A DNA stretch of 64,000 bases, taken from Kitasatospora sp. NBC_01250. Its GTDB lineage: Bacteria > Actinomycetota > Actinomycetes > Streptomycetales > Streptomycetaceae. The notes beneath the pieces are model-generated. The model made no database searches. It was not told the DNA's origin and saw only the letters and a program-made list of their open reading frames with translations. This document shows positions 1-64,000 of this stretch, in pieces (position 1 is the first letter of the stretch; each line of letters begins with the position of its first letter). Position numbers and translations under genes: made by a program. Location: NCBI RefSeq assembly GCF_036226465.1, contig NZ_CP108476.1, forward strand, positions 6,262,001 to 6,326,000, in the 5' to 3' direction.

Positions 1-987
1 CATCCGGCCGGCGTTCAGCACCGGCCGCTCGCCGGTCGTCAGCGGGGGGCGGTGCAGGATCGCCCCGTTCATCATCAGGCTGCCGCCGATCCGCGCGCCG
101 ATCAGGCTCATCGAGCCGTGGGCGGTGAAGACCGGCGCTGTGGCGGTGCTGCGGTCGGGGCGGAAGGAGGCCTCACTGGCGACGGTCATCGAGGTGCCGT
201 TGAACGCGCCCTGCGGGCCGGTCAGCGTGGCACCGTCGAACAGCAGGGCGCTGCCGATGTGCGCCCCCGGCAGCCGCACCTCGCCGAGCGCCTCCAAACG
301 CTGGGCCAGCAGGCTTCGGCCGATCCGGGCGCCACCGGCGTTCAGGGACTTGCCGTCGGGTGCGGTGTTGCGCAGCTTCGCGTCGTTCACCGTCACCTGG
401 CCGTTGACCACGGCGTTGATCAGGCTGAACGAACCGGTGACGGTGATCCGGTTGGCCAGCAGGCTGCCCTCGACCATGATGCCGTCGGCGTGCACCGCCA
501 AGTGCTCGCCGCCCTCGACCACCGCGTCGCGCAGGTCGAGGGTGCCGTGCACCTGGGCGCCGTACGCACTGAGGGTGGTCAGGTGGGAGTTGCTCAGATC
601 GATCGGCCCGGTGGTCGCCTCGTCCAGCGTGATCGGCCCCTCGAACCGGCAGCCCTGCAGCAGCAGCTGGGAGCTGAACTGCCCGTGTGCCCCGTCGAGT
701 CGACCGGTGATCAGGGCCCCGGCGAGCCGCAGCGCCGAGACCGCTCCGGCCACCGCCGGCCGGGCGCCGAGCAGCAGCGCGGCGATCACCTCCCCTCGCA
801 CCACTCGCTCTGCACCCCACCGGTGCGCCTGCGCCGGACGGTCCAACTCCTCGTCCCCGGAGCGCAGGTCGACCAGGTCGCCGTGCGGGAAGGCCTGCCA
901 GACCCGCCGCTCGACCGCGCTGAGCCGGCCGAGTCGACGGGGTATCTCACTGGTCCTGGGATGGCGGATACGGCTCATGGCGACCAT
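1..987 (-). CDS. Beta-solenoid protein of the streptomycete 'membrane-associated oxidoreductase' type, 3' end missing
   Basis: The frame is open for 329 codons from ATG at 987 to the left edge, so the C-terminus is outside the window. The N-terminus has the motif AVERRVWQAFPHGDLVDLRSGD, followed by regularly spaced short strands of the kind GALITGRLDGAHGQFSSQLLLQGCRFEG and repeated units such as LNAGGARIGRSLL, LPGAHIGSALLFDGA and LIGARIGGSLMMNGA. The roughly 20-residue periodicity of Gly, Ala and small hydrophobics fits a pentapeptide-like right-handed beta-solenoid. Streptomyces homologues carry the label membrane-associated oxidoreductase, but no cofactor-binding motif is visible here, so the enzyme name is not supported. 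A second in-frame ATG lies at 978. It is last in a minus-strand row with the small gene at 1073 and the LCP gene at 1429. Confidence 0.75.
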   Translation of the reverse strand, partial: MVAMSRIRHPRTSEIPRRLGRLSAVERRVWQAFPHGDLVDLRSGDEELDRPAQAHRWGAERVVRGEVIAALLLGARPAVAGAVSALRLAGALITGRLDGAHGQFSSQLLLQGCRFEGPITLDEATTGPIDLSNSHLTTLSAYGAQVHGTLDLRDAVVEGGEHLAVHADGIMVEGSLLANRITVTGSFSLINAVVNGQVTVNDAKLRNTAPDGKSLNAGGARIGRSLLAQRLEALGEVRLPGAHIGSALLFDGATLTGPQGAFNGTSMTVASEASFRPDRSTATAPVFTAHGSMSLIGARIGGSLMMNGAILHRPPLTTGERPVLNAGRM

Positions 988-1072
988 GCTGCCGCATCCC
1001 GCCGACGCCGTCGGCGTCGGGAGGATCACATCCCTGAGCGGGCGTCAGGCCCGGGCGGTGTCCGGCCGGGCA

Positions 1073-1354
1073 CTAGCTGAGCCGGTCGGTCAGCCAGCGG
1101 GCGCCGCGCAGCACAGCGGCCCGGCGGCGCTGGCGCCGGGAGTTGAGGCGCGCCTGGGCGGGAATCCGGCCCGGCGGGGTGGCGGCCAGGTCGGCGAGCC
1201 GGGTGGCGGAGCGGGCCAGCTCGGCCAGCAGCCGACGGCGGCGCTCCGGCTCGCCGGTGTGCGCCAGGGCGGCGTGCAGGCCCTCGATCTCGGCGACGGC
1301 CGCGGCCAGGCGCAGGGTGGCGGAGTCGGTGGACGCGTGGTCCCCCCAGGACAT
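1073..1354 (-). CDS. Small helical hypothetical protein (93 aa)
   Basis: I do not recognise a family. The ATG at 1354 is preceded by AAAGGAACG, a usable ribosome binding site about 11 bases upstream. The product is rich in Leu, Ala and Arg (LRLAAAVAEIEGLHAALAHTG, RRRRLLAELARSATRLADLAA) and should be almost entirely alpha-helical, ending in a strongly basic stretch (RLNSRRQRRRAAVLRGARW). There is no signal peptide or membrane segment. It sits 74 bp downstream of the LCP gene on the same strand and could be cotranscribed with it. A longer frame on the same strand (1026-1436) has poorer start and codon pattern and is rejected. Confidence 0.55.
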   Translation of the reverse strand: MSWGDHASTDSATLRLAAAVAEIEGLHAALAHTGEPERRRRLLAELARSATRLADLAATPPGRIPAQARLNSRRQRRRAAVLRGARWLTDRLS

Positions 1355-1428
1355 GGTCAGCGTCGTTCCTTTCGCAGCTCGGACAGGTCAACGGGGTCGA
1401 ACGGCTCGAAGGGTGGTGCGCGGGCGGG

Positions 1429-2955
1429 TCAGCCATAGCTGAGTCCGCTGCAGGCGTCGGCGTCGGCGGGACGGGTGTTCTGGGCGATCCCGCCGGGCAC
1501 CGTGCCCGGTGAGGCGTTCGGCGTGCTGCTGGGGCCCGCGGCGGCGAGCGCCGTGGCGTAGTCGGTGCCGAGGGTGATCGTCACCGTGGTGCTCTCGGAG
1601 TCGGCCCGGACGTCCGCGCCCGGGAACAGCCGGGCGAGCCGCTCGGCGTCGGCCTGGTGGCCCGGGCCGTAGCCGATGCTGGTGACGGCGCGGTCGATGC
1701 CGTCGTCCTCCTCGGTGACCTGCTGGTAGCCCTGGGCCCGCAGGTCGCGGATCGCCTTGAGGGTCACTCCGGGGGTGTGCGTGCCGTTCTGCACGGCGAT
1801 CGGCACCGTGAGATCGGCGGGCTGGGTGGCGCTCGCGCCGGCCGGGGCGGAGGCGGTCGCCCGGCCGGTGCTCCGGCCGTCCAGTGTGCGGTCCTGGCGC
1901 AGCAGCGTCCACAGAGTATCGGCGTCGGGGTGGAGCAGTGCGACCCGGTCGCCGGCGTACCGCCAGGGCGCCGTGACGAAGGTGATGTCGGCCAACTTGA
2001 CGCCGTGCAGCGACTGGACGAAGGAGGCGAGCTTCAGCGGGCTGCCGAGTCCCTGGTCGACGGTGAGCGACCTGGTGGCCGCGTCGGCCAGCGGGAGCAG
2101 CGTGGTGAGGTCGAAGCCCTGGGCCTGGATCTTCTGGATCAGTGCGGACAGGAAGGCCTGCTGACGCCGCATCCGGCCGATGTCCGAGCCGTCGCCGATC
2201 CCGTGCCGGGCCCGCACGAAGGCCAACGCCTGCTGGCCGGAGACGTTCTGACGGCCCTTCCTGAGCCGGATGCCGAAGCCGTCCACGTCGTTGGGCACGC
2301 AGACCGGCACACCACCGACCGCCGAGGTCATCGCGGCGAAGCCCTTGAAGTCGACGACCACGGTGTGGTCGATCCGCAGACCGGTCAGCGTCTCCACGGT
2401 GTTCTGCGAGCAGGCCGGGTTGCCGTTCGGCGCGCCCCCGACCGAGAAGGCGGAGTTGAACATCTGGTTGTGCTGCGGAGCGGTCCACCGGCCGCCCGGC
2501 AGCAGGCAGGGCGGGATGTCCACCAGGGAGTCGCGCGGGATCGAGACCCCGACGGCGTGCCGGTGGTCGGCGTAGACGTGCAGCAGGATCGCGGTGTCCG
2601 AGTTGCCGGTGCCCGACTCGCCGCCCGCCAGCTCCTGGTTCCCGTTGGCCCGGCTGTCCGAGCCGAGCAGCAGCACGTTGACGGGGGTCGCGCCGGAGGC
2701 GTCGCTGGGGCCGGCCGGGGGGCGGCTGGCGGCGACGCCCGCACTGTCGAAGGTGCTGAGGTTGCCGGTCAGGTGCTGGTAGAGCCAGAAGCCGGCGCCC
2801 GCGGTGAGCAGCACCAGGCCGGCGGCGGTCGCGGCGGCGATCCTGATCAGCCGGCGGCGTCGCGGCTGGGCAGGTCCGGAGTCGGGCCGTAAGGTGGGGT
2901 CTTCGGCCGTGGGACGGGAGCGCTGTGGTCCGAGGTGGCCCTCGGGATCGGTCAT
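1429..2955 (-). CDS. LytR-CpsA-Psr (LCP) family wall polymer ligase with LytR_C domain
   Basis: 508 aa. LCP proteins transfer undecaprenyl-linked glycopolymers (teichoic acid, arabinogalactan, capsule) onto peptidoglycan outside the membrane. The protein has a basic cytoplasmic head (PRRRRL at 31-36), one membrane span at about 36-58, then the LCP core: LLLGSDSR at 95-102, GNSDTAILLHV with Asp120, VSIPRDS with Arg141, and GSDIGRMRRQQAF. These Asp and Arg residues bind the pyrophosphate in the family. A C-terminal LytR_C domain begins near TVPIAVQNGTHTPG. The ATG at 2955 was chosen because GGAG lies 9 bases upstream; an upstream ATG at 3081 would add a low-quality stretch. An 18-bp palindrome lies 79-96 bp upstream of the start. 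The ligated polymer cannot be told from sequence. Confidence 0.9.
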   Translation of the reverse strand: MTDPEGHLGPQRSRPTAEDPTLRPDSGPAQPRRRRLIRIAAATAAGLVLLTAGAGFWLYQHLTGNLSTFDSAGVAASRPPAGPSDASGATPVNVLLLGSDSRANGNQELAGGESGTGNSDTAILLHVYADHRHAVGVSIPRDSLVDIPPCLLPGGRWTAPQHNQMFNSAFSVGGAPNGNPACSQNTVETLTGLRIDHTVVVDFKGFAAMTSAVGGVPVCVPNDVDGFGIRLRKGRQNVSGQQALAFVRARHGIGDGSDIGRMRRQQAFLSALIQKIQAQGFDLTTLLPLADAATRSLTVDQGLGSPLKLASFVQSLHGVKLADITFVTAPWRYAGDRVALLHPDADTLWTLLRQDRTLDGRSTGRATASAPAGASATQPADLTVPIAVQNGTHTPGVTLKAIRDLRAQGYQQVTEEDDGIDRAVTSIGYGPGHQADAERLARLFPGADVRADSESTTVTITLGTDYATALAAAGPSSTPNASPGTVPGGIAQNTRPADADACSGLSYG

Positions 2956-3033
2956 GGGGCGGTCTCCGCGCGGTCGCCGGCGAGCCGGTTCGGGTGCTCG
3001 ATAGGACGGCTCGGCCGGATGGCCGGTTGCACA

Positions 3034-3051
3034 GTTGCGCAATTTAGCAAG
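3034..3051. promoter_or_regulatory. 18-bp imperfect palindrome, copy 1, upstream of the LCP gene
   Basis: GTTGCGCAATTTAGCAAG matches 16 of 18 positions of the palindrome at 33002-33019 (CTTGCGCAATTGAGCAAG). It lies 79-96 bp upstream of the LCP start and about 100 bp past the SEDS gene stop, in an otherwise GC-rich spacer. A regulator binding site is inferred; the protein that reads it is unknown. Confidence 0.5.
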
Positions 3052-3150
3052 TATTGGCCATGGAAGACACGTTGGCAACACCGCCAGACGGGTGGGCGAC
3101 AGCGGCGGCCGGGTGGTGGATCCCCGGCCGCCGCGTCAGGTGAGCAGGCC

Positions 3151-5163
3151 TCAGAAGCCCGGCATCGGTGCGCCCGGCTCGGAGCGCGGCGGGAACTCCA
3201 TCGCCGAGCCGGTCAGGTACTCGGGGTGGCTGCCGGTCGGGAAGCCGGAGTTGGGGTACGCCGGGTAGCCGGTGGGGGTGTTGGCCGGCGGGGGGTAGCC
3301 GGGGTTCTGCTGTCCCGTGGGCCAGCCCCCGCCCGGGTATGCGGGCGCCGCCGGCTGGGTCGGCTGGGCACCTGGGTAGCCCGGCATCAGCGCCTGACCG
3401 CCCTGGGCGCCGGGGTAGCCCGCCGTCTGGTGGCCGGGCAGGGTGCCAGGGTGGCCGGCCTGGTCCGGCTGCGCGCCGGGGTAGCCCGGCTGCTGGTCGC
3501 CCGGCCCGCCGAGCGGCGCGGCCGGCTGCGGGATCCCGACGCCCGTGGGCGCGGCCGGTGCCGGCGTGCCGGGGGCGGGTGACCCGCCGTCCGGCGTCTC
3601 GGTCCCCGGGGTGCCGCCGTCGCCGTTGCCCGCGGTGCCGCCGCCCGTCGCCGTCCCGTGCAGGGTCGGCGACCCGTAGGGGACCGCCGAGCCGTGCAGC
3701 GTGCCGCCCTGCTGGCCGGGCACGCCGCCCTCGCCGGTCACGGCCGGCTTCGGCGGTGCGATGCTGCCGGTCGGCTCCGGCTCGGGCTCCAGCTCGGTGC
3801 GCCCGGCGGCGTCGCTCAGTTTGATCAGCAGCGCGGTGAGCAGCCAGTTCGCCAGTGTCGAGGAGCCACCCGCGGCCAGGAACGGCAGCGCCTTGCCGGT
3901 CAGCGGGATCAGCCCGGAGACGCCGCCGACCACCACGAAGACCTGCAGCGCCACCGCGCTCGCCAGGCCCGCGGCCAGCAGCTTGCCGAACGGGTCCGAC
4001 AGCATCAGCGCGGTCTTGAGGCCGCGCTGGAAGAAGAGCGCGTAGATGAGCAGGATCGCGGTCACCCCGGCCAGGCCCAGCTCCTCGGCGACCGTGGTGA
4101 AGATGAAGTCGCTGCGCCCGGCGAAGCCGATCAGCCACGGGTAGCCCGAGCCGAGCCCGGTGCCCAGGATGTGGCCGCTGCCGAAGCTGAACAGCGCCTC
4201 GGCGGGCTGGTTGGAGGGGACCGCCCCGGTGCCCGGCGGGTTGGTCTTGTAGTACTCCAGCGGGTCCAGCCAGGCGGTGACCCGGCCGTGCACGTGCGGC
4301 TCCAGGGTGCCGACCACGGCCGCCCCGCCGACCGCCATGACCAGGCCGATGACCACCCAGCTGGTCCGCTCGGTGGCCACGTAGAGCATCACGATGAAGA
4401 CGCCGAAGAAGATCAGCGAGGTGCCCAGGTCGCGCTCGAAGATCAGGACCAGCAGGCTGATCAGCCAGATCGCCAGCACCGGCCCGGCGTTCCGCCCGCG
4501 CGGCAGGCTCAGGCCCCAGACCTTGCGGCCCACCAGCGCCAGCGCGTCCCGGCTGATCGTCAGATAACCGGCGAAGAAGACGCAGATGGCGAGCTTGACG
4601 AACTCGTCCGGCTCCACCTGGATGCCGGGCAGGTGGATCCACCGCTTGGCGCCGAAGTCGTCGCCGGGGAAGAACGCGGGCGCGGCCAGCAGGATCAGCG
4701 CGCCGATCATCAGGATGTAGACGTAGCGCTGGAAGAAGCGGTGGTGCTTGATGAACACGACCAGCCCCATGGACACCGGCACCGCGATGAACAGCCACAT
4801 CACCTGGGACGGTGCGGAGGGCAGCTTCTGGTAGTCGCCCTTGACGGCGTGCGCGATCGCGTACGACTGGTCCAGCCGGTTGAGCAGCACCAGGCCGAAG
4901 CCGCTGAGCAGCGTCGCGCACGGCAGGATCAGCGGATCGGCGTAGCGCGCGAAGCGCCGCACCACCAGGTGGACGCCCAGGGTGAGCACGGTGAACGACA
5001 CCCCGTAGACCAGCAGGCCCGGCGGCAGCTTGTCGTTCAACGCCTCGTCGGCGTAGATGTAGGCGAAGAAGCAGACCGCGAGGGCGAAGAGCAGCATCAC
5101 CAGCTCGATGTTGCGGCGGCGATCAGCTCCGCGTTGGCCCTCGGTCCGCTGGCTGCCTATCAC
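3151..5163 (-). CDS. SEDS family (FtsW/RodA/SpoVE) peptidoglycan polymerase with long Pro/Gly tail
   Basis: 670 aa from GTG at 5163, which follows GGGGAG by 5 bases. SEDS proteins polymerise lipid II glycan strands in the membrane, normally with a partner class B PBP. About ten membrane spans fill residues 18-450. Family signatures are visible: GAKRWIHLPGIQVEPDEFVKLA (171-192), FERDLGTSL with the conserved Asp245, SFGSGHILGTGLGSG (326-340), and TGKALPFLAAGGSS (422-435). Residues 451-670 form an unusual cytoplasmic tail with repeated PGYPGAQP and GYP units, which is disordered and absent from E. coli FtsW/RodA. No PBP gene is adjacent, so the partner is elsewhere. It shares the strand with the LCP gene, with 195 bp between them. 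Confidence 0.9.
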   Translation of the reverse strand: MIGSQRTEGQRGADRRRNIELVMLLFALAVCFFAYIYADEALNDKLPPGLLVYGVSFTVLTLGVHLVVRRFARYADPLILPCATLLSGFGLVLLNRLDQSYAIAHAVKGDYQKLPSAPSQVMWLFIAVPVSMGLVVFIKHHRFFQRYVYILMIGALILLAAPAFFPGDDFGAKRWIHLPGIQVEPDEFVKLAICVFFAGYLTISRDALALVGRKVWGLSLPRGRNAGPVLAIWLISLLVLIFERDLGTSLIFFGVFIVMLYVATERTSWVVIGLVMAVGGAAVVGTLEPHVHGRVTAWLDPLEYYKTNPPGTGAVPSNQPAEALFSFGSGHILGTGLGSGYPWLIGFAGRSDFIFTTVAEELGLAGVTAILLIYALFFQRGLKTALMLSDPFGKLLAAGLASAVALQVFVVVGGVSGLIPLTGKALPFLAAGGSSTLANWLLTALLIKLSDAAGRTELEPEPEPTGSIAPPKPAVTGEGGVPGQQGGTLHGSAVPYGSPTLHGTATGGGTAGNGDGGTPGTETPDGGSPAPGTPAPAAPTGVGIPQPAAPLGGPGDQQPGYPGAQPDQAGHPGTLPGHQTAGYPGAQGGQALMPGYPGAQPTQPAAPAYPGGGWPTGQQNPGYPPPANTPTGYPAYPNSGFPTGSHPEYLTGSAMEFPPRSEPGAPMPGF

Positions 5164-5392
5164 ACGAACTCCCCACCGGCACGGCACTCTGGACCGCCGA
5201 ATTCTCGCACGAACCGAGGGACCGCCGAGCCACCGGTCCGCTCGGGGGTGGTGTGCGGGACCCTTCGCGCCGGGGGGCGGCGCGGTTAGACTGAGCGCCT
5301 TCGCGACCATGGGTGGTCGGCCCGGGTGGCCGGCCCGGGCGCATGCACGGGCCACGCGGGGACCAGGGGCGACCAGAAAGAGGGCGGTACGG

Positions 5393-5773
5393 ATGGCGGG
5401 CGTCAGCGGATCGGACGACCCGTCCGCCGAGCTGCTCCAAGCGGCGGCGGCCTCCTTCGGCCTGCTCGCCTCCACCATGCGGCTGCACATCGTCTGGGTG
5501 CTCAGCCAGGGCGAGGCCGACGTGGGCACGCTGGCCGAGCGGGTCGGCGGCACCCTGCAGGCGGTCAGCCAGCACCTGGCCAAGCTCAAGCTGGCCGGCA
5601 TGGTCTCCAACCGCCGCGAGGGCCGCCGCCAGGTCTACGGCGTGGACGACCCCCAGGTGGCCACGCTGGTGCGGTTGATGATCGAGAAGCTCGCGGGCCC
5701 CGGCGCCCTGCCCCACCAGCCGCCGCGAACCGGCGGCGGCGAGGTGTACCGGTTCCGGAGCAGCGGTGCCTGA
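5393..5773 (+). CDS. ArsR-family winged helix regulator
   Basis: 126 aa from ATG at 5393, with AGAGGG as ribosome binding site. The fold is read from LAERVGGTLQAVSQHLAKLKLAGMVSNRREGRRQVYGV: the recognition helix (QAVSQHLAKLKLAG) and the beta-wing (REGRRQVYGV) are clear. ArsR/SmtB proteins are usually metal-released repressors. This one has no cysteine at all and lacks an obvious alpha-5 Asp/His site; the only late histidine is in ALPHQPP. Its metal or other signal is therefore open. The last 8 bases overlap the ATPase start (GTGCCTGA), so the two are translationally coupled and this regulator very probably controls the pump. Confidence 0.85.
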   Translation: MAGVSGSDDPSAELLQAAAASFGLLASTMRLHIVWVLSQGEADVGTLAERVGGTLQAVSQHLAKLKLAGMVSNRREGRRQVYGVDDPQVATLVRLMIEKLAGPGALPHQPPRTGGGEVYRFRSSGA

Positions 5774-8465
5774 CCAGGGGGCGCGCCTGCTCCCGCTGCC
5801 CGGCGGTCGCGCGCCGGGCCGGCGCCCGCTGCCCGGAGGGCCGCACGGGCCGCTGCCCGGCGACCCCGCCCGGCTCAGCCGGTTGGCCGCTCTGCGCGCG
5901 GTGGCCGCCACCCCGCGCGGCCTGACCGAGGGCGAGGCGGAGTCCCGCCTCGCCGAGCACGGCGACAACCTGGTCCTGCCGCTGCTCGAGCCCACCTGGC
6001 CCGGCCGGCTGCGGGCCGCCCTCGGTGACCCGTTCGCCGCCCTGCTGGCCGCGCTGGCCGGCGTCTGCGCGCTGATCGGCTCCTGGGGCAGCGTGCTGAT
6101 ACTGACCCTGCTGGTGCTGACCGCCGGCCTGCTGCGGCTGCACGGCGAGCGCCGCACCGCGGCGGCCCTGCGGGCGCTGCGCGCCCTGGCACCGGGCACC
6201 GCGACCGTGCTGCGCCGGGCCGGGCACAGCGAACTGCCGACCGCCCGGGAGGTGCCGGCCGAGCAGCTGGTGCCCGGTGACGTGGTCAAGCTGGCCGGCG
6301 GTGACGCCGTCCCGGCCGACCTGCGGCTGCTGCGCGCCCAGGGCCTGACGGTGGACCAGTCGGCGCTCACCGGCGAGGCCGCCGCGGTGCCGCGCCACGC
6401 GCTCGACCTGCCGCCCGCCGAGCCGCCGGGCGGCCCCTTCGACGAACCGCAGCTCTGCTTCGCGGGCAGCACGGTGGTCACCGGCAGCGGCACCGGAGTG
6501 GTGCTGGCCACCGGCGCCGCCACCCGCTTCGGTGCCGCGCACCAGCCGGGGGCCCCGGGCACCCCGGTCGACCAGGGCCCCTCGGTGGTCGAGCGCGGGG
6601 TGCGGCGCGCGGTGCTGGCGCTGATCCTCTTCATGATCGCCGCCGTCCCCGTCACCATCGGCACCGACACCCTGCTGCACGGCTGGAGCGGCGCGCTGCT
6701 GCCGTTCGCGGTGGCCGCGGCGGTCGGGCTCACCCCGGAGCTGCTGCCGCTGGTGGTCAGTTCGGTGCTGGCCCGCGGCAGCAGGCAGCTGGCCGCCGAG
6801 GGGCTGCTGGTGCGCCGGCTGCCGGCGATCAGCGAGCTGGGCGCCCTCGACATGCTCTGCCTGGACAAGACGGGCACCCTGACCACCGGTGAGCTCGTCG
6901 TGGCGGGCGCGCTGGACCCGGCCGGCCGCCCGGACCCGCAGCCGCTGCGCTGGGCCGCGCTGCTGGGCGAGGCCGCGCTGCTGCACGACGAGCCGGGCCT
7001 GCTGGACCCGCTGGACGAGGCGCTGCTGGACGCCGCCGAGGCCGCCGGTCTGCTGGCCGGGCCGGCCCCGAGCGTGCTGGAGGTGATCCCCTTCGACCCG
7101 GAGCGGCGGCGCTCCGGTGCGGTGCTGCGCGAGGCGGGCCGCCGGCTGCTGGTGATCAAGGGGGCGCCGGAGGCCGTGCTGGAGCGCTGCACCACGCTGG
7201 CCGGGGCGCAGCCGGGCCGGCCGCCGCGCCCGCTGGACCCCTCGGCCCGCGCCGGGCTGGCACGGCTGATCGAGGAGCGGGCCGGGCGGGGTCTGCGGCT
7301 GATCGCGGTGGCCCGCGCCGAGCACGAGCCGCGGCTGGGGGCGCACCGGCTCGCGGACGAGCAGGAGCTGACCCTGCTCGGCTTCGTCGAGCTCTCCGAC
7401 GAGCCGGTGGACTCGGCCGAGGAGGCGCTCGCGCTGCTGAGCCGCTCCGGTGTCACCCTCACGGTGCTGACCGGCGACCACCCGAGTACCGCGCTGCGGC
7501 TGGCCGAGCGGCTCGGCCTGGCCCCGGGGCGGGTGCTGCTCGGTGCCGAGCTGGCCGGCCTCAGCGAGGCGGCGATCGCCGCGGCGGCAGCCGAGCAGGC
7601 GGTCTTCGCCCGCTGCACACCCGAGCAGAAGGCCAGGGTGGTGCGGGCGCTGCGGCGGGCGCACCGCTCGGTCGGCTTCCTGGGCGACGGGGTGAACGAC
7701 GTCCCCGCGCTGCGCGCCGCGGACCTCGGGATCGGCACCGCCGGAGCGGTCGGCGCCGCCCGCGAGTGGGCCGACCTGGTGCTCGGCGGGCGTGACCTGG
7801 TGCCGCTCGGCCGGGCGCTGGCGGTGGGCCGGGAGGCCACCGCCCGGGTGGCCGCCTACCTGCGGATCGCGCTCTCCTGCAACCTGGGCAACGCGGTCTC
7901 GATGTTGGCCGGCGGGGTGCTGCTGCCGTTCCTGCCGATGCAGCCGGCCCAGGTGCTGCTGCAGAACCTCTGCTTCGACGCGGCCCAGCTCTCCTTCGCG
8001 GTCAGCGGCCGGGCCGCCGGGCCGGGCGAGCGGCCGGTCAAGCTGCGCTGGGGCGTCCTGGCCGGCTTCGCAGCCGTCTTCGGGCTGCTCAACTCGCTCT
8101 CCGACATCGCCATGTTCCAGGCGATGCGGGCGGTCACCCACGGCTTCACGGCCGCGAGTTCGGAGTCGGTGTTCCACACCGCCTGGTTCACCGAGAACCT
8201 GGTCACCCAGGCGATAGCGCTGCCGGTGCTCTACCGGCTGAGCCGCACCCGGCTGCGCCCGCCGCGCCCGGTCTGGTGTGCGGCGGGGCTGCTCGCGGTC
8301 GTCGGACTGCTGCTGCCGCCGAGCGCGCTGGGCGAGCGGCTCGGCTTCGAGGAGCTGCCGCTGGCCGCCTACGGACCGCTGGCGCTGGTGGTGACCGGGT
8401 ACGCGCTGCTGCTCGGGGCGGGGCGCTGGCTCTGGTGGCGGTGGCTGGGGCGCGAGGCGTTCTGA
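5766..8465 (+). CDS. Mg-transporting-type (MgtA-like, P3B) P-type ATPase
   Basis: 899 aa from GTG at 5766 inside the end of the ArsR gene. All P-type landmarks are present: TGEA near residue 202, the phosphorylation site DKTGT at Asp367, KGAPE near 465 for nucleotide binding, and GDGVND near 640. The membrane motif AAAVGLTPELLPLVVSSVLARG before the phosphorylation site closely resembles that of MgtA/MgtB, and it replaces the CPC motif of heavy-metal pumps. The C-terminal half has six spans (RIALSCNLGNAVSM onward), as in MgtA. Import of Mg2+ is the family role; an ArsR partner instead of a Mg riboswitch or PhoPQ is unusual, so another cation is possible. No heavy-metal-binding domain is seen at the N-terminus. 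Confidence 0.85.
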   Translation: MPDQGARLLPLPGGRAPGRRPLPGGPHGPLPGDPARLSRLAALRAVAATPRGLTEGEAESRLAEHGDNLVLPLLEPTWPGRLRAALGDPFAALLAALAGVCALIGSWGSVLILTLLVLTAGLLRLHGERRTAAALRALRALAPGTATVLRRAGHSELPTAREVPAEQLVPGDVVKLAGGDAVPADLRLLRAQGLTVDQSALTGEAAAVPRHALDLPPAEPPGGPFDEPQLCFAGSTVVTGSGTGVVLATGAATRFGAAHQPGAPGTPVDQGPSVVERGVRRAVLALILFMIAAVPVTIGTDTLLHGWSGALLPFAVAAAVGLTPELLPLVVSSVLARGSRQLAAEGLLVRRLPAISELGALDMLCLDKTGTLTTGELVVAGALDPAGRPDPQPLRWAALLGEAALLHDEPGLLDPLDEALLDAAEAAGLLAGPAPSVLEVIPFDPERRRSGAVLREAGRRLLVIKGAPEAVLERCTTLAGAQPGRPPRPLDPSARAGLARLIEERAGRGLRLIAVARAEHEPRLGAHRLADEQELTLLGFVELSDEPVDSAEEALALLSRSGVTLTVLTGDHPSTALRLAERLGLAPGRVLLGAELAGLSEAAIAAAAAEQAVFARCTPEQKARVVRALRRAHRSVGFLGDGVNDVPALRAADLGIGTAGAVGAAREWADLVLGGRDLVPLGRALAVGREATARVAAYLRIALSCNLGNAVSMLAGGVLLPFLPMQPAQVLLQNLCFDAAQLSFAVSGRAAGPGERPVKLRWGVLAGFAAVFGLLNSLSDIAMFQAMRAVTHGFTAASSESVFHTAWFTENLVTQAIALPVLYRLSRTRLRPPRPVWCAAGLLAVVGLLLPPSALGERLGFEELPLAAYGPLALVVTGYALLLGAGRWLWWRWLGREAF

Positions 8466-8489
8466 GCCGGATCCGCCGGAGCGGCGGGG

Positions 8490-8933
8490 TCAGCCGCTCG
8501 CGCCGACCAGCATCCGGTGCAGCAGGTCGCGCAGCGTCCGGCGCTCCTCGGGGCCGAGGGTGGCCAGCGGCTCGCGGGCGAAGTTCAGGGACTCGCGGAG
8601 CTCCGCGGAGGCCGCCCGGCCCTGGTCGGTGGCGGCGACCAGCTTGACCCGGCGGTCCTGCGGATCGCTCTCCCGGGTCACGAAGCCGCGCGCCTCCAGC
8701 CGGTCCACGATGCCGGTGATGTTCGAGGGCTCGCAGCTGAGCGTCTGGGCGATGTGGCGCATGGGCCTGGGGCCGTGCCGCAGCAGCGCGAGCACCTTGG
8801 CCTGGGCACCGGTCAGCGAGCGGGCGGCGGCGGCTTCCTCGTACTCGCGGTGGAAGATCGCGACCAGGCCGGCCATCAGGTCGACCACCTCGCGGGTCAG
8901 GGCGTCCTCGCGGGTCAGCTCCTCGTTCGACAT
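8490..8933 (-). CDS. MarR-family transcriptional regulator
   Basis: 147 aa from ATG at 8933. The winged helix is plain: PMRHIAQTLSCEPSNITGIVDRLEARGFVTRESDPQDRRVKLVAATDQG, with the recognition helix SNITGIVDRLEARG and the DPxDRR wing that defines MarR. One cysteine (Cys in LSCEPS) lies at the start of the recognition region and could be redox-active, as in OhrR-type members, though it is not at the OhrR position. The gene diverges from the oxidoreductase at 9036 across 102 bp carrying repeated sequence, the usual arrangement for a MarR repressor of a detoxification enzyme. It converges on the P-type ATPase gene with a 24-bp gap. Confidence 0.9.
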   Translation of the reverse strand: MSNEELTREDALTREVVDLMAGLVAIFHREYEEAAAARSLTGAQAKVLALLRHGPRPMRHIAQTLSCEPSNITGIVDRLEARGFVTRESDPQDRRVKLVAATDQGRAASAELRESLNFAREPLATLGPEERRTLRDLLHRMLVGASG

Positions 8934-8945
8934 GCTGGTCAGTCT

Positions 8946-9012
8946 ACCTGAATATTTGACACAGTGAACCTTTCATGGTCATGGTTACTTCATTGCATCA
9001 ACCTTTCAGGTG
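8946..9012. promoter_or_regulatory. Divergent promoter/operator between MarR gene and oxidoreductase
   Basis: AACCTTTCA occurs twice as direct repeats (8967-8975 and 9000-9008), 33 bp apart, which is close to three helical turns. ACCTGAA (8946-8952) and TTCAGGT (9006-9012) are exact reverse complements. TTGACA at 8956-8961 is a good -35 element for the plus-strand gene, with CATGGT 18 bp later as a weak -10. MarR binding is inferred from gene arrangement. Confidence 0.5.
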
Positions 9013-9035
9013 GAACGACAGCAAGGAGCGAACCG

Positions 9036-10061
9036 ATGGCTGAGCAGTCCGTGCCCGCAACCGCCCGCGAGTGGCACCTCAAGGCCCGGCCCAACGGCTG
9101 GCCGGTGCCCTCCGACGCCGCCCTGGTCGAGGCGCCGGTCCGCGAGCCGCAGCCGGGCGAGATCCTGGTGCGCAACGCCTACCTCTCGGTCGACCCGTAC
9201 ATGCGCGGCCGGATGAACGACGTCAAGTCCTACGTCCCGCCGTTCGAGCTGGACCAGCCGATGGACGGCGGCGCGGTCGGCTACGTGGTGGCCTCGGCCG
9301 CCGAGGGCTTCGCCGTCGGCGACGCGGTGCTGCACGGCCTGGGCTGGCGCGAGTACGCCACCGTGCAGGCGGCGCACGCGGTCAAGGTGGACCCGGCGCA
9401 CGCGCCGCTCTCCTACTACCTCGGCGTGCTCGGCATGCCCGGCCTGACCGCCTACGCGGGTCTGGTCGAGGTGGCCGGCATCAAGCCGGGCGATGCGGTC
9501 TTCGTCTCCGGCGCGGCCGGCGCGGTCGGTTCGCTGGTCGGTCAGATCGCCCGGGTCAAGGGCGCCTCCCGCGTGGTCGGCTCGGCCGGTTCGGCGGCCA
9601 AGGTGGCCAAGCTGGTGGACGACTACGGCTTCGACGCCGCCTTCGACTACAAGCAGGGCCCGGTGGCCGAGCAGCTCGCCAAGGCCGCGCCCGAGGGCAT
9701 CGACGTCTACTTCGACAACGTCGGAGGTGACCACCTGGAGGCCGCGATCGGCGCCCTCAACGTGCACGGCCGCGCGGTGCTCTGCGGGGCGATCGCCCAG
9801 TACAACGAGACCGCCCCGCCGACCGGTCCGCGCAACCTGGCGCTGGCGATCGGCAAGCGGCTGCGGCTGCAGGGCCTGCTGGTGCGCGACCACACCGCGC
9901 TGCAGCCGCAGTTCGTGGCCGAGGTGGCCGGCTGGCTGAAGGACGGCAGCCTGCACTACGACGAGACGGTGGTGGACGGCGTCGAGCACATGATGGACGC
10001 CTTCCTCGGCCTGATGCACGGCGAGAACACCGGCAAGATGGTCGTCAGCCTCGCCCCCTGA
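9036..10061 (+). CDS. NADP-dependent oxidoreductase, medium-chain dehydrogenase superfamily
   Basis: 341 aa from ATG at 9036, with AAGGAGCG 7 bases upstream. It belongs to the zinc-free MDR branch with prostaglandin reductase, leukotriene B4 dehydrogenase and E. coli CurA. Signatures are LSVDPYMRGRM near the N-terminus, the nucleotide loop VFVSGAAGAVGSLVGQIAR, and YFDNVGGDHLEAAI, all typical of this branch. Members reduce the double bond of alpha,beta-unsaturated ketones and aldehydes with NADPH in the cytosol. The divergent MarR gene suggests induction by an electrophile or phenolic. No catalytic zinc ligands are visible, as expected. Confidence 0.9.
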   Translation: MAEQSVPATAREWHLKARPNGWPVPSDAALVEAPVREPQPGEILVRNAYLSVDPYMRGRMNDVKSYVPPFELDQPMDGGAVGYVVASAAEGFAVGDAVLHGLGWREYATVQAAHAVKVDPAHAPLSYYLGVLGMPGLTAYAGLVEVAGIKPGDAVFVSGAAGAVGSLVGQIARVKGASRVVGSAGSAAKVAKLVDDYGFDAAFDYKQGPVAEQLAKAAPEGIDVYFDNVGGDHLEAAIGALNVHGRAVLCGAIAQYNETAPPTGPRNLALAIGKRLRLQGLLVRDHTALQPQFVAEVAGWLKDGSLHYDETVVDGVEHMMDAFLGLMHGENTGKMVVSLAP

Positions 10062-10080
10062 TCCGACGTCAGGATCTGCC

Positions 10081-10117
10081 CGCGCCCCGATCGGCCGTCA
10101 AGGCCGCTCGGGGCGCG
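10081..10117 (+). terminator. Hairpin terminator after the oxidoreductase gene
   Basis: A 10-bp outer stem CGCGCCCCGA / TCGGGGCGCG with an inner GGCC/GGCC pairing lies 20 bp after the stop. No U-tract follows, as is usual in actinomycetes. Confidence 0.65.
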
Positions 10118-10461
10118 CGGCGTTGTCGCGCGCGACCCCGGAAGGCGTGTTCCAGCCGGTTCCGACGGAGCGTCAGACGACCCCGGGTGCGGCGCGATAG
10201 CGTGAGGACACCGCCGAAGCGCCACCCGATGGGGCCGTTCGGGGGAGAGATCCCGATCAGGGGTAGACCTCTCCTCGGAACTGACTACCATGGTGGAAGC
10301 TTGTCCGTTTTGCTCAAGTTAGTGACTTAATGTCGGTTGATCTGAGTCACAACAGGATCAGAATCGGACAGGAGTCGGCCAAGTGTGGCGCCCAGGACCA
10401 ACCGGCCACCGGCACGAGGCAGCTGGGGAAGGCGACCCTCGTCCACAGCCTGGAGGTCCCG
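10118..10461 (+). other. Gene-less leader upstream of the DUF3145 gene
   Basis: 344 bp with no supportable gene. The frame open from 10330 has no ribosome binding site and weak codon pattern before 10462. The AT-richer part around 10290-10350 probably holds the promoter. TTGCTCAA at 10310-10317 resembles half of the palindrome at 33002 but has no second arm. Confidence 0.4.
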
Positions 10462-10956
10462 GTGACGACACGTGGAGTCCTGTACATCCACTCCGCGCCC
10501 CGCGCGCTGTGCCCGCACGTCGAATGGGCGGTGGCGGGCGTGCTCAACGTGCGGGTCAGCCTTGACTGGATCCGCCAGCCGGTCGCCCCCGGCCAGTGGC
10601 GCTCCGAGCTGTCCTGGCAGGGGGAGGTGGGCACCGCCTCCAAGCTCGCCTCCGCGCTGCGCGGCTGGCAGCTGATGCGCTACGAGGTGACCAGCGAGCC
10701 CTGTACCGGCGCCGAGGGCGAGCGCTACAGCAGCACCCCCACGCTCGGCATCTTCCACGCCGTCACCGGCATCCACGGCGACATCCTGATCCCCGAGGAC
10801 CGGCTGCGCGCGGTGCTCCTGCGGGCCCGCAGCGAGGGCAGCGACCTGGAGGCGGAGCTCTCCCGGCTGCTCGGCAAGCCCTGGGACGACGAACTGGAGC
10901 CGTTCCGGTACGCCGGCGAGGGGGCACCGGTGCGCTGGCTGCACCAGGTGGTCTGA
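10462..10956 (+). CDS. DUF3145 family protein
   Basis: 164 aa from GTG at 10462, with GGAGG 5 bases upstream. The product begins TTRGVLYIHSAPRALCPHVEWAVAG and ends ELEPFRYAGEGAPVRWLHQVV, which I recognise as the highly conserved actinomycete DUF3145 family. It has no membrane segment or signal peptide and no obvious catalytic motif. In streptomycetes it sits next to the fatty acid synthase genes, as here, where it converges on fabF. Function is unknown. A frame starting at 10330 would add 44 residues without a ribosome binding site and is not preferred. Confidence 0.85.
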   Translation: MTTRGVLYIHSAPRALCPHVEWAVAGVLNVRVSLDWIRQPVAPGQWRSELSWQGEVGTASKLASALRGWQLMRYEVTSEPCTGAEGERYSSTPTLGIFHAVTGIHGDILIPEDRLRAVLLRARSEGSDLEAELSRLLGKPWDDELEPFRYAGEGAPVRWLHQVV

Positions 10957-10979
10957 GGGCGCGGGGCGAGGACCCGATA

Positions 10980-11010
10980 CGAAAGGGGCCCCACGAGGGG
11001 GCCCCTTTCG
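10980..11010. terminator. Bidirectional hairpin between DUF3145 and fabF
   Basis: A perfect 13-bp stem (CGAAAGGGGCCCC / GGGGCCCCTTTCG) with a 5-base loop lies between two converging genes, 24 bp after DUF3145 and 66 bp after fabF. Confidence 0.75.
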
Positions 11011-11075
11011 CGTGCTGGTCCGTCAGGCGGTGCGGTTGCCGGGCGGACCGGTCCCTGTCTTCGTCAGGCGGTCGG

Positions 11076-12344
11076 TCAGACGGTGCGGAAGGCCAGCACC
11101 ACGTTGTGACCACCGAAGCCGAAGGAGTTGTTGAGCGCGGCGATCCGGCCCTCGGCGGGCAGCTCGCGCGGCTCGAAGCGGACGATGTCCGCGTCCACGT
11201 CGTCGTCCAGGTCGTCCACGTTGATGGTCGGCGGGGCCTGGCGCGTGGCGAGTGCCAGCACGGTGGCCACCGTCTCGATGCCGCCGGCGCCGCCCAGCAG
11301 GTGGCCGGTCATCGACTTGGTGGAGGAGACGGCCACGTGGTCCAGGTGCTCGCCGAGCTCCTTGCGCAGCGCCTTGATCTCGGCGACGTCGCCCTGCGGG
11401 GTCGAGGTGGCGTGCGCGTTGACGTGCACCACCTCGGCCTTGTCCAGGTCGGTGGAGGCGAACAGGTGGGCCAGCGCCCGGGCGATGCCCGAACCGGTCG
11501 GCTCCGGCTGCGCGATGTGGTGGGCGTCCGAGGACAGGCCCTGGCCGACCGCCTCGCAGTAGACCTTGGCGCCACGGGCGGCGGCGTGCTCGGCCGACTC
11601 CAGCACCACCACGCCGGCGCCCTCGCCCAGCACGAAGCCGTCGCGGCCCTTGTCGAAGGGGCGCGAGGCGCGCTGCGGCTCGTCGTTGTTCTTGGACATC
11701 GCCATCATGTTGGCGAAGGCGACGATCGGCAGCGGGTGGATCGCCGCCTCGGTGCCGCCGGCCACCACGACGTCGGCGCGACCGCTGCGGATCATCTCGA
11801 TCGCGTAGCCGATCGCCTCGGCGCCCGAGGCGCAGGCCGAGACCGGGGTGTGCACGCCGGCCTGGGCGCCGACCTCGATGCCCACGTTGGCGGAGGGGCT
11901 GTTGGGCATGAGCATCGGCACGGTGTGCGGGGACACCTTGCGAACGCCCTTCTCCTTCAGCACGTCGTACTGGTCGAGCAGGGTGGTCACGCCGCCGATG
12001 CCGGAGGCGATCACGGTGCCCAGGCGCTCGGGGTTCAGGGTGGAGGCCTCGTCGGTGGCCGCGACCTGGTAGCCGGCGTCGGCCCAGGCCTCACGGGCGG
12101 CGATCAGCGCGAACTGGGCCGAGCGGTCCAGCTTGCGGGCCAGCGGCCGGGGCAGCACCTCGCCGGGGTCCACCGCGGTGCGCGCGGCGATCCGGACCGG
12201 CAGGTCGGCGGCCCACTCCTCGGTCAGGGCGGCAACCCCGGAACGGCCGGCGAGCAGTCCCTCCCAGGTGGTGGCGGCGTCGCCGCCCAGCGGCGTGAAG
12301 GCGCCGATACCCGTGACTACCACGGTGCGGTTTTCAGCGGTCAC
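11076..12344 (-). CDS. fabF: 3-oxoacyl-ACP synthase II
   Basis: 422 aa from GTG at 12344. It catalyses the elongating condensation of acyl-ACP with malonyl-ACP in type II fatty acid synthesis. The Cys-His-His triad is visible: Cys171 in VSACASGAEA, His311 in NAHATSTPQGD and His348 in SMTGHLLGGAGG. The C-terminus INNSFGFGGHN is read here as LNNSFGFGGHN. Length and sequence are typical of the housekeeping enzyme and not of a polyketide synthase KS, which would pair with a chain length factor. An in-frame GTG at 12362 lacks a ribosome binding site. It is the last gene of the fabD-fabH-acpP-fabF operon, 95 bp after acpP. Confidence 0.97.
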   Translation of the reverse strand: MTAENRTVVVTGIGAFTPLGGDAATTWEGLLAGRSGVAALTEEWAADLPVRIAARTAVDPGEVLPRPLARKLDRSAQFALIAAREAWADAGYQVAATDEASTLNPERLGTVIASGIGGVTTLLDQYDVLKEKGVRKVSPHTVPMLMPNSPSANVGIEVGAQAGVHTPVSACASGAEAIGYAIEMIRSGRADVVVAGGTEAAIHPLPIVAFANMMAMSKNNDEPQRASRPFDKGRDGFVLGEGAGVVVLESAEHAAARGAKVYCEAVGQGLSSDAHHIAQPEPTGSGIARALAHLFASTDLDKAEVVHVNAHATSTPQGDVAEIKALRKELGEHLDHVAVSSTKSMTGHLLGGAGGIETVATVLALATRQAPPTINVDDLDDDVDADIVRFEPRELPAEGRIAALNNSFGFGGHNVVLAFRTV

Positions 12345-12439
12345 TGGTTCTTCTTCTCTCACGTGTGCGGGGGCGGGTGGGGCCGGCCGGAGGGGGCCCG
12401 GGCGGGGGCGGCGGATCGGCCGCCCCCACCCGGAACGGG

Positions 12440-12679
12440 TCAGTGGGTGAGGATGTACTCCACCGCGTCGCCGACCGTCTTCAGGTTCTTGACCTCGTCG
12501 TCCGGGATCTTGACGTCGAAGCGCTCCTCGGCGGCCACGACCACCTCGACCATGGACAGCGAGTCGACGTCCAGGTCATCGGTGAAGGACTTGTCGAGTG
12601 CGACATCCTCGGTCGGGATCCCGGCGATCTCGTTGACGATCTCCGCGAGACCTTCCAGGACCTCATCCTTGGTAGCCAT
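12440..12679 (-). CDS. acpP: Acyl carrier protein of fatty acid synthesis
   Basis: 79 aa from ATG at 12679 with AGAGGAG upstream. The phosphopantetheine attachment site is Ser40 in DDLDVDSLSMVE. The small acidic four-helix pattern (EVLEGLAEIVNEIAG, SLSMVEVVVAAEERF, TVGDAVEYILTH) is that of a housekeeping ACP. It carries growing acyl chains between FabD, FabH, FabF and the reductases. It lies between fabH (81-bp gap) and fabF in the same operon. Confidence 0.98.
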   Translation of the reverse strand: MATKDEVLEGLAEIVNEIAGIPTEDVALDKSFTDDLDVDSLSMVEVVVAAEERFDVKIPDDEVKNLKTVGDAVEYILTH

Positions 12680-12760
12680 CTTGGCTGCTCCTCTGAGTGA
12701 TGGTGGCGCCAGGCGGAATGCTCGGCGCCGGTTTGACGGTACGTAAGGCGCTATGTGTGC

Positions 12761-13807
12761 CTATGGGAGGGTAACGACTGCCGCAGCGTAGACCAGACCC
12801 GCCCCGAACCCGATGATCAGGGCGAGGTCTCCGCTCTTGGCTTCGCCGCTCTCCAGCATCCGCTCCATGGCGAGCGGGATGGAGGCCGCCGAGGTGTTCC
12901 CGGTCTCGGCGATGTCGCGGGCGACCGGCACCGAGTCGGGCAGCTTGAGGGCCTTGATCATGGCATCGGTGATGCGCATGTTGGCCTGGTGCGGGATGAA
13001 GGCGCCGAGCTGGTCGGCGCTCACCCCGGCGGCGTCCAGCGCCTGCTGGGCCACCTTGGCCATCTCCCAGACCGCCCAGCGGAAGACCGGCTGGCCGTCC
13101 ATCCGCAGCGCGGGCCACCGGGGGCCGGCCTCGGGGTGCTCGCTGTGGCCGTTGACGGCGTCCGGCTTGGCGAAGGCGGTGTCCCAGGCCTCGGTCTGGG
13201 TGATGACGTCCTTCTGGGAGGCGTCCGAACCCCAGATGACCTTGCCGATGCCCGGGGTGTCCGAGGGGCCCACCACGACCGCGCCCGCGCCGTCACCGAA
13301 GATGAAGGCGGTGGAACGATCATGCACGTCGGTCAGGTCGCTCAGCCGCTCCACGCCGATCACCAGCACGTACTCGGCGCTGCCGCCGCGGATCATGCCG
13401 TCGGCGAGGTTGAGGCCGTAGCCGAAGCCGGCGCAGGCCGCGGAGATGTCGAAGGCCGGCGCGGTGCCGCAGCCCAGCCGCAGCGCGATCTCGGTGGCCA
13501 CCGCCGGGGTCTGCTTGAAGTGCGAGACGGTGGCCACGATCACGCCGCCGATCTGCGCCGGGTCGATGCCCGACTGGGCGATCGCCTTGCCGGCGGCCTG
13601 CACCGACATCTCGGTGACGGTCTCCTCCGGGCCGGCCCAGCGGCGCTCGGTGATGCCGCTGCGGGTGCGGATCCACTCGTCGGAGGAGTCGATCCAGGTC
13701 AGCACCTCGCTGTTGGGGATCACCCGGACCGGACGGTAGCCGCCGACACCGTGGATCCGGGCGAACGCGGCACCGCCGACGGGTCGGATCTGCTGGGCGG
13801 CGGTCAT
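12761..13807 (-). CDS. fabH: 3-oxoacyl-ACP synthase III
   Basis: 348 aa from ATG at 13807. It primes fatty acid synthesis by condensing an acyl-CoA starter with malonyl-ACP; streptomycete FabH favours branched starters. The catalytic residues are Cys125 (SAACAGF), His273 (IPHQANM) and Asn304 (ETGNTSAAS). The ATG overlaps the fabD stop by 4 bases (ATGA), so translation is coupled. Length is slightly above the family norm because of an insertion around 205-235 (DTAFAKPDAVNGHSEHPEAG), which is common in actinomycete FabH. Confidence 0.97.
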   Translation of the reverse strand: MTAAQQIRPVGGAAFARIHGVGGYRPVRVIPNSEVLTWIDSSDEWIRTRSGITERRWAGPEETVTEMSVQAAGKAIAQSGIDPAQIGGVIVATVSHFKQTPAVATEIALRLGCGTAPAFDISAACAGFGYGLNLADGMIRGGSAEYVLVIGVERLSDLTDVHDRSTAFIFGDGAGAVVVGPSDTPGIGKVIWGSDASQKDVITQTEAWDTAFAKPDAVNGHSEHPEAGPRWPALRMDGQPVFRWAVWEMAKVAQQALDAAGVSADQLGAFIPHQANMRITDAMIKALKLPDSVPVARDIAETGNTSAASIPLAMERMLESGEAKSGDLALIIGFGAGLVYAAAVVTLP

Positions 13808-14748
13808 GCGGCGTTCTCCTCACCGGCGTGCTCGGCCACCAGGGCGGCAGCCTTCTCCAGGTCGGCCGGGGTCTTCAGGGCCAGCGTGGCGACGCCCTTG
13901 ACGTTGCGCTTGACCAGGCCGGTCAGCGTGCCGGCGGGGGAGAGCTCGATCACGCAGGTCGCGCCGAGCTGCTCGATGGTCTCCATGCACAGGTCCCAGC
14001 GGACCGGGTTGGAGACCTGGGCGACCAGCCGGGCCAGGACCTCGGCGCCGGACTGGACGACCTCGCCGTCCTTGTTCGAGATGTAGGGCAGCGCCGGGTC
14101 GGCCACCGTCAGGCTGGGGGCCAGCTCGGCCAGCCGGGCCACGCCCGGAGCCATGTGCTCGGTGTGGAAGGCACCGGCCACCTTGAGCGCGACCAGCTTC
14201 GCCTTGGCCGGCGGGTCGGCGCGCAGCGCCTCCAGCTGGTCCAGCGTGCCGGCCGCCACGATCTGGCCGCCGCCGTTGTTGTTGGCCGCGGTCAGGCCGT
14301 GCTCGGCCAGCTTGGCCGCGACCTCCTGCGGATCGCCGCCCAGCACCGCGAGCATGCCGGTCTCGGTGACCGCGGCGGCCTCGGCCATCGCCCGGCCGCG
14401 TTCACGGACGAAGGTCAGCGCGTCGGCGGCGCCGAGCACGCCGGCCACGGCCGCGGCGGTGATCTCACCGACGCTGTGGCCGGCCACGGCGCCGATCAGC
14501 TTGCCGGCGTCCTGCTCATCAGGGACGAGCGCACGGGCGGTGACCAGGCCGGCGGCGACCAGCAGCGGCTGGGCGACGGCGGTGTCCTTGATCTCCTCGG
14601 CCGAGGCTTCGGTCCCGTAGTGCACCAGATCGAGGCCGGCCACCTCGGACCAGGCGCGCAGCTGGTCGGCAACGCCGTCCAGCTCGAGCCAGGGGCTGAG
14701 GAATCCGGGGGTCTGGGCACCCTGTCCAGGGGCGACGATTACGAGCAC
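13804..14748 (-). CDS. fabD: Malonyl-CoA:ACP S-malonyltransferase
   Basis: 314 aa from GTG at 14748 with GAGAGGG about 8 bases upstream. It loads malonyl units onto ACP. Gly-His-Ser92-Val-Gly (AGHSVGE) is the nucleophile elbow, and His195 in AGAFHTEHM is the partner base. The N-terminal oxyanion motif PGQGAQ is present at 8-12. It is the first gene of the operon and follows fasR after a 95-bp spacer holding the promoter and a palindrome. Confidence 0.97.
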   Translation of the reverse strand: MLVIVAPGQGAQTPGFLSPWLELDGVADQLRAWSEVAGLDLVHYGTEASAEEIKDTAVAQPLLVAAGLVTARALVPDEQDAGKLIGAVAGHSVGEITAAAVAGVLGAADALTFVRERGRAMAEAAAVTETGMLAVLGGDPQEVAAKLAEHGLTAANNNGGGQIVAAGTLDQLEALRADPPAKAKLVALKVAGAFHTEHMAPGVARLAELAPSLTVADPALPYISNKDGEVVQSGAEVLARLVAQVSNPVRWDLCMETIEQLGATCVIELSPAGTLTGLVKRNVKGVATLALKTPADLEKAAALVAEHAGEENAA

Positions 14749-14817
14749 GGTTCAACCCTCTCTCGCCAGGCGCCCGTGGGCGGGTAGGCGACGGTAACGA
14801 AGATAAGGACCTCGGAT

Positions 14818-14832
14818 TGTGGAGTCTCTACA
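14818..14832. promoter_or_regulatory. Palindrome in the fabD promoter, candidate FasR site
   Basis: TGTGGAGTCTCTACA has arms TGTGGAG and CTCTACA that pair at six of seven positions. On the minus strand it lies over the expected -35 region for a -10 TTATCT near 14796, so an activator could act there. FasR of S. coelicolor is reported to activate this operon; that this palindrome is its site is inference. Confidence 0.45.
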
Positions 14833-14843
14833 GGAGGACTGAC

Positions 14844-16133
14844 TCAATCCCCGGTGGAGTCCAGCCGACCCAGGGCCAGCGCAATGCGGAGCGTGAAGGC
14901 CGAACGCACATCCGAGGGTGCGTAGCCGGTGACGTCAGTCACACGACGTAGCCGGTAGCGCACGGTGTTCGGGTGGACGAAGAGCATCCGTGCGGCACCC
15001 TCCAAGGAGGACGCCTGCTCCAGATAGACACTCAGCGTCTCCAGGAGTGCCGAGCCGGCCTCGTTCAGCGGTGTGTAGATCTCCTCCACCAGCTGACGGC
15101 GTGCGACCTGGTCGCCCGCCAGCGCGCGCTCCGGGAGCAGATCGTCGGCGAGCACCGGGCGCGGGGCATCCGGCCAGGCGGCGCAGGCCCGCAGACCGGC
15201 GGCTGCGGCATGGGCCGAACGGGTCGCCGAGAGCAGGTCGCCGACGGTCGGGCCGATCACCACGGGACCGGGCGCGAACTGGCCGATCAGCGCGCGCGCG
15301 GCGTGCACCGGCTCCTTCTCGCCGCCGACCACCACCACCAGGCGCTTGCCGAGCACCCCGGTGAGCACGTGCAGCCGGGCGTACCTGGCGGCCCGCCGGA
15401 TCGCCTCGACCACTGCCTCGCTGTCGCCGTCCGGGGCGCTGCCCATCACCACCCGCACCTGGCTGGGCTGACCCCAGCCCAGGGCGGCGGCCCGGGACAG
15501 CACGCCCTCGTCGGCGTCGCCGGAGAGCAGCGAGTTCACCACCAGGGCCTCCAGCCGGGCGTCCCAGGCGCCGCGCGCCTCGGCCGCCTGGGCGTACACC
15601 TGGGCGGTGGCGAAGGCGATCTCGCGGGCGTAGACCAGCACCGACTCGCGCATGCCGTCCTCGTCGCCGGGCGCGGCGACCTCAGGGATCGCCTCCTCCA
15701 TCACCTCGATCGTGGTGCGGATCAGCTCCACGGTCTGGCGCAGCGTGATCGCCCGGGTCAGCTCGCGCGGTGCGGTGCCGAAGACGTCGGTGCTGATCGC
15801 CTGGGGGGCCTCGGGATGGCGGTACCACTCGGTGAACGCGGCGATACCGGCCTGGGCGACCAGGCCGATCCAGGAGCGGTGCTCCGGTGGCATGCGCCGG
15901 TACCAGCCGAGCTGGTCGTCCATCCGGGCGATGGCGGCGGTCGCCAGCTTGCCGGCCGACTTCTCCAGCCGTTTCAGGGTGGCGGCCCGCAGCTCGGCAC
16001 GCTCGGCGGCGAGCCGGCGCTCGGTGGCGGTGGCACCGGAGGTGGCGGTCTTGCGTACGGGCCGCTTGGCGGGCGGCGACTGTTCGCTCGCCGCCGGGCC
16101 CGCTGGAGCTTCTGGATCTGAGGGGGCTGGCAC
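14844..16133 (-). CDS. fasR: PucR-type regulator of fatty acid synthesis (FasR)
   Basis: 429 aa from GTG at 16133. The C-terminal PucR-type HTH is clear at 376-408: SLEGAARMLFVHPNTVRYRLRRVTDVTG. The middle (about 190-330) is a GGDEF-like fold typical of PucR regulators, with VRVVMGSAPDGDSEAVV and LVVVVGGEKEPVHAARALIGQF. The N-terminal 30 residues are Ala/Pro/Lys-rich and disordered. Position immediately upstream of fabD matches S. coelicolor fasR, an activator of fabDHPF. The start is not certain because no strong ribosome binding site precedes this GTG. Confidence 0.88.
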   Translation of the reverse strand: MPAPSDPEAPAGPAASEQSPPAKRPVRKTATSGATATERRLAAERAELRAATLKRLEKSAGKLATAAIARMDDQLGWYRRMPPEHRSWIGLVAQAGIAAFTEWYRHPEAPQAISTDVFGTAPRELTRAITLRQTVELIRTTIEVMEEAIPEVAAPGDEDGMRESVLVYAREIAFATAQVYAQAAEARGAWDARLEALVVNSLLSGDADEGVLSRAAALGWGQPSQVRVVMGSAPDGDSEAVVEAIRRAARYARLHVLTGVLGKRLVVVVGGEKEPVHAARALIGQFAPGPVVIGPTVGDLLSATRSAHAAAAGLRACAAWPDAPRPVLADDLLPERALAGDQVARRQLVEEIYTPLNEAGSALLETLSVYLEQASSLEGAARMLFVHPNTVRYRLRRVTDVTGYAPSDVRSAFTLRIALALGRLDSTGD

Positions 16134-16227
16134 AGGGACAAGACTGCCTCACCGCGCGCCGACCTCGCGCCCGCCCCCCTCGCGCTGCACGCGGATGGGG
16201 CCGCGCACAACCGCTACGGTGGGTCAG

Positions 16228-17001
16228 ATGACCGACCCCGCGCGCCCTAGGGCCGACCTGCGCCGTACCGCCGAACGCTACCGCTCGACGCCCGCACCCG
16301 GGGTCGAAACCCGGCACGCCTTCTCGTTCGCGGGGCATTACGACCCGAAGAACGTTCACTTCGGCGCGCTGCAGGCCTGCAACGAGGAGACCCTGCAGCC
16401 CGGCGCCGGGTTCGAGGCGCACCGGCACCGTGACGTGGAGATCGTCACCTGGGTACTGGAGGGCGCACTGGCGCACCGGGACGGGGACGGGCACGCCGGG
16501 GTGGTGCGCCCGGGGATGGTCCAGCACCTGAGCGCCGGGCGCGGGACCAGCCACACCGAGCGCAACGTCGGCGGGGCCGACGTCCCGGTCCGGTTCGTCC
16601 AGATGTGGCTGCAGCCCGACGTCTTCGACTCCGAGCCGTCCTACGGCCTGCGCCGGGTGGCGCGGACCGCGGACGCGGTCACCCTGCTCGCCTCCGGGAT
16701 GGAGCGCGACGCCGGCACCGAGGCGCTGCGGCTGCGCCGCTCGGACGCCGCGTTGCACCTGGTCACCGCCGGCCCCGGGCGGGCGCTGCCCGACCTGCCC
16801 GAGGCCCAGTGGCGCTACGCGCACCTGACGGCGGGTTCGCTCGGCTACCGCACCATCCCCGGCCCGCGCGGAGTGGGCCGCTCGATGGAGCCGGGGGACA
16901 GCCTGCGGCTCACCGGGGAGGCCTTCGCCAGCCCGGTGGCCGGACCCGCGGGCGCCGAGCTGCTGCTCTGGGAGATGCACTCCGACCTGAAGGTCGGGTA
17001 G
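16228..17001 (+). CDS. Pirin family bicupin protein
   Basis: 257 aa from ATG at 16228 with GGTGGGT upstream. The pirin N-cupin metal site is visible: VHFGALQACNEETLQPGAGFEAHRHRDVEIVTWVLEGALAHRD (His-x-His plus later His and Glu), followed by the typical GMVQHLSAGRGTSHTERN. The C-cupin is shorter and degenerate. Cytosolic pirins bind Fe2+ and may act as quercetinases or redox sensors; the specific role here is not known. It diverges from fasR by 94 bp and converges on the hydrolase at 17005 with a 3-bp gap. Confidence 0.88.
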   Translation: MTDPARPRADLRRTAERYRSTPAPGVETRHAFSFAGHYDPKNVHFGALQACNEETLQPGAGFEAHRHRDVEIVTWVLEGALAHRDGDGHAGVVRPGMVQHLSAGRGTSHTERNVGGADVPVRFVQMWLQPDVFDSEPSYGLRRVARTADAVTLLASGMERDAGTEALRLRRSDAALHLVTAGPGRALPDLPEAQWRYAHLTAGSLGYRTIPGPRGVGRSMEPGDSLRLTGEAFASPVAGPAGAELLLWEMHSDLKVG

Positions 17002-17004
17002 CCG

Positions 17005-17838
17005 TCAGCCGCGCAGCTCGGCGAGCACCGCGTCGGTGAGGACCGGCCACACCTCGGCCGCCCACGGCCCGAAGTCCCGGTCGGCCAGCGCCACGCAGGC
17101 CACCCCTGCGGCCGGGTCCACCCACAGGAAGGTGCCGGACTGGCCGAAGTGGCCGAAGGTCTCGGGTGAGCTGGTGCCGCCCGTCCAGTGCGGCGCCTTG
17201 TGGTCGCGGATCTCGAAGCCTAGGCCCCAGTCGTTGGGCTTCTGGTGCCCGAAACCGGGCAGCACCCCGCCGAGCCCGGGGAAGGCCACCTCGCGGGTGG
17301 CGGCGGCCAGCGTCGAGGGGTGCAGCAGCCGGGGGGCCTGAAGCTCGGCGGCGAACCTGGCCAGGTCGGCGGCGGTGGAGACGCCGCCGGCCCCGGCCGG
17401 GGTGCGGTGGGTCGCCTCGATGACGGTGTCCGTCATGCCCAGCGGCTCGAAGACCGCCTCGGCGGCGTACTGCTCGAAGGGGATCCCGGCCGCCTTGGCC
17501 AGCGTGTCGGCGAGCACGTCGAAGCCGGCGTTGGAGTAGAGCCGCCTGGTCCCCGGCTCGGCCATCGGCCGGTTGTCGTCGAACGCCAGCCCCGAGGCGT
17601 GGGCCAGCAGGTGGCGCACCGTGGAGCCGGCCGGGCCGGCGGGGTCGTCCAGCTCGAAGACGCCCTCCTCGACCGCGACCAGCGCCGCGTAGGCGGTCAG
17701 CGGTTTGGTCACCGACGCCAGGGGGAAACGGTGGTGCTGCGGGCCGTGCGCGCCCAGCAGCGCGCCGTCCGCGCCCCGCACCACCGCCACCGCCGCCGTG
17801 TCGACCGGCCAGTCCTCGATCATCCGCAAGCTCTGCAT
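17005..17838 (-). CDS. Serine hydrolase of the class C beta-lactamase fold
   Basis: 277 aa from ATG at 17838. The SxxK motif is SVTK (PLASVTKPLTAYAAL), the second motif is YSN (RRLYSNAGFDVLADTL), and a HTG/GTS-like third motif lies near HWTGGTSSPETFGHFGQSG. No signal peptide is seen, so this is probably a cytoplasmic esterase or peptidase of the DD-peptidase/EstB group, not an exported beta-lactamase. The start lacks a clear ribosome binding site. It diverges from the MerR gene at 17940, with a shared regulatory region. Confidence 0.85.
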   Translation of the reverse strand: MQSLRMIEDWPVDTAAVAVVRGADGALLGAHGPQHHRFPLASVTKPLTAYAALVAVEEGVFELDDPAGPAGSTVRHLLAHASGLAFDDNRPMAEPGTRRLYSNAGFDVLADTLAKAAGIPFEQYAAEAVFEPLGMTDTVIEATHRTPAGAGGVSTAADLARFAAELQAPRLLHPSTLAAATREVAFPGLGGVLPGFGHQKPNDWGLGFEIRDHKAPHWTGGTSSPETFGHFGQSGTFLWVDPAAGVACVALADRDFGPWAAEVWPVLTDAVLAELRG

Positions 17839-17870
17839 GGCAGGAACTGTAGTGCGGCGGCCGAAGCCGC

Positions 17871-17901
17871 TTGCTTCGAGTGCACTCGAACTCGATAACG
17901 T
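17871..17901 (+). promoter_or_regulatory. MerR-type promoter with 19-bp spacer and perfect dyad
   Basis: TTGCTT (17871-17876) and TAACGT (17896-17901) are separated by exactly 19 bp, the over-long spacing that MerR activators correct. A perfect 16-bp palindrome TTCGAGTGCACTCGAA (17875-17890) fills the spacer. A second inverted repeat ACTCGA-N5-TCGAGT (17890-17906) overlaps it. It lies 39 bp before the MerR start, so autoregulation is likely. Confidence 0.75.
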
Positions 17902-17939
17902 CGAGTGCATCACGCCGCACACCTTCGGGGGAGTCCGTC

Positions 17940-18389
17940 ATGAGTGCCCTGCCCGCCGTGGAGTCCGCGCTCGACCCGGTGCTGAACAGCTGTGGCCTGG
18001 CCGAGTACCACGCGCCTGCCGAACCCACCGACCGGCTGCGCCACACCATCAGCGAGGTGGCCGCCCGCACCGGGCTGACCGCGCACACGCTGCGCTGGTA
18101 CGAGCGGATCGGTCTGCTCGACCCGGTGGACCGCTCGCACTCGGGCCGCCGCCTGTACAGCGACGCCGACCTCAACCGGCTGGCCTTCCTGAGCCGGCTG
18201 CGGCTGACCGGCATGCCGGTGGCGGACATGCTGCGCTACGTCGAGCTCGCCCGCGGGGGCGAGCGCACCTTCGACGAGCGGCGTGACCTGCTGGTGGCCC
18301 ACCGCGACGGGGTACGGCAGAAGATCGCCGACCTGCACGCCACCCTCGCGGTGATCGAGCACAAGATCGACCTCTACTCAGGGAAGTAA
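17940..18389 (+). CDS. MerR-family transcriptional activator
   Basis: 149 aa from ATG at 17940 with GGGGGAG 6 bases upstream. The MerR winged helix is TISEVAARTGLTAHTLRWYERIGLLDPVDRSHSGRRLYSDADLNRLAFL, followed by a long dimerisation helix (RRDLLVAHRDGVRQKIADLHATLAVIEHKID). It has one cysteine, in the N-terminal tail (NSCGLAEY), and no metal-binding cluster, so it is probably an organic or redox-signal member. It has a 35-residue N-terminal extension before the HTH. Five bases separate it from the aldo/keto reductase, its likely target. Confidence 0.92.
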   Translation: MSALPAVESALDPVLNSCGLAEYHAPAEPTDRLRHTISEVAARTGLTAHTLRWYERIGLLDPVDRSHSGRRLYSDADLNRLAFLSRLRLTGMPVADMLRYVELARGGERTFDERRDLLVAHRDGVRQKIADLHATLAVIEHKIDLYSGK

Positions 18390-18394
18390 TCCGC

Positions 18395-19438
<1,044 letters not shown>

Positions 19439-19457
19439 CCGCCCGCCTGGCGGTGGG

Positions 19458-20636
19458 TCAGCCCGTGCGGTAGACGACGGACCGGTAGTCGCCCAGCGCG
19501 ATCGCCGCGAAGTTGTGCAGGCTGGTGGTCCCGGGGTCGAAGTAGCCCACGTGGCCCGCGGCGCCGGCCGAGGAGATCTGCTCGGCGCCGAAGTCCGCGC
19601 TGGTCGGGTCGGCCCCGTGACCCAGGCCGCCGACCTGGAGGTAGGGGACGTTGCCGATCCAGTCGCTCGGGTTGCGGGTGGCCCACAGGTGGACCCCGGC
19701 GCCCAGCTCGTCCACGTTCTGCACGCCCATGCCGGGGCTGCCCAGCACCACCATGTCCGTGGTGCGGCCGTGCAGCCCGGGCGCCACGGTGCCGCAGACC
19801 ACGGTGCCGTAGGAGTGGCAGATCAGGGTCGGCGGGGCGACGGGGGAGCTGGTCCTGGCCAGGCCGTCGAGCAGCCGGGCCAGCCGGGGCGCGCCGGCGT
19901 CGGCCAGCCGGGAGGTGACCGCGTCGGGGCCCAGGCCCACCGGGGTGACGTAGCCGGTCCAGGCGATGACCGCGGTCTTCACGCCCGGCTCCTGGCTGCG
20001 CTCCTCGGCCTGCAGCGCGCGGGCCATCCCGGCCGGCGAGCGCAGCGGGTCGACCGCGCGGTCGTGGTGGCCGAGGTCGGTGTCCGAGCCGGGCACGATC
20101 ACCGAGACGCGCTGGGCGCTCGCCAGGTCGCCGAAGACCTCGGTGACCAGGCCGCGGCCGCGCGGGTCGAAGGCCAGGATCTGGCGGCCCGGGGCCAGCA
20201 GCGCCTGGCAGTCGTTGGCCCGGGAGACGGCGAGCGCGTGGGTGGTGGGGTCCACCCTGCGGTCCGCGGCCTGGGCCTTGGCCCGGGCCACCTCGGCCGC
20301 CAGCGCCAGTGCGTTGGCCCGGTAGCGCAGCTGCAGCGGGGCGCCGTCCAGATTGCCCACCACCAGCGGGTAGGCGTTCGCCAGGCGGTCCTGCTGGGCG
20401 GCGGAGAGTGTGGCGAAGAAGCCTGCCACGGTGGCCGCGTCGGCGGTGGCCGGGTCGGGCAGCGGACGGCCGAGCGAGGTGTCGTGCACCCAGGCGCTGG
20501 AACCGGCCGGCGGGGTGGTGATCGCGACCTGCTCGTTGGAGGCCGCGGCCTGGGCGGCCGCGGCGCCGGCGTCGGCCAGCACCGAGCAGGCCGCGAAAGC
20601 GCCGATCAGCATGCGCTTCAGCCGCCTGCGCTGCAT
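19458..20636 (-). CDS. Secreted alpha/beta hydrolase, DUF1023 type
   Basis: 392 aa from ATG at 20636, which has AGGAG about 8 bases upstream; the in-frame TTG at 20645 is too close to that site. The N-terminus RRRLKRMLIGAFAACSVLADAGAAAAQAAA is a signal peptide with a likely cleavage after AQA or AAA. The nucleophile elbow is CHSYGTVVCG (His-Ser-Tyr-Gly), as in the DUF1023 family. Conserved flanking motifs PGSDTDLGHHDRA and VVLGSPGMGV are present, and WATRNPSDWI precedes the presumed catalytic His. Substrate is unknown; a lipid or peptide ester is plausible. Confidence 0.87.
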   Translation of the reverse strand: MQRRRLKRMLIGAFAACSVLADAGAAAAQAAASNEQVAITTPPAGSSAWVHDTSLGRPLPDPATADAATVAGFFATLSAAQQDRLANAYPLVVGNLDGAPLQLRYRANALALAAEVARAKAQAADRRVDPTTHALAVSRANDCQALLAPGRQILAFDPRGRGLVTEVFGDLASAQRVSVIVPGSDTDLGHHDRAVDPLRSPAGMARALQAEERSQEPGVKTAVIAWTGYVTPVGLGPDAVTSRLADAGAPRLARLLDGLARTSSPVAPPTLICHSYGTVVCGTVAPGLHGRTTDMVVLGSPGMGVQNVDELGAGVHLWATRNPSDWIGNVPYLQVGGLGHGADPTSADFGAEQISSAGAAGHVGYFDPGTTSLHNFAAIALGDYRSVVYRTG

Positions 20637-20807
20637 TCGCGTCAACTCCTGGTGCTATGGCGGCCGGGACGATCGAGTGATCGGATCCACACGGCGGCCG
20701 GGACAAGACAACGTTCAGTCGGCCAGCGTATTCGGTCCGAAGGAGTGCTGGAGCCGCCCTAAACTGTGGGTTGAGTCACAGTGACCCCCGTGCGACCCGC
20801 TCGTTCG

Positions 20808-21476
20808 TCAGTGCCAGTCGCCGGCCAACGCCGGTCCGAGCTGGTCGAGGTGACGCCCGATCATGGCGATCATGCCGTCCGGGCCGTCGGCGCCGGGACA
20901 CCCCCCGGCGGCCGTCCAGGCCTGGTGGGCGGAGCGGATCACGGCCCCGAAGGTGGCCGCCAGCAGCCGCGGGCGCAGGTCGGTGGCCGGGTCCACCCCC
21001 TCGCGGGCGGCCAGCACCTCGACCACCCGCTGCTCCTGCTCGGCCGAGCGGCGCAGGTGGGCGGCGAGCAGGGTGGGAGTCGACTCGATCAGCGCGACCA
21101 GCTCCAGCGCGGCGGTGACGCCGCGCCCGTCGTGCCGGTGCGCGTCGTGCAGGTCGCGCCAGGACTCGCAGACGGCCGCGTGCATCGCGGTGAGCGGGTT
21201 CTCGGCGGCCGGCCGGGCCCGCAGTCGCTCCAGGAAGTACCGCTCGGCGTCGGCCAGCACCGCGAGCGCGGCCTCCTCCTTGTTGGCGAAGTAGCGGAAG
21301 AAGGTGCGCTGCGAGACGTCCACGGCGGCGGCGATCTCGTCCACGGTGGTGCGCGCGTAGCCCTGGGTGAGGAAGAGCCGGTGTGCCGCGTCCACCAGGG
21401 CGTCCCGGGTGCGCTGCTTCTTGCGCTCGCGCAGACCCGGGGGCGCGGCGGGCGGGGCAGCGGTGGTGGTGGACAT
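20808..21476 (-). CDS. TetR-family transcriptional regulator
   Basis: 222 aa from ATG at 21476. The HTH is ALVDAAHRLFLTQGYARTTVDEIAAAVDVSQRTFFRYFANKEEAALAVLAD. The C-terminal ligand domain resembles the MftR/TetR_C_17-type group and ends GMIAMIGRHLDQLGPALAGDWH. No ribosome binding site precedes 21476. A promoter with -10 at 21568-21563 would put transcription start exactly at an in-frame ATG at 21557, allowing a leaderless 249-residue form; its extra 27 residues have atypical codons, so the shorter form is preferred. The hydrolase gene lies 171 bp downstream. Confidence 0.88.
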   Translation of the reverse strand: MSTTTAAPPAAPPGLRERKKQRTRDALVDAAHRLFLTQGYARTTVDEIAAAVDVSQRTFFRYFANKEEAALAVLADAERYFLERLRARPAAENPLTAMHAAVCESWRDLHDAHRHDGRGVTAALELVALIESTPTLLAAHLRRSAEQEQRVVEVLAAREGVDPATDLRPRLLAATFGAVIRSAHQAWTAAGGCPGADGPDGMIAMIGRHLDQLGPALAGDWH

Positions 21477-21562
21477 GCCGACACGATAGCGCGCGGTCCG
21501 GGCCCGGCCGGGAGGTGAAGCCGCTGCCCCCGGGCGGCACGCCGTGCCGTGATTCATCGGGC

Positions 21563-21600
21563 ACCATAAGTCACTGATTGCCGATTGTCAGCTGCTGACA
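21563..21600 (-). promoter_or_regulatory. Promoter and palindrome upstream of the TetR gene
   Basis: On the minus strand CTGACA (21591-21586) and TATGGT (21568-21563) are 17 bp apart. TGTCAGC-T-GCTGACA (21586-21600) is a perfect 7-bp inverted repeat covering the -35 element, a good candidate operator for autorepression. Confidence 0.55.
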
Positions 21601-21708
21601 TAATCTCGTCGCGGTGGCGCCCGCGCGGCCGACGAGCTCGTGGGGACGGGCGGGGCCCGGGCGCCACCCGTCTGCCGTCTGCCGGAGAGGCCCCAGGCCT
21701 GTCCGGCC

Positions 21709-21894
21709 TTAGCGCCGGCCGGTCAGGCCGGGGCGCTCGACCGGCACTGCCGCCGCCTCGCGCAGGTAGCGGCTGCGCTCCTCGCGCTCCAGATCCGGGA
21801 AGTAGTCCAACAGGCGGGTGTGCGCCTCGGCGGGGGACAGCTGCACCTCGCGCAGCAGCCAGCGCGCGCGGGCCAGGATCTCGTCGTCGTGCAT
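21709..21894 (-). CDS. Small conserved-looking hypothetical protein (61 aa)
   Basis: The product HDDEILARARWLLREVQLSPAEAHTRLLDYFPDLEREERSRYLREAAAV has clean high-GC codon use and a compact helical pattern with conserved-looking Trp, Leu-Leu and Phe-Pro. The frame is open much further upstream, but that part is antisense to aceE. The ribosome binding site is weak. It lies between the TetR promoter and the aceE terminator, as a single small gene. Function unknown. Confidence 0.5.
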   Translation of the reverse strand: MHDDEILARARWLLREVQLSPAEAHTRLLDYFPDLEREERSRYLREAAAVPVERPGLTGRR

Positions 21895-21972
21895 GGGGCG
21901 ATCATCACCACCGGGGCGGCCGCCGGGCGCGCTGGACTGGGCCGGACGATGGGCCTCCCGGGTGTGGAAAAG

Positions 21973-22010
21973 CCCGAGGGCCGGACTCCAGCAGGAGTCC
22001 GGCCCTCGGG
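21973..22010 (-). terminator. Strong hairpin terminator after aceE
   Basis: A perfect 17-bp stem with AGCA tetraloop lies 21 bp after the aceE stop. Read on the minus strand it is followed by CTTTTCC, a short U-tract, making it a near-classical intrinsic terminator. Confidence 0.85.
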
Positions 22011-22031
22011 GTGTTCGACGGTCCGGCCGGC

Positions 22032-24782
22032 TCAGGCGTCGCCGCCCGCAGCGCCCGGGTGGGCGGCGGCCACGTCCAGCAGCTGGTAGCGGTCGATCGC
22101 CTCCTTCAGCGCGTGGCGGTCGATCTTGCCCTGCTTGGCCAGCTCGGTCAGCACGCCCAGCACCACCGACTGCGCGTCGATGTGGAAGAACCGGCGCGCC
22201 GCACCACGGGTGTCGGCGAAGCCGAAGCCGTCGGCACCCAGCGACTGGTACTGGCCCGGCACCCAGCGCGCGATCTGGTCCGGCACCGCGCGCATCCAGT
22301 CGGAGACCGCGACGAACGGGCCCTCGGCGCCGGAGAGCTTCTCCGTCACGTACGGGACGCGCTGCGGCTCCTCGGGGTGCAGCAGGTTGAACTCCTCGGC
22401 CTCCACCGCGTCGCGGCGCAGCTCGTTCCAGGAGGTCGCGGACCACACGTCGGCCTTGACGTTCCACTCCTCGGCCAGGATCCGCTGGGCCTCCAGGGCC
22501 CACGGCACGGCCACGCCGGAGGCGAGGATCTGCGCCGGGATCTGGCCCGCGGTGCCGGCCTGGTAGCGGTGGATGCCCTTGAGGATGCCCTCGACGTCCA
22601 CGTTCTCCGGCTCGGCCGGCATCTGGATCGGCTCGTTGTAGACCGTCATGTAGTAGAAGACGTCCTCGCCGTGCGGGTGCTCGGCGGAGGAGCCGTACAT
22701 GCGGCGCAGACCGTCCTGCATGATGTGCGCGATCTCGAAGCCGTAGGCCGGGTCGTAGGCGACGACCCCGGGGTTGGTCGAGGCCAGCAGGTGCGAGTGG
22801 CCGTCGGCGTGCTGCAGGCCCTCACCGGTCAGCGTGGTGCGGCCGGCGGTGGCGCCGATCACGAAGCCGCGGGCCAGCTGGTCGGCCATCTGCCAGAACT
22901 GGTCGCCGGTGCGCTGGAACCCGAACATCGAGTAGAAGACGTAGACCGGGATCAGCGGCTCGCCGTGGGTGGCGTAGGACGAACCGGCGGCGATCAGCGA
23001 GGCGGTGCAGCCGGCCTCGGAGATGCCGTCGTGCAGCATCTGGCCGGTCGGGGACTCCTTGTACGCCAGCAGCAACTCGCGGTCGACCGACTCGTAGGTC
23101 TGGCCGAGCGGGTTGTAGATCTTGGCGGACGGGAAGAGCGAGTCCATGCCGAAGGTCCGGTACTCGTCCGGCGCGATCGGCACGAAGCGGTTGCCGATGC
23201 CCTTGTCCCGCATCAGGTCCTTGAGCACGCGGACGAACGCCATGGTGGTGGCGATGGTCTGCTGGCCGGAACCCTTCTTGACGCCCTTGTAGGCGTCGTC
23301 GCCCGGCAGCTCCAGCTTGCGCGGCCGCACCTTGCGGGTCGGCACGTAGCCGCCCAGCTCCCGGCGCCGGTCGTGCATGTACTGGATCTCTTCGGAGTCC
23401 TTGCCCGGGTGGTAGTAGGGCGGGTAGCCCTCGTCGAGCTGCTTGTCCGTGATCGGCAGGTGCAGGCGGTCGCGGAAGCGCTTCAGGTCCTCGACCGTCA
23501 GCTTCTTCATCTGGTGGGTGGCGTTGCGGCCCTCGAAGTTGGGGCCCAGCGTCCAGCCCTTGACGGTCTGCGCCAGGATGACGGTCGGCTGGCCCTTGTG
23601 CTCGCGGGCCGCCTTGAAGGCCGCGTAGACCTTCTTGTGGTCGTGGCCGCCGCGACCCAGGTGCTGGATCTGCTGGTCGGACATGCTCTCGACCATCGCG
23701 CGCAGCCGCAGGTCGTCACCGAAGAAGTGCTCGCGGATGTACGAGCCGGTCTCGGTGGCGTAGGTCTGGAACTGGCCGTCCGGGGTGGAGTTCAGCTTGT
23801 TGACCAGGACGCCGTCACGGTCCTGGGCCAGCAGCGGGTCCCAGCTGCGGTCCCAGACCAGCTTGATGACGTTCCAGCCGGCGCCGCGGAACTGCGACTC
23901 CAGCTCCTGGATGATCTTGCCGTTGCCGCGGACCGGGCCGTCCAGGCGCTGCAGGTTGCAGTTGACGACGAAGGTCAGGTTGTCCAGGCCCTCGCGCGCG
24001 GCGAGCGACAGCTGGCCCAGCGACTCCGGCTCGTCCATCTCGCCGTCGCCGAGGAAGGCGTAGACGTGGCTGTCGGAGGTGTCCTTGATCCCGCGGTGCT
24101 CCAGGTAGCGGTTCATCCGCGCCTGGTAGATCGCGCCGAGCGGGCCGAGGCCCATCGAGACGGTCGGGAACTCCCAGAAGTCCGGCATCAGCCGCGGGTG
24201 CGGGTAGCTGGACAGGCCGTAGGGGGCCTTCGACTTCTCCTGGCGGAAGGCGTCGAGCTGCTGCTCGCTCAGTCGGTCCAGCAGGAAGGCGCGGGCGTAG
24301 ATACCGGGGGAGGCGTGGCCCTGGAAGAAGATCTGGTCGCCGGACTCGCCGTCGGCGTCCTTGCCACGGAAGAAGTAGTTGAAGCCCACGTCGTACAGGG
24401 ACGCGGAGGAGGCGAAGGTGGCGATGTGGCCACCGACGCCGATGCCCGGGCGCTGGGCCCGGGAGACCATCACGGCCGCGTTCCAGCGGGTCGCGTTCAG
24501 GACCTTGCGCTCGATCTCCTCGTTGCCGGGGAAGAACGGCTCGTCCTTGGTGGCGATGGTGTTGACGTAGTCCGTGCTGCGCATCTCGGGCACGGCGACA
24601 CGCTTCTCGCGGGCGCGCTCGATCAGGCGGAGCATCAGGTAGCGGGCGCGCTCACGGCCCCGCTCGTCGATGGCCGCGTCGAGCGACTCCAGCCATTCCG
24701 CGGTCTCCTCGGGATCGAAGTCCGGGACCTGACTCGGAAGGCCGCCAATGATGATCGGGTTGCGATCGGATCCGGAAGCCAC
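22032..24782 (-). CDS. aceE: Pyruvate dehydrogenase E1 component, homodimeric type
   Basis: 916 aa from GTG at 24782 with AAGGAACAGC as ribosome binding site. It decarboxylates pyruvate with thiamine diphosphate and acetylates the lipoyl group of E2, feeding acetyl-CoA into the TCA cycle and fatty acid synthesis. The ThDP motif runs from GDGE at 245-248 to NCN at 274-276 ([21 protein letters not shown]). The protein is full length and shows the C-terminal [19 protein letters not shown] block of the homodimeric family. E2 and E3 genes are not in the window. It stands alone with a 551-bp divergent region upstream. Confidence 0.98.
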
Positions 24783-25333
24783 GCTGTTCCTTCACTGTCG
24801 GTCGAAACTGAGGTGTGTCGCGCCGCCTCCATCGTGTACCGCAACTCGGAGATCCGTCATCTCTACCGATGGGTAACCGAAGCGCCTGGTGGGCGAATCG
24901 GTCAGGTGGGGGCGCTTCGGGCGTCATCGCCGTCACCGACTCCACCGGGTCTTACGAAGAGGTGGTCCGACCTGTGTACCTGGACTGCTCCAGGTGCCCC
25001 GCTCGTCCGATGGCGGGCGGTCGGGGTGAGGGCCAACAGGAGACTTTACGCCCGTGGTCGTACTGGTCTCGAATGCCGTTCGTATCGCGGGCGGGAAGGC
25101 GGTCGACTGATCGCGAACCTGCCGGCGGACGAGTGGCATCCGCAGCATGGGCGAACGGTCCGCAAAAGGGCAAATCGGTGTGATTCCCGGCACAGGACTC
25201 GGCGTGTCTTGCTACGAGACGTCAACCTTTGGGTGGGATCGGGGGTCGGGTACTTGCGCGAACCGCCGCGCCCGTGTGGACTACGGCCACAGCCCTGGCA
25301 TCGACGCCAGGCCGAATACTGGAGGTTATTCCC
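24783..25333. other. 551-bp divergent control region between aceE and DUF3052
   Basis: No gene is supported. The plus frame open across the region is the antisense of aceE. Two small inverted repeats are visible: ACCTGGA-CTGC-TCCAGGT (24978-24995) and CCTGGC-N6-GCCAGG (25294-25311), the latter just before the DUF3052 ribosome binding site. Composition is less GC-rich than the flanking genes. Both promoters must lie here, but I cannot place them with confidence. Confidence 0.5.
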
Positions 25334-25771
25334 GTGAGCGCGACCGCGGACCCCGCGGACAAGTCCAACCCGGCTAACAAGCTGGGCTTCGAGCCCGGCC
25401 AGATCGTTCAGGAGCTCGGGTACGACGAAGACACCGACCAGGAGCTCCGCGAGGGCATCGAGGAGATCACTGGTGAGGACCTCGTCGACGAGGACTACGA
25501 CGACGTCGCCGACGCCGTCCTGCTGTGGCACCGCGAGGAGGACGGGGATCTGACCGATGCCCTCGTCGACGCCCAGGAGTACCTGGCCGATGGCGGCCTG
25601 ATCTGGCTGCTGACGCCCAAGAAGGGCCGTGAGGGCCACGTCGAGGCGCACGAGGTCGCGGAGGCCGCGCAGACCGCGGGCCTCTCGCAGACCAGCTCGA
25701 TCACGGTGGCCAAGGACTGGGCCGGTACCCGCCTGGCCACGCCGAAGGCGGCGAAGTCCGGCCGGCGCTGA
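25334..25771 (+). CDS. DUF3052 family protein
   Basis: 145 aa from GTG at 25334, with GGAGG 8 bases upstream. NKLGFEPGQIVQELGYDEDTDQELREGIEEITGEDLVDEDYDDVADAVLLWHREEDGDLTDAL is typical of DUF3052, an actinomycete family. It is very acidic in the first half and has no membrane segment. Its second half (GGLIWLLTPKKGREGHVEAHEVAEAAQTAGLSQTSSITVAKDWAGTRL) resembles a Rossmann-like domain without an obvious binding loop. It is divergent from aceE, as in other streptomycetes. Function unknown. Confidence 0.85.
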   Translation: MSATADPADKSNPANKLGFEPGQIVQELGYDEDTDQELREGIEEITGEDLVDEDYDDVADAVLLWHREEDGDLTDALVDAQEYLADGGLIWLLTPKKGREGHVEAHEVAEAAQTAGLSQTSSITVAKDWAGTRLATPKAAKSGRR

Positions 25772-25871
25772 GCCCGGCCGCCCCGGCTCCGGCCCACCCT
25801 GAGCGCGGCCCGCACTGAGCCGGGCCGCACCGCGTCGGGCCGCACCGAGCCCGGCGCACCCGGAGCCTGAC

Positions 25872-25903
25872 GGACCCCGCTGGAGGAGCCTCCAGCGGGG
25901 TCC
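25872..25903 (+). terminator. Hairpin terminator after DUF3052
   Basis: GGACCCCGCTGGAGG pairs perfectly with CCTCCAGCGGGGTCC, giving a 14-15 bp stem with a minimal loop, 100 bp after the stop codon. Confidence 0.75.
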
Positions 25904-26120
25904 CGCCGTCTGCGCGGCCGGTTTGTCGGGATCACCGAGACCGTTGTTCGCTCGCGGCGAAATCGGCCGTGAATCGCCCCTGCCGGGTGGTGCCGGCTCA
26001 CTCGTACGGCCGAAATCCGGAGCCCGGATGCGAGGATGATCGCGCGGTCGGCCGGTGCGTCGCCCGCGGGAACCCGTGGGCACGGTGCGCGCCGCGCCCA
26101 CCGCTGAGAAAGGTCTCACC
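25904..26120 (+). other. Leader of the peroxiredoxin gene
   Basis: 217 bp with no gene. A promoter is expected; no convincing -35/-10 pair or OxyR- or SoxR-like dyad was found by eye. Confidence 0.35.
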
Positions 26121-26579
26121 ATGGCCATCGAGGTCGGCACCCAGGCTCCGGACTTCGAGCTGAAGAACCAGCACGGCGAGCTGGTCAAGCTCTCCGACTT
26201 CCGGGGCGAGAAGAACGTCGTCCTGGTCTTCTACCCCTTCGCCTTCACCGGTGTCTGCACCGGCGAGGTCTGCGCGATCCAGAAGGAGCTGCCGCGGCTC
26301 CAGAACGAGGACGTGCAGATCCTGGCGGTCTCCAACGACTCGCCCTTCACCCTGCGCGTCTTCGCCGACCAGGAGGGCCTCTCCTACCCGCTGCTGTCGG
26401 ACTTCTGGCCGCACGGCGCGGTCTCCGAGGCCTACGGCGTCTTCGACGGCGAGAAGGGCTGCGCGGTCCGCGGCACCTTCGTGATCGACAAGGCCGGCGT
26501 GGTGCGCTGGTCGGTCGTCAACGGCCTGCCGGACGCCCGGGACGAGCAGGAGTACCTCACGGTGCTCGCCGCGCTCTGA
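26121..26579 (+). CDS. Peroxiredoxin, AhpE/BCP type
   Basis: 152 aa from ATG at 26121 (GAGAAAGG upstream). A thiol peroxidase reducing H2O2, organic hydroperoxides or peroxynitrite in the cytosol. The peroxidatic site is Cys46 in [14 protein letters not shown], with Thr43 and Arg near VRGTFVID completing the active site. A second cysteine, Cys51, sits five residues later, the spacing of the resolving cysteine in E. coli BCP, so a two-cysteine mechanism is possible, unlike one-cysteine mycobacterial AhpE. Length is typical. It precedes the Ter cluster. Confidence 0.93.
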
Positions 26580-26592
26580 GGCGGCGCCTGGC

Positions 26593-26643
26593 GGGGATCT
26601 CCGGCCCGGGGCTCCCGGGCGGGGCCCGGGGCCGGAGATCCCC
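26593..26643 (+). terminator. Large hairpin after the peroxiredoxin gene
   Basis: GGGGATCTCCGGCCC (26593-26607) pairs perfectly with GGGCCGGAGATCCCC (26629-26643); the 21-base GC-rich loop can pair further. It starts 13 bp after the stop. Confidence 0.75.
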
Positions 26644-26789
26644 ACCAGCCACGCCGGGCCGCCTAGTGTGCGGTCCGGGAACCCGGTACTACGATCTGGC
26701 CGTTGGTCGGAGCGTGGGTCGGTCCCAAGGGCTCGACGGCCACACCGCCGAGGCGCCGCCCGGGTGCCTCCCGCATCTTGGAGGAACCT

Positions 26790-27365
26790 GTGGGTGTCAG
26801 CCTGAGCAAGGGCGGCAACGTCTCGCTGACCAAGGAGGCCCCGGGCCTGACCGCGGTGCTCGTCGGCCTCGGCTGGGACGCGCGCACCACGACGGGCGCG
26901 GAGTTCGACCTGGACGCCAGTGCGCTGCTCTGCACCGAGCAGGGCAAGGTCGCCAAGGACAGCGACTTCGTCTTCTTCAACAACCTGACCAGCCCGGACG
27001 GTTCGGTCGAGCACACCGGCGACAACCTGACCGGTGAGGGCGAGGGCGACGACGAGACGATCAAGGTCAACCTGGCCGCCGTGCCGGCCTCGGTCGCCAA
27101 GATCGTCTTCCCGGTCTCGATCTACGAGGCGGAGACCCGGCTGCAGAACTTCGGCCAGGTCCGCAACGCCTACATCCGGGTGGTCAACCAGGCCGGCGGT
27201 CAGGAGATCGCCCGCTACGACCTGACCGAGGACGCCTCCACCGAGACGGCGATGGTCTTCGGCGAGCTCTACCGCAGCGGCGCCGAGTGGAAGTTCCGCG
27301 CCATCGGCCAGGGCTACGCCTCGGGCCTGCGCGGCATCGCCCAGGACTTCGGTGTGAACGTCTGA
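26790..27365 (+). CDS. terD: TerD family Ca2+-binding stress protein, copy 1
   Basis: 191 aa from GTG at 26790, with GGAGG upstream. TerD proteins bind Ca2+ through conserved acidic loops and act in tellurite, oxidant and phage/colicin stress responses, often with membrane TerC. Both Ca2+ motifs are intact: [11 protein letters not shown] and [13 protein letters not shown]. The family core [41 protein letters not shown] is almost unchanged. It is cytosolic. A strong hairpin and a second terD copy follow, with the DUF475 membrane partner next. Confidence 0.96.
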
Positions 27366-27390
27366 CGGCACCTCGGACGGATGGCCCGAC

Positions 27391-27428
27391 CAGGACCCCG
27401 GTCGCCCGCTCGGGCGACCGGGGTCCTG
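27391..27428 (+). terminator. Perfect hairpin terminator after terD copy 1
   Basis: An 18-bp perfect inverted repeat around a CT centre (stem arms 27391-27408 and 27411-27428) lies 25 bp after the stop. It separates the two terD genes into independent transcripts unless antiterminated. Confidence 0.8.
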
Positions 27429-27667
27429 CCGTGCGTACGGCGAAAAGGTGCGTCCGCTGACGGCCCGGCCGGGGAGCGCGTGGCCCGGCGGCCGGATACC
27501 CGAACGCCGGGCTGAAGCGGGGTTCCGCCCCCTTGATAGGTTCGAAGTTCAGCATGTTCAGTGGGCGGTTCGGAACCGTTCGGGGGCCGGAGGGCGTACA
27601 TGTGGAGTTCGCCCTCTGTGTCTCACCGCACGGTGCCGGCTGCCAGGGAGTGGGAGGAAAGACGACG
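27429..27667 (+). other. Promoter region of terD copy 2
   Basis: 239 bp without a gene. TAGGTT at 27537-27542 is a possible -10 element; no clear -35 partner or dyad was seen. The ribosome binding site GGAGGAAAG precedes the ATG at 27668. Confidence 0.4.
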
Positions 27668-28252
27668 ATGAGTGTCACGCTCGCCAAGGGCGGCAACGTC
27701 TCGCTGAGCAAGGCCGCGCCCGGCCTGACCCAGGTTCAGATCGGCCTGGGCTGGGACGCCCGGTCGACCACCGGCGCGCCCTTCGACCTCGACGCGAGCG
27801 CGCTGCTCTGCTCGGGCGGCCGGGTGCTCGGCGACGAGTACTTCGTCTTCTACAACAACCTCAAGAGCCCGGAGGGCTCGGTCGAGCACCTGGGCGACAA
27901 CCTGGTCGGCGGCCAGGAGGGTGACGAGGGCGACGAGGAGGTGATGGTGGTCAACCTGGACCTGGTGCCCGCGCAGGTCGACAAGGTGGTCTTCCCGGTC
28001 TCGATCTACGACGCGGACGCGCGGGTGCAGAGCTTCGGCCAGGTCCGCAACGCCTACATCCGGGTGGTCAACCAGGCCGGCGGTCAGGAGATCGCCCGCT
28101 ACGACCTGACCGAGGACGCCTCCAGCGAGACCGCGATGATCTTCGGCGAGCTCTACCGCTACCAGGGCGAGTGGAAGTTCCGGGCGGTCGGCCAGGGGTA
28201 CGCGTCCGGTCTGCGCGGAATCGCCCTCGACTTTGGGGTCAACGTACAGTAA
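27668..28252 (+). CDS. terD: TerD family Ca2+-binding stress protein, copy 2
   Basis: 194 aa from ATG at 27668. It is very close to copy 1 across its whole length, with the motifs [11 protein letters not shown] and GDNLVGGQEGDEGDEE. The second acidic loop is three residues longer than in copy 1 and richer in Glu, so Ca2+ affinity may differ. The core block [31 protein letters not shown] is identical to copy 1 except at the edges, which points to a tandem duplication. The DUF475 gene starts 50 bp downstream and is probably cotranscribed. Confidence 0.96.
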   Translation: MSVTLAKGGNVSLSKAAPGLTQVQIGLGWDARSTTGAPFDLDASALLCSGGRVLGDEYFVFYNNLKSPEGSVEHLGDNLVGGQEGDEGDEEVMVVNLDLVPAQVDKVVFPVSIYDADARVQSFGQVRNAYIRVVNQAGGQEIARYDLTEDASSETAMIFGELYRYQGEWKFRAVGQGYASGLRGIALDFGVNVQ

Positions 28253-28302
28253 AGGCATCGTCAAATTCTCGGCGCGCCATGTCACCGAAAGGTAGTAATA
28301 CC

Positions 28303-29442
28303 GTGTTCCTCCGCACTTTCGGATGGTCCTTCGCGACCACGGTCGCCGGGCTGATCGCGGCCGGGCTGATCTGGGGCGCCGAGGGTTTCGGCGTGGTGCT
28401 GATCCTCGCGGTCCTGGAGATCTCACTCTCGTTCGACAACGCCGTGGTCAACGCCACAGTGCTGAAGCGGATGACTCCGTTCTGGCAGAAGATCTTCCTG
28501 ACGGTGGGCGTGCTGATCGCCGTCTTCGGCATGCGGCTGCTCTTCCCGCTGCTGGTCGTAGGCCTGACCGCGCACATCGGCCCGAGCACGGTGATCGACC
28601 TCGCGCTCAACTCCGGCCACACGTACCACGGTCTGACCTACGCCCAGCATCTGGAAGCGGCCAATCCCGCGATCGCCGCGTTCGGCGGGACCTTCCTGCT
28701 GATGATCTTCCTCGACTTCATCCTCGAGGAGAAGGACTACCACTGGCTGCGCTGGATCGAGCGCCCGCTGGAGCGGATCGGCCGGCTGGAGGCGCTCTCC
28801 TCGGTGATCGCACTGGTCGCGCTGGCGCTGGCGGCCCGCTTCTTCGCGGCGGGGCACGCGGAAACGGTCCTGCTGGCGGGGCTGCTGGGGCTGGCGACCT
28901 ACCTCGCGGTCAACGGGCTCTCGGGTGTCTTCGAGTCGAACATGGAGGCTGCCGAGGAGAGTGACGAGGAGGCCGAGGAGGAGGGTGCCGCCGGGGCCGG
29001 TGCCGCCGCGAAGCCCGGCAAGTCGCTGGTCCAGGTGGCCGGCAAGGCCGCGTTCTTCCTCTTCCTGTACCTGGAGGTGCTGGACGCCTCGTTCTCCTTC
29101 GACGGGGTCGTCGGCGCCTTCGCGATCTCCAACGACATCTTCCAGATCACCCTGGGCCTGGGCATCGGGGCGATGTACATCCGCTCGCTGACCGTCTTCC
29201 TGGTCCGCAAGGGGACCCTGGACGACTACGTCTACCTGGAGCACGGCGCCCACTACGCGATCGGCGCGCTGGCGGCGATCCTGCTGATCTCGATCGAGTA
29301 CAAGATCCCGGAGATCGTCACCGGGCTGATCGGCGTGGCCTTCATCGGCGCCGCCCTCGCCTCCTCGATGCTGCGCAACCGGCGCACCGCTGCGCTGGAG
29401 TCGGTGGCCGAACCGGAGCCGACGGCGGTCGGCAAGCGCTGA
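28303..29442 (+). CDS. DUF475 TerC-like integral membrane protein
   Basis: 379 aa from GTG at 28303, chosen because AAAGG lies 10 bases upstream and the protein then begins FLRTFGWSFATTVAGLIAAG, as in family members; an in-frame ATG at 28279 has no ribosome binding site. Two related halves carry the TerC signatures EISLSFDNAVVNATVL and EVLDASFSFDGVVGAFAISNDI, each with the membrane-buried Asp/Asn pair thought to bind metal. About eight spans are visible, with an acidic cytoplasmic loop (EAAEESDEEAEEEG). It probably partners the TerD proteins at the membrane in metal ion handling. Confidence 0.93.
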   Translation: MFLRTFGWSFATTVAGLIAAGLIWGAEGFGVVLILAVLEISLSFDNAVVNATVLKRMTPFWQKIFLTVGVLIAVFGMRLLFPLLVVGLTAHIGPSTVIDLALNSGHTYHGLTYAQHLEAANPAIAAFGGTFLLMIFLDFILEEKDYHWLRWIERPLERIGRLEALSSVIALVALALAARFFAAGHAETVLLAGLLGLATYLAVNGLSGVFESNMEAAEESDEEAEEEGAAGAGAAAKPGKSLVQVAGKAAFFLFLYLEVLDASFSFDGVVGAFAISNDIFQITLGLGIGAMYIRSLTVFLVRKGTLDDYVYLEHGAHYAIGALAAILLISIEYKIPEIVTGLIGVAFIGAALASSMLRNRRTAALESVAEPEPTAVGKR

Positions 29443-29460
29443 CCGCCGGTCGCCGCCACC

Positions 29461-29502
29461 GACGGGAAGGGCCCTGCTCGCACGAGCAGGGCCCTTCCCG
29501 TC
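29461..29502. terminator. 20-bp perfect hairpin between converging DUF475 and DUF2637 genes
   Basis: Stem arms 29461-29480 and 29483-29502 pair perfectly, with a CA centre. It can terminate both converging transcripts. Confidence 0.85.
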
Positions 29503-29543
29503 GTTCCCGGGGCGGCGGCCTGTCCGTGCCGCCCGCCGGGGGT

Positions 29544-30671
29544 TCAGCCCAGGCGCTTCTCCATGGCGCGCAGCTTGCGCTCCAGGGAGTCGAAGGGGGA
29601 GTCGAGCTTGGGCAGCGCGAGGGTGTCGTCCTCGGCCGTCAGGTCGATGCTGTCGGAGGCGCTGCGGCTGCCGCCGACGGCCGTGCGGCGCGGGGAGGCG
29701 GAGAGCGCGGCGGGCTCCAGTGCGGACCGGCCGAGGGTGCTGCGGGTGGCGTCGGAGCCGGCCGGTGCGCCTTCGGTCACGGCGTGGTCGGTGAGGGCGG
29801 CTTCGGCTAGGGCAGGCTCCGAAGCGGGCTGGCCGTCGCCGGCGCCGGCGGTCAGCGCGGGCACCTGGCGCCCGCCGCGGGTGCGGGCCAGCACACCGCC
29901 CCGGGAGATCGCCTTCAGCTCGGCCCGCTCGCGGCGGTCCGCACTGCGTGCCTGCACCTTGGCGTCCAGCTTCGCCTGCCGCTCCTCGCGGACCTCCTCG
30001 ACCGCCTCGTCCAGGCTGCGGACGTTCTCCAGCAGCATCAGCGACCAGGCGGCGTAGGTCTCGCGCGGGGCGCGCAGCCAGCGCACGATGCGGATCTGCG
30101 GCAGCGGACGCGGTATCAGGCCCTGCTCGCGCAGCGCCGCCCGGCGGGTCTGCTTGAGCGCGCGGTCGAAGAGCACGGCGGCCGAGATCGACATGCCGGA
30201 GAAGAACTGCGGGGCACCGGCGTGGTCGCCGCCGCGCGGCGCGTGCACCCAGTTGAACCAGGCCGAGGCGAAGGCGAAGAGCCAGACCAGCAGGCGGGAG
30301 CCGAGCGCCGCGTCACCGTGGCTGGCCTCGCGCACGGCGAGCACCGAGCAGAACATCGCGGCGCCGTCCAGGCCGAACGGGACGAGGTACTCCCAGCCGC
30401 CCGACAAGCCCAGGTTCTGGGTGCCGAAGCCGACCAGGCCGTGGAAGGAGAGCGCGGCCGCGACGCCGGCGCAGCAGAAGAGCAGCACGTAGGAGGAGAT
30501 CCCGTACACCATCTCCTTGCGGCGGCGGCGCTCCTCGCTGCGCTCCCAGGAGTCCCCGTTCTCCTGGGTCTTGGCACTCTTGAAGCGCAGCGTGGCCGTC
30601 AGGACGGCTATGACGAGCAGGGCCGCGCCGCCGACGACGACCCAGGCCAGCTGTGTGGACGAGAATGACAT
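29544..30671 (-). CDS. DUF2637 membrane protein
   Basis: 375 aa from ATG at 30671. Four membrane spans lie in the first 170 residues: TQLAWVVVGGAALLVIAVLTATL, MVYGISSYVLLFCCAGVAAALSFHG, LVPFGLDGAAMFCSVLAV and LLVWLFAFASAWFNWVHAP. DUF2637 proteins occur in streptomycete chromosomes and as Spd-like proteins on conjugative plasmids. After the membrane part there is a charged helical region (EAVEEVREERQAKLDAKVQARSADRRERAELKA) and a low-complexity Ala/Ser-rich tail ending in a short coiled coil (DSLERKLRAMEKRLG). Function unknown. Conserved placement inside the Ter region suggests a role in the same membrane complex. Confidence 0.85.
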   Translation of the reverse strand: MSFSSTQLAWVVVGGAALLVIAVLTATLRFKSAKTQENGDSWERSEERRRRKEMVYGISSYVLLFCCAGVAAALSFHGLVGFGTQNLGLSGGWEYLVPFGLDGAAMFCSVLAVREASHGDAALGSRLLVWLFAFASAWFNWVHAPRGGDHAGAPQFFSGMSISAAVLFDRALKQTRRAALREQGLIPRPLPQIRIVRWLRAPRETYAAWSLMLLENVRSLDEAVEEVREERQAKLDAKVQARSADRRERAELKAISRGGVLARTRGGRQVPALTAGAGDGQPASEPALAEAALTDHAVTEGAPAGSDATRSTLGRSALEPAALSASPRRTAVGGSRSASDSIDLTAEDDTLALPKLDSPFDSLERKLRAMEKRLG

Positions 30672-31084
30672 TGCGGCGTTGGCCTCTGCTTTCCGCGGTC
30701 GGGTGGGAGTGGACGGTCCCCGGCGATGGCCGGAACGGCGTCAGTTCCCAGAGCGAGCACCCGCCCTGATGGTCCGTCGTGCACGCAGGAACGCGCTGAC
30801 GGGACGGGTGGGGCCAGGCCGTGTCGAGCTCGCGCGGGTGACGGGGACACCTGTGCGGCTAGACGATATCGCGTCTGGCGGGGCGGCATGGTACGGGAGT
30901 CACGATCGTGCTGCTATCCGCCGCTCGGGTGGCAGAGCCGGCGGCGGACCGGACAGCCGGTGTCGTGTTCGAAACCGACGGTGGCTCAGAGCCGCTGCTG
31001 GGTATGGACCGCAGTGCACAATGACTCGTCAGCTGTCCGGCGCCGGAGCCGGACGGCGACACCTCTGGGCTGGGGGCGGTCGGG
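30672..31084. other. 413-bp divergent region between DUF2637 and TerA-like genes
   Basis: No gene, tRNA or strong hairpin is seen. AGACG-ATATCG-CGTCT (30861-30876) is a short inverted repeat in the AT-richer part and may mark a promoter or operator. Promoters for both flanking genes are expected. Confidence 0.4.
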
Positions 31085-31807
31085 ATGGCCACGATCTGGG
31101 AGTACCTGCGCGGCGAGCGGAACCTGCCCGACATGATGGGGCAGGTGGGGAAGGTGACGCTCACCAAGTCCCGGCCGCAGCACTCGATCACCACCTCCGG
31201 GGCGACCACCGGCACCCTCTACGTCAACCTGCACTGGACCGCCCGTCTGGTCTCCGGCTCGCAGGGCGCGCTGCGCCGCAAGCTGCTCCAGCCCCGGCTG
31301 CTGCGCCCGTCCCAGACCGAGACCACCCAGGGCGGCGCCGAGAACGTCGACCTCGACCTCGCCTGCATGTACGAACTCACCGACGGGACCCGGGGCGTGG
31401 TCCAGCCGCTCGGGAAGTTCTTCGGGGACCTGCAGCATCCGCCCTACATCAAGCTGAGCGGCGACGACCAGTACGGGGCGCCGTCCGGCGAGACGATGTA
31501 CATCAACCTGGAGAAGAAGGACCAGTTCAAGCGGCTGCTGATCTTCGTCTACATCTACGACGGCACGCCGGCCTTCGACCAGACGCACGCGCAGATCCAG
31601 ATCGTGCCGCCGAGCGGGCCGCGGCTGGAGATCAACCTGGACGAGCGGGCGGCGGCGGCCCGTTCGTGCGCGGTGGTGCTGATCGAGAACCGGGACGGGG
31701 AGCTGATGGTCCGTCGCGAGGTGCGGTACGTGCACGGGTTCCAGTCGGACCTGGACCGGCTGTACGGGTTCGGGATGGACTGGCAGCGGGGGTACAAGGA
31801 GGAGTAG
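31085..31807 (+). CDS. Short TerA-like (TerD-domain) protein
   Basis: 240 aa from ATG at 31085. The first 35 residues are an unusual leader (TIWEYLRGERNLPDMMGQVGKVTLTKSRP). The remainder is one TerD-fold domain with the acidic motifs NVDLDLACMYELTDG and SGDDQYGAPSGETMYINL, and the later block IFVYIYDGTPAFDQTHAQIQIV. Classical TerA has about 385 residues and two domains, so this is a single-domain relative. The C-terminus ENRDGELMVRREVRYVHGFQSDLDRLYGFGMDWQRGYKEE is conserved in streptomycete homologues. It is cytosolic and converges on the proline-rich TerD gene with a 28-bp gap. Confidence 0.85.
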   Translation: MATIWEYLRGERNLPDMMGQVGKVTLTKSRPQHSITTSGATTGTLYVNLHWTARLVSGSQGALRRKLLQPRLLRPSQTETTQGGAENVDLDLACMYELTDGTRGVVQPLGKFFGDLQHPPYIKLSGDDQYGAPSGETMYINLEKKDQFKRLLIFVYIYDGTPAFDQTHAQIQIVPPSGPRLEINLDERAAAARSCAVVLIENRDGELMVRREVRYVHGFQSDLDRLYGFGMDWQRGYKEE

Positions 31808-31835
31808 CCGGGGTCCGCGCCCTTGCGGGGCGGGG

Positions 31836-32900
31836 TCAGCGGGGCTGGAACTGGGGGCCCTGCGGGGGCAGGGCGAAGTCCGGGTCGAGCACCTGGGTGG
31901 GCTGGGACGGCAGGGGCGCTGGGGGCTGCTGCGGGTAGCCGTAGGGCGGCGGTTGCTGGGGGTAGCCGTACGTGGGGGCGGGCGCCGGGGCGGGGGCCGG
32001 CTGCTGGGGGTAGCCGTAGGGGGGCTGCTGCTGCGGGTAGCCGTAGCTGGGCTGGTGCGGCGGAGCCGGCGGGTAGGCGGGGGCGGTCGGCGGCTGCTGC
32101 GGGTAGCCGTACCCGGGCGCGCTGGTGGGCGCGGGCGCAGTGGCGGTGACGGGCGCGGCGGCGGGCGGCGGGGGCGTCGGGGCGCCGGCGGCCGGGGACG
32201 GGACGGCCGGGATGCCGGCGGCGGGGGACGGGACGGCCGGGGCGAGCGTGTAGGTGCCGGGCTCCTCGGTGCGCGGAGCGGGCCGCGCCGAGGGCGCGGC
32301 GGGGTGCTGTGCCGGGGGCGCCGGCTCGGGCCGGGCGGTGGCGGTGGGAGCGGCGTCCTCCTCGACCGCGATCCCGAAGTCGGTGGCGAGACCGCCGAGG
32401 CCGGAGGCGTAGCCCTGACCGACCGCGCGGAACTTCCAGCCGCCGTCCCGCCGGTAGAGCTCGGCGCAGACCAGGGCCGAGACCGGCTCGGTCTCGTTGA
32501 CCGGGAACTCGGCCAGCGGCTCGGCGCCGGGCGCGGCCGCGTCGTGGAGCAGCACCCGCAGCCCGCGGACGGCGCGGAAGTCGCCGCCCTCGACCGAGCC
32601 GGCCAGCACCACCCGGTGGACCTCGGCCGGCAGCTTCCCGAGGTCGACCTCGATGGCGTCGGTGATCTCCTCACCGCCCGGGCTCTGGTGCTTGGGCAGG
32701 TGACGCACCGTGCCCGAAGGATGCCGCGGCTGGTTGTAGAAGACGAAGTCGGCATCGGAGCGGACCTTGCCGGCGGCGCCGAGCAGCAGCGCGGAGGCGT
32801 CCAGGTCCGGGGTCCCCGGTGCCGCGCTCCAGCGCAGCACGGCGCGGACCGCGGTCGCGGTCAGCGAGATGTTGGCGCCCTTCGCCATCACGTGCGTCAT
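31836..32900 (-). CDS. Divergent TerD domain with Tyr-Gly-Tyr-Pro-Gln-Gln repeat tail
   Basis: 354 aa from ATG at 32900; a second in-frame ATG at 32888 is possible. Residues 1-180 are a TerD domain ([36 protein letters not shown]). The second Ca2+ loop of TerD (GDNxTGxGxGDDE) is replaced by LPKHQSPGGEEITD, so Ca2+ binding is probably altered. Residues 180-354 are a disordered Ala/Pro-rich linker and a tail with at least six YGYPQQ-type units, ending PPQGPQFQPR. Such tails favour multivalent or surface interactions. The palindrome at 33002 lies about 100 bp upstream of its start. Confidence 0.9.
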   Translation of the reverse strand: MTHVMAKGANISLTATAVRAVLRWSAAPGTPDLDASALLLGAAGKVRSDADFVFYNQPRHPSGTVRHLPKHQSPGGEEITDAIEVDLGKLPAEVHRVVLAGSVEGGDFRAVRGLRVLLHDAAAPGAEPLAEFPVNETEPVSALVCAELYRRDGGWKFRAVGQGYASGLGGLATDFGIAVEEDAAPTATARPEPAPPAQHPAAPSARPAPRTEEPGTYTLAPAVPSPAAGIPAVPSPAAGAPTPPPPAAAPVTATAPAPTSAPGYGYPQQPPTAPAYPPAPPHQPSYGYPQQQPPYGYPQQPAPAPAPAPTYGYPQQPPPYGYPQQPPAPLPSQPTQVLDPDFALPPQGPQFQPR

Positions 32901-33389
32901 AGCTGTCCATCCTGCCTGCTGGGCACCGCTGCGGACAACGTGGGTGCGGGAGGGTCCGCGGCGTGCTGCCGGGTGGTGCGGCGGATTGTGCTGGCTGAAA
33001 ACTTGCGCAATTGAGCAAGCAATTTATGGGCGCCAATCCGATGATCGTGTTCTTCCGCTTCTTTCGCTCTGGTCTTCCGGTCTGGCTTTGCGGTGGTTCG
33101 GGGCGGGCGGAGAATGTTCAGCGAATTCCATGTTCCCTGCCGCCGCCAGGTCTCGCCGTGGACCGTACGATGGCGGCCGAAGGGGGTGCGAGCTGTGGAT
33201 TCGACGCTTTCGGTCCGCGGTGCCGACGGTTCGCCGGGCGCTCTGGTTCGTGGCGAAAGCAGTCGGTTCCGCCCGCGCCGAGCCGCTCGTCCGGTCCGCG
33301 GTCCGCGCCCTCGCCTGCTTCACCCGGTCGGTCCGCTGACTTCTCCGTTCCGCTCCGCCCGTTCGTCGCGACGCTCCTGGGAGTGCATT
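32901..33389. other. 489-bp divergent region of the Ter biosynthetic operon
   Basis: No gene is supported; the frame open upstream of the C-C lyase has no start with a ribosome binding site before TTG 33390. The region is locally AT-richer around 33000-33130 (GCAATTTATG, TGTTCTTCCGCTTCTTTCG). It holds the 18-bp palindrome at 33002-33019. A pyrimidine-rich, Ser/Arg-coding-like stretch follows to 33390 and may be a long leader. Confidence 0.5.
33002..33019. promoter_or_regulatory. 18-bp palindrome, copy 2, in the Ter divergent region
   Basis: CTTGCGCAATTGAGCAAG is palindromic except for one mismatched pair (CTTGC-G-CAATTG-A-GCAAG). It lies 102-119 bp upstream of the TerD-tail gene and 371 bp upstream of the C-C lyase start. 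The close copy at 3034-3051 argues for a shared regulator. Confidence 0.6.
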
Positions 33390-34523
33390 TTGCGCCATTT
33401 CGGCCACCTCGGCGTGGACGTCCGCCGTCGGCTCTTCCTGGTCGAGCCGGCGGCGTTCGACCGGCATGCCCCGGCGGCGACGCTGGCCACCGCGCTGGGC
33501 GCCACCCTCTATCTGCCCGCCACCCGCGGCACGCTGGTGAGCGATGTGCGCAGGCAGGCGGCCCGCGGGGTGACCTCGATGGTGCTCTGCCTGGAGGACG
33601 CCATCGCCGACGGCGAGGTGACCGCCGCCGAGGCGAACCTGGTCGACGGGCTGCGCGCGCTGGCGGAGCCGGTCGGCGCGGCCGGTCCGGGGCCGGTCGG
33701 GTTGCCGCTGCTCTTTGTGCGGGTCCGGGTCCCTGAGCAGATCGGGGTGCTGGTGGGTCGGCTGGGCACGGCGGCCCGGCTGCTGAGCGGCTTCGTGCTG
33801 CCCAAGTTCACCGAGGAGAACGGCGCGCGCTATCTGGACGCCGTGGCGGACGCCGAACTCGCCTGCGGACAGCGGATGTTCGCCATGCCGGTGCTGGAGT
33901 CGCCGGAACTCGCCCACCTGGAGCACCGCCGCCTGGAACTGCTCGGCATAGCTGCGCTCTTGGCGAAGTACCGGGACCGGGTGCTGGCCGTTCGGCTCGG
34001 TGTGACCGACCTGTGCGCGGCCTACGGGCTGCGCCGGTCGCCCGAGTCGACGGCCTACGACCTGGCCCTGGTGGCCGGCGTGATCGGGGACGTGGTCAAC
34101 GTGCTCGGCCGGGCGGACGGCAGCGGATTCACCGTGACCGGGCCGGTCTGGGAGTACTTCCCGCTCGGGCGCAGCGGGGCGGAGCTGACCGGCCTGCTGC
34201 GCGAAATCGCACTCGACCGGGTCAACGGGCTGCTGGGCAAGACCTGCGTGCACCCGAGCCAGGTACCGGCGGTGCACGCCAGCCTGGTGGTCGGACACGA
34301 GGAGTACTGCGACGCGCGGGACGTGCTCGGCAGCGCGGCGGAGCGCGGCGGGGGCGTGGTGGGTTCGGCGTACGCCAACAAGATGAACGAGGTCAAGCCG
34401 CACCGCGCCTGGGCGGAGCGGGTGTTGGGGCGCGCTGAGCTGTTCGGGGTGGCACGGGCGGGGGTCGGGTTCGCGGAGCTGTTCGCGGCCTGCCGGGATG
34501 CGGAGGTTCGTGGTGGGCGTTGA
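33390..34523 (+). CDS. CitE/HpcH-like C-C bond lyase of the Ter biosynthetic module
   Basis: 377 aa from TTG at 33390, preceded by GGGAG with 6 bases between; the product then begins RHFGHLGVDVRRRLF, as streptomycete homologues do. The TIM-barrel lyase features are VSMVLCLEDAI-like VTSMVLCLEDAIADGEV (acidic metal ligands), FVLPKF, and CVHPSQVPAV near the C-terminus. Pfam separates this Ter-linked branch as C-C_Bond_Lyase. In the Ter literature (Anantharaman, Iyer and Aravind) it is predicted to help make a nucleoside-like metabolite. It overlaps the PRTase gene by 11 bp, so the two are coupled. Substrate is unknown. Confidence 0.85.
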   Translation: MRHFGHLGVDVRRRLFLVEPAAFDRHAPAATLATALGATLYLPATRGTLVSDVRRQAARGVTSMVLCLEDAIADGEVTAAEANLVDGLRALAEPVGAAGPGPVGLPLLFVRVRVPEQIGVLVGRLGTAARLLSGFVLPKFTEENGARYLDAVADAELACGQRMFAMPVLESPELAHLEHRRLELLGIAALLAKYRDRVLAVRLGVTDLCAAYGLRRSPESTAYDLALVAGVIGDVVNVLGRADGSGFTVTGPVWEYFPLGRSGAELTGLLREIALDRVNGLLGKTCVHPSQVPAVHASLVVGHEEYCDARDVLGSAAERGGGVVGSAYANKMNEVKPHRAWAERVLGRAELFGVARAGVGFAELFAACRDAEVRGGR

Positions 34524-37158
34524 TCGCGTGGGTGCCGGAGGGGTGGGTGCTGATCGGATGGGTGCTGGCGTGTGTGACGGTGCGGTGTGGTCCGGGGACT
34601 GGGTCACCGAGCGGCTGGGCATGGAGCTGGTGGGGGATCCCGAGCTGACCGAGCTGCTCGGGCTCGCGGTCCGGGACAATCCGAAGCGGGCGCAGCTGCT
34701 GGTCTCGCAGGTGCTCGGCAAGCACGTGCCGCAGCGGCCCGGGCTGGTGCTCGGCGCCGGACGGCGGCTGGGCGCGGCGGTGCGCGAGCGGCTGGGCGAC
34801 GGCGGGGCGGGCGAGGGGCTGGGCGACGGGGTGGGCCCGGCGGAGCCGGTGACGGTGCTGGGCTTCGCCGAGACCGCGACCGGGCTCGGCCACTGCGTGG
34901 CCGACGAGCTGGACGCGTGCTATCTGCACTCCACCCGGCGGCCGGTGGCCTGGATGGTGCCGGCGGCCGGCTTCGAGGAGGTGCACTCGCACGCCACCTC
35001 GCACCTGTTGCTGCCCGACCATCCGGAACTGCTCGCGGGTGACGGGCCGTTGGTCCTGGTGGACGACGAACTGTCGACCGGGCAGACGGTGTTGAACACG
35101 ATCGAGGCGCTGCACCGGATTTGGCCGCGTCGGCGGTACCTGCTGGCCGCGCTGGTCGACCTGCGCGGTGACACCGACCGGGCCCGACTGGCCGCGTTCG
35201 CAGCCGAGTTGGGTGCGAGCGTCGAGGTGGTGGCGCTGGCCCAGGGGCGGGTGCGACTGCCGGCGGATGCGAATGCGCGGGGGCGGGAGCTGGTGGCGGC
35301 ATTGGCCGCGGACGGGGGATCCGCGGCGAGTGGGGCGGGGCACGTGCCGGGCGGGGCGGGTGAGGCGGGAGCCGGCCGGGCGGCGCGCGGTGAGCTGGTG
35401 CGGGCCGAGCTGCCGTGGCCGGCCGAGGTGCCCGAGGGCGGGCGGCACGGATTCCGGCCCGCGCAGCGCCGGGCGCTGGAGGCGGCGCTGCCCGATCTGG
35501 GGGAGCGGCTGGCCAAGGAACTGCGCGGCAGTGAGCGGCGGGTCCTGGTGCTGGGCTGCGAAGAGTTGAGCTACGCGCCGCTGCGGCTGGCGCACGCGCT
35601 GGAGGCGGCGCTGGAGGGCGCGGGCGCGTCGGTGGGCTGCTCGGTCCGCTTCTCGACGACCACGCGCTCGCCGGTCCTCGTGGTGGACGACCCCGGCTAC
35701 GCGATCCGGAGCGGGCTGGCCTTTCCCGCGCACGGTGCGCCGCAGGAGGGTGGCGGCACGCGGTTCGCGTACAACGTGGCGCCGGGGCGGGAGGCGGCGC
35801 GGCGGTTCGAGACGGTCGTGCTGGTCGTCGACGCCGTCTCCGACACGCCCGAACTGCGCTCGGCGGGCGGGCTGTTGGACCAGCTGCGGGCGGTGACGGA
35901 CCGGGTGGTGCTGGTGGTGCTGCCGGTCTGGCACCCCGGCGCTGCCGCCGCGCCGCCGGTGGGGGCGCTGCTCGCGCCGGTGCCTGCGGGTGCGTTGTCT
36001 GCGCCGGTGCCTGCGAGTGCGCCGCCCGCGCCGTTGCCGGTCCCGCTGCGTGGTCCGGCCTTCTCCTCCTACGCGGCCGAGGAGGTGGGCTGGCTGCTGA
36101 CCGATCTGTCCGCTGTCGCGCTGGAGGCGCCCACCGAGGAGCGGGAGGAGGCCGTGCAGTCCGGCGGCGCCCACTACGCGGAGTCGCTGCCGGTGGAGTA
36201 CCACCCGGGCCCCGAGTACCTGGAGCTGTTCCAGCAGGCGCTGCGCGGCTCGGCCCGGCGGATCGCGCTGGCCGTCGGCACCGTCGCGGAGATGCTGGTC
36301 CGTGAGCGCGGCCGGGACCTGGTGCTGGCCTCGCTGGCCCGGGCCGGGACCCCCGTCGGCATCCTGATCCGCCGCTGGCTGGCCGCCGAGCACCGGATCG
36401 ACGCGCCGCACTACGCCGTCTCGATCATCCGTGGCCGGGGCGTCGATCCGGTCGCGCTGCGCTATCTGGCGGAGCGTCATGATCCGCGTCAGGTCGTCTT
36501 CGTGGACGGCTGGACCGGGAAGGGTGCGATCACCCGGGAGCTGTCCGAGGCGCTGGCCGGCACCCCGTTCGACCCCGACCTCGCGGTGCTCGCCGACCCC
36601 GGCCGCTGCGTGCGGACCTTCGGCACCCGGGAGGACTTCCTGATCCCGTCCGCCTGCCTCAACTCGACGGTCTCCGGCCTGATTTCGCGCACCGTGCTGC
36701 GGCGGGACCTGATCGGGCCCGGCGACTTCCACGGCGCCAAGTACTACCAGGAGTTGGCGCCCGCGGACGTCTCGCGCGCCTTCCTGGACACGGTGACCGA
36801 GTGGTTCCCCGAGGTCCGCGCGGAGGTGGCCGCCGCCGAGCCGCCGGCCGACGCCGACCGGGCGCCGACCTGGACGGGCTGGGCCGCGGTGGAGCGGATC
36901 AGCGCCGAGTACGGGATCGGCAGCCTCAACCTGGTCAAGCCCGGCGTGGGCGAGACCACTCGGGTCCTGCTGCGCCGGGTGCCGTGGCGGATCCTGGCCC
37001 GCCGGGGCGCGGGGGCGGATCTGGACCACGTCCGGCTGCTGGCCGCGCAGCGCGGCGTGCCGGTGGAGGAGGTGGACGAGTTGCCGTACTCGTGCGTGGG
37101 ACTGATCCACCCGCAGTTCAGCCGGGGTGCGACCGGGCCGACGGGGCACGCGGTATGA
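34513..37158 (+). CDS. Fusion of two Ter phosphoribosyltransferases: PRTase/TRSP + StiP/PELOTA
   Basis: 881 aa from GTG at 34513 (GGAGG 6 bases upstream); ATG 34498 and ATG 34558 are alternatives. Residues 1-250 form an orotate-PRTase-like domain with the PRPP loop VLVDDELSTGQT (Asp184, Asp185). Residues about 300-540 match the TRSP region that follows it (GSERRVLVLGCEELSYAPLRLA, VLVVDDPGYAIRSG). From about 550 a second PRTase-like unit starts (HYAESLPVEYHPGPEYLELFQQAL), the family also called cysteine protease StiP, with VVFVDGWTGKGAI as its PRPP-like loop. The last 80 residues resemble a PELOTA RNA-binding domain (RRVPWRILARRGAGADLDHVRLLAAQRGVPV). In many bacteria these are two genes. An Ala/Pro linker (36000-36050) is low-complexity. 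Confidence 0.82.
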   Translation: MGVDRVGAGGVGADRMGAGVCDGAVWSGDWVTERLGMELVGDPELTELLGLAVRDNPKRAQLLVSQVLGKHVPQRPGLVLGAGRRLGAAVRERLGDGGAGEGLGDGVGPAEPVTVLGFAETATGLGHCVADELDACYLHSTRRPVAWMVPAAGFEEVHSHATSHLLLPDHPELLAGDGPLVLVDDELSTGQTVLNTIEALHRIWPRRRYLLAALVDLRGDTDRARLAAFAAELGASVEVVALAQGRVRLPADANARGRELVAALAADGGSAASGAGHVPGGAGEAGAGRAARGELVRAELPWPAEVPEGGRHGFRPAQRRALEAALPDLGERLAKELRGSERRVLVLGCEELSYAPLRLAHALEAALEGAGASVGCSVRFSTTTRSPVLVVDDPGYAIRSGLAFPAHGAPQEGGGTRFAYNVAPGREAARRFETVVLVVDAVSDTPELRSAGGLLDQLRAVTDRVVLVVLPVWHPGAAAAPPVGALLAPVPAGALSAPVPASAPPAPLPVPLRGPAFSSYAAEEVGWLLTDLSAVALEAPTEEREEAVQSGGAHYAESLPVEYHPGPEYLELFQQALRGSARRIALAVGTVAEMLVRERGRDLVLASLARAGTPVGILIRRWLAAEHRIDAPHYAVSIIRGRGVDPVALRYLAERHDPRQVVFVDGWTGKGAITRELSEALAGTPFDPDLAVLADPGRCVRTFGTREDFLIPSACLNSTVSGLISRTVLRRDLIGPGDFHGAKYYQELAPADVSRAFLDTVTEWFPEVRAEVAAAEPPADADRAPTWTGWAAVERISAEYGIGSLNLVKPGVGETTRVLLRRVPWRILARRGAGADLDHVRLLAAQRGVPVEEVDELPYSCVGLIHPQFSRGATGPTGHAV

Positions 37159-38111
37159 CGGAGCGTCAGAGTCGCTCGGCGTCGGCCGTGATGGTGGCGA
37201 GCGATCTGGACCGCACGCTGATCTACTCGCTGCGGTCGGCCGAACTGCCGCCCGGCTCGCCGGTGCGGCTGCGGCTGGTCGAGCGCGACGGTGAGGGCGC
37301 TCCGCTGAGCCATCTCACCGAGCGGGCTGCCCAGTTGCTGGCCGAGCTGGCCCGGGAGGCGGTGTTCGTCCCGGCCACCACCCGCACCGTCGAGCAGTAC
37401 CGGCGGATCCGGCTGCCCGGCCCGGCGGGTGCTGGTGGCTTCGGCCCGGCGGGCGGTGGTGACGGGGCCGACTGGCGTCCGCCGTACGCGATCTGTGCCA
37501 ACGGGGGCCGGCTGCTGGTCGCGGGCGAGCCGGACCAGGACTGGGCGGCCGTCGTGGCGCAGCGGCTCGCCGCACACGCCGCGCCGCTGCCGGAGGTGGC
37601 CGAGCGGCTGGCGGGTCGCGGCGCTGCGGGCGGCGCCGGCTGTGGCGGCAGCGGTGGTGGCGGTGGTGCTGAGGGTGGCTGGCTGCTGCGGCAGCGGGTG
37701 GCCGAGGGCTTGTTCGTCTACGCGATCGTGGATCGTGAGCGGCTGCCCGCCGCCTGGCTCGACGAGCTGACCGCCTGGTGCGCGGAGCGGGGCTGGACCG
37801 TCTCGCTCCAGGGCCGCAAGCTCTACGCCGTCCCCCGCGTGCTGACCAAGAGCGCCGCGGTCGCGGAGGTGGTCCGCCGCCAGGGCGGCCGGGCCACGGT
37901 GCTGGCGGCCGGGGACTCGCTGCTCGATGCCGACCTGCTGCTCGCCGCCGACCACGCCTGGCGCCCCGGCCACGGCGAACTGGCCGAGCGGGGCTGGACC
38001 GGCCCGCGGGTGACGGCGCTGGAGCAGCGCGGCGCGCTCGCGGGCGAGCAGATCCTGAGCGCGCTGCTCGCCCGCGTCCGGCAGCTGAACGGCCAGGCCA
38101 CCGACGGTTAG
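37155..38111 (+). CDS. HAD-superfamily phosphatase of the Ter biosynthetic module
   Basis: 318 aa from ATG at 37155, overlapping the PRTase stop by 4 bases (ATGA). Motif I is SDLDRTLIYS with nucleophile Asp17 and acid/base Asp19; the conserved Lys is in VLTKSAAVAEVV and motif IV is AAGDSLLDADLL. The pattern resembles Cof/sucrose-phosphatase type HADs with a C2 cap. A Gly-rich insertion (GRGAAGGAGCGGSGGGGGAEGG) interrupts the cap. It completes the three-gene operon of lyase, PRTase fusion and phosphatase, and may dephosphorylate the nucleoside-like product. The Ter ATP-grasp ligase that often accompanies this set is not found nearby. Confidence 0.88.
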   Translation: MTERQSRSASAVMVASDLDRTLIYSLRSAELPPGSPVRLRLVERDGEGAPLSHLTERAAQLLAELAREAVFVPATTRTVEQYRRIRLPGPAGAGGFGPAGGGDGADWRPPYAICANGGRLLVAGEPDQDWAAVVAQRLAAHAAPLPEVAERLAGRGAAGGAGCGGSGGGGGAEGGWLLRQRVAEGLFVYAIVDRERLPAAWLDELTAWCAERGWTVSLQGRKLYAVPRVLTKSAAVAEVVRRQGGRATVLAAGDSLLDADLLLAADHAWRPGHGELAERGWTGPRVTALEQRGALAGEQILSALLARVRQLNGQATDG

Positions 38112-38132
38112 GGCCTGTCCGCCGGGCACTGG

Positions 38133-38351
38133 CTAGCCGCAGCAGCCCCCACCGCAGCAGCCACCGCCACCGCCGGCGGGCGGCTGCGGGGCGCTGCCGC
38201 CGCCCGCGCCGGTCACGGCGACGGTGGAGAGCAGCTTCACGGTGTCGGCGTGCCCCTGCGGGCAGGTCGCCGGGTCGTTGGCCTGGGCCATGGCGCGGCG
38301 CAGTTCGAAGGTCGCACCGCAGGAACGGCAGCGGAAGTCGTAGCGTGGCAT
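38133..38351 (-). CDS. FmdB-family zinc ribbon protein
   Basis: 72 aa from ATG at 38351. The zinc ribbon is PRYDFRCRSCGATFELRR with CxxC at 8-11 and a second pair in DPATCPQGHAD. The C-terminus GGGGCCGGGCCG is a cysteine-rich tail. FmdB-like proteins are putative regulators or assembly factors; partner and role here are unknown. It converges on the HAD gene with a 21-bp gap, and its upstream region carries the 9-bp tandem repeats. Confidence 0.88.
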   Translation of the reverse strand: MPRYDFRCRSCGATFELRRAMAQANDPATCPQGHADTVKLLSTVAVTGAGGGSAPQPPAGGGGGCCGGGCCG

Positions 38352-38463
38352 GCCCGCAGCGTACCCGGCCGGGGCGGACTCACCCCGGCAGCGGTCGATT
38401 GCGGTGCGGGGCCGCTGCGCGGGGCCCGCGCGTCCGGGCCGGAGCGGCGAGCGGTTCGCTGCT

Positions 38464-38526
38464 TGCGGGTCGTGCGGGTCGTGCGGGTCGTGCGGGTCGT
38501 GCGGGTCGTGCGGGTCGTGCGGGTCT
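38464..38526. repeat. Tandem 9-bp repeat, seven units
   Basis: TGCGGGTCG is repeated six times perfectly (38464-38517), then once with a final T (38518-38526). Two further 9-bp units TGCGGCTTC follow around 38535-38555. It lies between the coiled-coil gene stop and the zinc ribbon start, in the presumed leader of the latter. Unit length of 9 leaves reading frame unchanged and copy number is likely to vary between strains. Confidence 0.9.
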
Positions 38527-38584
38527 TGCAGACTTTGCGGCTTCTGCGGCTTCTGCGGTGCGCGGTGGTTCCGGCTCCGGCTCG

Positions 38585-39949
38585 CTACTGCTGGCCCAAC
38601 TGGCCGCGGATCAGCCCCACCACCTCGGCCGCCGTCGCGCGCACGCCGTCCAGCTCGGTGAGGAAGCGCCAGTAGTCCGGGTGCCGTCCGGCCGCCGACA
38701 ACGCGGCGACCGCCCGGTCCAGCCGCCCCACCGCCGCGTCCAGCGGTCCCGCGTGGCGCGGATCGGGCGCCTGGCGTCCGGCCATGGCCAGCCGCTGCGC
38801 GTCCCGCAGCGCGAAGCGCGCACGCTCCACCTCCGCCTGCGGATCACGCTCCGCCGCGTTCAGCCGCCGCAGTCGGTCGGCCACCGCGGCCACCGAGCCG
38901 TCGGCCGTCTCCAGCAGCGCCCGCACCGTCCCGAGCACCGACGCCGCGTCCGCCCACCGCTGCTCGTCGCGAGCCCGGGCCGCCTCCGCGAGCCTGGACT
39001 GCGCCGCCCGGCCCGCCTCCGCGACCTGCTGCGGCACCCGCTGCAGGTCCTGCCAGCACTCCGCGGAGAACCGCCGGCGCAGTTCGCTGAGCGTCGGCTC
39101 GACCGTGCCGGCCTTGGTCTCCAGCGCCTGCACCCGGGTCCGCAGGCTCGCCACCCGGCGGTCGATCTCGCGGGCCCGCTCCGGCCGCTGCTCGGCGTCC
39201 GCCAGGATCGCGGTCGCCCGCAGGCGTACGTCCTCGGCCCGTCGCAGCGTGTCCGTCACGCCGTGCCGGGCCGCACCCTCGTTGAGCTTGGTCAGCTCCG
39301 GCCGCAGCTCGGCCAGCCGGGCCGCCAGATCGTCCGCCCCCAGGCCCGCCGCCCGCACCGCCTCCAGCCCGCCGCCGGCCGCCAGCAGCGCCTGCTTGGC
39401 CTGCTCGACCGCCGGCACCACCCGCACCAGCTGCGCCTCCGCGTGCTGCACCAGCGGCTGCAGCCGCTGCAGGAAGTCGGCCAGCTCGGTCTGCTTGGCC
39501 GCCAGCTCGCGCTGGGCCTGCTCCAGCCGCTGCCTGGCCTGGGCAGCCGCCCCCGGCGCGAGTTCCACGGCCTCCAGGTCGATCGAGTCCAACGCCGCCA
39601 GGTACGCCATGGTGACCTGGTTGATCCGGGCACTCAGATCCTGGAAGTCGGCGAGGACCTGGCGCACCGACGCACCCTCCTCGGCGGCCCGCACCGTCTC
39701 GACGGCGAGCTCCACCTCGCGCTGCGCGGAGTCCAGCTCGTAGAACGCCTCCTGCGCCGCGTCCCGCGCGGCCACCGCCGCCGCCCGCTGCCCGTCCTCG
39801 CCACGCCGCCACCAGGACCGCCCACCGCCGGCCCCCGGCCCGGAGAACGACCCGGCCACCGCCACGAGGACCCCGGCCATCGCCACGGGCACCACCAGCA
39901 GCTCCGCCGCGACCCGCCCCGCGTACCCCCGCGTGCTACCCGCCCTCAC
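38585..39949 (-). CDS. Membrane-anchored long coiled-coil protein
   Basis: 454 aa from GTG at 39949, preceded by AGGGAG with 6 bases between; an ATG at 39985 is too close to its purine run. One membrane span lies at about 14-35 (AAELLVVPVAMAGVLVAVAGSF). The rest is almost wholly helical with heptad-like Leu/Ala patterns, e.g. ARQRLEQAQRELAAKQTELADFLQRLQPLV and IDRRVASLRTRVQALETKAGTVEPTLSELRRRF. Topology resembles EzrA or TelA-like scaffold proteins but no family motif was recognised. Its place between the Ter operon and the tRNA is conserved-looking. A role in membrane stress assemblies is only inference. Confidence 0.8.
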   Translation of the reverse strand: MRAGSTRGYAGRVAAELLVVPVAMAGVLVAVAGSFSGPGAGGGRSWWRRGEDGQRAAAVAARDAAQEAFYELDSAQREVELAVETVRAAEEGASVRQVLADFQDLSARINQVTMAYLAALDSIDLEAVELAPGAAAQARQRLEQAQRELAAKQTELADFLQRLQPLVQHAEAQLVRVVPAVEQAKQALLAAGGGLEAVRAAGLGADDLAARLAELRPELTKLNEGAARHGVTDTLRRAEDVRLRATAILADAEQRPERAREIDRRVASLRTRVQALETKAGTVEPTLSELRRRFSAECWQDLQRVPQQVAEAGRAAQSRLAEAARARDEQRWADAASVLGTVRALLETADGSVAAVADRLRRLNAAERDPQAEVERARFALRDAQRLAMAGRQAPDPRHAGPLDAAVGRLDRAVAALSAAGRHPDYWRFLTELDGVRATAAEVVGLIRGQLGQQ

Positions 39950-40103
39950 CGCGTGCTCCCTGCTCCACCGAACTGGACCCCTCATTCTCCCCGATCACCC
40001 CCCACCTCCCTAGCCCCGCCCCGCACCCTGCACCGTGCCGCGCCCGGGACCAGGTACTCTTACCTTTCACCGCACGCCCCCATCCGGGACCAGCAGGCGG
40101 CGG

Positions 40104-40178
40104 GGGCGCATAGCTCAGCGGTAGAGCGCTGCTCTTACAAAGCAGATGTCGGCGGTTCGAAACCGTCTGCGCCCACCA
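40104..40178 (+). tRNA. tRNA-Val (anticodon UAC), CCA encoded
   Basis: The cloverleaf is complete: acceptor GGGCGCA/TGCGCCC, D arm GCTC/GAGC, anticodon stem CTGCT/AGCAG with loop CTTACAA (anticodon TAC, valine GUA codons), T arm GGCGG/CCGTC with loop TTCGAAA, discriminator A at 40175 and genomic CCA at 40176-40178. No integrase or duplicated 3' end is seen beside it. Confidence 0.97.
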
Positions 40179-40184
40179 GCATCG

Positions 40185-40214
40185 ATGGCCCGGACCGATG
40201 ACGGTCCGGGCCAT
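40185..40214 (+). terminator. Hairpin terminator after tRNA-Val
   Basis: ATGGCCCGGACCG / CGGTCCGGGCCAT is a perfect 13-bp stem with ATGA loop, 6 bp after the CCA end. Confidence 0.8.
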
Positions 40215-40332
40215 GTGCGTTCGACGACTGAGGGCAACGGCTGGGCTCGGCCCGTCTTTCGGGTGCGCACGTACTGGTGGGCACCCCGTGACCGCTCGTG
40301 TGCTCGGGTGAGGCAGGTCGGAACGATCCGGG

Positions 40333-42168
40333 TCAGCCGAGGGCGCGGTCGAGGTTGAAGGCGGCGCTGATCAGGGAGAGGTGGGTGAAGGCCTGGGGGA
40401 AGTTGCCGAGTTGTTCGCCGGTCGGGCCGATCTCCTCGGCGTAGAGGCCGAGGTGGTTGGCGTAGGTGAGCATCTTCTCGAAGGCGAGCCGGGCCTCCTC
40501 CAGCCGGCCTGCGCGGGCCAGCGCCTCGACGTACCAGAACGAGCAGATGGAGAAGGTGCCCTCGGGGCCGTGCAGGCCGTCGGGGCTGGCGGTGGGGTCG
40601 TAGCGGTAGACCAGCGAGTCGGAGACCAGGTTCGTGGTGAGCGCGTCCAGGGTGGAGAGCCACTTGGGGTCGGTGGGGGCGATGAACTTGGCCATCGGCA
40701 TCATCAGCAGCGAGGCGTCCAGGTCACCGTCGTCCAGGGCCTGGACGAAGGCGCCCCGCTCGGTCGACCAGCCGCGCTGCATGATCTGCCGGTAGATCGC
40801 GTCCCGGGACTCCCGCCAGCGGGGCAGGTCGGCCGGCAGGCCGCGGTGGTTCGCCATCCGCATCGCCCGTTCGAGCGCCACCCAGGACATCAGCCGCGAG
40901 TACACGAAGTTGCGCCGGCCCGCGCGGGTCTCCCAGATGCCCTCGTCGGGCTGGTCCCAATGCTCGCAGAGCCAGTCCGCCATCGTGCCGACCTCGTCCC
41001 AGCGGGCGCTGCTGATCGGCTGTCCCCACTTGTCGTACAGGTAGATCGAGTCGATCAGGGCTCCGTAGATGTCCAGCTGGAGCTGGCCGGTGGCGGCGTT
41101 GCCGACCCTGACCGGTGCGGAGCCGAGGTGGCCTTCCAGGTGCGGCAGCTCGTACTCGGGCAGCTCGCTGCGCCCGTCGATGCCGTACATGATCTGCAGC
41201 GGGCCGGCCGCACCGTTGCCGCGCATGAGGCCGCGCTCGCACAGGAATCCCATGAAGGCCTCCGCCTCGGAGGTGAACCCGAGGCGCAGCATGGCGTAGA
41301 CGCAGAAGGCGGCGTCGCGGACCCAGACGTAGCGGTAGTCCCAGTTGCGCCCGCCGCCGATCTGCTCGGGCAGGCTGGTGGTCGGTGCGGCGACGATCGC
41401 ACCGGTCGGCGCGTAGGTGAGCAGCTTCAGCAGCAGCGCGGAGCGGTTCACCATCTCCCGCCAGCGCCCGTGGTAGCGCGAACCGGCCAGCCAGTGGCGC
41501 CAGAACCGCACGGTCGCCTCGGCCTGCTCCTGCGCCTCGGCCCGCGGGCACGACCGGGTCGGGACCTCGTCGTCGACCTGGTCGAGGGCGAACACGTTGG
41601 ACTCGCCCTCGAGGAGCTTGAAGCGCGACCACACGTCCAGGCCGTCGGTCTCCAGGGGTGCGGTGGCGGTCAGGGCGAGCGACAGTGAAGGGGAGCGGAA
41701 CACCGCGGCGTGGCCTTCGAGGTGCGTGGTGTGCGGTTCGGTGCCGTAACCGAAGCGCGGGGCGATCCGTGCCCGGAACGGGAGGGCTCCGCGGACGCAG
41801 ACCACCCGCCGGATCAGCCGGTGCCGGGCCGCCTCGCGCGACTCGTCGACCACGGGCATGAAGTCCTGGATCTCCGCCACCCCGTCCGCGGCGAAGAACC
41901 GCGTGATCAGCACGTTCGTGTCGGGGAAGTAGAACTGCCGGGTGCGGGTCGGGACCTCGGCGGCCAGCTCGAACGACCCGCCCCGGTCGGCGTCGAGGAT
42001 GGCCCCGAAGACGCTGGGCGCATCGAAGCGCGGGCAGCAGTACCAGTCGATGGTGCCGTTCGTGCCGACCAGGGCGGTCGTACGGAGATCGCCGATCAGG
42101 CCGTGTTCGGAGATCGGTATGTAGCGGCTGCTGTCCGTCTGCTCGAAACCAGCGGTGTCGAACGCCAT
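40333..42168 (-). CDS. Glycoside hydrolase family 15 protein (trehalase/glucoamylase type)
   Basis: 611 aa from ATG at 42168 with GGGAGGCC upstream. The N-terminal beta-sandwich (SEHGLIGDLRTTALVGTNGTIDWYCCPRFDAPSVFGAILD) and the catalytic (alpha/alpha)6 barrel are typical of the actinobacterial GH15 group that includes mycobacterial trehalase Rv2402. Active-site segments are GGGRNWDYRYVWVRDA and, near the end, YAEEIGPTGEQLGNFPQAFTHLSLI with a catalytic Glu. There is no signal peptide, so it acts in the cytoplasm, probably on trehalose or short alpha-glucans. Only a short gap separates it from the TetR gene upstream. Confidence 0.93.
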   Translation of the reverse strand: MAFDTAGFEQTDSSRYIPISEHGLIGDLRTTALVGTNGTIDWYCCPRFDAPSVFGAILDADRGGSFELAAEVPTRTRQFYFPDTNVLITRFFAADGVAEIQDFMPVVDESREAARHRLIRRVVCVRGALPFRARIAPRFGYGTEPHTTHLEGHAAVFRSPSLSLALTATAPLETDGLDVWSRFKLLEGESNVFALDQVDDEVPTRSCPRAEAQEQAEATVRFWRHWLAGSRYHGRWREMVNRSALLLKLLTYAPTGAIVAAPTTSLPEQIGGGRNWDYRYVWVRDAAFCVYAMLRLGFTSEAEAFMGFLCERGLMRGNGAAGPLQIMYGIDGRSELPEYELPHLEGHLGSAPVRVGNAATGQLQLDIYGALIDSIYLYDKWGQPISSARWDEVGTMADWLCEHWDQPDEGIWETRAGRRNFVYSRLMSWVALERAMRMANHRGLPADLPRWRESRDAIYRQIMQRGWSTERGAFVQALDDGDLDASLLMMPMAKFIAPTDPKWLSTLDALTTNLVSDSLVYRYDPTASPDGLHGPEGTFSICSFWYVEALARAGRLEEARLAFEKMLTYANHLGLYAEEIGPTGEQLGNFPQAFTHLSLISAAFNLDRALG

Positions 42169-42342
42169 GCGGGCCTCCCTGCCGCTGCGGCGCGGGCCTG
42201 GAGAGTAGGACTTCCTCCCATGCTAGATCGCCGGCCGGAACCAGGGGGGCTCGGCGTCGGGCAGGGGGAACGGGCGTGGTGCAGCTGGGTCGGCGGGGCG
42301 GGGAACGGGGGTGGCGTCCGGCGGAATGCGAGGGCGGGTCGG

Positions 42343-43095
42343 TCAGCTCCTCGGGCGGGCCGCGGCGATGGTGGCTTCGATGCCGGCCAGGGCGAGGTCC
42401 AGGCCCTGGGTGAAGCGGTGGTTGCGGGCGGCGCCGGAGCCGTTGGCGTGCTGGGACTCGACCACGTCGGCGTTCTCCGTGAAGCGGGGGTCGACCTGCT
42501 GGACCACGCCGTGGACGCGCTGGTAGAACTCGTCCTCGTTCAGGCCGGACTGGCGGACCCGGCGGGTCCACTGCGCGTCGAGCACCGCGAAGCCGTAGGT
42601 GTACTCGAAGACCAGGCCGAGGGCGGCGCTGAACTGGTCCTTGGGCAGGCCGGTGCGGACGATCGCCTCGACGCCGCTGGTGGAGAAGGCCAGGGAGTTG
42701 GGGCCCAGGGCGATGAACTGTCCGACCAGCAGGGCGGCCCAGGGGTGACGCTGGAAGCAGTCGCGGTAGGCGTGGGCCATGGCGCTCAGGTGCTGGCGCC
42801 AGGTCTCGTACTCGGCCAGTGCCACGGCGCGCGTCTCGCCGAGCACGTGGTCCAGGGCGAGTTCGAGGAGTTCGTCCTTGTTGTCGACGTACCAGTAGAC
42901 CGACATCGGCGTGACGTCGAGCTCGGCCGCCAGCTGGCGCATGGAGAAGCTCTGCGCGTCCGCGGCGTCCAGCAGGGCCACGGTCGCGTGCACGATCCGG
43001 TCCCGGCTCAGGCCGGTGGGGGCACTGCCGCGCTTGGCGCGCTTGGGCGGGCGCACCCAGATGCTGACAGCGGGGTCGCGGGGCGTGTCGGCCAT
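42343..43095 (-). CDS. TetR-family regulator (TetR_C_1 type)
   Basis: 250 aa from ATG at 43095 with GAAGGA upstream. The HTH is RDRIVHATVALLDAADAQSFSMRQLAAELDVTPMSVYWYVDNKDELLELALD, the form found in tetracycline-type repressors. The ligand domain is large (HPWAALLVGQFIALGPNSLAF, GLVFEYTYGFAVLDAQWTRRV). It lies 84 bp downstream of the DHA2 exporter on the same strand and is probably cotranscribed, which suggests feedback control of that exporter through the repeats at 44729-44755. Confidence 0.92.
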   Translation of the reverse strand: MADTPRDPAVSIWVRPPKRAKRGSAPTGLSRDRIVHATVALLDAADAQSFSMRQLAAELDVTPMSVYWYVDNKDELLELALDHVLGETRAVALAEYETWRQHLSAMAHAYRDCFQRHPWAALLVGQFIALGPNSLAFSTSGVEAIVRTGLPKDQFSAALGLVFEYTYGFAVLDAQWTRRVRQSGLNEDEFYQRVHGVVQQVDPRFTENADVVESQHANGSGAARNHRFTQGLDLALAGIEATIAAARPRS

Positions 43096-43179
43096 GCTCT
43101 GTCCTTCGGGGTCATCGCTGCATGACCGCTGGTCGGCGGCCATGCAGCGATGGTAGGGGGCGTCCGCCGAGCGGGTTGC

Positions 43180-44712
43180 TCAGCCCGCCGGAGCGAGCGG
43201 CTCGGCAGCTGCCGACTCGGGCTCGGCGGTGAGCTGCGGCTGGCCGGCCGCCCGGCTGAGCAGCCAGGCGGCGACGAGTCCGCCGAGCAGGACGGCCACC
43301 GCGCCGATCAGCTGGCTGCTGGTCAGGCTGTCCGCGAAGGCGCTGCGGACCTGGTGCTGGTGGCCGGCGTCCGGGCCGGCGGCGGCGAGCGCGTCCGGCA
43401 GCGAGCGGGCCGCCGTGTGCGGGAACCCCGAGGGCAGTGAGGAGGCGAAGCCGGCGGTGAGCACCGCGCCGAGCACCGCGACACCGAGCGAGTTGCCCAG
43501 CTCGCTGAGCGTGCCCATCAGGCCGGAGCCGAGGCCGGCCTTCTCCGGCGGGATCGAGGACATCACCGCGGTGGCCATGGTGGGCTGCGAGCAGGCGACA
43601 CCGGTGCCCATCAGCACCAGGCCGAGCAGGATGCCCGGGTAGGAGCCGTTGCGGCCGAACTCGGCGATCGCGGCCAGACCGGCGGCCAGCAGGCCCAGGC
43701 CTCCGGCGATCGCGAACGGCGGCTTGAGCTTCGTGGTCAGTCGCATGCCGATGCCGGTGAAGTTGAGCGCGACGACGGTCAGCGCCATCGGGGCGGTGCG
43801 CAGGCCGGCGGCGAGCGGACCGTAGCCGAGCACGAACTGCAGGTGCTCGGTCAGCAGGAAGAGCGAGCCGCCCAGGCCGAAGGCGACCAGGATGCCGCCG
43901 GAGACCGCGCCCCGGAAGCGGGCGTTGCGGAAGAAGGAGAGGTCCAGCAGGGGGTGTTCGACCCGGCGCTCCCAGAGCACGAAGAGCAGCAGCAGGAGCA
44001 GGCCGAGGCCGGCGGGCAGCAGGGTGCGCGGGGAGGTCCAGCCGATGCCGGGGCCCTGGATGATCGCGTACACCACCCCGACCAGACCCGCGATGGACAG
44101 CACCGCGCCGAGCAGGTCGGGGGAGTCGCCGCGCGGGTCCTTGGACTCGGGCACCAGCTTGGCGATGGCGACCAGGCCCAGCGCCGCGACCGGCAGGTTG
44201 ACCAGGAAGACCGAGCCCCACCAGAAGTGGTTGAGCAGCAGGCCGCCGAGCACCGGGCCGAGGGCGAAGCCGAGGGAGGCGATGGCGCTCCAGACGGTGA
44301 TGGCCTTGGGCTGCTCCTCGGCGTCGAAGGTGCGCACGATGATGGCCAGGCTGGTGGCCAGCAGCAGGCTGCCGCCGACGCCCATGCCCGCGCGGGCGGC
44401 GATCAGCTGCCCGGGGCTGCCGGCCAGGGCCGCGCCGAGCGAGCCGACCCCGAACAGCGCGAGTCCGAGCAGCTGCACCTTCTTGCGGCCGTACCGGTCG
44501 GCGAGCCCGCCGGCGGCGATCAGCAGGCCGGCCTGGGCGAGCGAGTAGGCGCCGATGATCCACTGGGTCTGCGCCGTGGTCGCGCCCAACTCCTCGGTCA
44601 GGGAGGGGATCGCCACGTTGAGGATGGTGTTGTCCAGAATCACGACGAGTTGTGCGAGGCAGATGACCGCGAGGATCACCCACCGGTCCTGCCTGCGCTC
44701 CACCTGGGGCAT
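43180..44712 (-). CDS. DHA2-family MFS drug exporter (14 spans)
   Basis: 510 aa from ATG at 44712. It belongs to the EmrB/QacA proton-antiport group. Family motifs are VVILDNTILNVAIPSL in span 1, the loop 2-3 motif GGLADRYGRKKVQ, and GVGGSLLLATSLAIIV in the antiporter region. Fourteen hydrophobic segments can be counted. It exports lipophilic drugs or dyes across the plasma membrane; the substrate is not predictable. Repeated TACGNCGTA-like sites in the 96-bp upstream spacer and a downstream TetR gene indicate inducible control. Confidence 0.93.
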   Translation of the reverse strand: MPQVERRQDRWVILAVICLAQLVVILDNTILNVAIPSLTEELGATTAQTQWIIGAYSLAQAGLLIAAGGLADRYGRKKVQLLGLALFGVGSLGAALAGSPGQLIAARAGMGVGGSLLLATSLAIIVRTFDAEEQPKAITVWSAIASLGFALGPVLGGLLLNHFWWGSVFLVNLPVAALGLVAIAKLVPESKDPRGDSPDLLGAVLSIAGLVGVVYAIIQGPGIGWTSPRTLLPAGLGLLLLLLFVLWERRVEHPLLDLSFFRNARFRGAVSGGILVAFGLGGSLFLLTEHLQFVLGYGPLAAGLRTAPMALTVVALNFTGIGMRLTTKLKPPFAIAGGLGLLAAGLAAIAEFGRNGSYPGILLGLVLMGTGVACSQPTMATAVMSSIPPEKAGLGSGLMGTLSELGNSLGVAVLGAVLTAGFASSLPSGFPHTAARSLPDALAAAGPDAGHQHQVRSAFADSLTSSQLIGAVAVLLGGLVAAWLLSRAAGQPQLTAEPESAAAEPLAPAG

Positions 44713-44728
44713 TCCTGCTCCGCTCCTG

Positions 44729-44755
44729 TACGGCGTATATGACTTCTACAGCGTA
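44729..44755. promoter_or_regulatory. Two TACGNCGTA-type sites upstream of the DHA2 exporter
   Basis: TACGGCGTA (44729-44737) is a perfect odd palindrome and TACAGCGTA (44747-44755) a one-base variant, 18 bp apart start to start and 17-43 bp before the ATG. They are candidate operators for the TetR at 42343 or the GntR-TetR protein at 44809. Confidence 0.5.
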
Positions 44756-44808
44756 TAAGAACGGGCCGGTGGAGCGCCACCCGGATTTCCGGAGTCCGTG
44801 GGGCCGCG

Positions 44809-45873
44809 TCAGTCCGCCCGGGCGGCCGGCGGTTCGAGGAGCAGGGCGAGCCCGTCGAGGAGCCGGGCCAGTGCGAACTCGAAGAGCTGGTCGAGGTCGA
44901 AGTCGAAGTTGTCCTCCCCGGTCTCGATGTCCAGCTCGGCGAGCAGGGCGCCGAAGACCGGGTACTGGCCGCTGCCGAAGGTGGCCGCCAGGTTGGCCTC
45001 CTGGGACTGCATCCACTCCTCGTCGGTCAGCGTGCTGTTCGCGTGGTCGCGGGCCTGGGCCTCCAGGTTGACGGCGATGCCGCGGACGAAGGCGAACATC
45101 GTGATGTGGAGGTAGAGCCGGGTGGTCGGCGGGAGGCCGAAGCCCTGGACGCTGCTGAGCACCCACTCGCCGTGCCGCAGTGCGGCGGGCAGGGGGGTGG
45201 GCCGGGTGAGCGAGATCGTGCCGGCCAGCCAGGGGTGGCGGCGGAAGATCGACCACTGCAGGTGGGCCAGTGCGGCCAGCCGGGGGCGCCAGCCGGTGAG
45301 GTCGGCGGGCGGGAGCGGTACGCGGCCGATCACGGTGTCGGCCATCAGGTCGCTCAGCTCCTCCTTGCTCGCCACGTGGCGGTACAACGCCATGGGGGCG
45401 ACGCCGAGTTCGGCGGCGACCCGGCGCATGGTCACGGGGGCCAGGCCCTCGGCGTCGGCGATGGTGATGGCGGCCTGGATGATCCGCTCGCGGGTCAGCT
45501 GCTGGTCGCCGCCGCGCGCCTCCCGTCGCCGTGGGCGGGCGGGTGCGGGTGCGGGTGCGGTGGTGGGCGTGGGGGAGGGGGCGACGTCGGGCGTGGTGGC
45601 GGGCTCGGGTGCGGCGGCGGGCACGACGGTGGCGGCCGGCCGCGCGGGCAGCGGGTCGGCGACCACCGTGCCCGCGCCGGGGCGGGAGTGGACCAGGCCC
45701 TCCTGGCGCAGGGTCGCCAGCACCTTGGTGGCGGTGGCCATCGCCACGCCCCACTCCTGGGTGATCGCGCGGGTGGACGGCACCCGCGCGCCGGGCTTCA
45801 GGGTGCCGGCGGCGATCCGCCCCCGCAGCTCCGCAGCGATCCGCAGGTAGGGCGGTGCGTCAGGGGTGGCCAT
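44809..45873 (-). CDS. GntR-TetR fusion transcriptional regulator
   Basis: 354 aa from ATG at 45873 with AGGAGAG upstream. Residues 1-72 are a complete GntR winged helix (YLRIAAELRGRIAAGTLKPGARVPSTRAITQEWGVAMATATKVLATLRQEGLVHSRPGAGTVV). A 45-residue Ala/Pro/Thr linker follows. From about 123 there is a TetR HTH (LTRERIIQAAITIADAEGLAPVTMRRVAAELGVAPMALYRHVASKEELSDLMAD) and a TetR_C_1 ligand domain ending in an acidic region. Two DNA-binding domains in one chain may read a composite operator. It diverges from the exporter at 46075, its likely target. Confidence 0.9.
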   Translation of the reverse strand: MATPDAPPYLRIAAELRGRIAAGTLKPGARVPSTRAITQEWGVAMATATKVLATLRQEGLVHSRPGAGTVVADPLPARPAATVVPAAAPEPATTPDVAPSPTPTTAPAPAPARPRRREARGGDQQLTRERIIQAAITIADAEGLAPVTMRRVAAELGVAPMALYRHVASKEELSDLMADTVIGRVPLPPADLTGWRPRLAALAHLQWSIFRRHPWLAGTISLTRPTPLPAALRHGEWVLSSVQGFGLPPTTRLYLHITMFAFVRGIAVNLEAQARDHANSTLTDEEWMQSQEANLAATFGSGQYPVFGALLAELDIETGEDNFDFDLDQLFEFALARLLDGLALLLEPPAARAD

Positions 45874-45918
45874 GGGTTCTCTCCTCGCCATTCGTGCTGC
45901 CTTCTCCGTCGAGTGTAC

Positions 45919-45928
45919 TAGTGCACTA
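45919..45928. promoter_or_regulatory. Perfect 10-bp palindrome TAGTGCACTA, candidate GntR-type site
   Basis: The palindrome is nested in GTGTACTAGTGCAC (45914-45927), which is itself palindromic apart from one pair. It lies 46-55 bp upstream of the GntR-TetR start, where an autoregulatory site would be expected. Confidence 0.4.
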
Positions 45929-45994
45929 CTGGTGCTGGCCAAGCTGCCCTGTGCTGAACTCGTTAGGGCGACCGTTGCGCCGCGCACTGCACTA

Positions 45995-46034
45995 TGCGTA
46001 CCCTGTACGCATCGAAGCGCGTACGTCGTACGCG
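45995..46034. promoter_or_regulatory. Two tandem perfect 17-bp operators upstream of the second exporter
   Basis: TGCGTAC-CCT-GTACGCA (45995-46011) and CGCGTAC-GTC-GTACGCG (46018-46034) share the core GCGTAC-N3-GTACGC, both perfect, with centres 23 bp apart. They lie 41-80 bp before the exporter ATG, over or just after a possible promoter TTGCGC-18-TACCCT (45975-46004). Architecture is typical of TetR operators. Confidence 0.75.
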
Positions 46035-46074
46035 TCGGCTCCTCGCCGCACCTGACCGCCCAGGGGGACAGCAG

Positions 46075-47649
46075 ATGGACACCCAGGAACGCCCGGCCCG
46101 CCCGGTCGGTGACACCGCACCCGCACCCGCCGCCACCCGTCGGGCCTGGATCGCGCTCGCGGTCCTGCTGCTGCCGCTGCTGCTCGTCTCGATGGACGTC
46201 TCGGTGCTCTACTTCGCCGTGCCGTTCATCAGTCAGGACCTGCACCCGAGCAGCACCCAGCAGCTCTGGATCTTCGACATCTACGGCTTCGTGCTCTCCG
46301 GTCTGCTGATCACCATGGGCGCGCTCGGCGACCGGATCGGCCGCCGCCGGCTGCTGCTGATCGGCGCCCTGGCCTTCGGCGCCGCCTCCACCCTGGCGGC
46401 CTACGCGGGTGGCGCGGCCACCCTGATCGGCGCCCGCGCCGTGCTCGGCGTGGCGGGCGCCACCCTGATGCCCTCCACCCTCGGCCTGATCCGCAACCTG
46501 TTCCCCGACCCCGCCCAGCGCAGCAAGGCCATCGCCACCTGGACCGCGGTGACCAGCGGTGGGGTCGCGGTCGGACCGGTGCTCAGCGGCATCCTGCTGG
46601 AGCACTTCTGGTGGGGCTCGGTCTTCCTGATCAACCTGCCGGCGATGGCGCTGCTGCTGGTGCTCGGCCCGATCCTGGTGCCCGAGACGCCGCGCCGCCG
46701 GGACGGCCGCTTCGACCTGGTGAGCGCCGTGCTCTCGCTGGCCGCGATCCTGTCGCTGGTCTACGGCGTCAAGGAGCTGGCCCGCAACGGGTTCCAGCCG
46801 CTGCCGCCGGTCGCGATCCTGGTCGGCGCGGTGCTCGGGGCGGTCTTCGTGCGCCGTCAGCGCAACCACCCCTACCCGCTGATCGACCTGGTGCTGGTGC
46901 GCAGCCGGGCCTTCTCCGCCTCGGTCGCGATGAACGTGCTGGCCATGTTCGCGCTGGTCGGGATGGCTATCTACCTCACCCAGTACCTCCAACTGGTGCT
47001 CGCCATGAGCACTTTGCGGGCCGCGCTGTGGAGCGTGCTGCCCAGCCTCCTGGTCGGCGCGGTGGCTCCGGTGGCAGCCTCGCTCGGCCGGCGGTTCGGG
47101 CCCGGCCCGGTGGTGGCGGGTGGATTCGCCGTGATGCTGCCCGGGTTCGCCCTGCTGGCGCTGGTGACCCCCCACTCGCCGCTCTGGCTGCTGCTGGTCG
47201 CCGCCAGTTTCTACGCCTGCGGTGCGGTCGGCGTGATGTCGCAGGTCAGTGAGGTGGTGATGGCCGCGGCGCCGGCCGAACGGGCAGGTGCGGCAGCCGG
47301 GTTGCTGGAGTCGGGCACCGAGCTGGGCGGCGCGCTCGGGATGGCGCTGCTGGGCAGCATCGGCACGGCGCTCTACCGCTCGGACATCCGCGGCCTGCTG
47401 CCGGCCGGTCTGCCGGGCAACCTGCTCGGCCCGGTGCGCGACTCGCTCGGCGGGGCCGACGTGGTGGCCGGGCAGCTGCCGGGCGGGCTCTCGCACGAGG
47501 TGCTCGCGGCGGCCCGGCAGGCGTTCACCAGTGGCATGCAGGGTGCGGCGATCGGTGCCGCGGTGCTGATGGCGCTGGGCGCGGTGCTCGCGGCGGTGCT
47601 GCTGCGCGGGGTGCGGGTCGGCGCCCCGGCTCCGGTCCAGCAGGACTGA
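46075..47649 (+). CDS. MFS drug exporter (DHA2-like)
   Basis: 524 aa from ATG at 46075 with CAGGGGGA upstream. Signatures are LLVSMDVSVLYFAVPFI, MGALGDRIGRRRLLL and GVAGATLMPSTLGLIRNLF. About fourteen spans are present. The group is close to SmvA/QacA-type exporters of cationic drugs (TAVTSGGVAVGPVLSGILLEHFWWGSVFLINLP). It is divergent from the GntR-TetR regulator and preceded by two tandem palindromes, so it is likely to be repressed until ligand binds. A terminator hairpin follows. Confidence 0.93.
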   Translation: MDTQERPARPVGDTAPAPAATRRAWIALAVLLLPLLLVSMDVSVLYFAVPFISQDLHPSSTQQLWIFDIYGFVLSGLLITMGALGDRIGRRRLLLIGALAFGAASTLAAYAGGAATLIGARAVLGVAGATLMPSTLGLIRNLFPDPAQRSKAIATWTAVTSGGVAVGPVLSGILLEHFWWGSVFLINLPAMALLLVLGPILVPETPRRRDGRFDLVSAVLSLAAILSLVYGVKELARNGFQPLPPVAILVGAVLGAVFVRRQRNHPYPLIDLVLVRSRAFSASVAMNVLAMFALVGMAIYLTQYLQLVLAMSTLRAALWSVLPSLLVGAVAPVAASLGRRFGPGPVVAGGFAVMLPGFALLALVTPHSPLWLLLVAASFYACGAVGVMSQVSEVVMAAAPAERAGAAAGLLESGTELGGALGMALLGSIGTALYRSDIRGLLPAGLPGNLLGPVRDSLGGADVVAGQLPGGLSHEVLAAARQAFTSGMQGAAIGAAVLMALGAVLAAVLLRGVRVGAPAPVQQD

Positions 47650-47664
47650 CCGGCACGAACACCG

Positions 47665-47694
47665 GGTGGGGGTGCCGAAGTCGGCACCCCCACC
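47665..47694. terminator. Bidirectional hairpin between exporter and acylase genes
   Basis: GGTGGGGGTGCCGA / TCGGCACCCCCACC is a perfect 14-bp stem between two converging genes, 15 bp after the exporter stop and 7 bp beyond the acylase stop. Confidence 0.8.
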
Positions 47695-47701
47695 AGGCAT
47701 G

Positions 47702-50530
47702 TCAGCGGTGCGAGGGGAACTCCACCACCTGCTGGTAGGTCGGCCGGTTCTGCCAGCTGATCTTGCCGTCGGTCACCCCGCCCAGCGGACGCTGGATGAT
47801 GGTGTCGGCGCACCACTGGTCGCCCGCCGCGCAGTCGCTGTCCCCGGGGTAGACCTGGGCCGGCGTCTCGGCCGCCGCCTGCTGGAGGGTGTCGAGCAGC
47901 ACCGTCCGACAGGCCGTCAGACTGCCACCGCCGCAGAAGGGCTGGGCCAGCGGATCGGTCACCGGCTCGCCGAGCACCGAGCGCAGGTCCTTGTCCAGGT
48001 AGCTCCACCAGCCGTACTGGAACGACGAACCCTTGTGCGGGATCGACTCGTTGGCGCTCACCGAACCACCGCCGACCGGGCCGGTCTGGCCGCCGGAGGG
48101 CGATTCGTTGATCTGCAGCGCGCCGGTCAGCGCGCTGAACAGCTGGTCGCCGAGCCCGGGGTGCATCACCCCGTCGGCGACCAGCGGCCACCAGGCGTCC
48201 ATGATCCGGATGGCGTCGGCGTCGGTGTAGGTCTGGCTGCCCGCGGTGGTCTCGGTCCGCTTCGATCCGGCCGCCTGCCAGGCCGACAGCTCGGCGACCA
48301 CCGGGGCGAGGTTCGGATCGGTCACCGGAGCGCTGTCGATCACCTGGAGCAGCTTGGGCAGCACGTCCTCACCGCGCAGGTCGGTGACCGCCGCGTCCTC
48401 CATCGCCTGGGTGAGCGAGGCGCGGGTCACCTTGCCGCCCGCCACCAGCGCCTTCACCCGCGAGTCCAGCAGGTTGGCCCGGTACACCGGTCCGTTGCCG
48501 TAGCCGGCCGAACCGTAGTCCTGGGCCTGTTTGTTGTTCCAGGAGACGTAGTAGTCCTGGTCCACCGACTGCGGGTGCTGGGCGGGCGGGGTGTACTGCG
48601 CGGTGTTCGTCGCGGGGTCGAACCCCTGCCACTCGTAGGCGGGTTCGGCCATGACCGGCAGGCCGGGGTCGACCACCGGCGAACGCACGGGGTTGCTGCC
48701 GGAGTTGTAGTAGGCGATGTGCTGGTCGTCGGCGTAGAACCAGTTGAAGGCGTAGTTGATGTTCTGGGCGGCCTGCTGGAAGCTCGCCGGATCGTGCACC
48801 GCGCCAGGGTCGTTGAGCATCTGGAAGCCGATGATCGAGTCGGCCTCGTGCTGGTAGGTGGAGCGCAGCGAGGTGAAGGCGACGGGCTTGCCGCCGACCG
48901 TGCCGCGGGCCGTCACCAGCCCGTAGTCGGATCTGTACATCACCAGCGAGTAGGAGCCGGCCGGCGTGGAGTCGGCGGTGGTCGGCGCCCAGGAGTCCTG
49001 CTGCACCAGCTTGTCGAAGGGCGTGCAGACGCCGTGGTAGAGGTAGGACTGGGCGGCCAGGGTGACCGGCGAGCCGTCGGTGGTGCACAGCGGCACGGCG
49101 TAGGTGTCGGTGATGTCCTGGCCGGCCGAGGTGGCGCTCCAGGCGTAGTCCTGGCCGCGGCCCAGCTCCACGTAGAAGCTCAGGCCGGCGAAGGCGGCGC
49201 CGCGCGCGCTGATCCCGGGGCCCTGCAACTCCTCCAGCATCAGCAGCTGCGGCGCGAAGTAGCCGGTCTGCGGGCCGAAGACGGCCACCGGGTGTCCGCT
49301 GGCGGTGTCCTTGCCGGAGACCAGCAGGGCGTTCGACATGCCGTGCTTGGCGGTCAGCAGGTTGCCCGGCAGCACGCCGGGGGCCGCGGTGGTGCTGCTG
49401 GTGGCCGAGCCGGTCGCGTCGTAGATCAGCTGCTCGGGGACGACCGAGCCGGGGTCGGGCATCGCCACGCCCTGCGGGTCGGCGGGCGGCAGCGCGTAGG
49501 GGAACGACTGCCCGTCGTGCAGCGTGGTGACCGCCTCCGGGTCGTTGGCCTCGCGCAGCGACTGCCACACCTGGTCGCCGACCGCCGTGCCGTAGCGCGC
49601 CTCGGCGGCCTGCTTGACCTCGGCCGACTGCAGCTGTCCGCCGCCGCCGGAGCCGAACAGCGCGCCGATCACCGAGGCGAGGGCGACCAGGTCGGTCAGC
49701 TTGAACGGCTGGATCGAACCGGCGTTGGTGATCGCGTTGATCTGCCCGGTCAGGTCGTACTCGCCGGGGAAGGTCCGGCTGTTGTACGCCTGGGTGATGT
49801 ACTGGTTGATGCCGTCGATGTAGGCCTGCGCGTCGGCCAGCGCCTGCTGGGCGCGCGGGCCCTCCTGCGAGATGGCGTCGATCTGCTGCTGCAGCTCGTC
49901 CTCGGTGTACGGCGCGGCCTGCCAGAAGCTCTGCTCCAGCTGGCGGTTGGCCGCCGCGCCGCCCGCGAAGCCGGACAGCTCGCCGCGGCCCACGTGGCGG
50001 AACAGGTCCATCACCCAGAGCCGGTCCTGCGCGGCGGCGTAACCCGCCCCGAACTCGGTGCCGTAGCGCGTGGTGCCGGTGACGTGCGGGACCCCGGTGG
50101 CCTTGTCGCGCACGATGGTGACGTCCGGGCGCGGGCTGATGCTGCTGGCCATCTGGTCGGCCGGCACGCCGAACGAGGAGTCGTTGAAGAAGTCGCCCAA
50201 CTGGGCGTCGGTGAGGCCGGGATAGGCGGAGGCGAGCGAGGCGTACGGACCGAGCTGGTCGTCGGTGTGCGCCGGGCGGGTGCCGAAGAGCTTGTTGCCG
50301 ATGATGTCGGCCAGCGTCGCGTTGCCGTTCTCGCCGGGCGGCAGGATGTCGTTGCACTGGCCGCCGCAGTAGTCGGGCGCCGCGGCGGGCACGGCGGCCG
50401 GACGGGCGCCGGCCGAGGCCGCGCCCGGCGAGGCGGCCAGCAGAGCGCCGGCCAGCAGGGCCGCGAGGGCGGCGGCCGGGAACCTGAGCCGTCTGGGCTT
50501 GCCCGGACGGCCGGAGCGGTGACGGGTCAT
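47702..50530 (-). CDS. Secreted penicillin acylase family (Ntn hydrolase) enzyme
   Basis: 942 aa from ATG at 50530 with GAGGAG upstream. A signal peptide spans 1-41 (basic start, LAALLAGALLAASPGAASA). The alpha chain contains TIVRDKATGVPHVTGTTRYGTEFGAGYAAAQDRLWVMDLFRHVGRGEL, the family N-terminal block. The autocatalytic nucleophile is probably Ser399 in KHGMSNALLVSGKDTASGHP, which becomes the beta-chain N-terminus. Four late cysteines (FCGGGSLTACRT, DSDCAAGDQWCAD) suggest disulfides outside the cell. Known substrates of relatives include beta-lactams, cyclic lipopeptides and acyl-homoserine lactones; which applies here is unknown. Confidence 0.92.
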   Translation of the reverse strand: MTRHRSGRPGKPRRLRFPAAALAALLAGALLAASPGAASAGARPAAVPAAAPDYCGGQCNDILPPGENGNATLADIIGNKLFGTRPAHTDDQLGPYASLASAYPGLTDAQLGDFFNDSSFGVPADQMASSISPRPDVTIVRDKATGVPHVTGTTRYGTEFGAGYAAAQDRLWVMDLFRHVGRGELSGFAGGAAANRQLEQSFWQAAPYTEDELQQQIDAISQEGPRAQQALADAQAYIDGINQYITQAYNSRTFPGEYDLTGQINAITNAGSIQPFKLTDLVALASVIGALFGSGGGGQLQSAEVKQAAEARYGTAVGDQVWQSLREANDPEAVTTLHDGQSFPYALPPADPQGVAMPDPGSVVPEQLIYDATGSATSSTTAAPGVLPGNLLTAKHGMSNALLVSGKDTASGHPVAVFGPQTGYFAPQLLMLEELQGPGISARGAAFAGLSFYVELGRGQDYAWSATSAGQDITDTYAVPLCTTDGSPVTLAAQSYLYHGVCTPFDKLVQQDSWAPTTADSTPAGSYSLVMYRSDYGLVTARGTVGGKPVAFTSLRSTYQHEADSIIGFQMLNDPGAVHDPASFQQAAQNINYAFNWFYADDQHIAYYNSGSNPVRSPVVDPGLPVMAEPAYEWQGFDPATNTAQYTPPAQHPQSVDQDYYVSWNNKQAQDYGSAGYGNGPVYRANLLDSRVKALVAGGKVTRASLTQAMEDAAVTDLRGEDVLPKLLQVIDSAPVTDPNLAPVVAELSAWQAAGSKRTETTAGSQTYTDADAIRIMDAWWPLVADGVMHPGLGDQLFSALTGALQINESPSGGQTGPVGGGSVSANESIPHKGSSFQYGWWSYLDKDLRSVLGEPVTDPLAQPFCGGGSLTACRTVLLDTLQQAAAETPAQVYPGDSDCAAGDQWCADTIIQRPLGGVTDGKISWQNRPTYQQVVEFPSHR

Positions 50531-50793
50531 GGGCGACTCCTCACGCTGGGGGGTGGGGAGTTGACCGTAAGTTGGTTACCGGCCGGTTGCCTAGCCGTGC
50601 CGCACCGAATTGTCATGATTGTTTGACATGGCGGAGGCAAACCTGAGCCCTGGCCGCGCAGGCTCGGCTTGACCGGGCCGGACCCGCCGTGGCGCAGCGG
50701 CGACCGGCGGCAGCGGCAAAGAGCTGGCCGCAGTTCGCCTGTTCGACAGATCCCTTTGGCCCAGCGCACGTTCGGCCCGGCAACAACCTAGGC

Positions 50794-52047
50794 ATGCGTG
50801 TCGCCCTCGTCACCGAGTCCTTCCCGCCCGAAGTCAACGGCGTCGCCCACAGCGTGCTCCGCACCGCCGAGCACCTGGTCCGGCGCGGCCACCAACCCCT
50901 GGTCATCACTCCCGCGCCGGCCCGCGGTTCGAGCTGCCCGGCGCACTCCTTCGGACCGGACGCCGCCCCGCTGCCGGTCGTGCGGATCCCCTCCGTCCCG
51001 TTGCCCGGCTACCCCCAGGTCCGCCTCGCGCTGCCCAGCTCCCGGCTGGCCGCGGCGCTCACCGCCCACCGGCCCGATCTGGTCCACCTGGCCAGCCCGT
51101 TCGTGCTCGGCGCCCGGGCGATGGCCGAGGCCGCCCGGCTGGGGCTGCCCGCCGTCGCCGTCTACCAGACCGACCTGGCCGGCTACGCCCAGGCCTACCG
51201 GGTCGGCGGCGGCCTCGGCGCCGCCACCGCCTGGCACCGGATCCGCACGGTGCACCGGGCCGCCGCCCGCACCCTGGCCCCCTCCACCCCCGCCGCCCAG
51301 GACCTGACGGCGCACGGCGTCCCGCGGGTGCACCTGTGGCCGCGCGGCGTGGACTCGCTGCGCTTCCACCCGCGCCACCGCGACCAGGCGTTGCGCCGTG
51401 CGCTGGCCCCCGGCGGCGAGGTGCTGGTCGGCTACGTGGGCCGGCTGGCGCCGGAGAAGCGGGTCGACCTGCTGGCGGGCGTCTGCGCGCTGCCCGGCGT
51501 GCGGCTGGTGATCGTCGGCGACGGGCCGAGCGCCGCCGCCCTGCGCACCGCGCTGCCCGGTGCGGTCTTCCTCGGCCGCCGCACCGGCGAGGAGCTCGCG
51601 CGCTGCTACGCGAGCCTGGACCTGTTCGTGCACACCGGTCCGCTGGAGACCTTCTGCCAGACCATCCAGGAGGCGATGGCCAGCGGCGTGCCGGTGATCG
51701 GCCCGGCCGCCGGCGGTCCGCTCGACCTGGTCGGCCACCGTCGCACCGGCCTGCTGGTGGCACCGCGCGACGGGCGGGCGGTGACCGAGGCGGTCGCCGA
51801 GCTGGCGGGCGACCCCGGGCGCCGGGCCGCCTACGGGCGGGCCGGGCGGGCGGACGTCACCGCGCGGACCTGGGAGGCGGTGGGGGACCTGCTGCTGCGG
51901 CACTACGCCGAGGTGCTGGCCGAGCACCGGGGCGAGGTGCTGGAGGTGGCCTCGGGCGCGACGCCCGGGCCCGCGCTGACGCCTGCCCCGGTACCCGCAC
52001 CCGCAGCCGTCCCCGCACCCGCCCCCGTCGAGGAGCAGCCGGCATGA
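50794..52047 (+). CDS. GT4 glycosyltransferase, mannosyltransferase-like
   Basis: 417 aa from ATG at 50794; no strong ribosome binding site is seen. RVALVTESFPPEVNGVAHSVLRTAEHLVRRGH is the N-terminal block of actinobacterial GDP-mannose-dependent mannosyltransferases (MgtA/PimB group). The GT-B donor site is VGYVGRLAPEKRVDLLAG and ETFCQTIQEAMASGVPVIGPAAGGPLDLV, including the EX7E motif. The last 35 residues are a Pro/Ala repeat tail. It is cytosolic or membrane-peripheral. It is first in a tightly overlapping three-gene operon, so a lipid glycan or glycolipid product is likely. Confidence 0.9.
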   Translation: MRVALVTESFPPEVNGVAHSVLRTAEHLVRRGHQPLVITPAPARGSSCPAHSFGPDAAPLPVVRIPSVPLPGYPQVRLALPSSRLAAALTAHRPDLVHLASPFVLGARAMAEAARLGLPAVAVYQTDLAGYAQAYRVGGGLGAATAWHRIRTVHRAAARTLAPSTPAAQDLTAHGVPRVHLWPRGVDSLRFHPRHRDQALRRALAPGGEVLVGYVGRLAPEKRVDLLAGVCALPGVRLVIVGDGPSAAALRTALPGAVFLGRRTGEELARCYASLDLFVHTGPLETFCQTIQEAMASGVPVIGPAAGGPLDLVGHRRTGLLVAPRDGRAVTEAVAELAGDPGRRAAYGRAGRADVTARTWEAVGDLLLRHYAEVLAEHRGEVLEVASGATPGPALTPAPVPAPAAVPAPAPVEEQPA

Positions 52048-53216
52048 GCGCGCCGAGAGCAACCGGCGGCGCCGGGCTGCGGATCGTCCGGGTGGCGAAC
52101 TTCGTCACCCCCGTCTCCGGCGGCCTGCGCACCGCGCTGCGCCACCTGGGCGCGGGCTACCTGGCGGCCGGGCACGAGCCCGTGCTGGTCCTGCCGGGCC
52201 CCGAGCACCGGGACGAACTCACCGACCAGGGACGGGTGGTGACGCTGCCCGGCCCCGTACTGCCGGCCAGCGGCGGCTACCGGCTGCTCACCGACCGCCG
52301 CCTGCTGGCCCGCACCCTGACCGCGCTGGCCCCGGACCGCCTGGAGGTCTCCGACCGCACCACCCTGCGCTGGACGGGCAGTTGGGCCCGCCGTCAGGGG
52401 ATCCCCGCCGCGATGGTCTCGCACGAGAACGTCACCGGCCTGCTGCGCACCCGCGGGCTGCCGGCCCCGGCCGCCCGCGCCCTCGCCGACCGGCTCAACT
52501 CCCGTACCGCGCGGTGCTACGACACCGTCGTGTGCACCACCGCCTGGGCCGCCGAGGAGTTCGCCCGGCTCGGCACCCGCAACCTGGTCCGCGCGCCGCT
52601 CGGCGTCGACCTCGCGCGGCTGCACCCGCGCTGCCACGACCCCGCGCTGCGCGCCCGGTACGCCGGCCCGGGCCGGGCGCTGTTGGTGCTCTGCTCCCGG
52701 CTGTCACCGGAGAAGCGTCCCGGCCTGGCCCTGGCGGCCCTGGCCGAACTGCGGCGCGGCGGGCGGGACGCCGTCCTCGTGGTGGCCGGCACCGGGCCGC
52801 TGCACGCCCGGCTGGCCGAGCGCGCCGACCGGGCCCGGCTGCCCGTCCGGTTCCTCGGGCACCTGGCCGACCGGGCCGGGCTGGCCGCGCTGCTGGCCTC
52901 GGCGGACGTGGTGCTGGCCCCGGGGCCGGTGGAGACCTTCGGGCTGGCGGCCCTGGAGGCGCTGGCCTGCGGCACCCCCGTGGCGGTCAGCCGCTCCTCC
53001 GCGCTGCCGGACATCGTCGGGCCCGCGGGGGCGGTGGCCGTCGACACCGGTGCGGGATTCGCCGCCGCGGTGGCCGAGTTGCTGGCCCGTCCGGCGGCCG
53101 GGCGGCGGGCGGCGGCGCGCGCCAGGGCCGAGCGCTACGGCTGGCCCGCCGCGGTCTCCGCGTTCCTGGCCGCGCACCGGGCGGGCGAGGCGGAGCTGGT
53201 CGGGAGGCCGCGATGA
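52044..53216 (+). CDS. GT4 glycosyltransferase
   Basis: 390 aa from ATG at 52044, overlapping the previous stop by 4 bases. It has the GT-B fold with IVRVANFVTPVSGGLRTALRHLGAGY at the N-terminus and the donor site LLVLCSRLSPEKRPGLALAALAEL with ETFGLAALEALACGTPVAVSRSSALPDIVG. The EX7E motif (ETFGLAALE) is intact. The pair of adjacent GT4 enzymes probably adds two sugars in sequence to one acceptor. Substrate is not predictable by eye. Confidence 0.9.
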   Translation: MSAPRATGGAGLRIVRVANFVTPVSGGLRTALRHLGAGYLAAGHEPVLVLPGPEHRDELTDQGRVVTLPGPVLPASGGYRLLTDRRLLARTLTALAPDRLEVSDRTTLRWTGSWARRQGIPAAMVSHENVTGLLRTRGLPAPAARALADRLNSRTARCYDTVVCTTAWAAEEFARLGTRNLVRAPLGVDLARLHPRCHDPALRARYAGPGRALLVLCSRLSPEKRPGLALAALAELRRGGRDAVLVVAGTGPLHARLAERADRARLPVRFLGHLADRAGLAALLASADVVLAPGPVETFGLAALEALACGTPVAVSRSSALPDIVGPAGAVAVDTGAGFAAAVAELLARPAAGRRAAARARAERYGWPAAVSAFLAAHRAGEAELVGRPR

Positions 53217-54097
53217 CCGCGCCGACCCGGTCCGGGGCCGCCGGAGCCGCCGCCCGTCCGCAGGCCGTCCGGTTCGCCGCCCTCGGCGACTCGCTCACCG
53301 AAGGGGTGGGCAGCCCCTGCGCGGACGGCTGGCGGGGCTGGACCGCGCTGCTCGCCCCCGCGCTGGCGTCGGACCCGGCGCTGGTCGCGCACCACAACCT
53401 GGCGGCCAGCGGAGCACTCGCCGCCGATCTGACGCTCACTCAACTCCCGGCAGCACTGGCCCTGGAGCCGCAGTTCGCCGCCGTGGTCATCGGCGGCAAC
53501 GACACCCTGCGCGCGGGCTTCGACATCGCCCGCACCGCCGCCGCGCTGGACACCACGCTGCGCGCGCTGGTCGATCGGGGCGCCGTGCCGCTGACCGCCT
53601 GCCTGCCCGACCCGGGTCTGCTGCTCGGCCTGCCCGCCGCGCTGGCCCGGCCGCTGGAGCGGCGGATGGCCGCGGTCAACGCCGTCGTCCACGAGCTGTC
53701 CCACCGCTACCGGGCGGTCCACCTCCACCTCGCGGGGCTTCCGTGGCTGCGCGAGCGGGCCCTGCTCAGTGCCGACCGGCTGCACCCGAGTCCGGCCGGC
53801 CATCTGCTGATCGCCCGTCAGTTCCACCTCCTGCTGGCGGAGTCCGGCCACCGGGTCGGGCCGCCGCCGTCCGCCGTCCAGGCACCCCCGCCGCCGGGGC
53901 GCGCCGCCGACCTCTGGTGGCTCGCCACCAGGGGCACCGCCTGGCTGGCGCGGCGCAGCGTCGATCTGCTCCCCGGCCTGCTCGCGCTGGCCGCCGTCGA
54001 GAGCGCGCACCGGTTGCGCGGCACCGCGCCTGCGCTGGACGCCCGCTCCCGGGCCGCCACCGCGGCGGCGCTGGCCGACCTGCCGGTGCCGCCCTGA
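53213..54097 (+). CDS. SGNH/GDSL hydrolase
   Basis: 294 aa from ATG at 53213, overlapping the previous stop by 4 bases. Block I is FAALGDSLTEGVG with the catalytic Ser, block III GGND (VVIGGNDTLRAG), and block V DRLHPSPAGH with catalytic Asp and His. There is no signal peptide, so it is cytosolic. In a glycosyltransferase operon it may de-acylate or acylate the glycan or glycolipid intermediate. The C-terminal 90 residues after DLWWLATRGTAWLARR are Ala/Leu-rich and of unknown use. Confidence 0.9.
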   Translation: MTAPTRSGAAGAAARPQAVRFAALGDSLTEGVGSPCADGWRGWTALLAPALASDPALVAHHNLAASGALAADLTLTQLPAALALEPQFAAVVIGGNDTLRAGFDIARTAAALDTTLRALVDRGAVPLTACLPDPGLLLGLPAALARPLERRMAAVNAVVHELSHRYRAVHLHLAGLPWLRERALLSADRLHPSPAGHLLIARQFHLLLAESGHRVGPPPSAVQAPPPPGRAADLWWLATRGTAWLARRSVDLLPGLLALAAVESAHRLRGTAPALDARSRAATAAALADLPVPP

Positions 54098-54129
54098 GGG
54101 TCGCCGACTCGGACGCGTACGATCGTGCG

Positions 54130-54675
54130 ATGCCGCCGAATCCGACCCAGTTGCTCAAGAGGCTTCCCGCGCCGCTGCGTTGGCTGCTGCCCCCGGTCGT
54201 CCTGACCGCCGTGGTGGCGCTGGTGGTCGCGAGCGGCGGCGCGCCCGGCTGGCAGCCGCCGACCGCTGCGCCGACCCCCGACGCACGGGTGGCGGCCGCC
54301 TGTCGCTCGCTGGCCGCCGCACTGCCGGACCAGCTGCTCGGCCACCCGCGGGAGGCCGCCGGTTCCTCGCCCTACGTGGCGGTCTGGCACAGCTCGCCGC
54401 GGACCGTGCTGCGCTGCGGGGTGCCGAGGCCGGCCGCACTGGACGGCTCCCATGACCTGGGGCCCGAGACCCACGGCGTCCAGTGGTTCGTGGAGCACGA
54501 CGGCCACGGCGGCTACCGCTTCACCACCAGCCAGCTCAGCCTGTACGTCGAGGTCGCCGTGCCGGCCGGCGCCTACCCGAACGCCCCTGATCCCTTGGTG
54601 GACCTGTCCGGCCCGATCGCCGCCACGGTCCCCGGTCTCGACGGCCGGGTCGGCGAGGCCTCCCAGGGGTCGTGA
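54130..54675 (+). CDS. DUF3515 membrane-anchored protein
   Basis: 181 aa from ATG at 54130. A single membrane span (RWLLPPVVLTAVVALVVASGG) is followed by an extracytoplasmic domain typical of DUF3515: AACRSLAAALPDQLLGHPR, SSPYVAVWHSSPRTVLRCGVPRPAAL, VQWFVEHDGHGGYRFTTSQLSLYVEVAVP. Two cysteines (AACRS and LRCGV) could form a disulfide outside the membrane. Function unknown. It follows the glycosyltransferase operon after 32 bp. Confidence 0.85.
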   Translation: MPPNPTQLLKRLPAPLRWLLPPVVLTAVVALVVASGGAPGWQPPTAAPTPDARVAAACRSLAAALPDQLLGHPREAAGSSPYVAVWHSSPRTVLRCGVPRPAALDGSHDLGPETHGVQWFVEHDGHGGYRFTTSQLSLYVEVAVPAGAYPNAPDPLVDLSGPIAATVPGLDGRVGEASQGS

Positions 54676-54764
54676 GCCGACGCACAATTCTCCGATGGTA
54701 GGATCGGCTGCTCTGAATACTGCCCAGGTGAGGGCGCCGGGCAGACTCTGAGGGGGACCGTCTC

Positions 54765-56210
54765 GTGACGGGACACGCCGTACAGCAAACGATCGCCGAG
54801 CCGATACCGGCGACCGGGACCGGCTCCCCGCAGAGTGCCGCCCCGGACCGGGTGGGGCCGCGCTGGCTGCCCTACGGTCTGGCGGGCCTCTTCTTCGTGG
54901 TCTACGCGATCGTCTCGATCCGGCGCCAGCAGCGCGTCATGTCCGGCGGCTACGACCTCGGGATCTTCGAGCAGGCGATCCGCAGCTACGCGCACCTGCA
55001 CGCGCCGGTCGCCGCCCTCAAGGGCCCGGGCTACAGCGTGCTCGGCGACCACTTCAGCCCGATCATCGCCGTGATCGCGCCCTTCTACCGCCTCTTCCCG
55101 ACGCCGATCACGCTGTTGGTCGCGCAGGCCCTGCTGCTCGCGCTCGCGGTGATCCCGATCACCCGGTGGGCCCAGCAGACCAGGGGCCTGTGGGTCGGCC
55201 TGGCCGCCGGGCTCGGGATGGGCTGCGCCTGGGGCATCGCCCGGGTGGTCGCCTTCGACTTCCACGAGATCTGCTTCGGCGTCCCGCTGGTGGCCTTCGC
55301 CATGGAGGCGGCCGGGCGCGGCCGTTGGCGCCAGGCGGCGCTCTGGGCGCTGCCGCTGGTGCTGGTCAAGGAGGACCTCGGGCTGACCGTGGCGATGTTC
55401 GGCTGCTACATCGCCTGGCGCGGCCCGCGCAAGCTCGGCATCACGCTCGTCGTGGTGGGGTTGGTCGCCACCGCGGTGGAGATGTTCGTGCTGATCCCGA
55501 TGGCCAGCCCGCTGGGGGCCAACGACTACCTTCAGCAGTTGGAGCCCAGCGCCGCCCCGCACATCCCGGGCAACCACTGGTGGCCGCCGACCCGGCTGGA
55601 CACCGTGCTGATGCTGCTGGCGCCCACCGCGTTCCTGGCGCTGCGCTCCCCGTTGGCCGCGATCGCGCTGCCCACTCTCGGCTGGCGCTTCATCTCGCAC
55701 AACCCCGCCTACTGGGGCCAGTCCTACCACTACAACGGCATCCTGGTGCCGATCGCGTTCGGCGCGATGATCGACGTGCTGGCGCGCCGCCCCGCGTACT
55801 TCTCCGGGCTGCGGCTGCGCCTGGTGCTGGCGGCCGGCCTGGCGGTGACGGTGGCGACCCTGCCCTCCTTCCCGCTCTCCGAGGTGGTCAGTCCGGCCAC
55901 CTGGCGCACCACGCTGCACGAACGGGCCGCGCTGCGCCTGGCCGCCGAGGTCCCCGACGGCGCGACGGTGGCCGCGACCAACCAGCTCGCCGCCCAGCTG
56001 ACCAGCCGGACCACGGTGAGCATGGCCTGCCCGTACCACAAGCCGCCCCAGCCGGTGCAGTGGCTGGTGGTCGACCCGAAGGACCCCACCGCCGACACCT
56101 CCAACTGCCCGGCCGGGTGGAACCGCGTGGTGAGCGACGCCGAGCAGGCGGGATACACGGTGGCGGACACCCAGGACGGGATCACGCTGCTCAAGCGCAG
56201 CGCCGGCTGA
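54765..56210 (+). CDS. DUF2079 integral membrane protein
   Basis: 481 aa from GTG at 54765 with GAGGGGGA upstream. It has the DUF2079 core: SGGYDLGIFEQAIRSYAHLHAP with a conserved Asp, and LGDHFSPIIAVIAPFYRLFPTP. The family resembles GT-C glycosyltransferases, whose extracytoplasmic loop Asp binds a lipid-linked sugar. Nine to ten spans are visible, and VVAFDFHEICFGVPLVAFAMEA is a second conserved block. A soluble C-terminal domain of about 120 residues follows (HERAALRLAAEVPDGATVAATNQLAAQLT). It may use a polyprenyl sugar with the upstream GT4 enzymes; inference only. Confidence 0.87.
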   Translation: MTGHAVQQTIAEPIPATGTGSPQSAAPDRVGPRWLPYGLAGLFFVVYAIVSIRRQQRVMSGGYDLGIFEQAIRSYAHLHAPVAALKGPGYSVLGDHFSPIIAVIAPFYRLFPTPITLLVAQALLLALAVIPITRWAQQTRGLWVGLAAGLGMGCAWGIARVVAFDFHEICFGVPLVAFAMEAAGRGRWRQAALWALPLVLVKEDLGLTVAMFGCYIAWRGPRKLGITLVVVGLVATAVEMFVLIPMASPLGANDYLQQLEPSAAPHIPGNHWWPPTRLDTVLMLLAPTAFLALRSPLAAIALPTLGWRFISHNPAYWGQSYHYNGILVPIAFGAMIDVLARRPAYFSGLRLRLVLAAGLAVTVATLPSFPLSEVVSPATWRTTLHERAALRLAAEVPDGATVAATNQLAAQLTSRTTVSMACPYHKPPQPVQWLVVDPKDPTADTSNCPAGWNRVVSDAEQAGYTVADTQDGITLLKRSAG

Positions 56211-56295
56211 CGGGTCCGCCGGACCGTCGGGTCGTTCGCATATCAAACAGAAAGCACCATAAGCGCGTATCACTTCTGAGTGGTTGCGTTGGGTC

Positions 56296-56324
56296 TTGTG
56301 CTGCCCCGATCAGTAAAATATCGT
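56296..56324 (+). promoter_or_regulatory. Promoter of the secreted HExxE protein gene
   Basis: TTGTGC (56296-56301) and TATCGT (56319-56324) are separated by 17 bp in an unusually AT-rich stretch (56230-56350), about 90 bp before the GTG start. Confidence 0.5.
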
Positions 56325-56413
56325 ATTGCACATTGCATCATGCGTTCTGGACCACCCCCCGCCCGCAGGCCGCGGGCGGGTCCTCCACGCCACCAGAAAC
56401 GGACGCTGACCCC

Positions 56414-58420
56414 GTGATCACAGACAGATCGGGCCTGCTCCACCGCGGCCGGCGGACGGCGCTGCTCGCCGTGGCCGCAGCCCTGGCCGCCGCCGGGCTG
56501 GCCAGCCCGCTGACGGCCGCCGCCGACCCCGGCCACCCCGGCGCCGTGGCCGCGCCGGCCAAGCCCGGCACCCCGAAGAGCGTCGCCGCCCCGGCCGGCC
56601 CGCACCGCGCGGCACCCGGCCGGATCGGCGCCGCCCACCCGGCCTCCGCCGCGCAGCTCGCCGCGAACTCCGCCGGCAAGAGCGGCGGCAAGGTCACGCC
56701 GAACCTCGCCGACGGCGCCGACCCGGGCACCGGGGACGACGGCGACGGCAACGTCGCCAACGAGTACGACCAGCAGGTCACCTACAAGGGCGGCCAGGAC
56801 TCCGCCGGCGTGGTGATCGGGCCGCCCAAGGTCTACCTGGTGGTGTGGGGCTCGCAGTGGGGCACCCCGTCCACCAACTCCAGTGGCGACGTGGTGATGT
56901 CCAGCGACAAGGACCAGGCCGTCCCCTACCAGCAGGACTTCTTCAAGGGCCTCGGCGGCGCCGGCGACGGCTGGAGCGCGGTGCTGACCCAGTACTGCGA
57001 GGGCATCGCGACCGGCAGTGTGCAGTGCCCCTCCAGCGCGGCGCACATCCCCTACCCGCAGGCGGGCAGCGTGCTCGCCGGCGTCTGGGTGGACAACGGC
57101 ACGGCCGCCCCGCAGGCCGCCACCGAGCCGCAGCTCGGGGCCGAAGCCCTCGCGGCCGCCCAGCACTTCGGCAACACCACCGAGGCGCAGAACCGCAACG
57201 TGCAGTACGTCATCGACTCGCCGCAGGGCACCGACCCGGACAAGTGGCACGAGCTGGGCTACTGCGCCTGGCACGACTTCCAGCGCTCGTCCTACGGTCA
57301 GCTGGCGTACACCAACATGCCCTACCTGACCGACGTCGCGGGCTGCGGCACCAACTGGTTCGGCGAGAACACCGCGCGCGGCAGGCTCGACGGCTACGGC
57401 ATCATCGGCGGCCACGAGTACGCCGAGACGGTCACCGACCCGGACACCCCGGGCGGTTGGACGGACGGCACCGGCCAGGAGATCGCCGACAAGTGCGCCT
57501 GGATCCCCAAGGGTTCCAACGGCGGCCTCTTCTTCGAGAACCTGTCCACCGGTTCGTTCCCGCTGCAGACGCTCTGGTCCAACACCGACCACCTGTGCAT
57601 GGCCTCGGACCCGGTCTACACCAACCCGCCCGTGGTGCTCAGCACCATGTGCGACCGGATCGACGCGCCGAACACCCCCGTCTCGATCCCCGCCGTCGCG
57701 GTGGACAGCGCGGGTTCGGCGGTCGGCTACAGCGCCACCGGTCTGCCCGGGGGCCTGAGCATCAACGCCGCGACCGGCGTCATCTCCGGCACCGCCGCCG
57801 CCACCAACGGCTACCAGCGGGTCACCGTCAACGCGACCGACACCTCGGGGATGACGGCGAGCACCGGGTTCTGGGAGTCCGTCACCAGTGCCGGGCAGCC
57901 GGGCTGCGGCGGCATCGAGCAGCTCACCGACGCGGGCTTCGAGAACGGCTCGGCGGACGTCGACCACACCGTGATGACCGACGCGTGGAGCCCCTCCGGC
58001 TACAACGTGATCACGCCCTCCAGCCTGCACGCGCCGCACTCCGGCAGCTGGTACGCCTGGCTGGGTCAGGACACCGGCGCCGACTCGATCACCAACTACC
58101 TGGACACCTACCCCGGTTACTCCTCGGCCACGTTCTCCTTCTGGCTCGACACCGAGACCACCAACACCTCCAGCAGCGCGCCCGACACGCTCTCGCTGGT
58201 GGCGGTCGACCAGTACACCGGCCAGCCGCTCGGCACGGTGCGGACCTGGAGCAGCCAGAACCCGACCAACGGCTACCAGCAGCAGTCGGTGGACCTGAGC
58301 CCCTTCATCAGCCAGGTCGGCTGGGGTACCACCATCGGTCTCCAGCTCGTCTCGCACGAGAGCGGCCTCACTCCCACGACCGCCTTCCTGATCGACGACG
58401 CCTCGGCCCACGAAAGCTGA
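56414..58420 (+). CDS. Secreted HExxE protein with Ig-like and jelly-roll domains
   Basis: 668 aa from GTG at 56414. A signal peptide covers about 1-37 (RTALLAVAAALAAAGLASPLTAAADP). The first domain (VIGPPKVYLVVWGSQWGTP, FFKGLGGAGDGWSAVLTQYCEG) contains GIIGGHEYAETVTDPDTPGGW, an HExxE motif that looks like a gluzincin-type zinc site followed by Asp. A putative Ig domain (SATGLPGGLSINAATGVISGTAAATNGY) and a C-terminal jelly-roll like domain (LTDAGFENGSADVDH, GSWYAWLGQDTGADS) follow. Many cysteines suit an exported protein. Streptomycete homologues are annotated only by their Ig domain; protease activity is a prediction. Confidence 0.85.
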   Translation: MITDRSGLLHRGRRTALLAVAAALAAAGLASPLTAAADPGHPGAVAAPAKPGTPKSVAAPAGPHRAAPGRIGAAHPASAAQLAANSAGKSGGKVTPNLADGADPGTGDDGDGNVANEYDQQVTYKGGQDSAGVVIGPPKVYLVVWGSQWGTPSTNSSGDVVMSSDKDQAVPYQQDFFKGLGGAGDGWSAVLTQYCEGIATGSVQCPSSAAHIPYPQAGSVLAGVWVDNGTAAPQAATEPQLGAEALAAAQHFGNTTEAQNRNVQYVIDSPQGTDPDKWHELGYCAWHDFQRSSYGQLAYTNMPYLTDVAGCGTNWFGENTARGRLDGYGIIGGHEYAETVTDPDTPGGWTDGTGQEIADKCAWIPKGSNGGLFFENLSTGSFPLQTLWSNTDHLCMASDPVYTNPPVVLSTMCDRIDAPNTPVSIPAVAVDSAGSAVGYSATGLPGGLSINAATGVISGTAAATNGYQRVTVNATDTSGMTASTGFWESVTSAGQPGCGGIEQLTDAGFENGSADVDHTVMTDAWSPSGYNVITPSSLHAPHSGSWYAWLGQDTGADSITNYLDTYPGYSSATFSFWLDTETTNTSSSAPDTLSLVAVDQYTGQPLGTVRTWSSQNPTNGYQQQSVDLSPFISQVGWGTTIGLQLVSHESGLTPTTAFLIDDASAHES

Positions 58421-58445
58421 CGCACCGTCAATGATCGGCGCTCGT

Positions 58446-58473
58446 GCGGGCCGGAGTGTGCCCTCCGGTCCGC
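58446..58473 (+). terminator. Hairpin terminator after the HExxE protein gene
   Basis: GCGGGCCGGAG pairs with CTCCGGTCCGC (11 bp, one G-U) around a 6-base loop, 25 bp after the stop. Confidence 0.7.
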
Positions 58474-58536
58474 GCGGGCGCCTGCCGCGGTGAAAACCGG
58501 TTTTCCGTCCGCCGGTCGCCGGGGCAGACTCCCGGG

Positions 58537-59100
58537 GTGACCCCACTGCGCGAGATCCGTGCCGACCACGACGCCACCGGCATCGTGCTCTACCAGGCCT
58601 ACGCCCCGGCGATCGCCGATCCGGCGGTGGCCTCCGGACGCTTCGTGGCGCCCTTCTCGCGCGGCCGGATGACCTGGCTCAAGCCCTCCTTCCGCTGGCT
58701 GATGCACCGCAGCAACTGGGCCCGGAAGCCCGGCCAGGAGCGGGTGCTGGCGGTCCGGATCACCCATGAGGGCTGGCGGCGGGCGCTGGGCTCGGCCGTG
58801 CTCACCACGGCCGACCCGGCCGCGCTGGCGCGGGCCGTCGTGCACCTGCAGTGGGACCCGGAGCGCTCGCTGTCCGGTGCCGCACTCAACCACTACAGCA
58901 TCCAGGTCGGCGTCGGGCGCGCTCTCATCGATGCCTTGGCGGACGACTGGACCGTCTCCATCACCGACCTCACCCCGCGCGTGCGCAGGATCGCCGCGCT
59001 GGTCCGCTCCGGCCGCACCGCGCAGGCCGCCCGGCTGCTGCCGCCCGAGCGGCCGTATCCACTGGAGCCGCAGCTGGCCCGGCAGTTGGGGATGGGCTGA
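58537..59100 (+). CDS. DUF4291 family protein
   Basis: 187 aa from GTG at 58537; the ribosome binding site is poor. The conserved DUF4291 blocks are REIRADHDATGIVLYQAYAPAIADPAVASGRFV, FSRGRMTWLKPSFRWLMHRSNWARKPGQERVLAVRI and LQWDPERSLSGAALNHYSIQVGVG. There are no membrane segments. The family is widespread in bacteria and fungi without known activity. It is followed after 56 bp by a GNAT gene on the same strand. Confidence 0.87.
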   Translation: MTPLREIRADHDATGIVLYQAYAPAIADPAVASGRFVAPFSRGRMTWLKPSFRWLMHRSNWARKPGQERVLAVRITHEGWRRALGSAVLTTADPAALARAVVHLQWDPERSLSGAALNHYSIQVGVGRALIDALADDWTVSITDLTPRVRRIAALVRSGRTAQAARLLPPERPYPLEPQLARQLGMG

Positions 59101-59156
59101 CGGAGTCCGGGGCAAATCCAATGGCGCTGCCGGCACTTCAGTGCTTGGATCCGCCG

Positions 59157-59981
59157 GTGACCTCCACCGATGACGACCTGCTGGCCCGCCTGGAAGGCTA
59201 CTACGACGCCGTGCCGCGCGCCGCCGCGCGCACCGAGGACTTCGGACCGCTGACCCTCTTCGTCCGCGAGGGCGCCGGCTGGCCGTACTACGCGCGGCCC
59301 GCGCGGCCCGGCACCGCACCGGTGACCGAGGCCGACGTGCGCCGGGTCCGCGCCCGCCAGCGGGAGTTGGGCCTCCCCGAGGCCTTCGAATGGGTGGCCG
59401 AGACCTCGCCCACCCTGCGCCCGGCCGCCGAGCGGGCCGGCCTCACCGTGCACGAGCACCCGCTGATGGTGCTCGCCCCGGATGCACCGACCCCGGCCGT
59501 CGCCGCGCCGGACGACGCCTCGGTGCGGATCGTCGGGCCCGAGGACCCGGCCCTGCCGGGCGCCCTCGCCGTCCCCCACCTGGCCTTCGCCGAGCCCGGC
59601 ACCCGCGTCGGCACGGCGGGCCCCGCCGAACTCGCCGCCGCCATCCGCGAGCGCGCCGCCGACGTCCCTCGGACGGCCGACCGCATCCGGGCCGGCCTGA
59701 CCGCGGTGGCCGCCGCCCTCCGCGACGGCTCGGCCCTGTGCGCGGGCCAGTGCCTCGCGGTCGGCGAGGTGGCCGAGATCGCCGGCCTCGGCACCCTGCC
59801 CACCGCCCGCCGCCGGGGCCTGGCCCTCGCCGTCACCGCCGCCCTGGTCGCGGACGCCCGCGCGGCCGGGGTACGGACCGTCTTCCTCTCGGCGGACACC
59901 GAGGACGTCGCCCGCATCTACGCCCGACTCGGCTTCCGCACGGTGGGAACCGCCCTGATCGCGGAGCCGGCCGCCGCTTGA
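59157..59981 (+). CDS. GNAT-family N-acetyltransferase
   Basis: 274 aa from GTG at 59157; an in-frame ATG at 59121 would add 12 residues. The C-terminal half has the acetyl-CoA loop EIAGLGTLPTARRRGLALAVTAALVADARAAGVRTVFLSADTEDVARIYARLGFRTVG, which contains the RxxGxA/G pattern (RRRGLA). The N-terminal half (about 1-120) is a degenerate GNAT-like domain. Acceptor substrate unknown. Its stop codon (59979-59981) lies within the -35 element of the next gene's promoter. Confidence 0.85.
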   Translation: MTSTDDDLLARLEGYYDAVPRAAARTEDFGPLTLFVREGAGWPYYARPARPGTAPVTEADVRRVRARQRELGLPEAFEWVAETSPTLRPAAERAGLTVHEHPLMVLAPDAPTPAVAAPDDASVRIVGPEDPALPGALAVPHLAFAEPGTRVGTAGPAELAAAIRERAADVPRTADRIRAGLTAVAAALRDGSALCAGQCLAVGEVAEIAGLGTLPTARRRGLALAVTAALVADARAAGVRTVFLSADTEDVARIYARLGFRTVGTALIAEPAAA

Positions 59982-60008
59982 CCTCAAGCTCACTTGATGA
60001 GCGAGGAT
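59978..60008 (+). promoter_or_regulatory. SoxR-box-like promoter with 19-bp spacing
   Basis: CCTCAAG-CTCA-CTTGATG (59982-59999) differs by one arm base from the SoxR consensus CCTCAAG-N4-CTTGAGG known from E. coli soxS. TTGACC (59978-59983) and GAGGAT (60003-60008) flank it with the 19-bp spacing used by MerR-family activators. It is 46 bp before the quinone oxidoreductase start. Confidence 0.75.
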
Positions 60009-60045
60009 GCTGATCGGCCGTCAAAGCGATCAAGGAGTCACACCC

Positions 60046-61005
60046 ATGCGTGCCGTTTGGCTGAAGCAGTTCGGCGACCCGTCCGTCCTCGTCGCGGGGG
60101 AGGCGCCCGACCCCGTGCCGGAGGCCGGGGAGGTGGTGGTCGACGTCGCCTACGCGAACATCACCTTCGTCGAGACGCAGTTCCGGGCGACCGGGGCCGG
60201 GCCGTTCCGGGCCGAGCCGCCGCTGATCCCGGGCAACGGGGTGGGCGGCACGGTCGGGGAGCTGGGTGCGGGGGCCGATCCGCGGCTGCTCGGGCGGCGG
60301 GTGGTGACGGGGACCGGAGGGTCGGGCGGATACGCCGAGCGGGTGGCGGTCCCGGCCGACGGGGTGTTCGCGGTGCCGGACGGTGTCGCGCTGGACGACG
60401 CGGTCGCGCTGCTCGCCGACGGGCGGACCGCGGTGATGCAGCTGCGGGCGGCTGAGGTGGCGGCCGGGGACCGGGTGCTGGTGGAGGCGGCCGGCGGCGG
60501 GGTCGGCAGCCTGCTGGTGCAGCTGGCCAAGGCGGCCGGGGCGCAGGTGGTCGCCGTCGCGGGTGGGGCGGGCAAGCTGGCGCTGGCCCGTGAGCTCGGC
60601 GCGGACTTCGCCTTCGACTACCGCGAGGCCGACTGGGCCGTGCGCGTGGAGCAGGAAGTCGGCCCGGTCGACGTTGTGTTCGACGGTGTCGGCGGTGCCG
60701 TCGGTCGGGCCGCCTTCGGACTGCTCGCGTCCGGTGGCCGGATGGACAGCTACGGCCTGGCCAGCGGCGAGTGGGCCGGGATCACCGACGCGCAGGCCGC
60801 CGCCCGCGAGGTACGGCTGGTCAGCGCCGACCGCAGCCCGGAGCAGCTGCGGGCCTGCACCGAGCACGCGCTCGCCGAGGCCGCCGCGGGCCGGCTGCGC
60901 CCGGTGATCGGCCAGCGCTTCCCGCTGGAGCGGGCGGCCGACGCGCACGCGGCCATCGAGTCCCGCGCCACGCTCGGCAAGACCCTGCTGGAGACCGCGA
61001 GTTGA
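60046..61005 (+). CDS. Zinc-free quinone oxidoreductase (MDR superfamily)
   Basis: 319 aa from ATG at 60046 with AAGGAG upstream. The fold is that of NADPH:quinone reductases (Qor/zeta-crystallin): RAVWLKQFGDPSVLVAGEAPDP, the NADPH loop DRVLVEAAGGGVGSLLVQLAKAAGAQVVAVAGGAGK, and VDVVFDGVGGAVG. No zinc ligands are visible. Streptomycete SoxR targets include such a reductase, and the promoter here has a SoxR-like box, so redox-active metabolites probably induce it. It is followed after 16 bp by the uridine kinase-like gene, likely in one transcript. Confidence 0.92.
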   Translation: MRAVWLKQFGDPSVLVAGEAPDPVPEAGEVVVDVAYANITFVETQFRATGAGPFRAEPPLIPGNGVGGTVGELGAGADPRLLGRRVVTGTGGSGGYAERVAVPADGVFAVPDGVALDDAVALLADGRTAVMQLRAAEVAAGDRVLVEAAGGGVGSLLVQLAKAAGAQVVAVAGGAGKLALARELGADFAFDYREADWAVRVEQEVGPVDVVFDGVGGAVGRAAFGLLASGGRMDSYGLASGEWAGITDAQAAAREVRLVSADRSPEQLRACTEHALAEAAAGRLRPVIGQRFPLERAADAHAAIESRATLGKTLLETAS

Positions 61006-61021
61006 CCAGGAGTACGCACCG

Positions 61022-61678
61022 ATGAGCGCCGTCCGACTGCACCCGATCAGCTGGCCGCGGCTCGCCGCCGAACTGGCCGACCGCGTCGAGCGGCTGACCC
61101 CGGCGGACGGCGGTGCCTGGCCCCGGGTGCTGATCGACGGCGCCCCAGCGGCCCGGCCCGAGCGGCTGGCCGCCGACCTGGCCGAGGAGCTGCGGCTGCG
61201 CGGCCGGGCCGTGCAGCGGGTGCGCTCGCGCTCCTTCCTGCGCCCGGCCTCGATCCGCCTGGAGTACGGACACCAGGACGCCGACGCCTACTTCGACCTC
61301 TGGCTCGACGACAACGCGCTCTTCCGGGAGGTGTTCACGCCACTGGACCCGGGCGGCAGCGGGCGGGTGCTGCCCGACCTGCGCGACCCGGACACCGACC
61401 GCTCCACCCGCAGCCCGTACGTCGAACTGCCCCCGGGCGCCGTGCTGGTGCTGGACGGCCCGCTGCTGCTCGGGCGCTGGTTCCCGGCCGACCTGACGGT
61501 GCATCTGCGGATGTCGCAGGCCGCACTGCGCCGCCGCACCCCGGAGCCGGAGCAGTGGACCCTGCCGGCCTTCGCCCGCTACCAGGAGGACGTCCACCCG
61601 GACGAGGCGGCCGACGTCCTGGTCCGGGCGGACGACCCCGAGCGCCCGGCCTGGAACCAGCCCCCGGACACTCCCTAG
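61022..61678 (+). CDS. Uridine kinase-like protein with degenerate P-loop
   Basis: 218 aa from ATG at 61022. The overall pattern follows P-loop uridine kinases of streptomycetes: SFLRPASIRLEYGHQDADAYFDLWLDD, STRSPYVELPPGAVLVLDGPLLLGRW and the basic lid RRRTPEPEQWTLPAFARYQ. The Walker A position reads VLIDGAPAARPERLA, with no GxxxxGK[ST] Lys-Ser/Thr, so normal ATP binding is doubtful. The Walker B-like LVLDGPLLL remains. It converges on the phosphatase gene with a 4-bp overlap of the stops. It may be a regulatory or altered-nucleotide enzyme. Confidence 0.82.
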   Translation: MSAVRLHPISWPRLAAELADRVERLTPADGGAWPRVLIDGAPAARPERLAADLAEELRLRGRAVQRVRSRSFLRPASIRLEYGHQDADAYFDLWLDDNALFREVFTPLDPGGSGRVLPDLRDPDTDRSTRSPYVELPPGAVLVLDGPLLLGRWFPADLTVHLRMSQAALRRRTPEPEQWTLPAFARYQEDVHPDEAADVLVRADDPERPAWNQPPDTP

Positions 61679-62313
61679 ATGTGCCACTCCGGGGGGAAGC
61701 CGGTCCAGCGCAGCTCGGTGGGCAGGTGGCGCTGGTCGTTGAGGGTCATCACGGCGGCCGGGCGGTCGGGCGCGTAGCGGATCACGGTGAGCGCGGCGTT
61801 GGCGCTGTTGTGGCCGAGCCAGCGCCAGTCGGGTGCGTGCAGCGCGTGCCGGACCAGCCAGGCGATCAGGAAGGCGTGGGTGACCACCAGTTCGTGCCGG
61901 TCCGCCTCGCCCGCCACCGGACCGGTGAAGCGGGCTGTCGCCTCCGCCGCCAGGGCCGCGCCCCGCTCGCGCTCGGCGGCCGGCACCTCGCCGAGGAAGT
62001 CGAGCAGGAAGTCGCTGCTCTCCTGCGGTAGTTCGGCTCTTCCTGGTATGCAGGGCAGGTAGTCGCCGGCCGCCTCGTCCAGCCGCAGCGGGACGGCGCC
62101 CAGCTGCTCGCCGACCAGTCGCGCGGTCTGCGCCGCCCGCGGCAGCGGACCGTGGTGCACCACGGCCAGCGGCACGTCCCGCAGCCGCCGCCCGAGCAGC
62201 ACCGCCTGCCGCCGCCCGTTCTCGGAGAGGCCTGCCCCGTCCTGCCCCGGCTGCCCCGGCAGCGCCTCGCCGTGCCGGGCGAGGTAGAGACAGCGGGTGG
62301 CGCTGGTGGTCAT
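61675..62313 (-). CDS. Histidine phosphatase superfamily protein
   Basis: 212 aa from ATG at 62313. The RHG motif (LYLARHGEAL) supplies the phospho-histidine, the second Arg is in HHGPLPRAAQTARLV, and the late His is in LVVTHAFLIAWLVRHAL. Length and spacing fit phosphoglycerate-mutase-like phosphatases. It is cytosolic, with no signal peptide. Substrate unknown; relatives act on sugar phosphates, alpha-ribazole phosphate or protein phosphates. It lies in the same strand as the inositol-monophosphatase-like gene, 117 bp downstream of it. Confidence 0.9.
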   Translation of the reverse strand: MTTSATRCLYLARHGEALPGQPGQDGAGLSENGRRQAVLLGRRLRDVPLAVVHHGPLPRAAQTARLVGEQLGAVPLRLDEAAGDYLPCIPGRAELPQESSDFLLDFLGEVPAAERERGAALAAEATARFTGPVAGEADRHELVVTHAFLIAWLVRHALHAPDWRWLGHNSANAALTVIRYAPDRPAAVMTLNDQRHLPTELRWTGFPPEWHI

Positions 62314-62430
62314 GCGGGCTCCTCCGACGGGCTGCAGGTTTGCCCAGCAGGGACGTGCCGCCGGTCACCGTGGTTCCGCCGCGCCGCCGTTCACTCCGCC
62401 GCGCCGTTCGCGCCGTTCGCGCCCCTCACG

Positions 62431-63243
62431 TCACGCCACGGCGCCGAGCACCCGAACCAGCGCCTCGTGCTGCCCGACCGGCGCGGCCAGGAAGCCGGTC
62501 GAGGTGGACGGCTGCCAGGGCCGGCCCGCGTGGTCGGTGACCCTGGCCCCGGCCTCGGCCGCGATCAGCGCCCCGCCCAGCAGGTTGGGCGCATCCAGTC
62601 CGCACTCCCAGAACGCGTCCAGGTGGCCGGAGCCGACCTGGGCCACCTGCAGCGCGGTCGGCCCGAGGTTGCGCACCGCGAGCACCCCGGCCCCGATCAC
62701 CGCGGAGGTGGTCGCGCCGACCCGGCGCAGCGCGTCCGGCTCCTCGGTGATCGTCGGCGGGTGGCTGGTGGCGACCACGGCAACGGCCAACTCCCGCTCG
62801 GACGGCCTGATCCGACGTCCGTTCAGCCGGGCCCCGGCACCGCGGACGGCGGTGTAGGTGGCGCCCAGCCGCGGTGCGTGGACCACCGCGAGCACGGCCC
62901 GGCCCTCGCGCAGCAGCGTCGCGGTGACCGCCCAGTGCGGCAGGCCCAGCAGGTACTGCACGGCGCCATCGGTGGCGTCGCAGCTCCACCACTCGCCGTC
63001 GGCCGGTAGTGCGGTCGCCAACTCGTCCGTCAGCCAGCCGGCTTGCGGCCGCAGGGCGCCCAGCCGCTCGCGCAGCAGGCCGGTGGCCGGCCGGTCCAGC
63101 GCGCCGAACGCGGCCAGCGCCTCGGCGCGGGTGCGCGCCGCGATCGGTTCGGCGCTCTGCCGCTCGGCCAGCAGATGGCCGACCTCGCGCACGACCTGCT
63201 CGACCTGCGCGACCTGCTCGATCTCGGTGATCAGCTGCTCCAT
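62431..63243 (-). CDS. Inositol monophosphatase family protein
   Basis: 270 aa from ATG at 63243 with GAGGAG 9 bases upstream. Metal-binding motifs of the Li+-sensitive phosphatase fold are present in altered form: the first Glu in WLTDELATAL, the DPxDG motif as CDATDGAVQYLLGLPHW, and the late Asp in ECGLDAPNLLGGALIAAEAGARV. These retain the key acidic residues, so activity is plausible, on an inositol phosphate, fructose bisphosphate or PAP. It diverges from the Lrp gene at 63348 by 104 bp. Confidence 0.83.
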   Translation of the reverse strand: MEQLITEIEQVAQVEQVVREVGHLLAERQSAEPIAARTRAEALAAFGALDRPATGLLRERLGALRPQAGWLTDELATALPADGEWWSCDATDGAVQYLLGLPHWAVTATLLREGRAVLAVVHAPRLGATYTAVRGAGARLNGRRIRPSERELAVAVVATSHPPTITEEPDALRRVGATTSAVIGAGVLAVRNLGPTALQVAQVGSGHLDAFWECGLDAPNLLGGALIAAEAGARVTDHAGRPWQPSTSTGFLAAPVGQHEALVRVLGAVA

Positions 63244-63347
63244 CGGTCCGGCTCCTCTCGGGTGGTGTTCTCGTCGGCCCAAGGAGTACCGTCACCGCGG
63301 CAGATCACGACGTCGCAACCCGCCCTGGCGGCGGAGATCGGACAACC

Positions 63348-64000
63348 ATGCGCACCGAAACGACGGATCCGGCCACCCTGCTCGACCCGCTGGACCGCCG
63401 CCTGGTCTGCGCCCTGCAGGTGGACGGCCGGGCCGAGCCGGGCCTGCTGGCCGAGGTGCTCGGCGTCTCGGTGCGCACCGTGACCCGGCGGCTGGCCCGG
63501 CTGCGCGAGACCGGAGTGCTGCGGGTGGTGCTGCTGCCACGGGCCGCGGACGAGGCGGTGGGCGCGCTGCTGCTGCGGGTACGGGTGCTGAGCGGGCGGG
63601 TGGCCGCGGTGGCGGACGCGCTGGTGGCGAGGTCGGACGTGCCGTTCGTCGATCTGATGCTCGGCGGTCAGGAGATCAGCGCGGTCGTGGTCACCGACCG
63701 GGCCGGACGCGACCAGTTGCTCTACCGCCAGTTGCCGGCCACCGACGCGGTGGTCGAGACCACGGTCCACGCGGTGCTGCACCTGTTCGCGGACGCCGCC
63801 CGCTGGCAGGCCGGGCTGCTGACCCCGGAGGAGGTCGCCGCGCTGACCCCCACCGCGCTGCCCCCCACCGCGCCGACCGCCGCCGACCCGACCCCCGCCG
63901 AGCCCGCACCGTCGACCGCCGCGCCGGCCGCGCCGCCGGAACTGGACCAGCTGGACCGGGCGCTGCTGGGGGAGTTGGCCGAGGATGCGCGCCGCTCGGC
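63348..64000 (+). CDS. Lrp/AsnC-family regulator, tandem-domain type, 3' end missing
   Basis: The frame runs from ATG at 63348 (GGAG about 10 bases upstream) to the right edge, 217 full codons. The first HTH is LDPLDRRLVCALQVDGRAEPGLLAEVLGVSVRTVTRRLARLRETGVLRVV. A RAM-like domain follows (VGALLLRVRVLSGRVAAVADAL, FVDLMLGGQEISAVVV). After an Ala/Pro/Thr linker (63860-63940) a second HTH begins (ELDQLDRALLGELAEDARRS), showing a duplicated AsnC architecture of about 320-340 residues as in other actinomycetes. It probably senses an amino acid or related ligand. The divergent IMPase-like gene may be a target. Confidence 0.87.
   Translation, partial: MRTETTDPATLLDPLDRRLVCALQVDGRAEPGLLAEVLGVSVRTVTRRLARLRETGVLRVVLLPRAADEAVGALLLRVRVLSGRVAAVADALVARSDVPFVDLMLGGQEISAVVVTDRAGRDQLLYRQLPATDAVVETTVHAVLHLFADAARWQAGLLTPEEVAALTPTALPPTAPTAADPTPAEPAPSTAAPAAPPELDQLDRALLGELAEDARRS

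Follow-up and report, generated by a model that had tools for sequence, protein, structure and literature searches.

A biosynthetic module linked to Ter genes was reportedly described by Anantharaman, Iyer and Aravind in 2012, and the families PF15617, PF15609, PF12500, PF11202 and PF15608 are presumably those attributed to it. The enzymes of such Ter-linked modules are predicted to make a nucleoside-like metabolite (PMC8115787). A further point of comparison is Bcs3, the capsule polymerase of H. influenzae b, which pairs the transferase CriT with a HAD-like phosphatase: CriT, whose acids D680 and E818 form a pair placed in two loops, makes a PRPP-dependent O-ribosyl link, and the phosphatase (CrpP) then strips the phosphate (PMC10299916).

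The window (the whole stretch of 64,000 nucleotides analysed here, from Kitasatospora sp. NBC_01250) carries on its plus strand, at 33390-38111, an operon for a CitE-like lyase, a single chain of PRTase_2, TRSP, StiP and PELOTA_1 domains, and a HAD-type phosphatase, as identified by Pfam and NCBIfam searches and by motifs (table 1). It has in common with the 2012 module all five Pfam families together, the HAD gene and TerD/TerC neighbours, and differs from it in lacking an ATP-grasp, in the fusion of PRTase_2-TRSP to StiP-PELOTA and in the last position of the HAD gene. The Ter linkage asserted in the preliminary description is borne out by TerD, DUF475/TerC and TerA-like genes near the operon, the last being an ORF that we take to encode a TerA-like protein.

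Table 1. Features of the Ter biosynthetic operon and its surroundings, in positions of the window.
Feature	Positions	Strand	Remarks
TerD	26793..27350	+	Scanned stretch; gene ends approximate
TerD	27533..28252	+	ORF; domain residues 46-234
DUF475/TerC-family membrane protein	28171..29442	+	ORF; domain from residue 79-88
TerA-like protein (presumed)	31085..31807	+	No Pfam match
TerD with long repetitive Pro/Gln/Gly/Tyr tail	31836..32900	-	Divergent from operon
CitE-like C-C bond lyase	33390..34523	+	PF15617, E 4e-113; TTG start
Fused gene PRTase_2-TRSP-StiP-PELOTA_1	34498..37158	+	Single ORF, Pfam
PRTase_2 domain	34654..35247	+	Residues 53-250, Pfam E 5e-65; PRPP loop LVDDELSTG; APRT-like predicted fold
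TRSP domain	35434..35883	+	Residues 313-462, Pfam E 2e-33
TRSP-StiP intervening stretch, Pro/Ala-rich linker	35884..36063	+	Joint of fused gene
StiP domain	36064..36795	+	Residues 523-766, Pfam E 5e-104; DGWTGKG loop; predicted PRTase fold
PELOTA_1 domain	36871..37110	+	Residues 792-871, Pfam E 8e-34; L7Ae/L30e-like predicted fold
HAD-type phosphatase	37155..38111	+	ATG within ATGA overlap 37155-37158; HAD motifs
Coiled-coil-like protein	38585..39985	-	Weak family matches; adjoins operon

The gene set and the domain order first read from the DNA both stand: the Pfam models proposed for checking them (PRTase_2, TRSP, StiP and PELOTA_1) all match within one ORF, and these four domains and the lyase score far above the Pfam cut-offs. 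No Pfam family matches the last gene, and its NCBIfam matches, of HAD type, are weak (best E 0.003); its assignment draws on the motifs DLDRT and GDSLLDADLL, which are conserved among aligned relatives. The TTG start of the lyase aligns with the Met of several relatives (MRHFGH). Of the overlaps of 4-11 bp and the 881 residues reported earlier, the 4 bp between the fused gene and the HAD gene are found as described, and the other values depend on the start of the fused gene, which gives 881 residues and an 11-bp overlap with the lyase from GTG 34513 or 886 residues and 26 bp from ATG 34498; comparison with relatives does not decide between the two. A PADLOC run found nothing.

The arrangement of these genes differs between lineages. 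Five plasmid loci of Gram-positive bacteria (Tsukamurella, Alkaliphilus, Brevibacillus, Lactococcus and Mycolicibacterium) have the lyase, PRTase_2-TRSP and StiP-PELOTA in this order, followed by the HAD gene in all but Brevibacillus. Proteobacterial ter plasmid operons of Shewanella (L075), Pseudomonas (L264) and Azospirillum (L267) encode the same lyase, PRTase_2-TRSP, HAD and StiP-PELOTA proteins, but in the order PRTase_2-TRSP, HAD, StiP-PELOTA, lyase, with the HAD gene keeping the transferase genes apart and the lyase gene last. An ATP-grasp gene stands first in L075 and L264 and was not found in L267; the operons of L075 and L264 lie beside TerD/TerB/TerC genes. The Gram-positive form sets the two transferase genes side by side, and there they can fuse. 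Ter biosynthetic genes also occur on two IMG/VR viral contigs, L157 and L158; in L157 the lyase, HAD and the two transferase genes are accompanied by an ATP-grasp and by TerD genes.

To describe the distribution of the fusion we used a class sample of 197 genomes, 44 of which have a StiP match, above the cut-off in 43. The 43 loci, one of them that of the window, comprise 24 fused and 19 split ones, the fused form being found in 16/16 Streptomycetaceae genomes versus 8/27 genomes of other actinobacteria. Within the genus, StiP is present in 58 of 61 genomes, and the 57 loci besides that of our own genome divide into 31 fused and 26 split. A further 84 loci (80 from named genomes, two from plasmids and two from viral contigs) comprise 61 fused, 18 split and five incomplete ones; the 80 named loci are the best-matching ones out of more than 590, and so a non-random sample. 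The top named StiP relative among the matches listed is that of Kitasatospora sp. MAA4, with 85% identity. The coiled-coil-like gene downstream of the window operon is kept beside the operon in 25 of the 43 class loci, on the opposite strand and downstream in 16 Streptomycetaceae and on the same strand and upstream in nine loci of other families; it also adjoins the operon in Tsukamurella and Mycolicibacterium.

A tree of 162 rows requires at least nine switches between the fused and the split state, seven of them forced by starred branches. Four loci in which the PRTase_2 frame seems interrupted (L084, L128, L142 and L240) were counted as split in the first counts and tree and dropped from the 162-row tree and the test for Shine-Dalgarno (SD) matches; the earlier tree, which included them, gave 13 changes. 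In both trees and in the SD test identical rows were merged and near-copies kept. Where the genes are split, a separate StiP start follows the PRTase stop or overlaps it. This start mostly lies in a different frame; in a few loci it is in frame but comes after a stop codon. The fusion is thus a recurrent, changeable trait, given the number of switches and the counts of both forms. A view of it as unusual is not supported, given its frequency in the Streptomycetaceae (16/16 class genomes, 31/57 genus loci), and the fusion itself is an ordinary variant within a known system. The parts of the literature covered by our search, to which the 2012 source paper did not belong, hold no description of the fusion or of an internal start.

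The preliminary description was correct that no ATP-grasp is visible, as there is no credible one in the whole genome; its view of this protein as a missing partner fares less well, as an ATP-grasp lies within reach of the StiP gene in just 1/43 class loci (L071) and in 0/5 of the Gram-positive plasmid loci. Since most of the Gram-positive operons examined are without it, we would not make it a defining element here; absence of the ATP-grasp is a trait of the Gram-positive operon form, as sampled. Among other proteins resembling ATPgrasp_Ter, one is encoded near an encapsulin gene (L255:5546-6769), one near a glycoside-hydrolase-18 gene (L257:5810-7051) and two near glycosyltransferase-family-20 genes (L261, L262), with no Ter gene in the stretches examined.

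Predicted structures suggest what the two transferase modules are. AlphaFold models were obtained from the window and related loci for StiP-PELOTA (mean pLDDT 87, 33 sequences) and PRTase_2-TRSP (mean pLDDT 81, 30 sequences). The PRTase_2 model resembles adenine PRTases (Foldseek E 2e-7; for APRT, VIA Z 13.8, rmsd 3.2, 174 aligned), and its PRPP loop, vlvDDE..tG, is conserved in 31 diverse sequences. For the StiP model the highest VIA match is CriT in Bcs3 (8a0c; Z 11.4, rmsd 3.8, 194 aligned), and PyrR (4p81) also matches (Z 10.2, rmsd 3.5, 143 aligned); Foldseek matches of StiP to PRTases are weak (best E 4e-4, with E <=0.001 in 2/1325). The conserved StiP motifs are RAG, Hy..Si.r.rG.D and DGWtGKG, the last within a stretch fvDGWtGKGa that is kept in 32 StiP sequences and in which Gly replaces the second acid of the canonical PRPP loop (VDG, no DD pair); D161 of the model is invariant in the StiP alignment. 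The PRTase_2 and StiP profiles do not match each other (E 0.41 and 0.25), and in sequence searches of PDB neither the fused protein nor the StiP profile had a match better than E 0.3. From the models, StiP is predicted to have a PRTase-like fold with the O-ribosyl transferase CriT and PyrR as its nearest neighbours, and the motifs together with both predicted folds agree with the earlier claim of two PRTase-type modules in one chain. The likeness to the CriT/CrpP pair of Bcs3 would lie in a PRTase-like fold (predicted for StiP) working with a HAD-like phosphatase; in Bcs3 the product is a polymer and CriT is fused to its own phosphatase. The PELOTA model resembles proteins of the L7Ae/L30e type (Z 9.3 over 69 residues to YbxF).

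The TRSP domain is possibly a degenerate PRTase-like fold, a suggestive lead. The best of seven profiles for TRSP is PRTase_2 (E 1.2e-3 and 4.6e-4, probability 20-33%), followed by HAD (8e-3); it should be noted that this match calls for caution, given that PRTase_2 and StiP, which would be expected to match if both are PRTases, give E 0.25. As we read the AlphaFold model, the helices and strands predicted for TRSP succeed one another as in PRTase_2. TRSP has not retained the PRPP acids.

Several other explanations bear on this picture. A frameshift or assembly error might have fused two true genes, and split forms indeed occur within the same genus; however, the fused form accounts for 32 of the 58 loci in the genus, counting that of the window, and is shared by the nearest relative, L221, at 91% identity over 509 columns; the assembly is a single 9.0-Mb contig, and third-position GC stays at or above 0.90 in one frame across the 150-base blocks 35863-36312 that span the joint. 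With codon phase, contig and relative giving no sign of such an error, an artefact can be practically dismissed, and the joint is sound, as the preliminary description supposed. It might also be argued that the pathway requires an ATP-grasp and is served by an unlinked copy, since 8/22 other actinobacterial genomes have an ATP-grasp match (100-187 bits) that is either on a different contig from StiP or at a distance from it. That of G069 alone was seen beside TerD; in G069 and G190 StiP and the ATP-grasp are on separate contigs, so the two may be linked there. Our own genome has one frame just over the cut-off of Pfam ATPgrasp_Ter (31.8 bits) and one below, but the former is L-amino-acid-ligase-like (30.2 bits on re-scoring vs 65.5 to ATP-grasp_4) and the latter a carbamoyl-phosphate synthase. 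As a genome test this Pfam model is unspecific, with matches in 13 of 14 control genomes. A model aligned from three Ter ATP-grasps (Shewanella, viral contig L157 and actinobacterium L071), which themselves score 106-140 bits on ATPgrasp_Ter, above its cut-off, reaches at best 25.5 bits in our genome versus 626 in W01 and 528 in G074, two controls whose own sequences are part of the model; a first search with the Shewanella ATP-grasp as sole query, run without a control, was also empty. An unlinked copy is therefore improbable. A protease in place of the second transferase is more doubtful still: StiP is named a cysteine protease by Pfam and NCBI, which would make the fusion a link between a protease and a PRTase, and in actinobacteria StiP often has the SACLN and ADPxxC cysteines. 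Yet in 32 diverse StiP sequences (Actinomycetota, Bacillota, Pseudomonadota and two viral contigs) no Cys is conserved at 85% or more, which argues against the name, the Shewanella StiP is without the SACLN Cys, and the predicted fold matches PRTases.

Internal in-frame starts that yield a long and a short protein are known from cheA, infB and cas10d, and an SD with an in-frame start inside a long ORF is likewise seen at the joint in many Streptomyces relatives of the window gene; unlike in those cases, two products are only predicted in Streptomyces, and the site is absent from the window gene. We scored an in-frame ATG or GTG as a start if it was preceded, at proper spacing, by 5 nt or more identical to the anti-SD complement. 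Outside the genus set, 45 of the 70 unique fused Streptomycetaceae ORFs have such a joint start, 41 of the 45 with ATG; by codons this is 45/75 at the joint versus 93/2141 in the rest of these ORFs. Within the genus set the start occurs in 7/33 fused loci (codons 8/49 at the joint versus 83/1222 elsewhere). All these counts and enrichments overstate independence, as related species share ancestry. In the set of 77 fused Streptomycetaceae ORFs used for codon counts, which was not de-duplicated, 57 have an in-frame ATG at a distance of 10-20 codons ahead of the StiP domain (0.057 expected per ORF) and 35 have GAAAGG at the joint (0.004 expected per ORF, judged by the remaining sequence of these ORFs); AGG makes up 38/95 of the Arg codons at the joint versus 131/5329 elsewhere, and GAA 59/84 of the Glu codons versus 543/4009. 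A test of SD duplex energies did not make the joint ATGs stand out (5/58 below the 5% point of control ATGs); the exact-match and codon tests were adopted after this test had failed to separate, and both outcomes should be weighed. In the last 90 bases of the linker before StiP, the window gene has no ATG and a longest anti-SD match of 4 nt. A missing SD match is weak evidence, because only 1/26 split Streptomycetaceae loci pass the strict criterion.

Many Streptomyces thus probably make the full fusion plus free StiP-PELOTA from the joint start, and the window gene probably makes the fusion alone, as far as the start sites suggest. What seems to be new is that the joint start is kept in many Streptomyces relatives, with no recognisable internal start in the window gene. 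If free StiP-PELOTA is also made, as the joint start in 45/70 ORFs suggests, the joint would not be an absolute need; channelling of an intermediate between the two PRTases stays a hypothesis of the preliminary description. It is quite possible, if not what we expect, that the gene is a plain fusion throughout, with no working internal start, and that the SD and ATG of Streptomyces are relics of a split ancestor. Linkers differ from locus to locus in both length and sequence, and no such site is present in the window; moreover, L194, a fused ORF within a clade of split genes, retains an SD-like stretch and an ATG at the joint before the StiP domain and has the look of a recent in-frame fusion in which the old start has survived. 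Relics are, however, harder to reconcile with the persistence of the rare AGG and GAA codons and of exact SD matches at the joint despite the strong third-position GC bias elsewhere.

We favour, with a probability of roughly 0.6, the reading of the locus as a Gram-positive Ter biosynthetic operon without ATP-grasp and with its middle genes fused, acting in PRPP-dependent ribosylation, with a joint start elsewhere in the Streptomycetaceae. By its predicted folds and by analogy with CriT and CrpP, the likeliest role of the operon is PRPP-dependent ribosylation of an acceptor, which the HAD enzyme would trim. PRTase_2 and StiP would both use PRPP; the lyase would make or break a C-C bond in the acceptor; StiP, with its predicted fold nearest CriT, would transfer ribose-5-phosphate onto it; and the HAD enzyme would take off the 5-phosphate, as CrpP does after CriT. 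PELOTA could be an RNA- or substrate-binding domain. Being fused, the PRTase_2 and StiP modules would be made at a constant 1:1 ratio, to which the joint start of many other Streptomycetaceae would probably add free StiP-PELOTA. A bolder version appears unlikely to us as a whole: one Ter gene would yield the fusion and free StiP-PELOTA in Streptomyces and an obligate fusion in part of Kitasatospora including this genome, StiP would be CriT-like and TRSP a dead third PRTase-like fold, and the product of this triple-PRTase machine would be O-ribosylated instead of being a nucleoside of the classical kind.

The occurrence of split, dual-start-like and obligately fused forms in one family makes this operon a good case of operon neighbours fusing, and the coexistence of split and fused forms within one genus offers the same case at genus scale. 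The operon bears on the question of the identity of the Ter biosynthetic product; with both transferase modules in one chain and no ATP-grasp, it is perhaps the simplest form for purification and for assays with PRPP.
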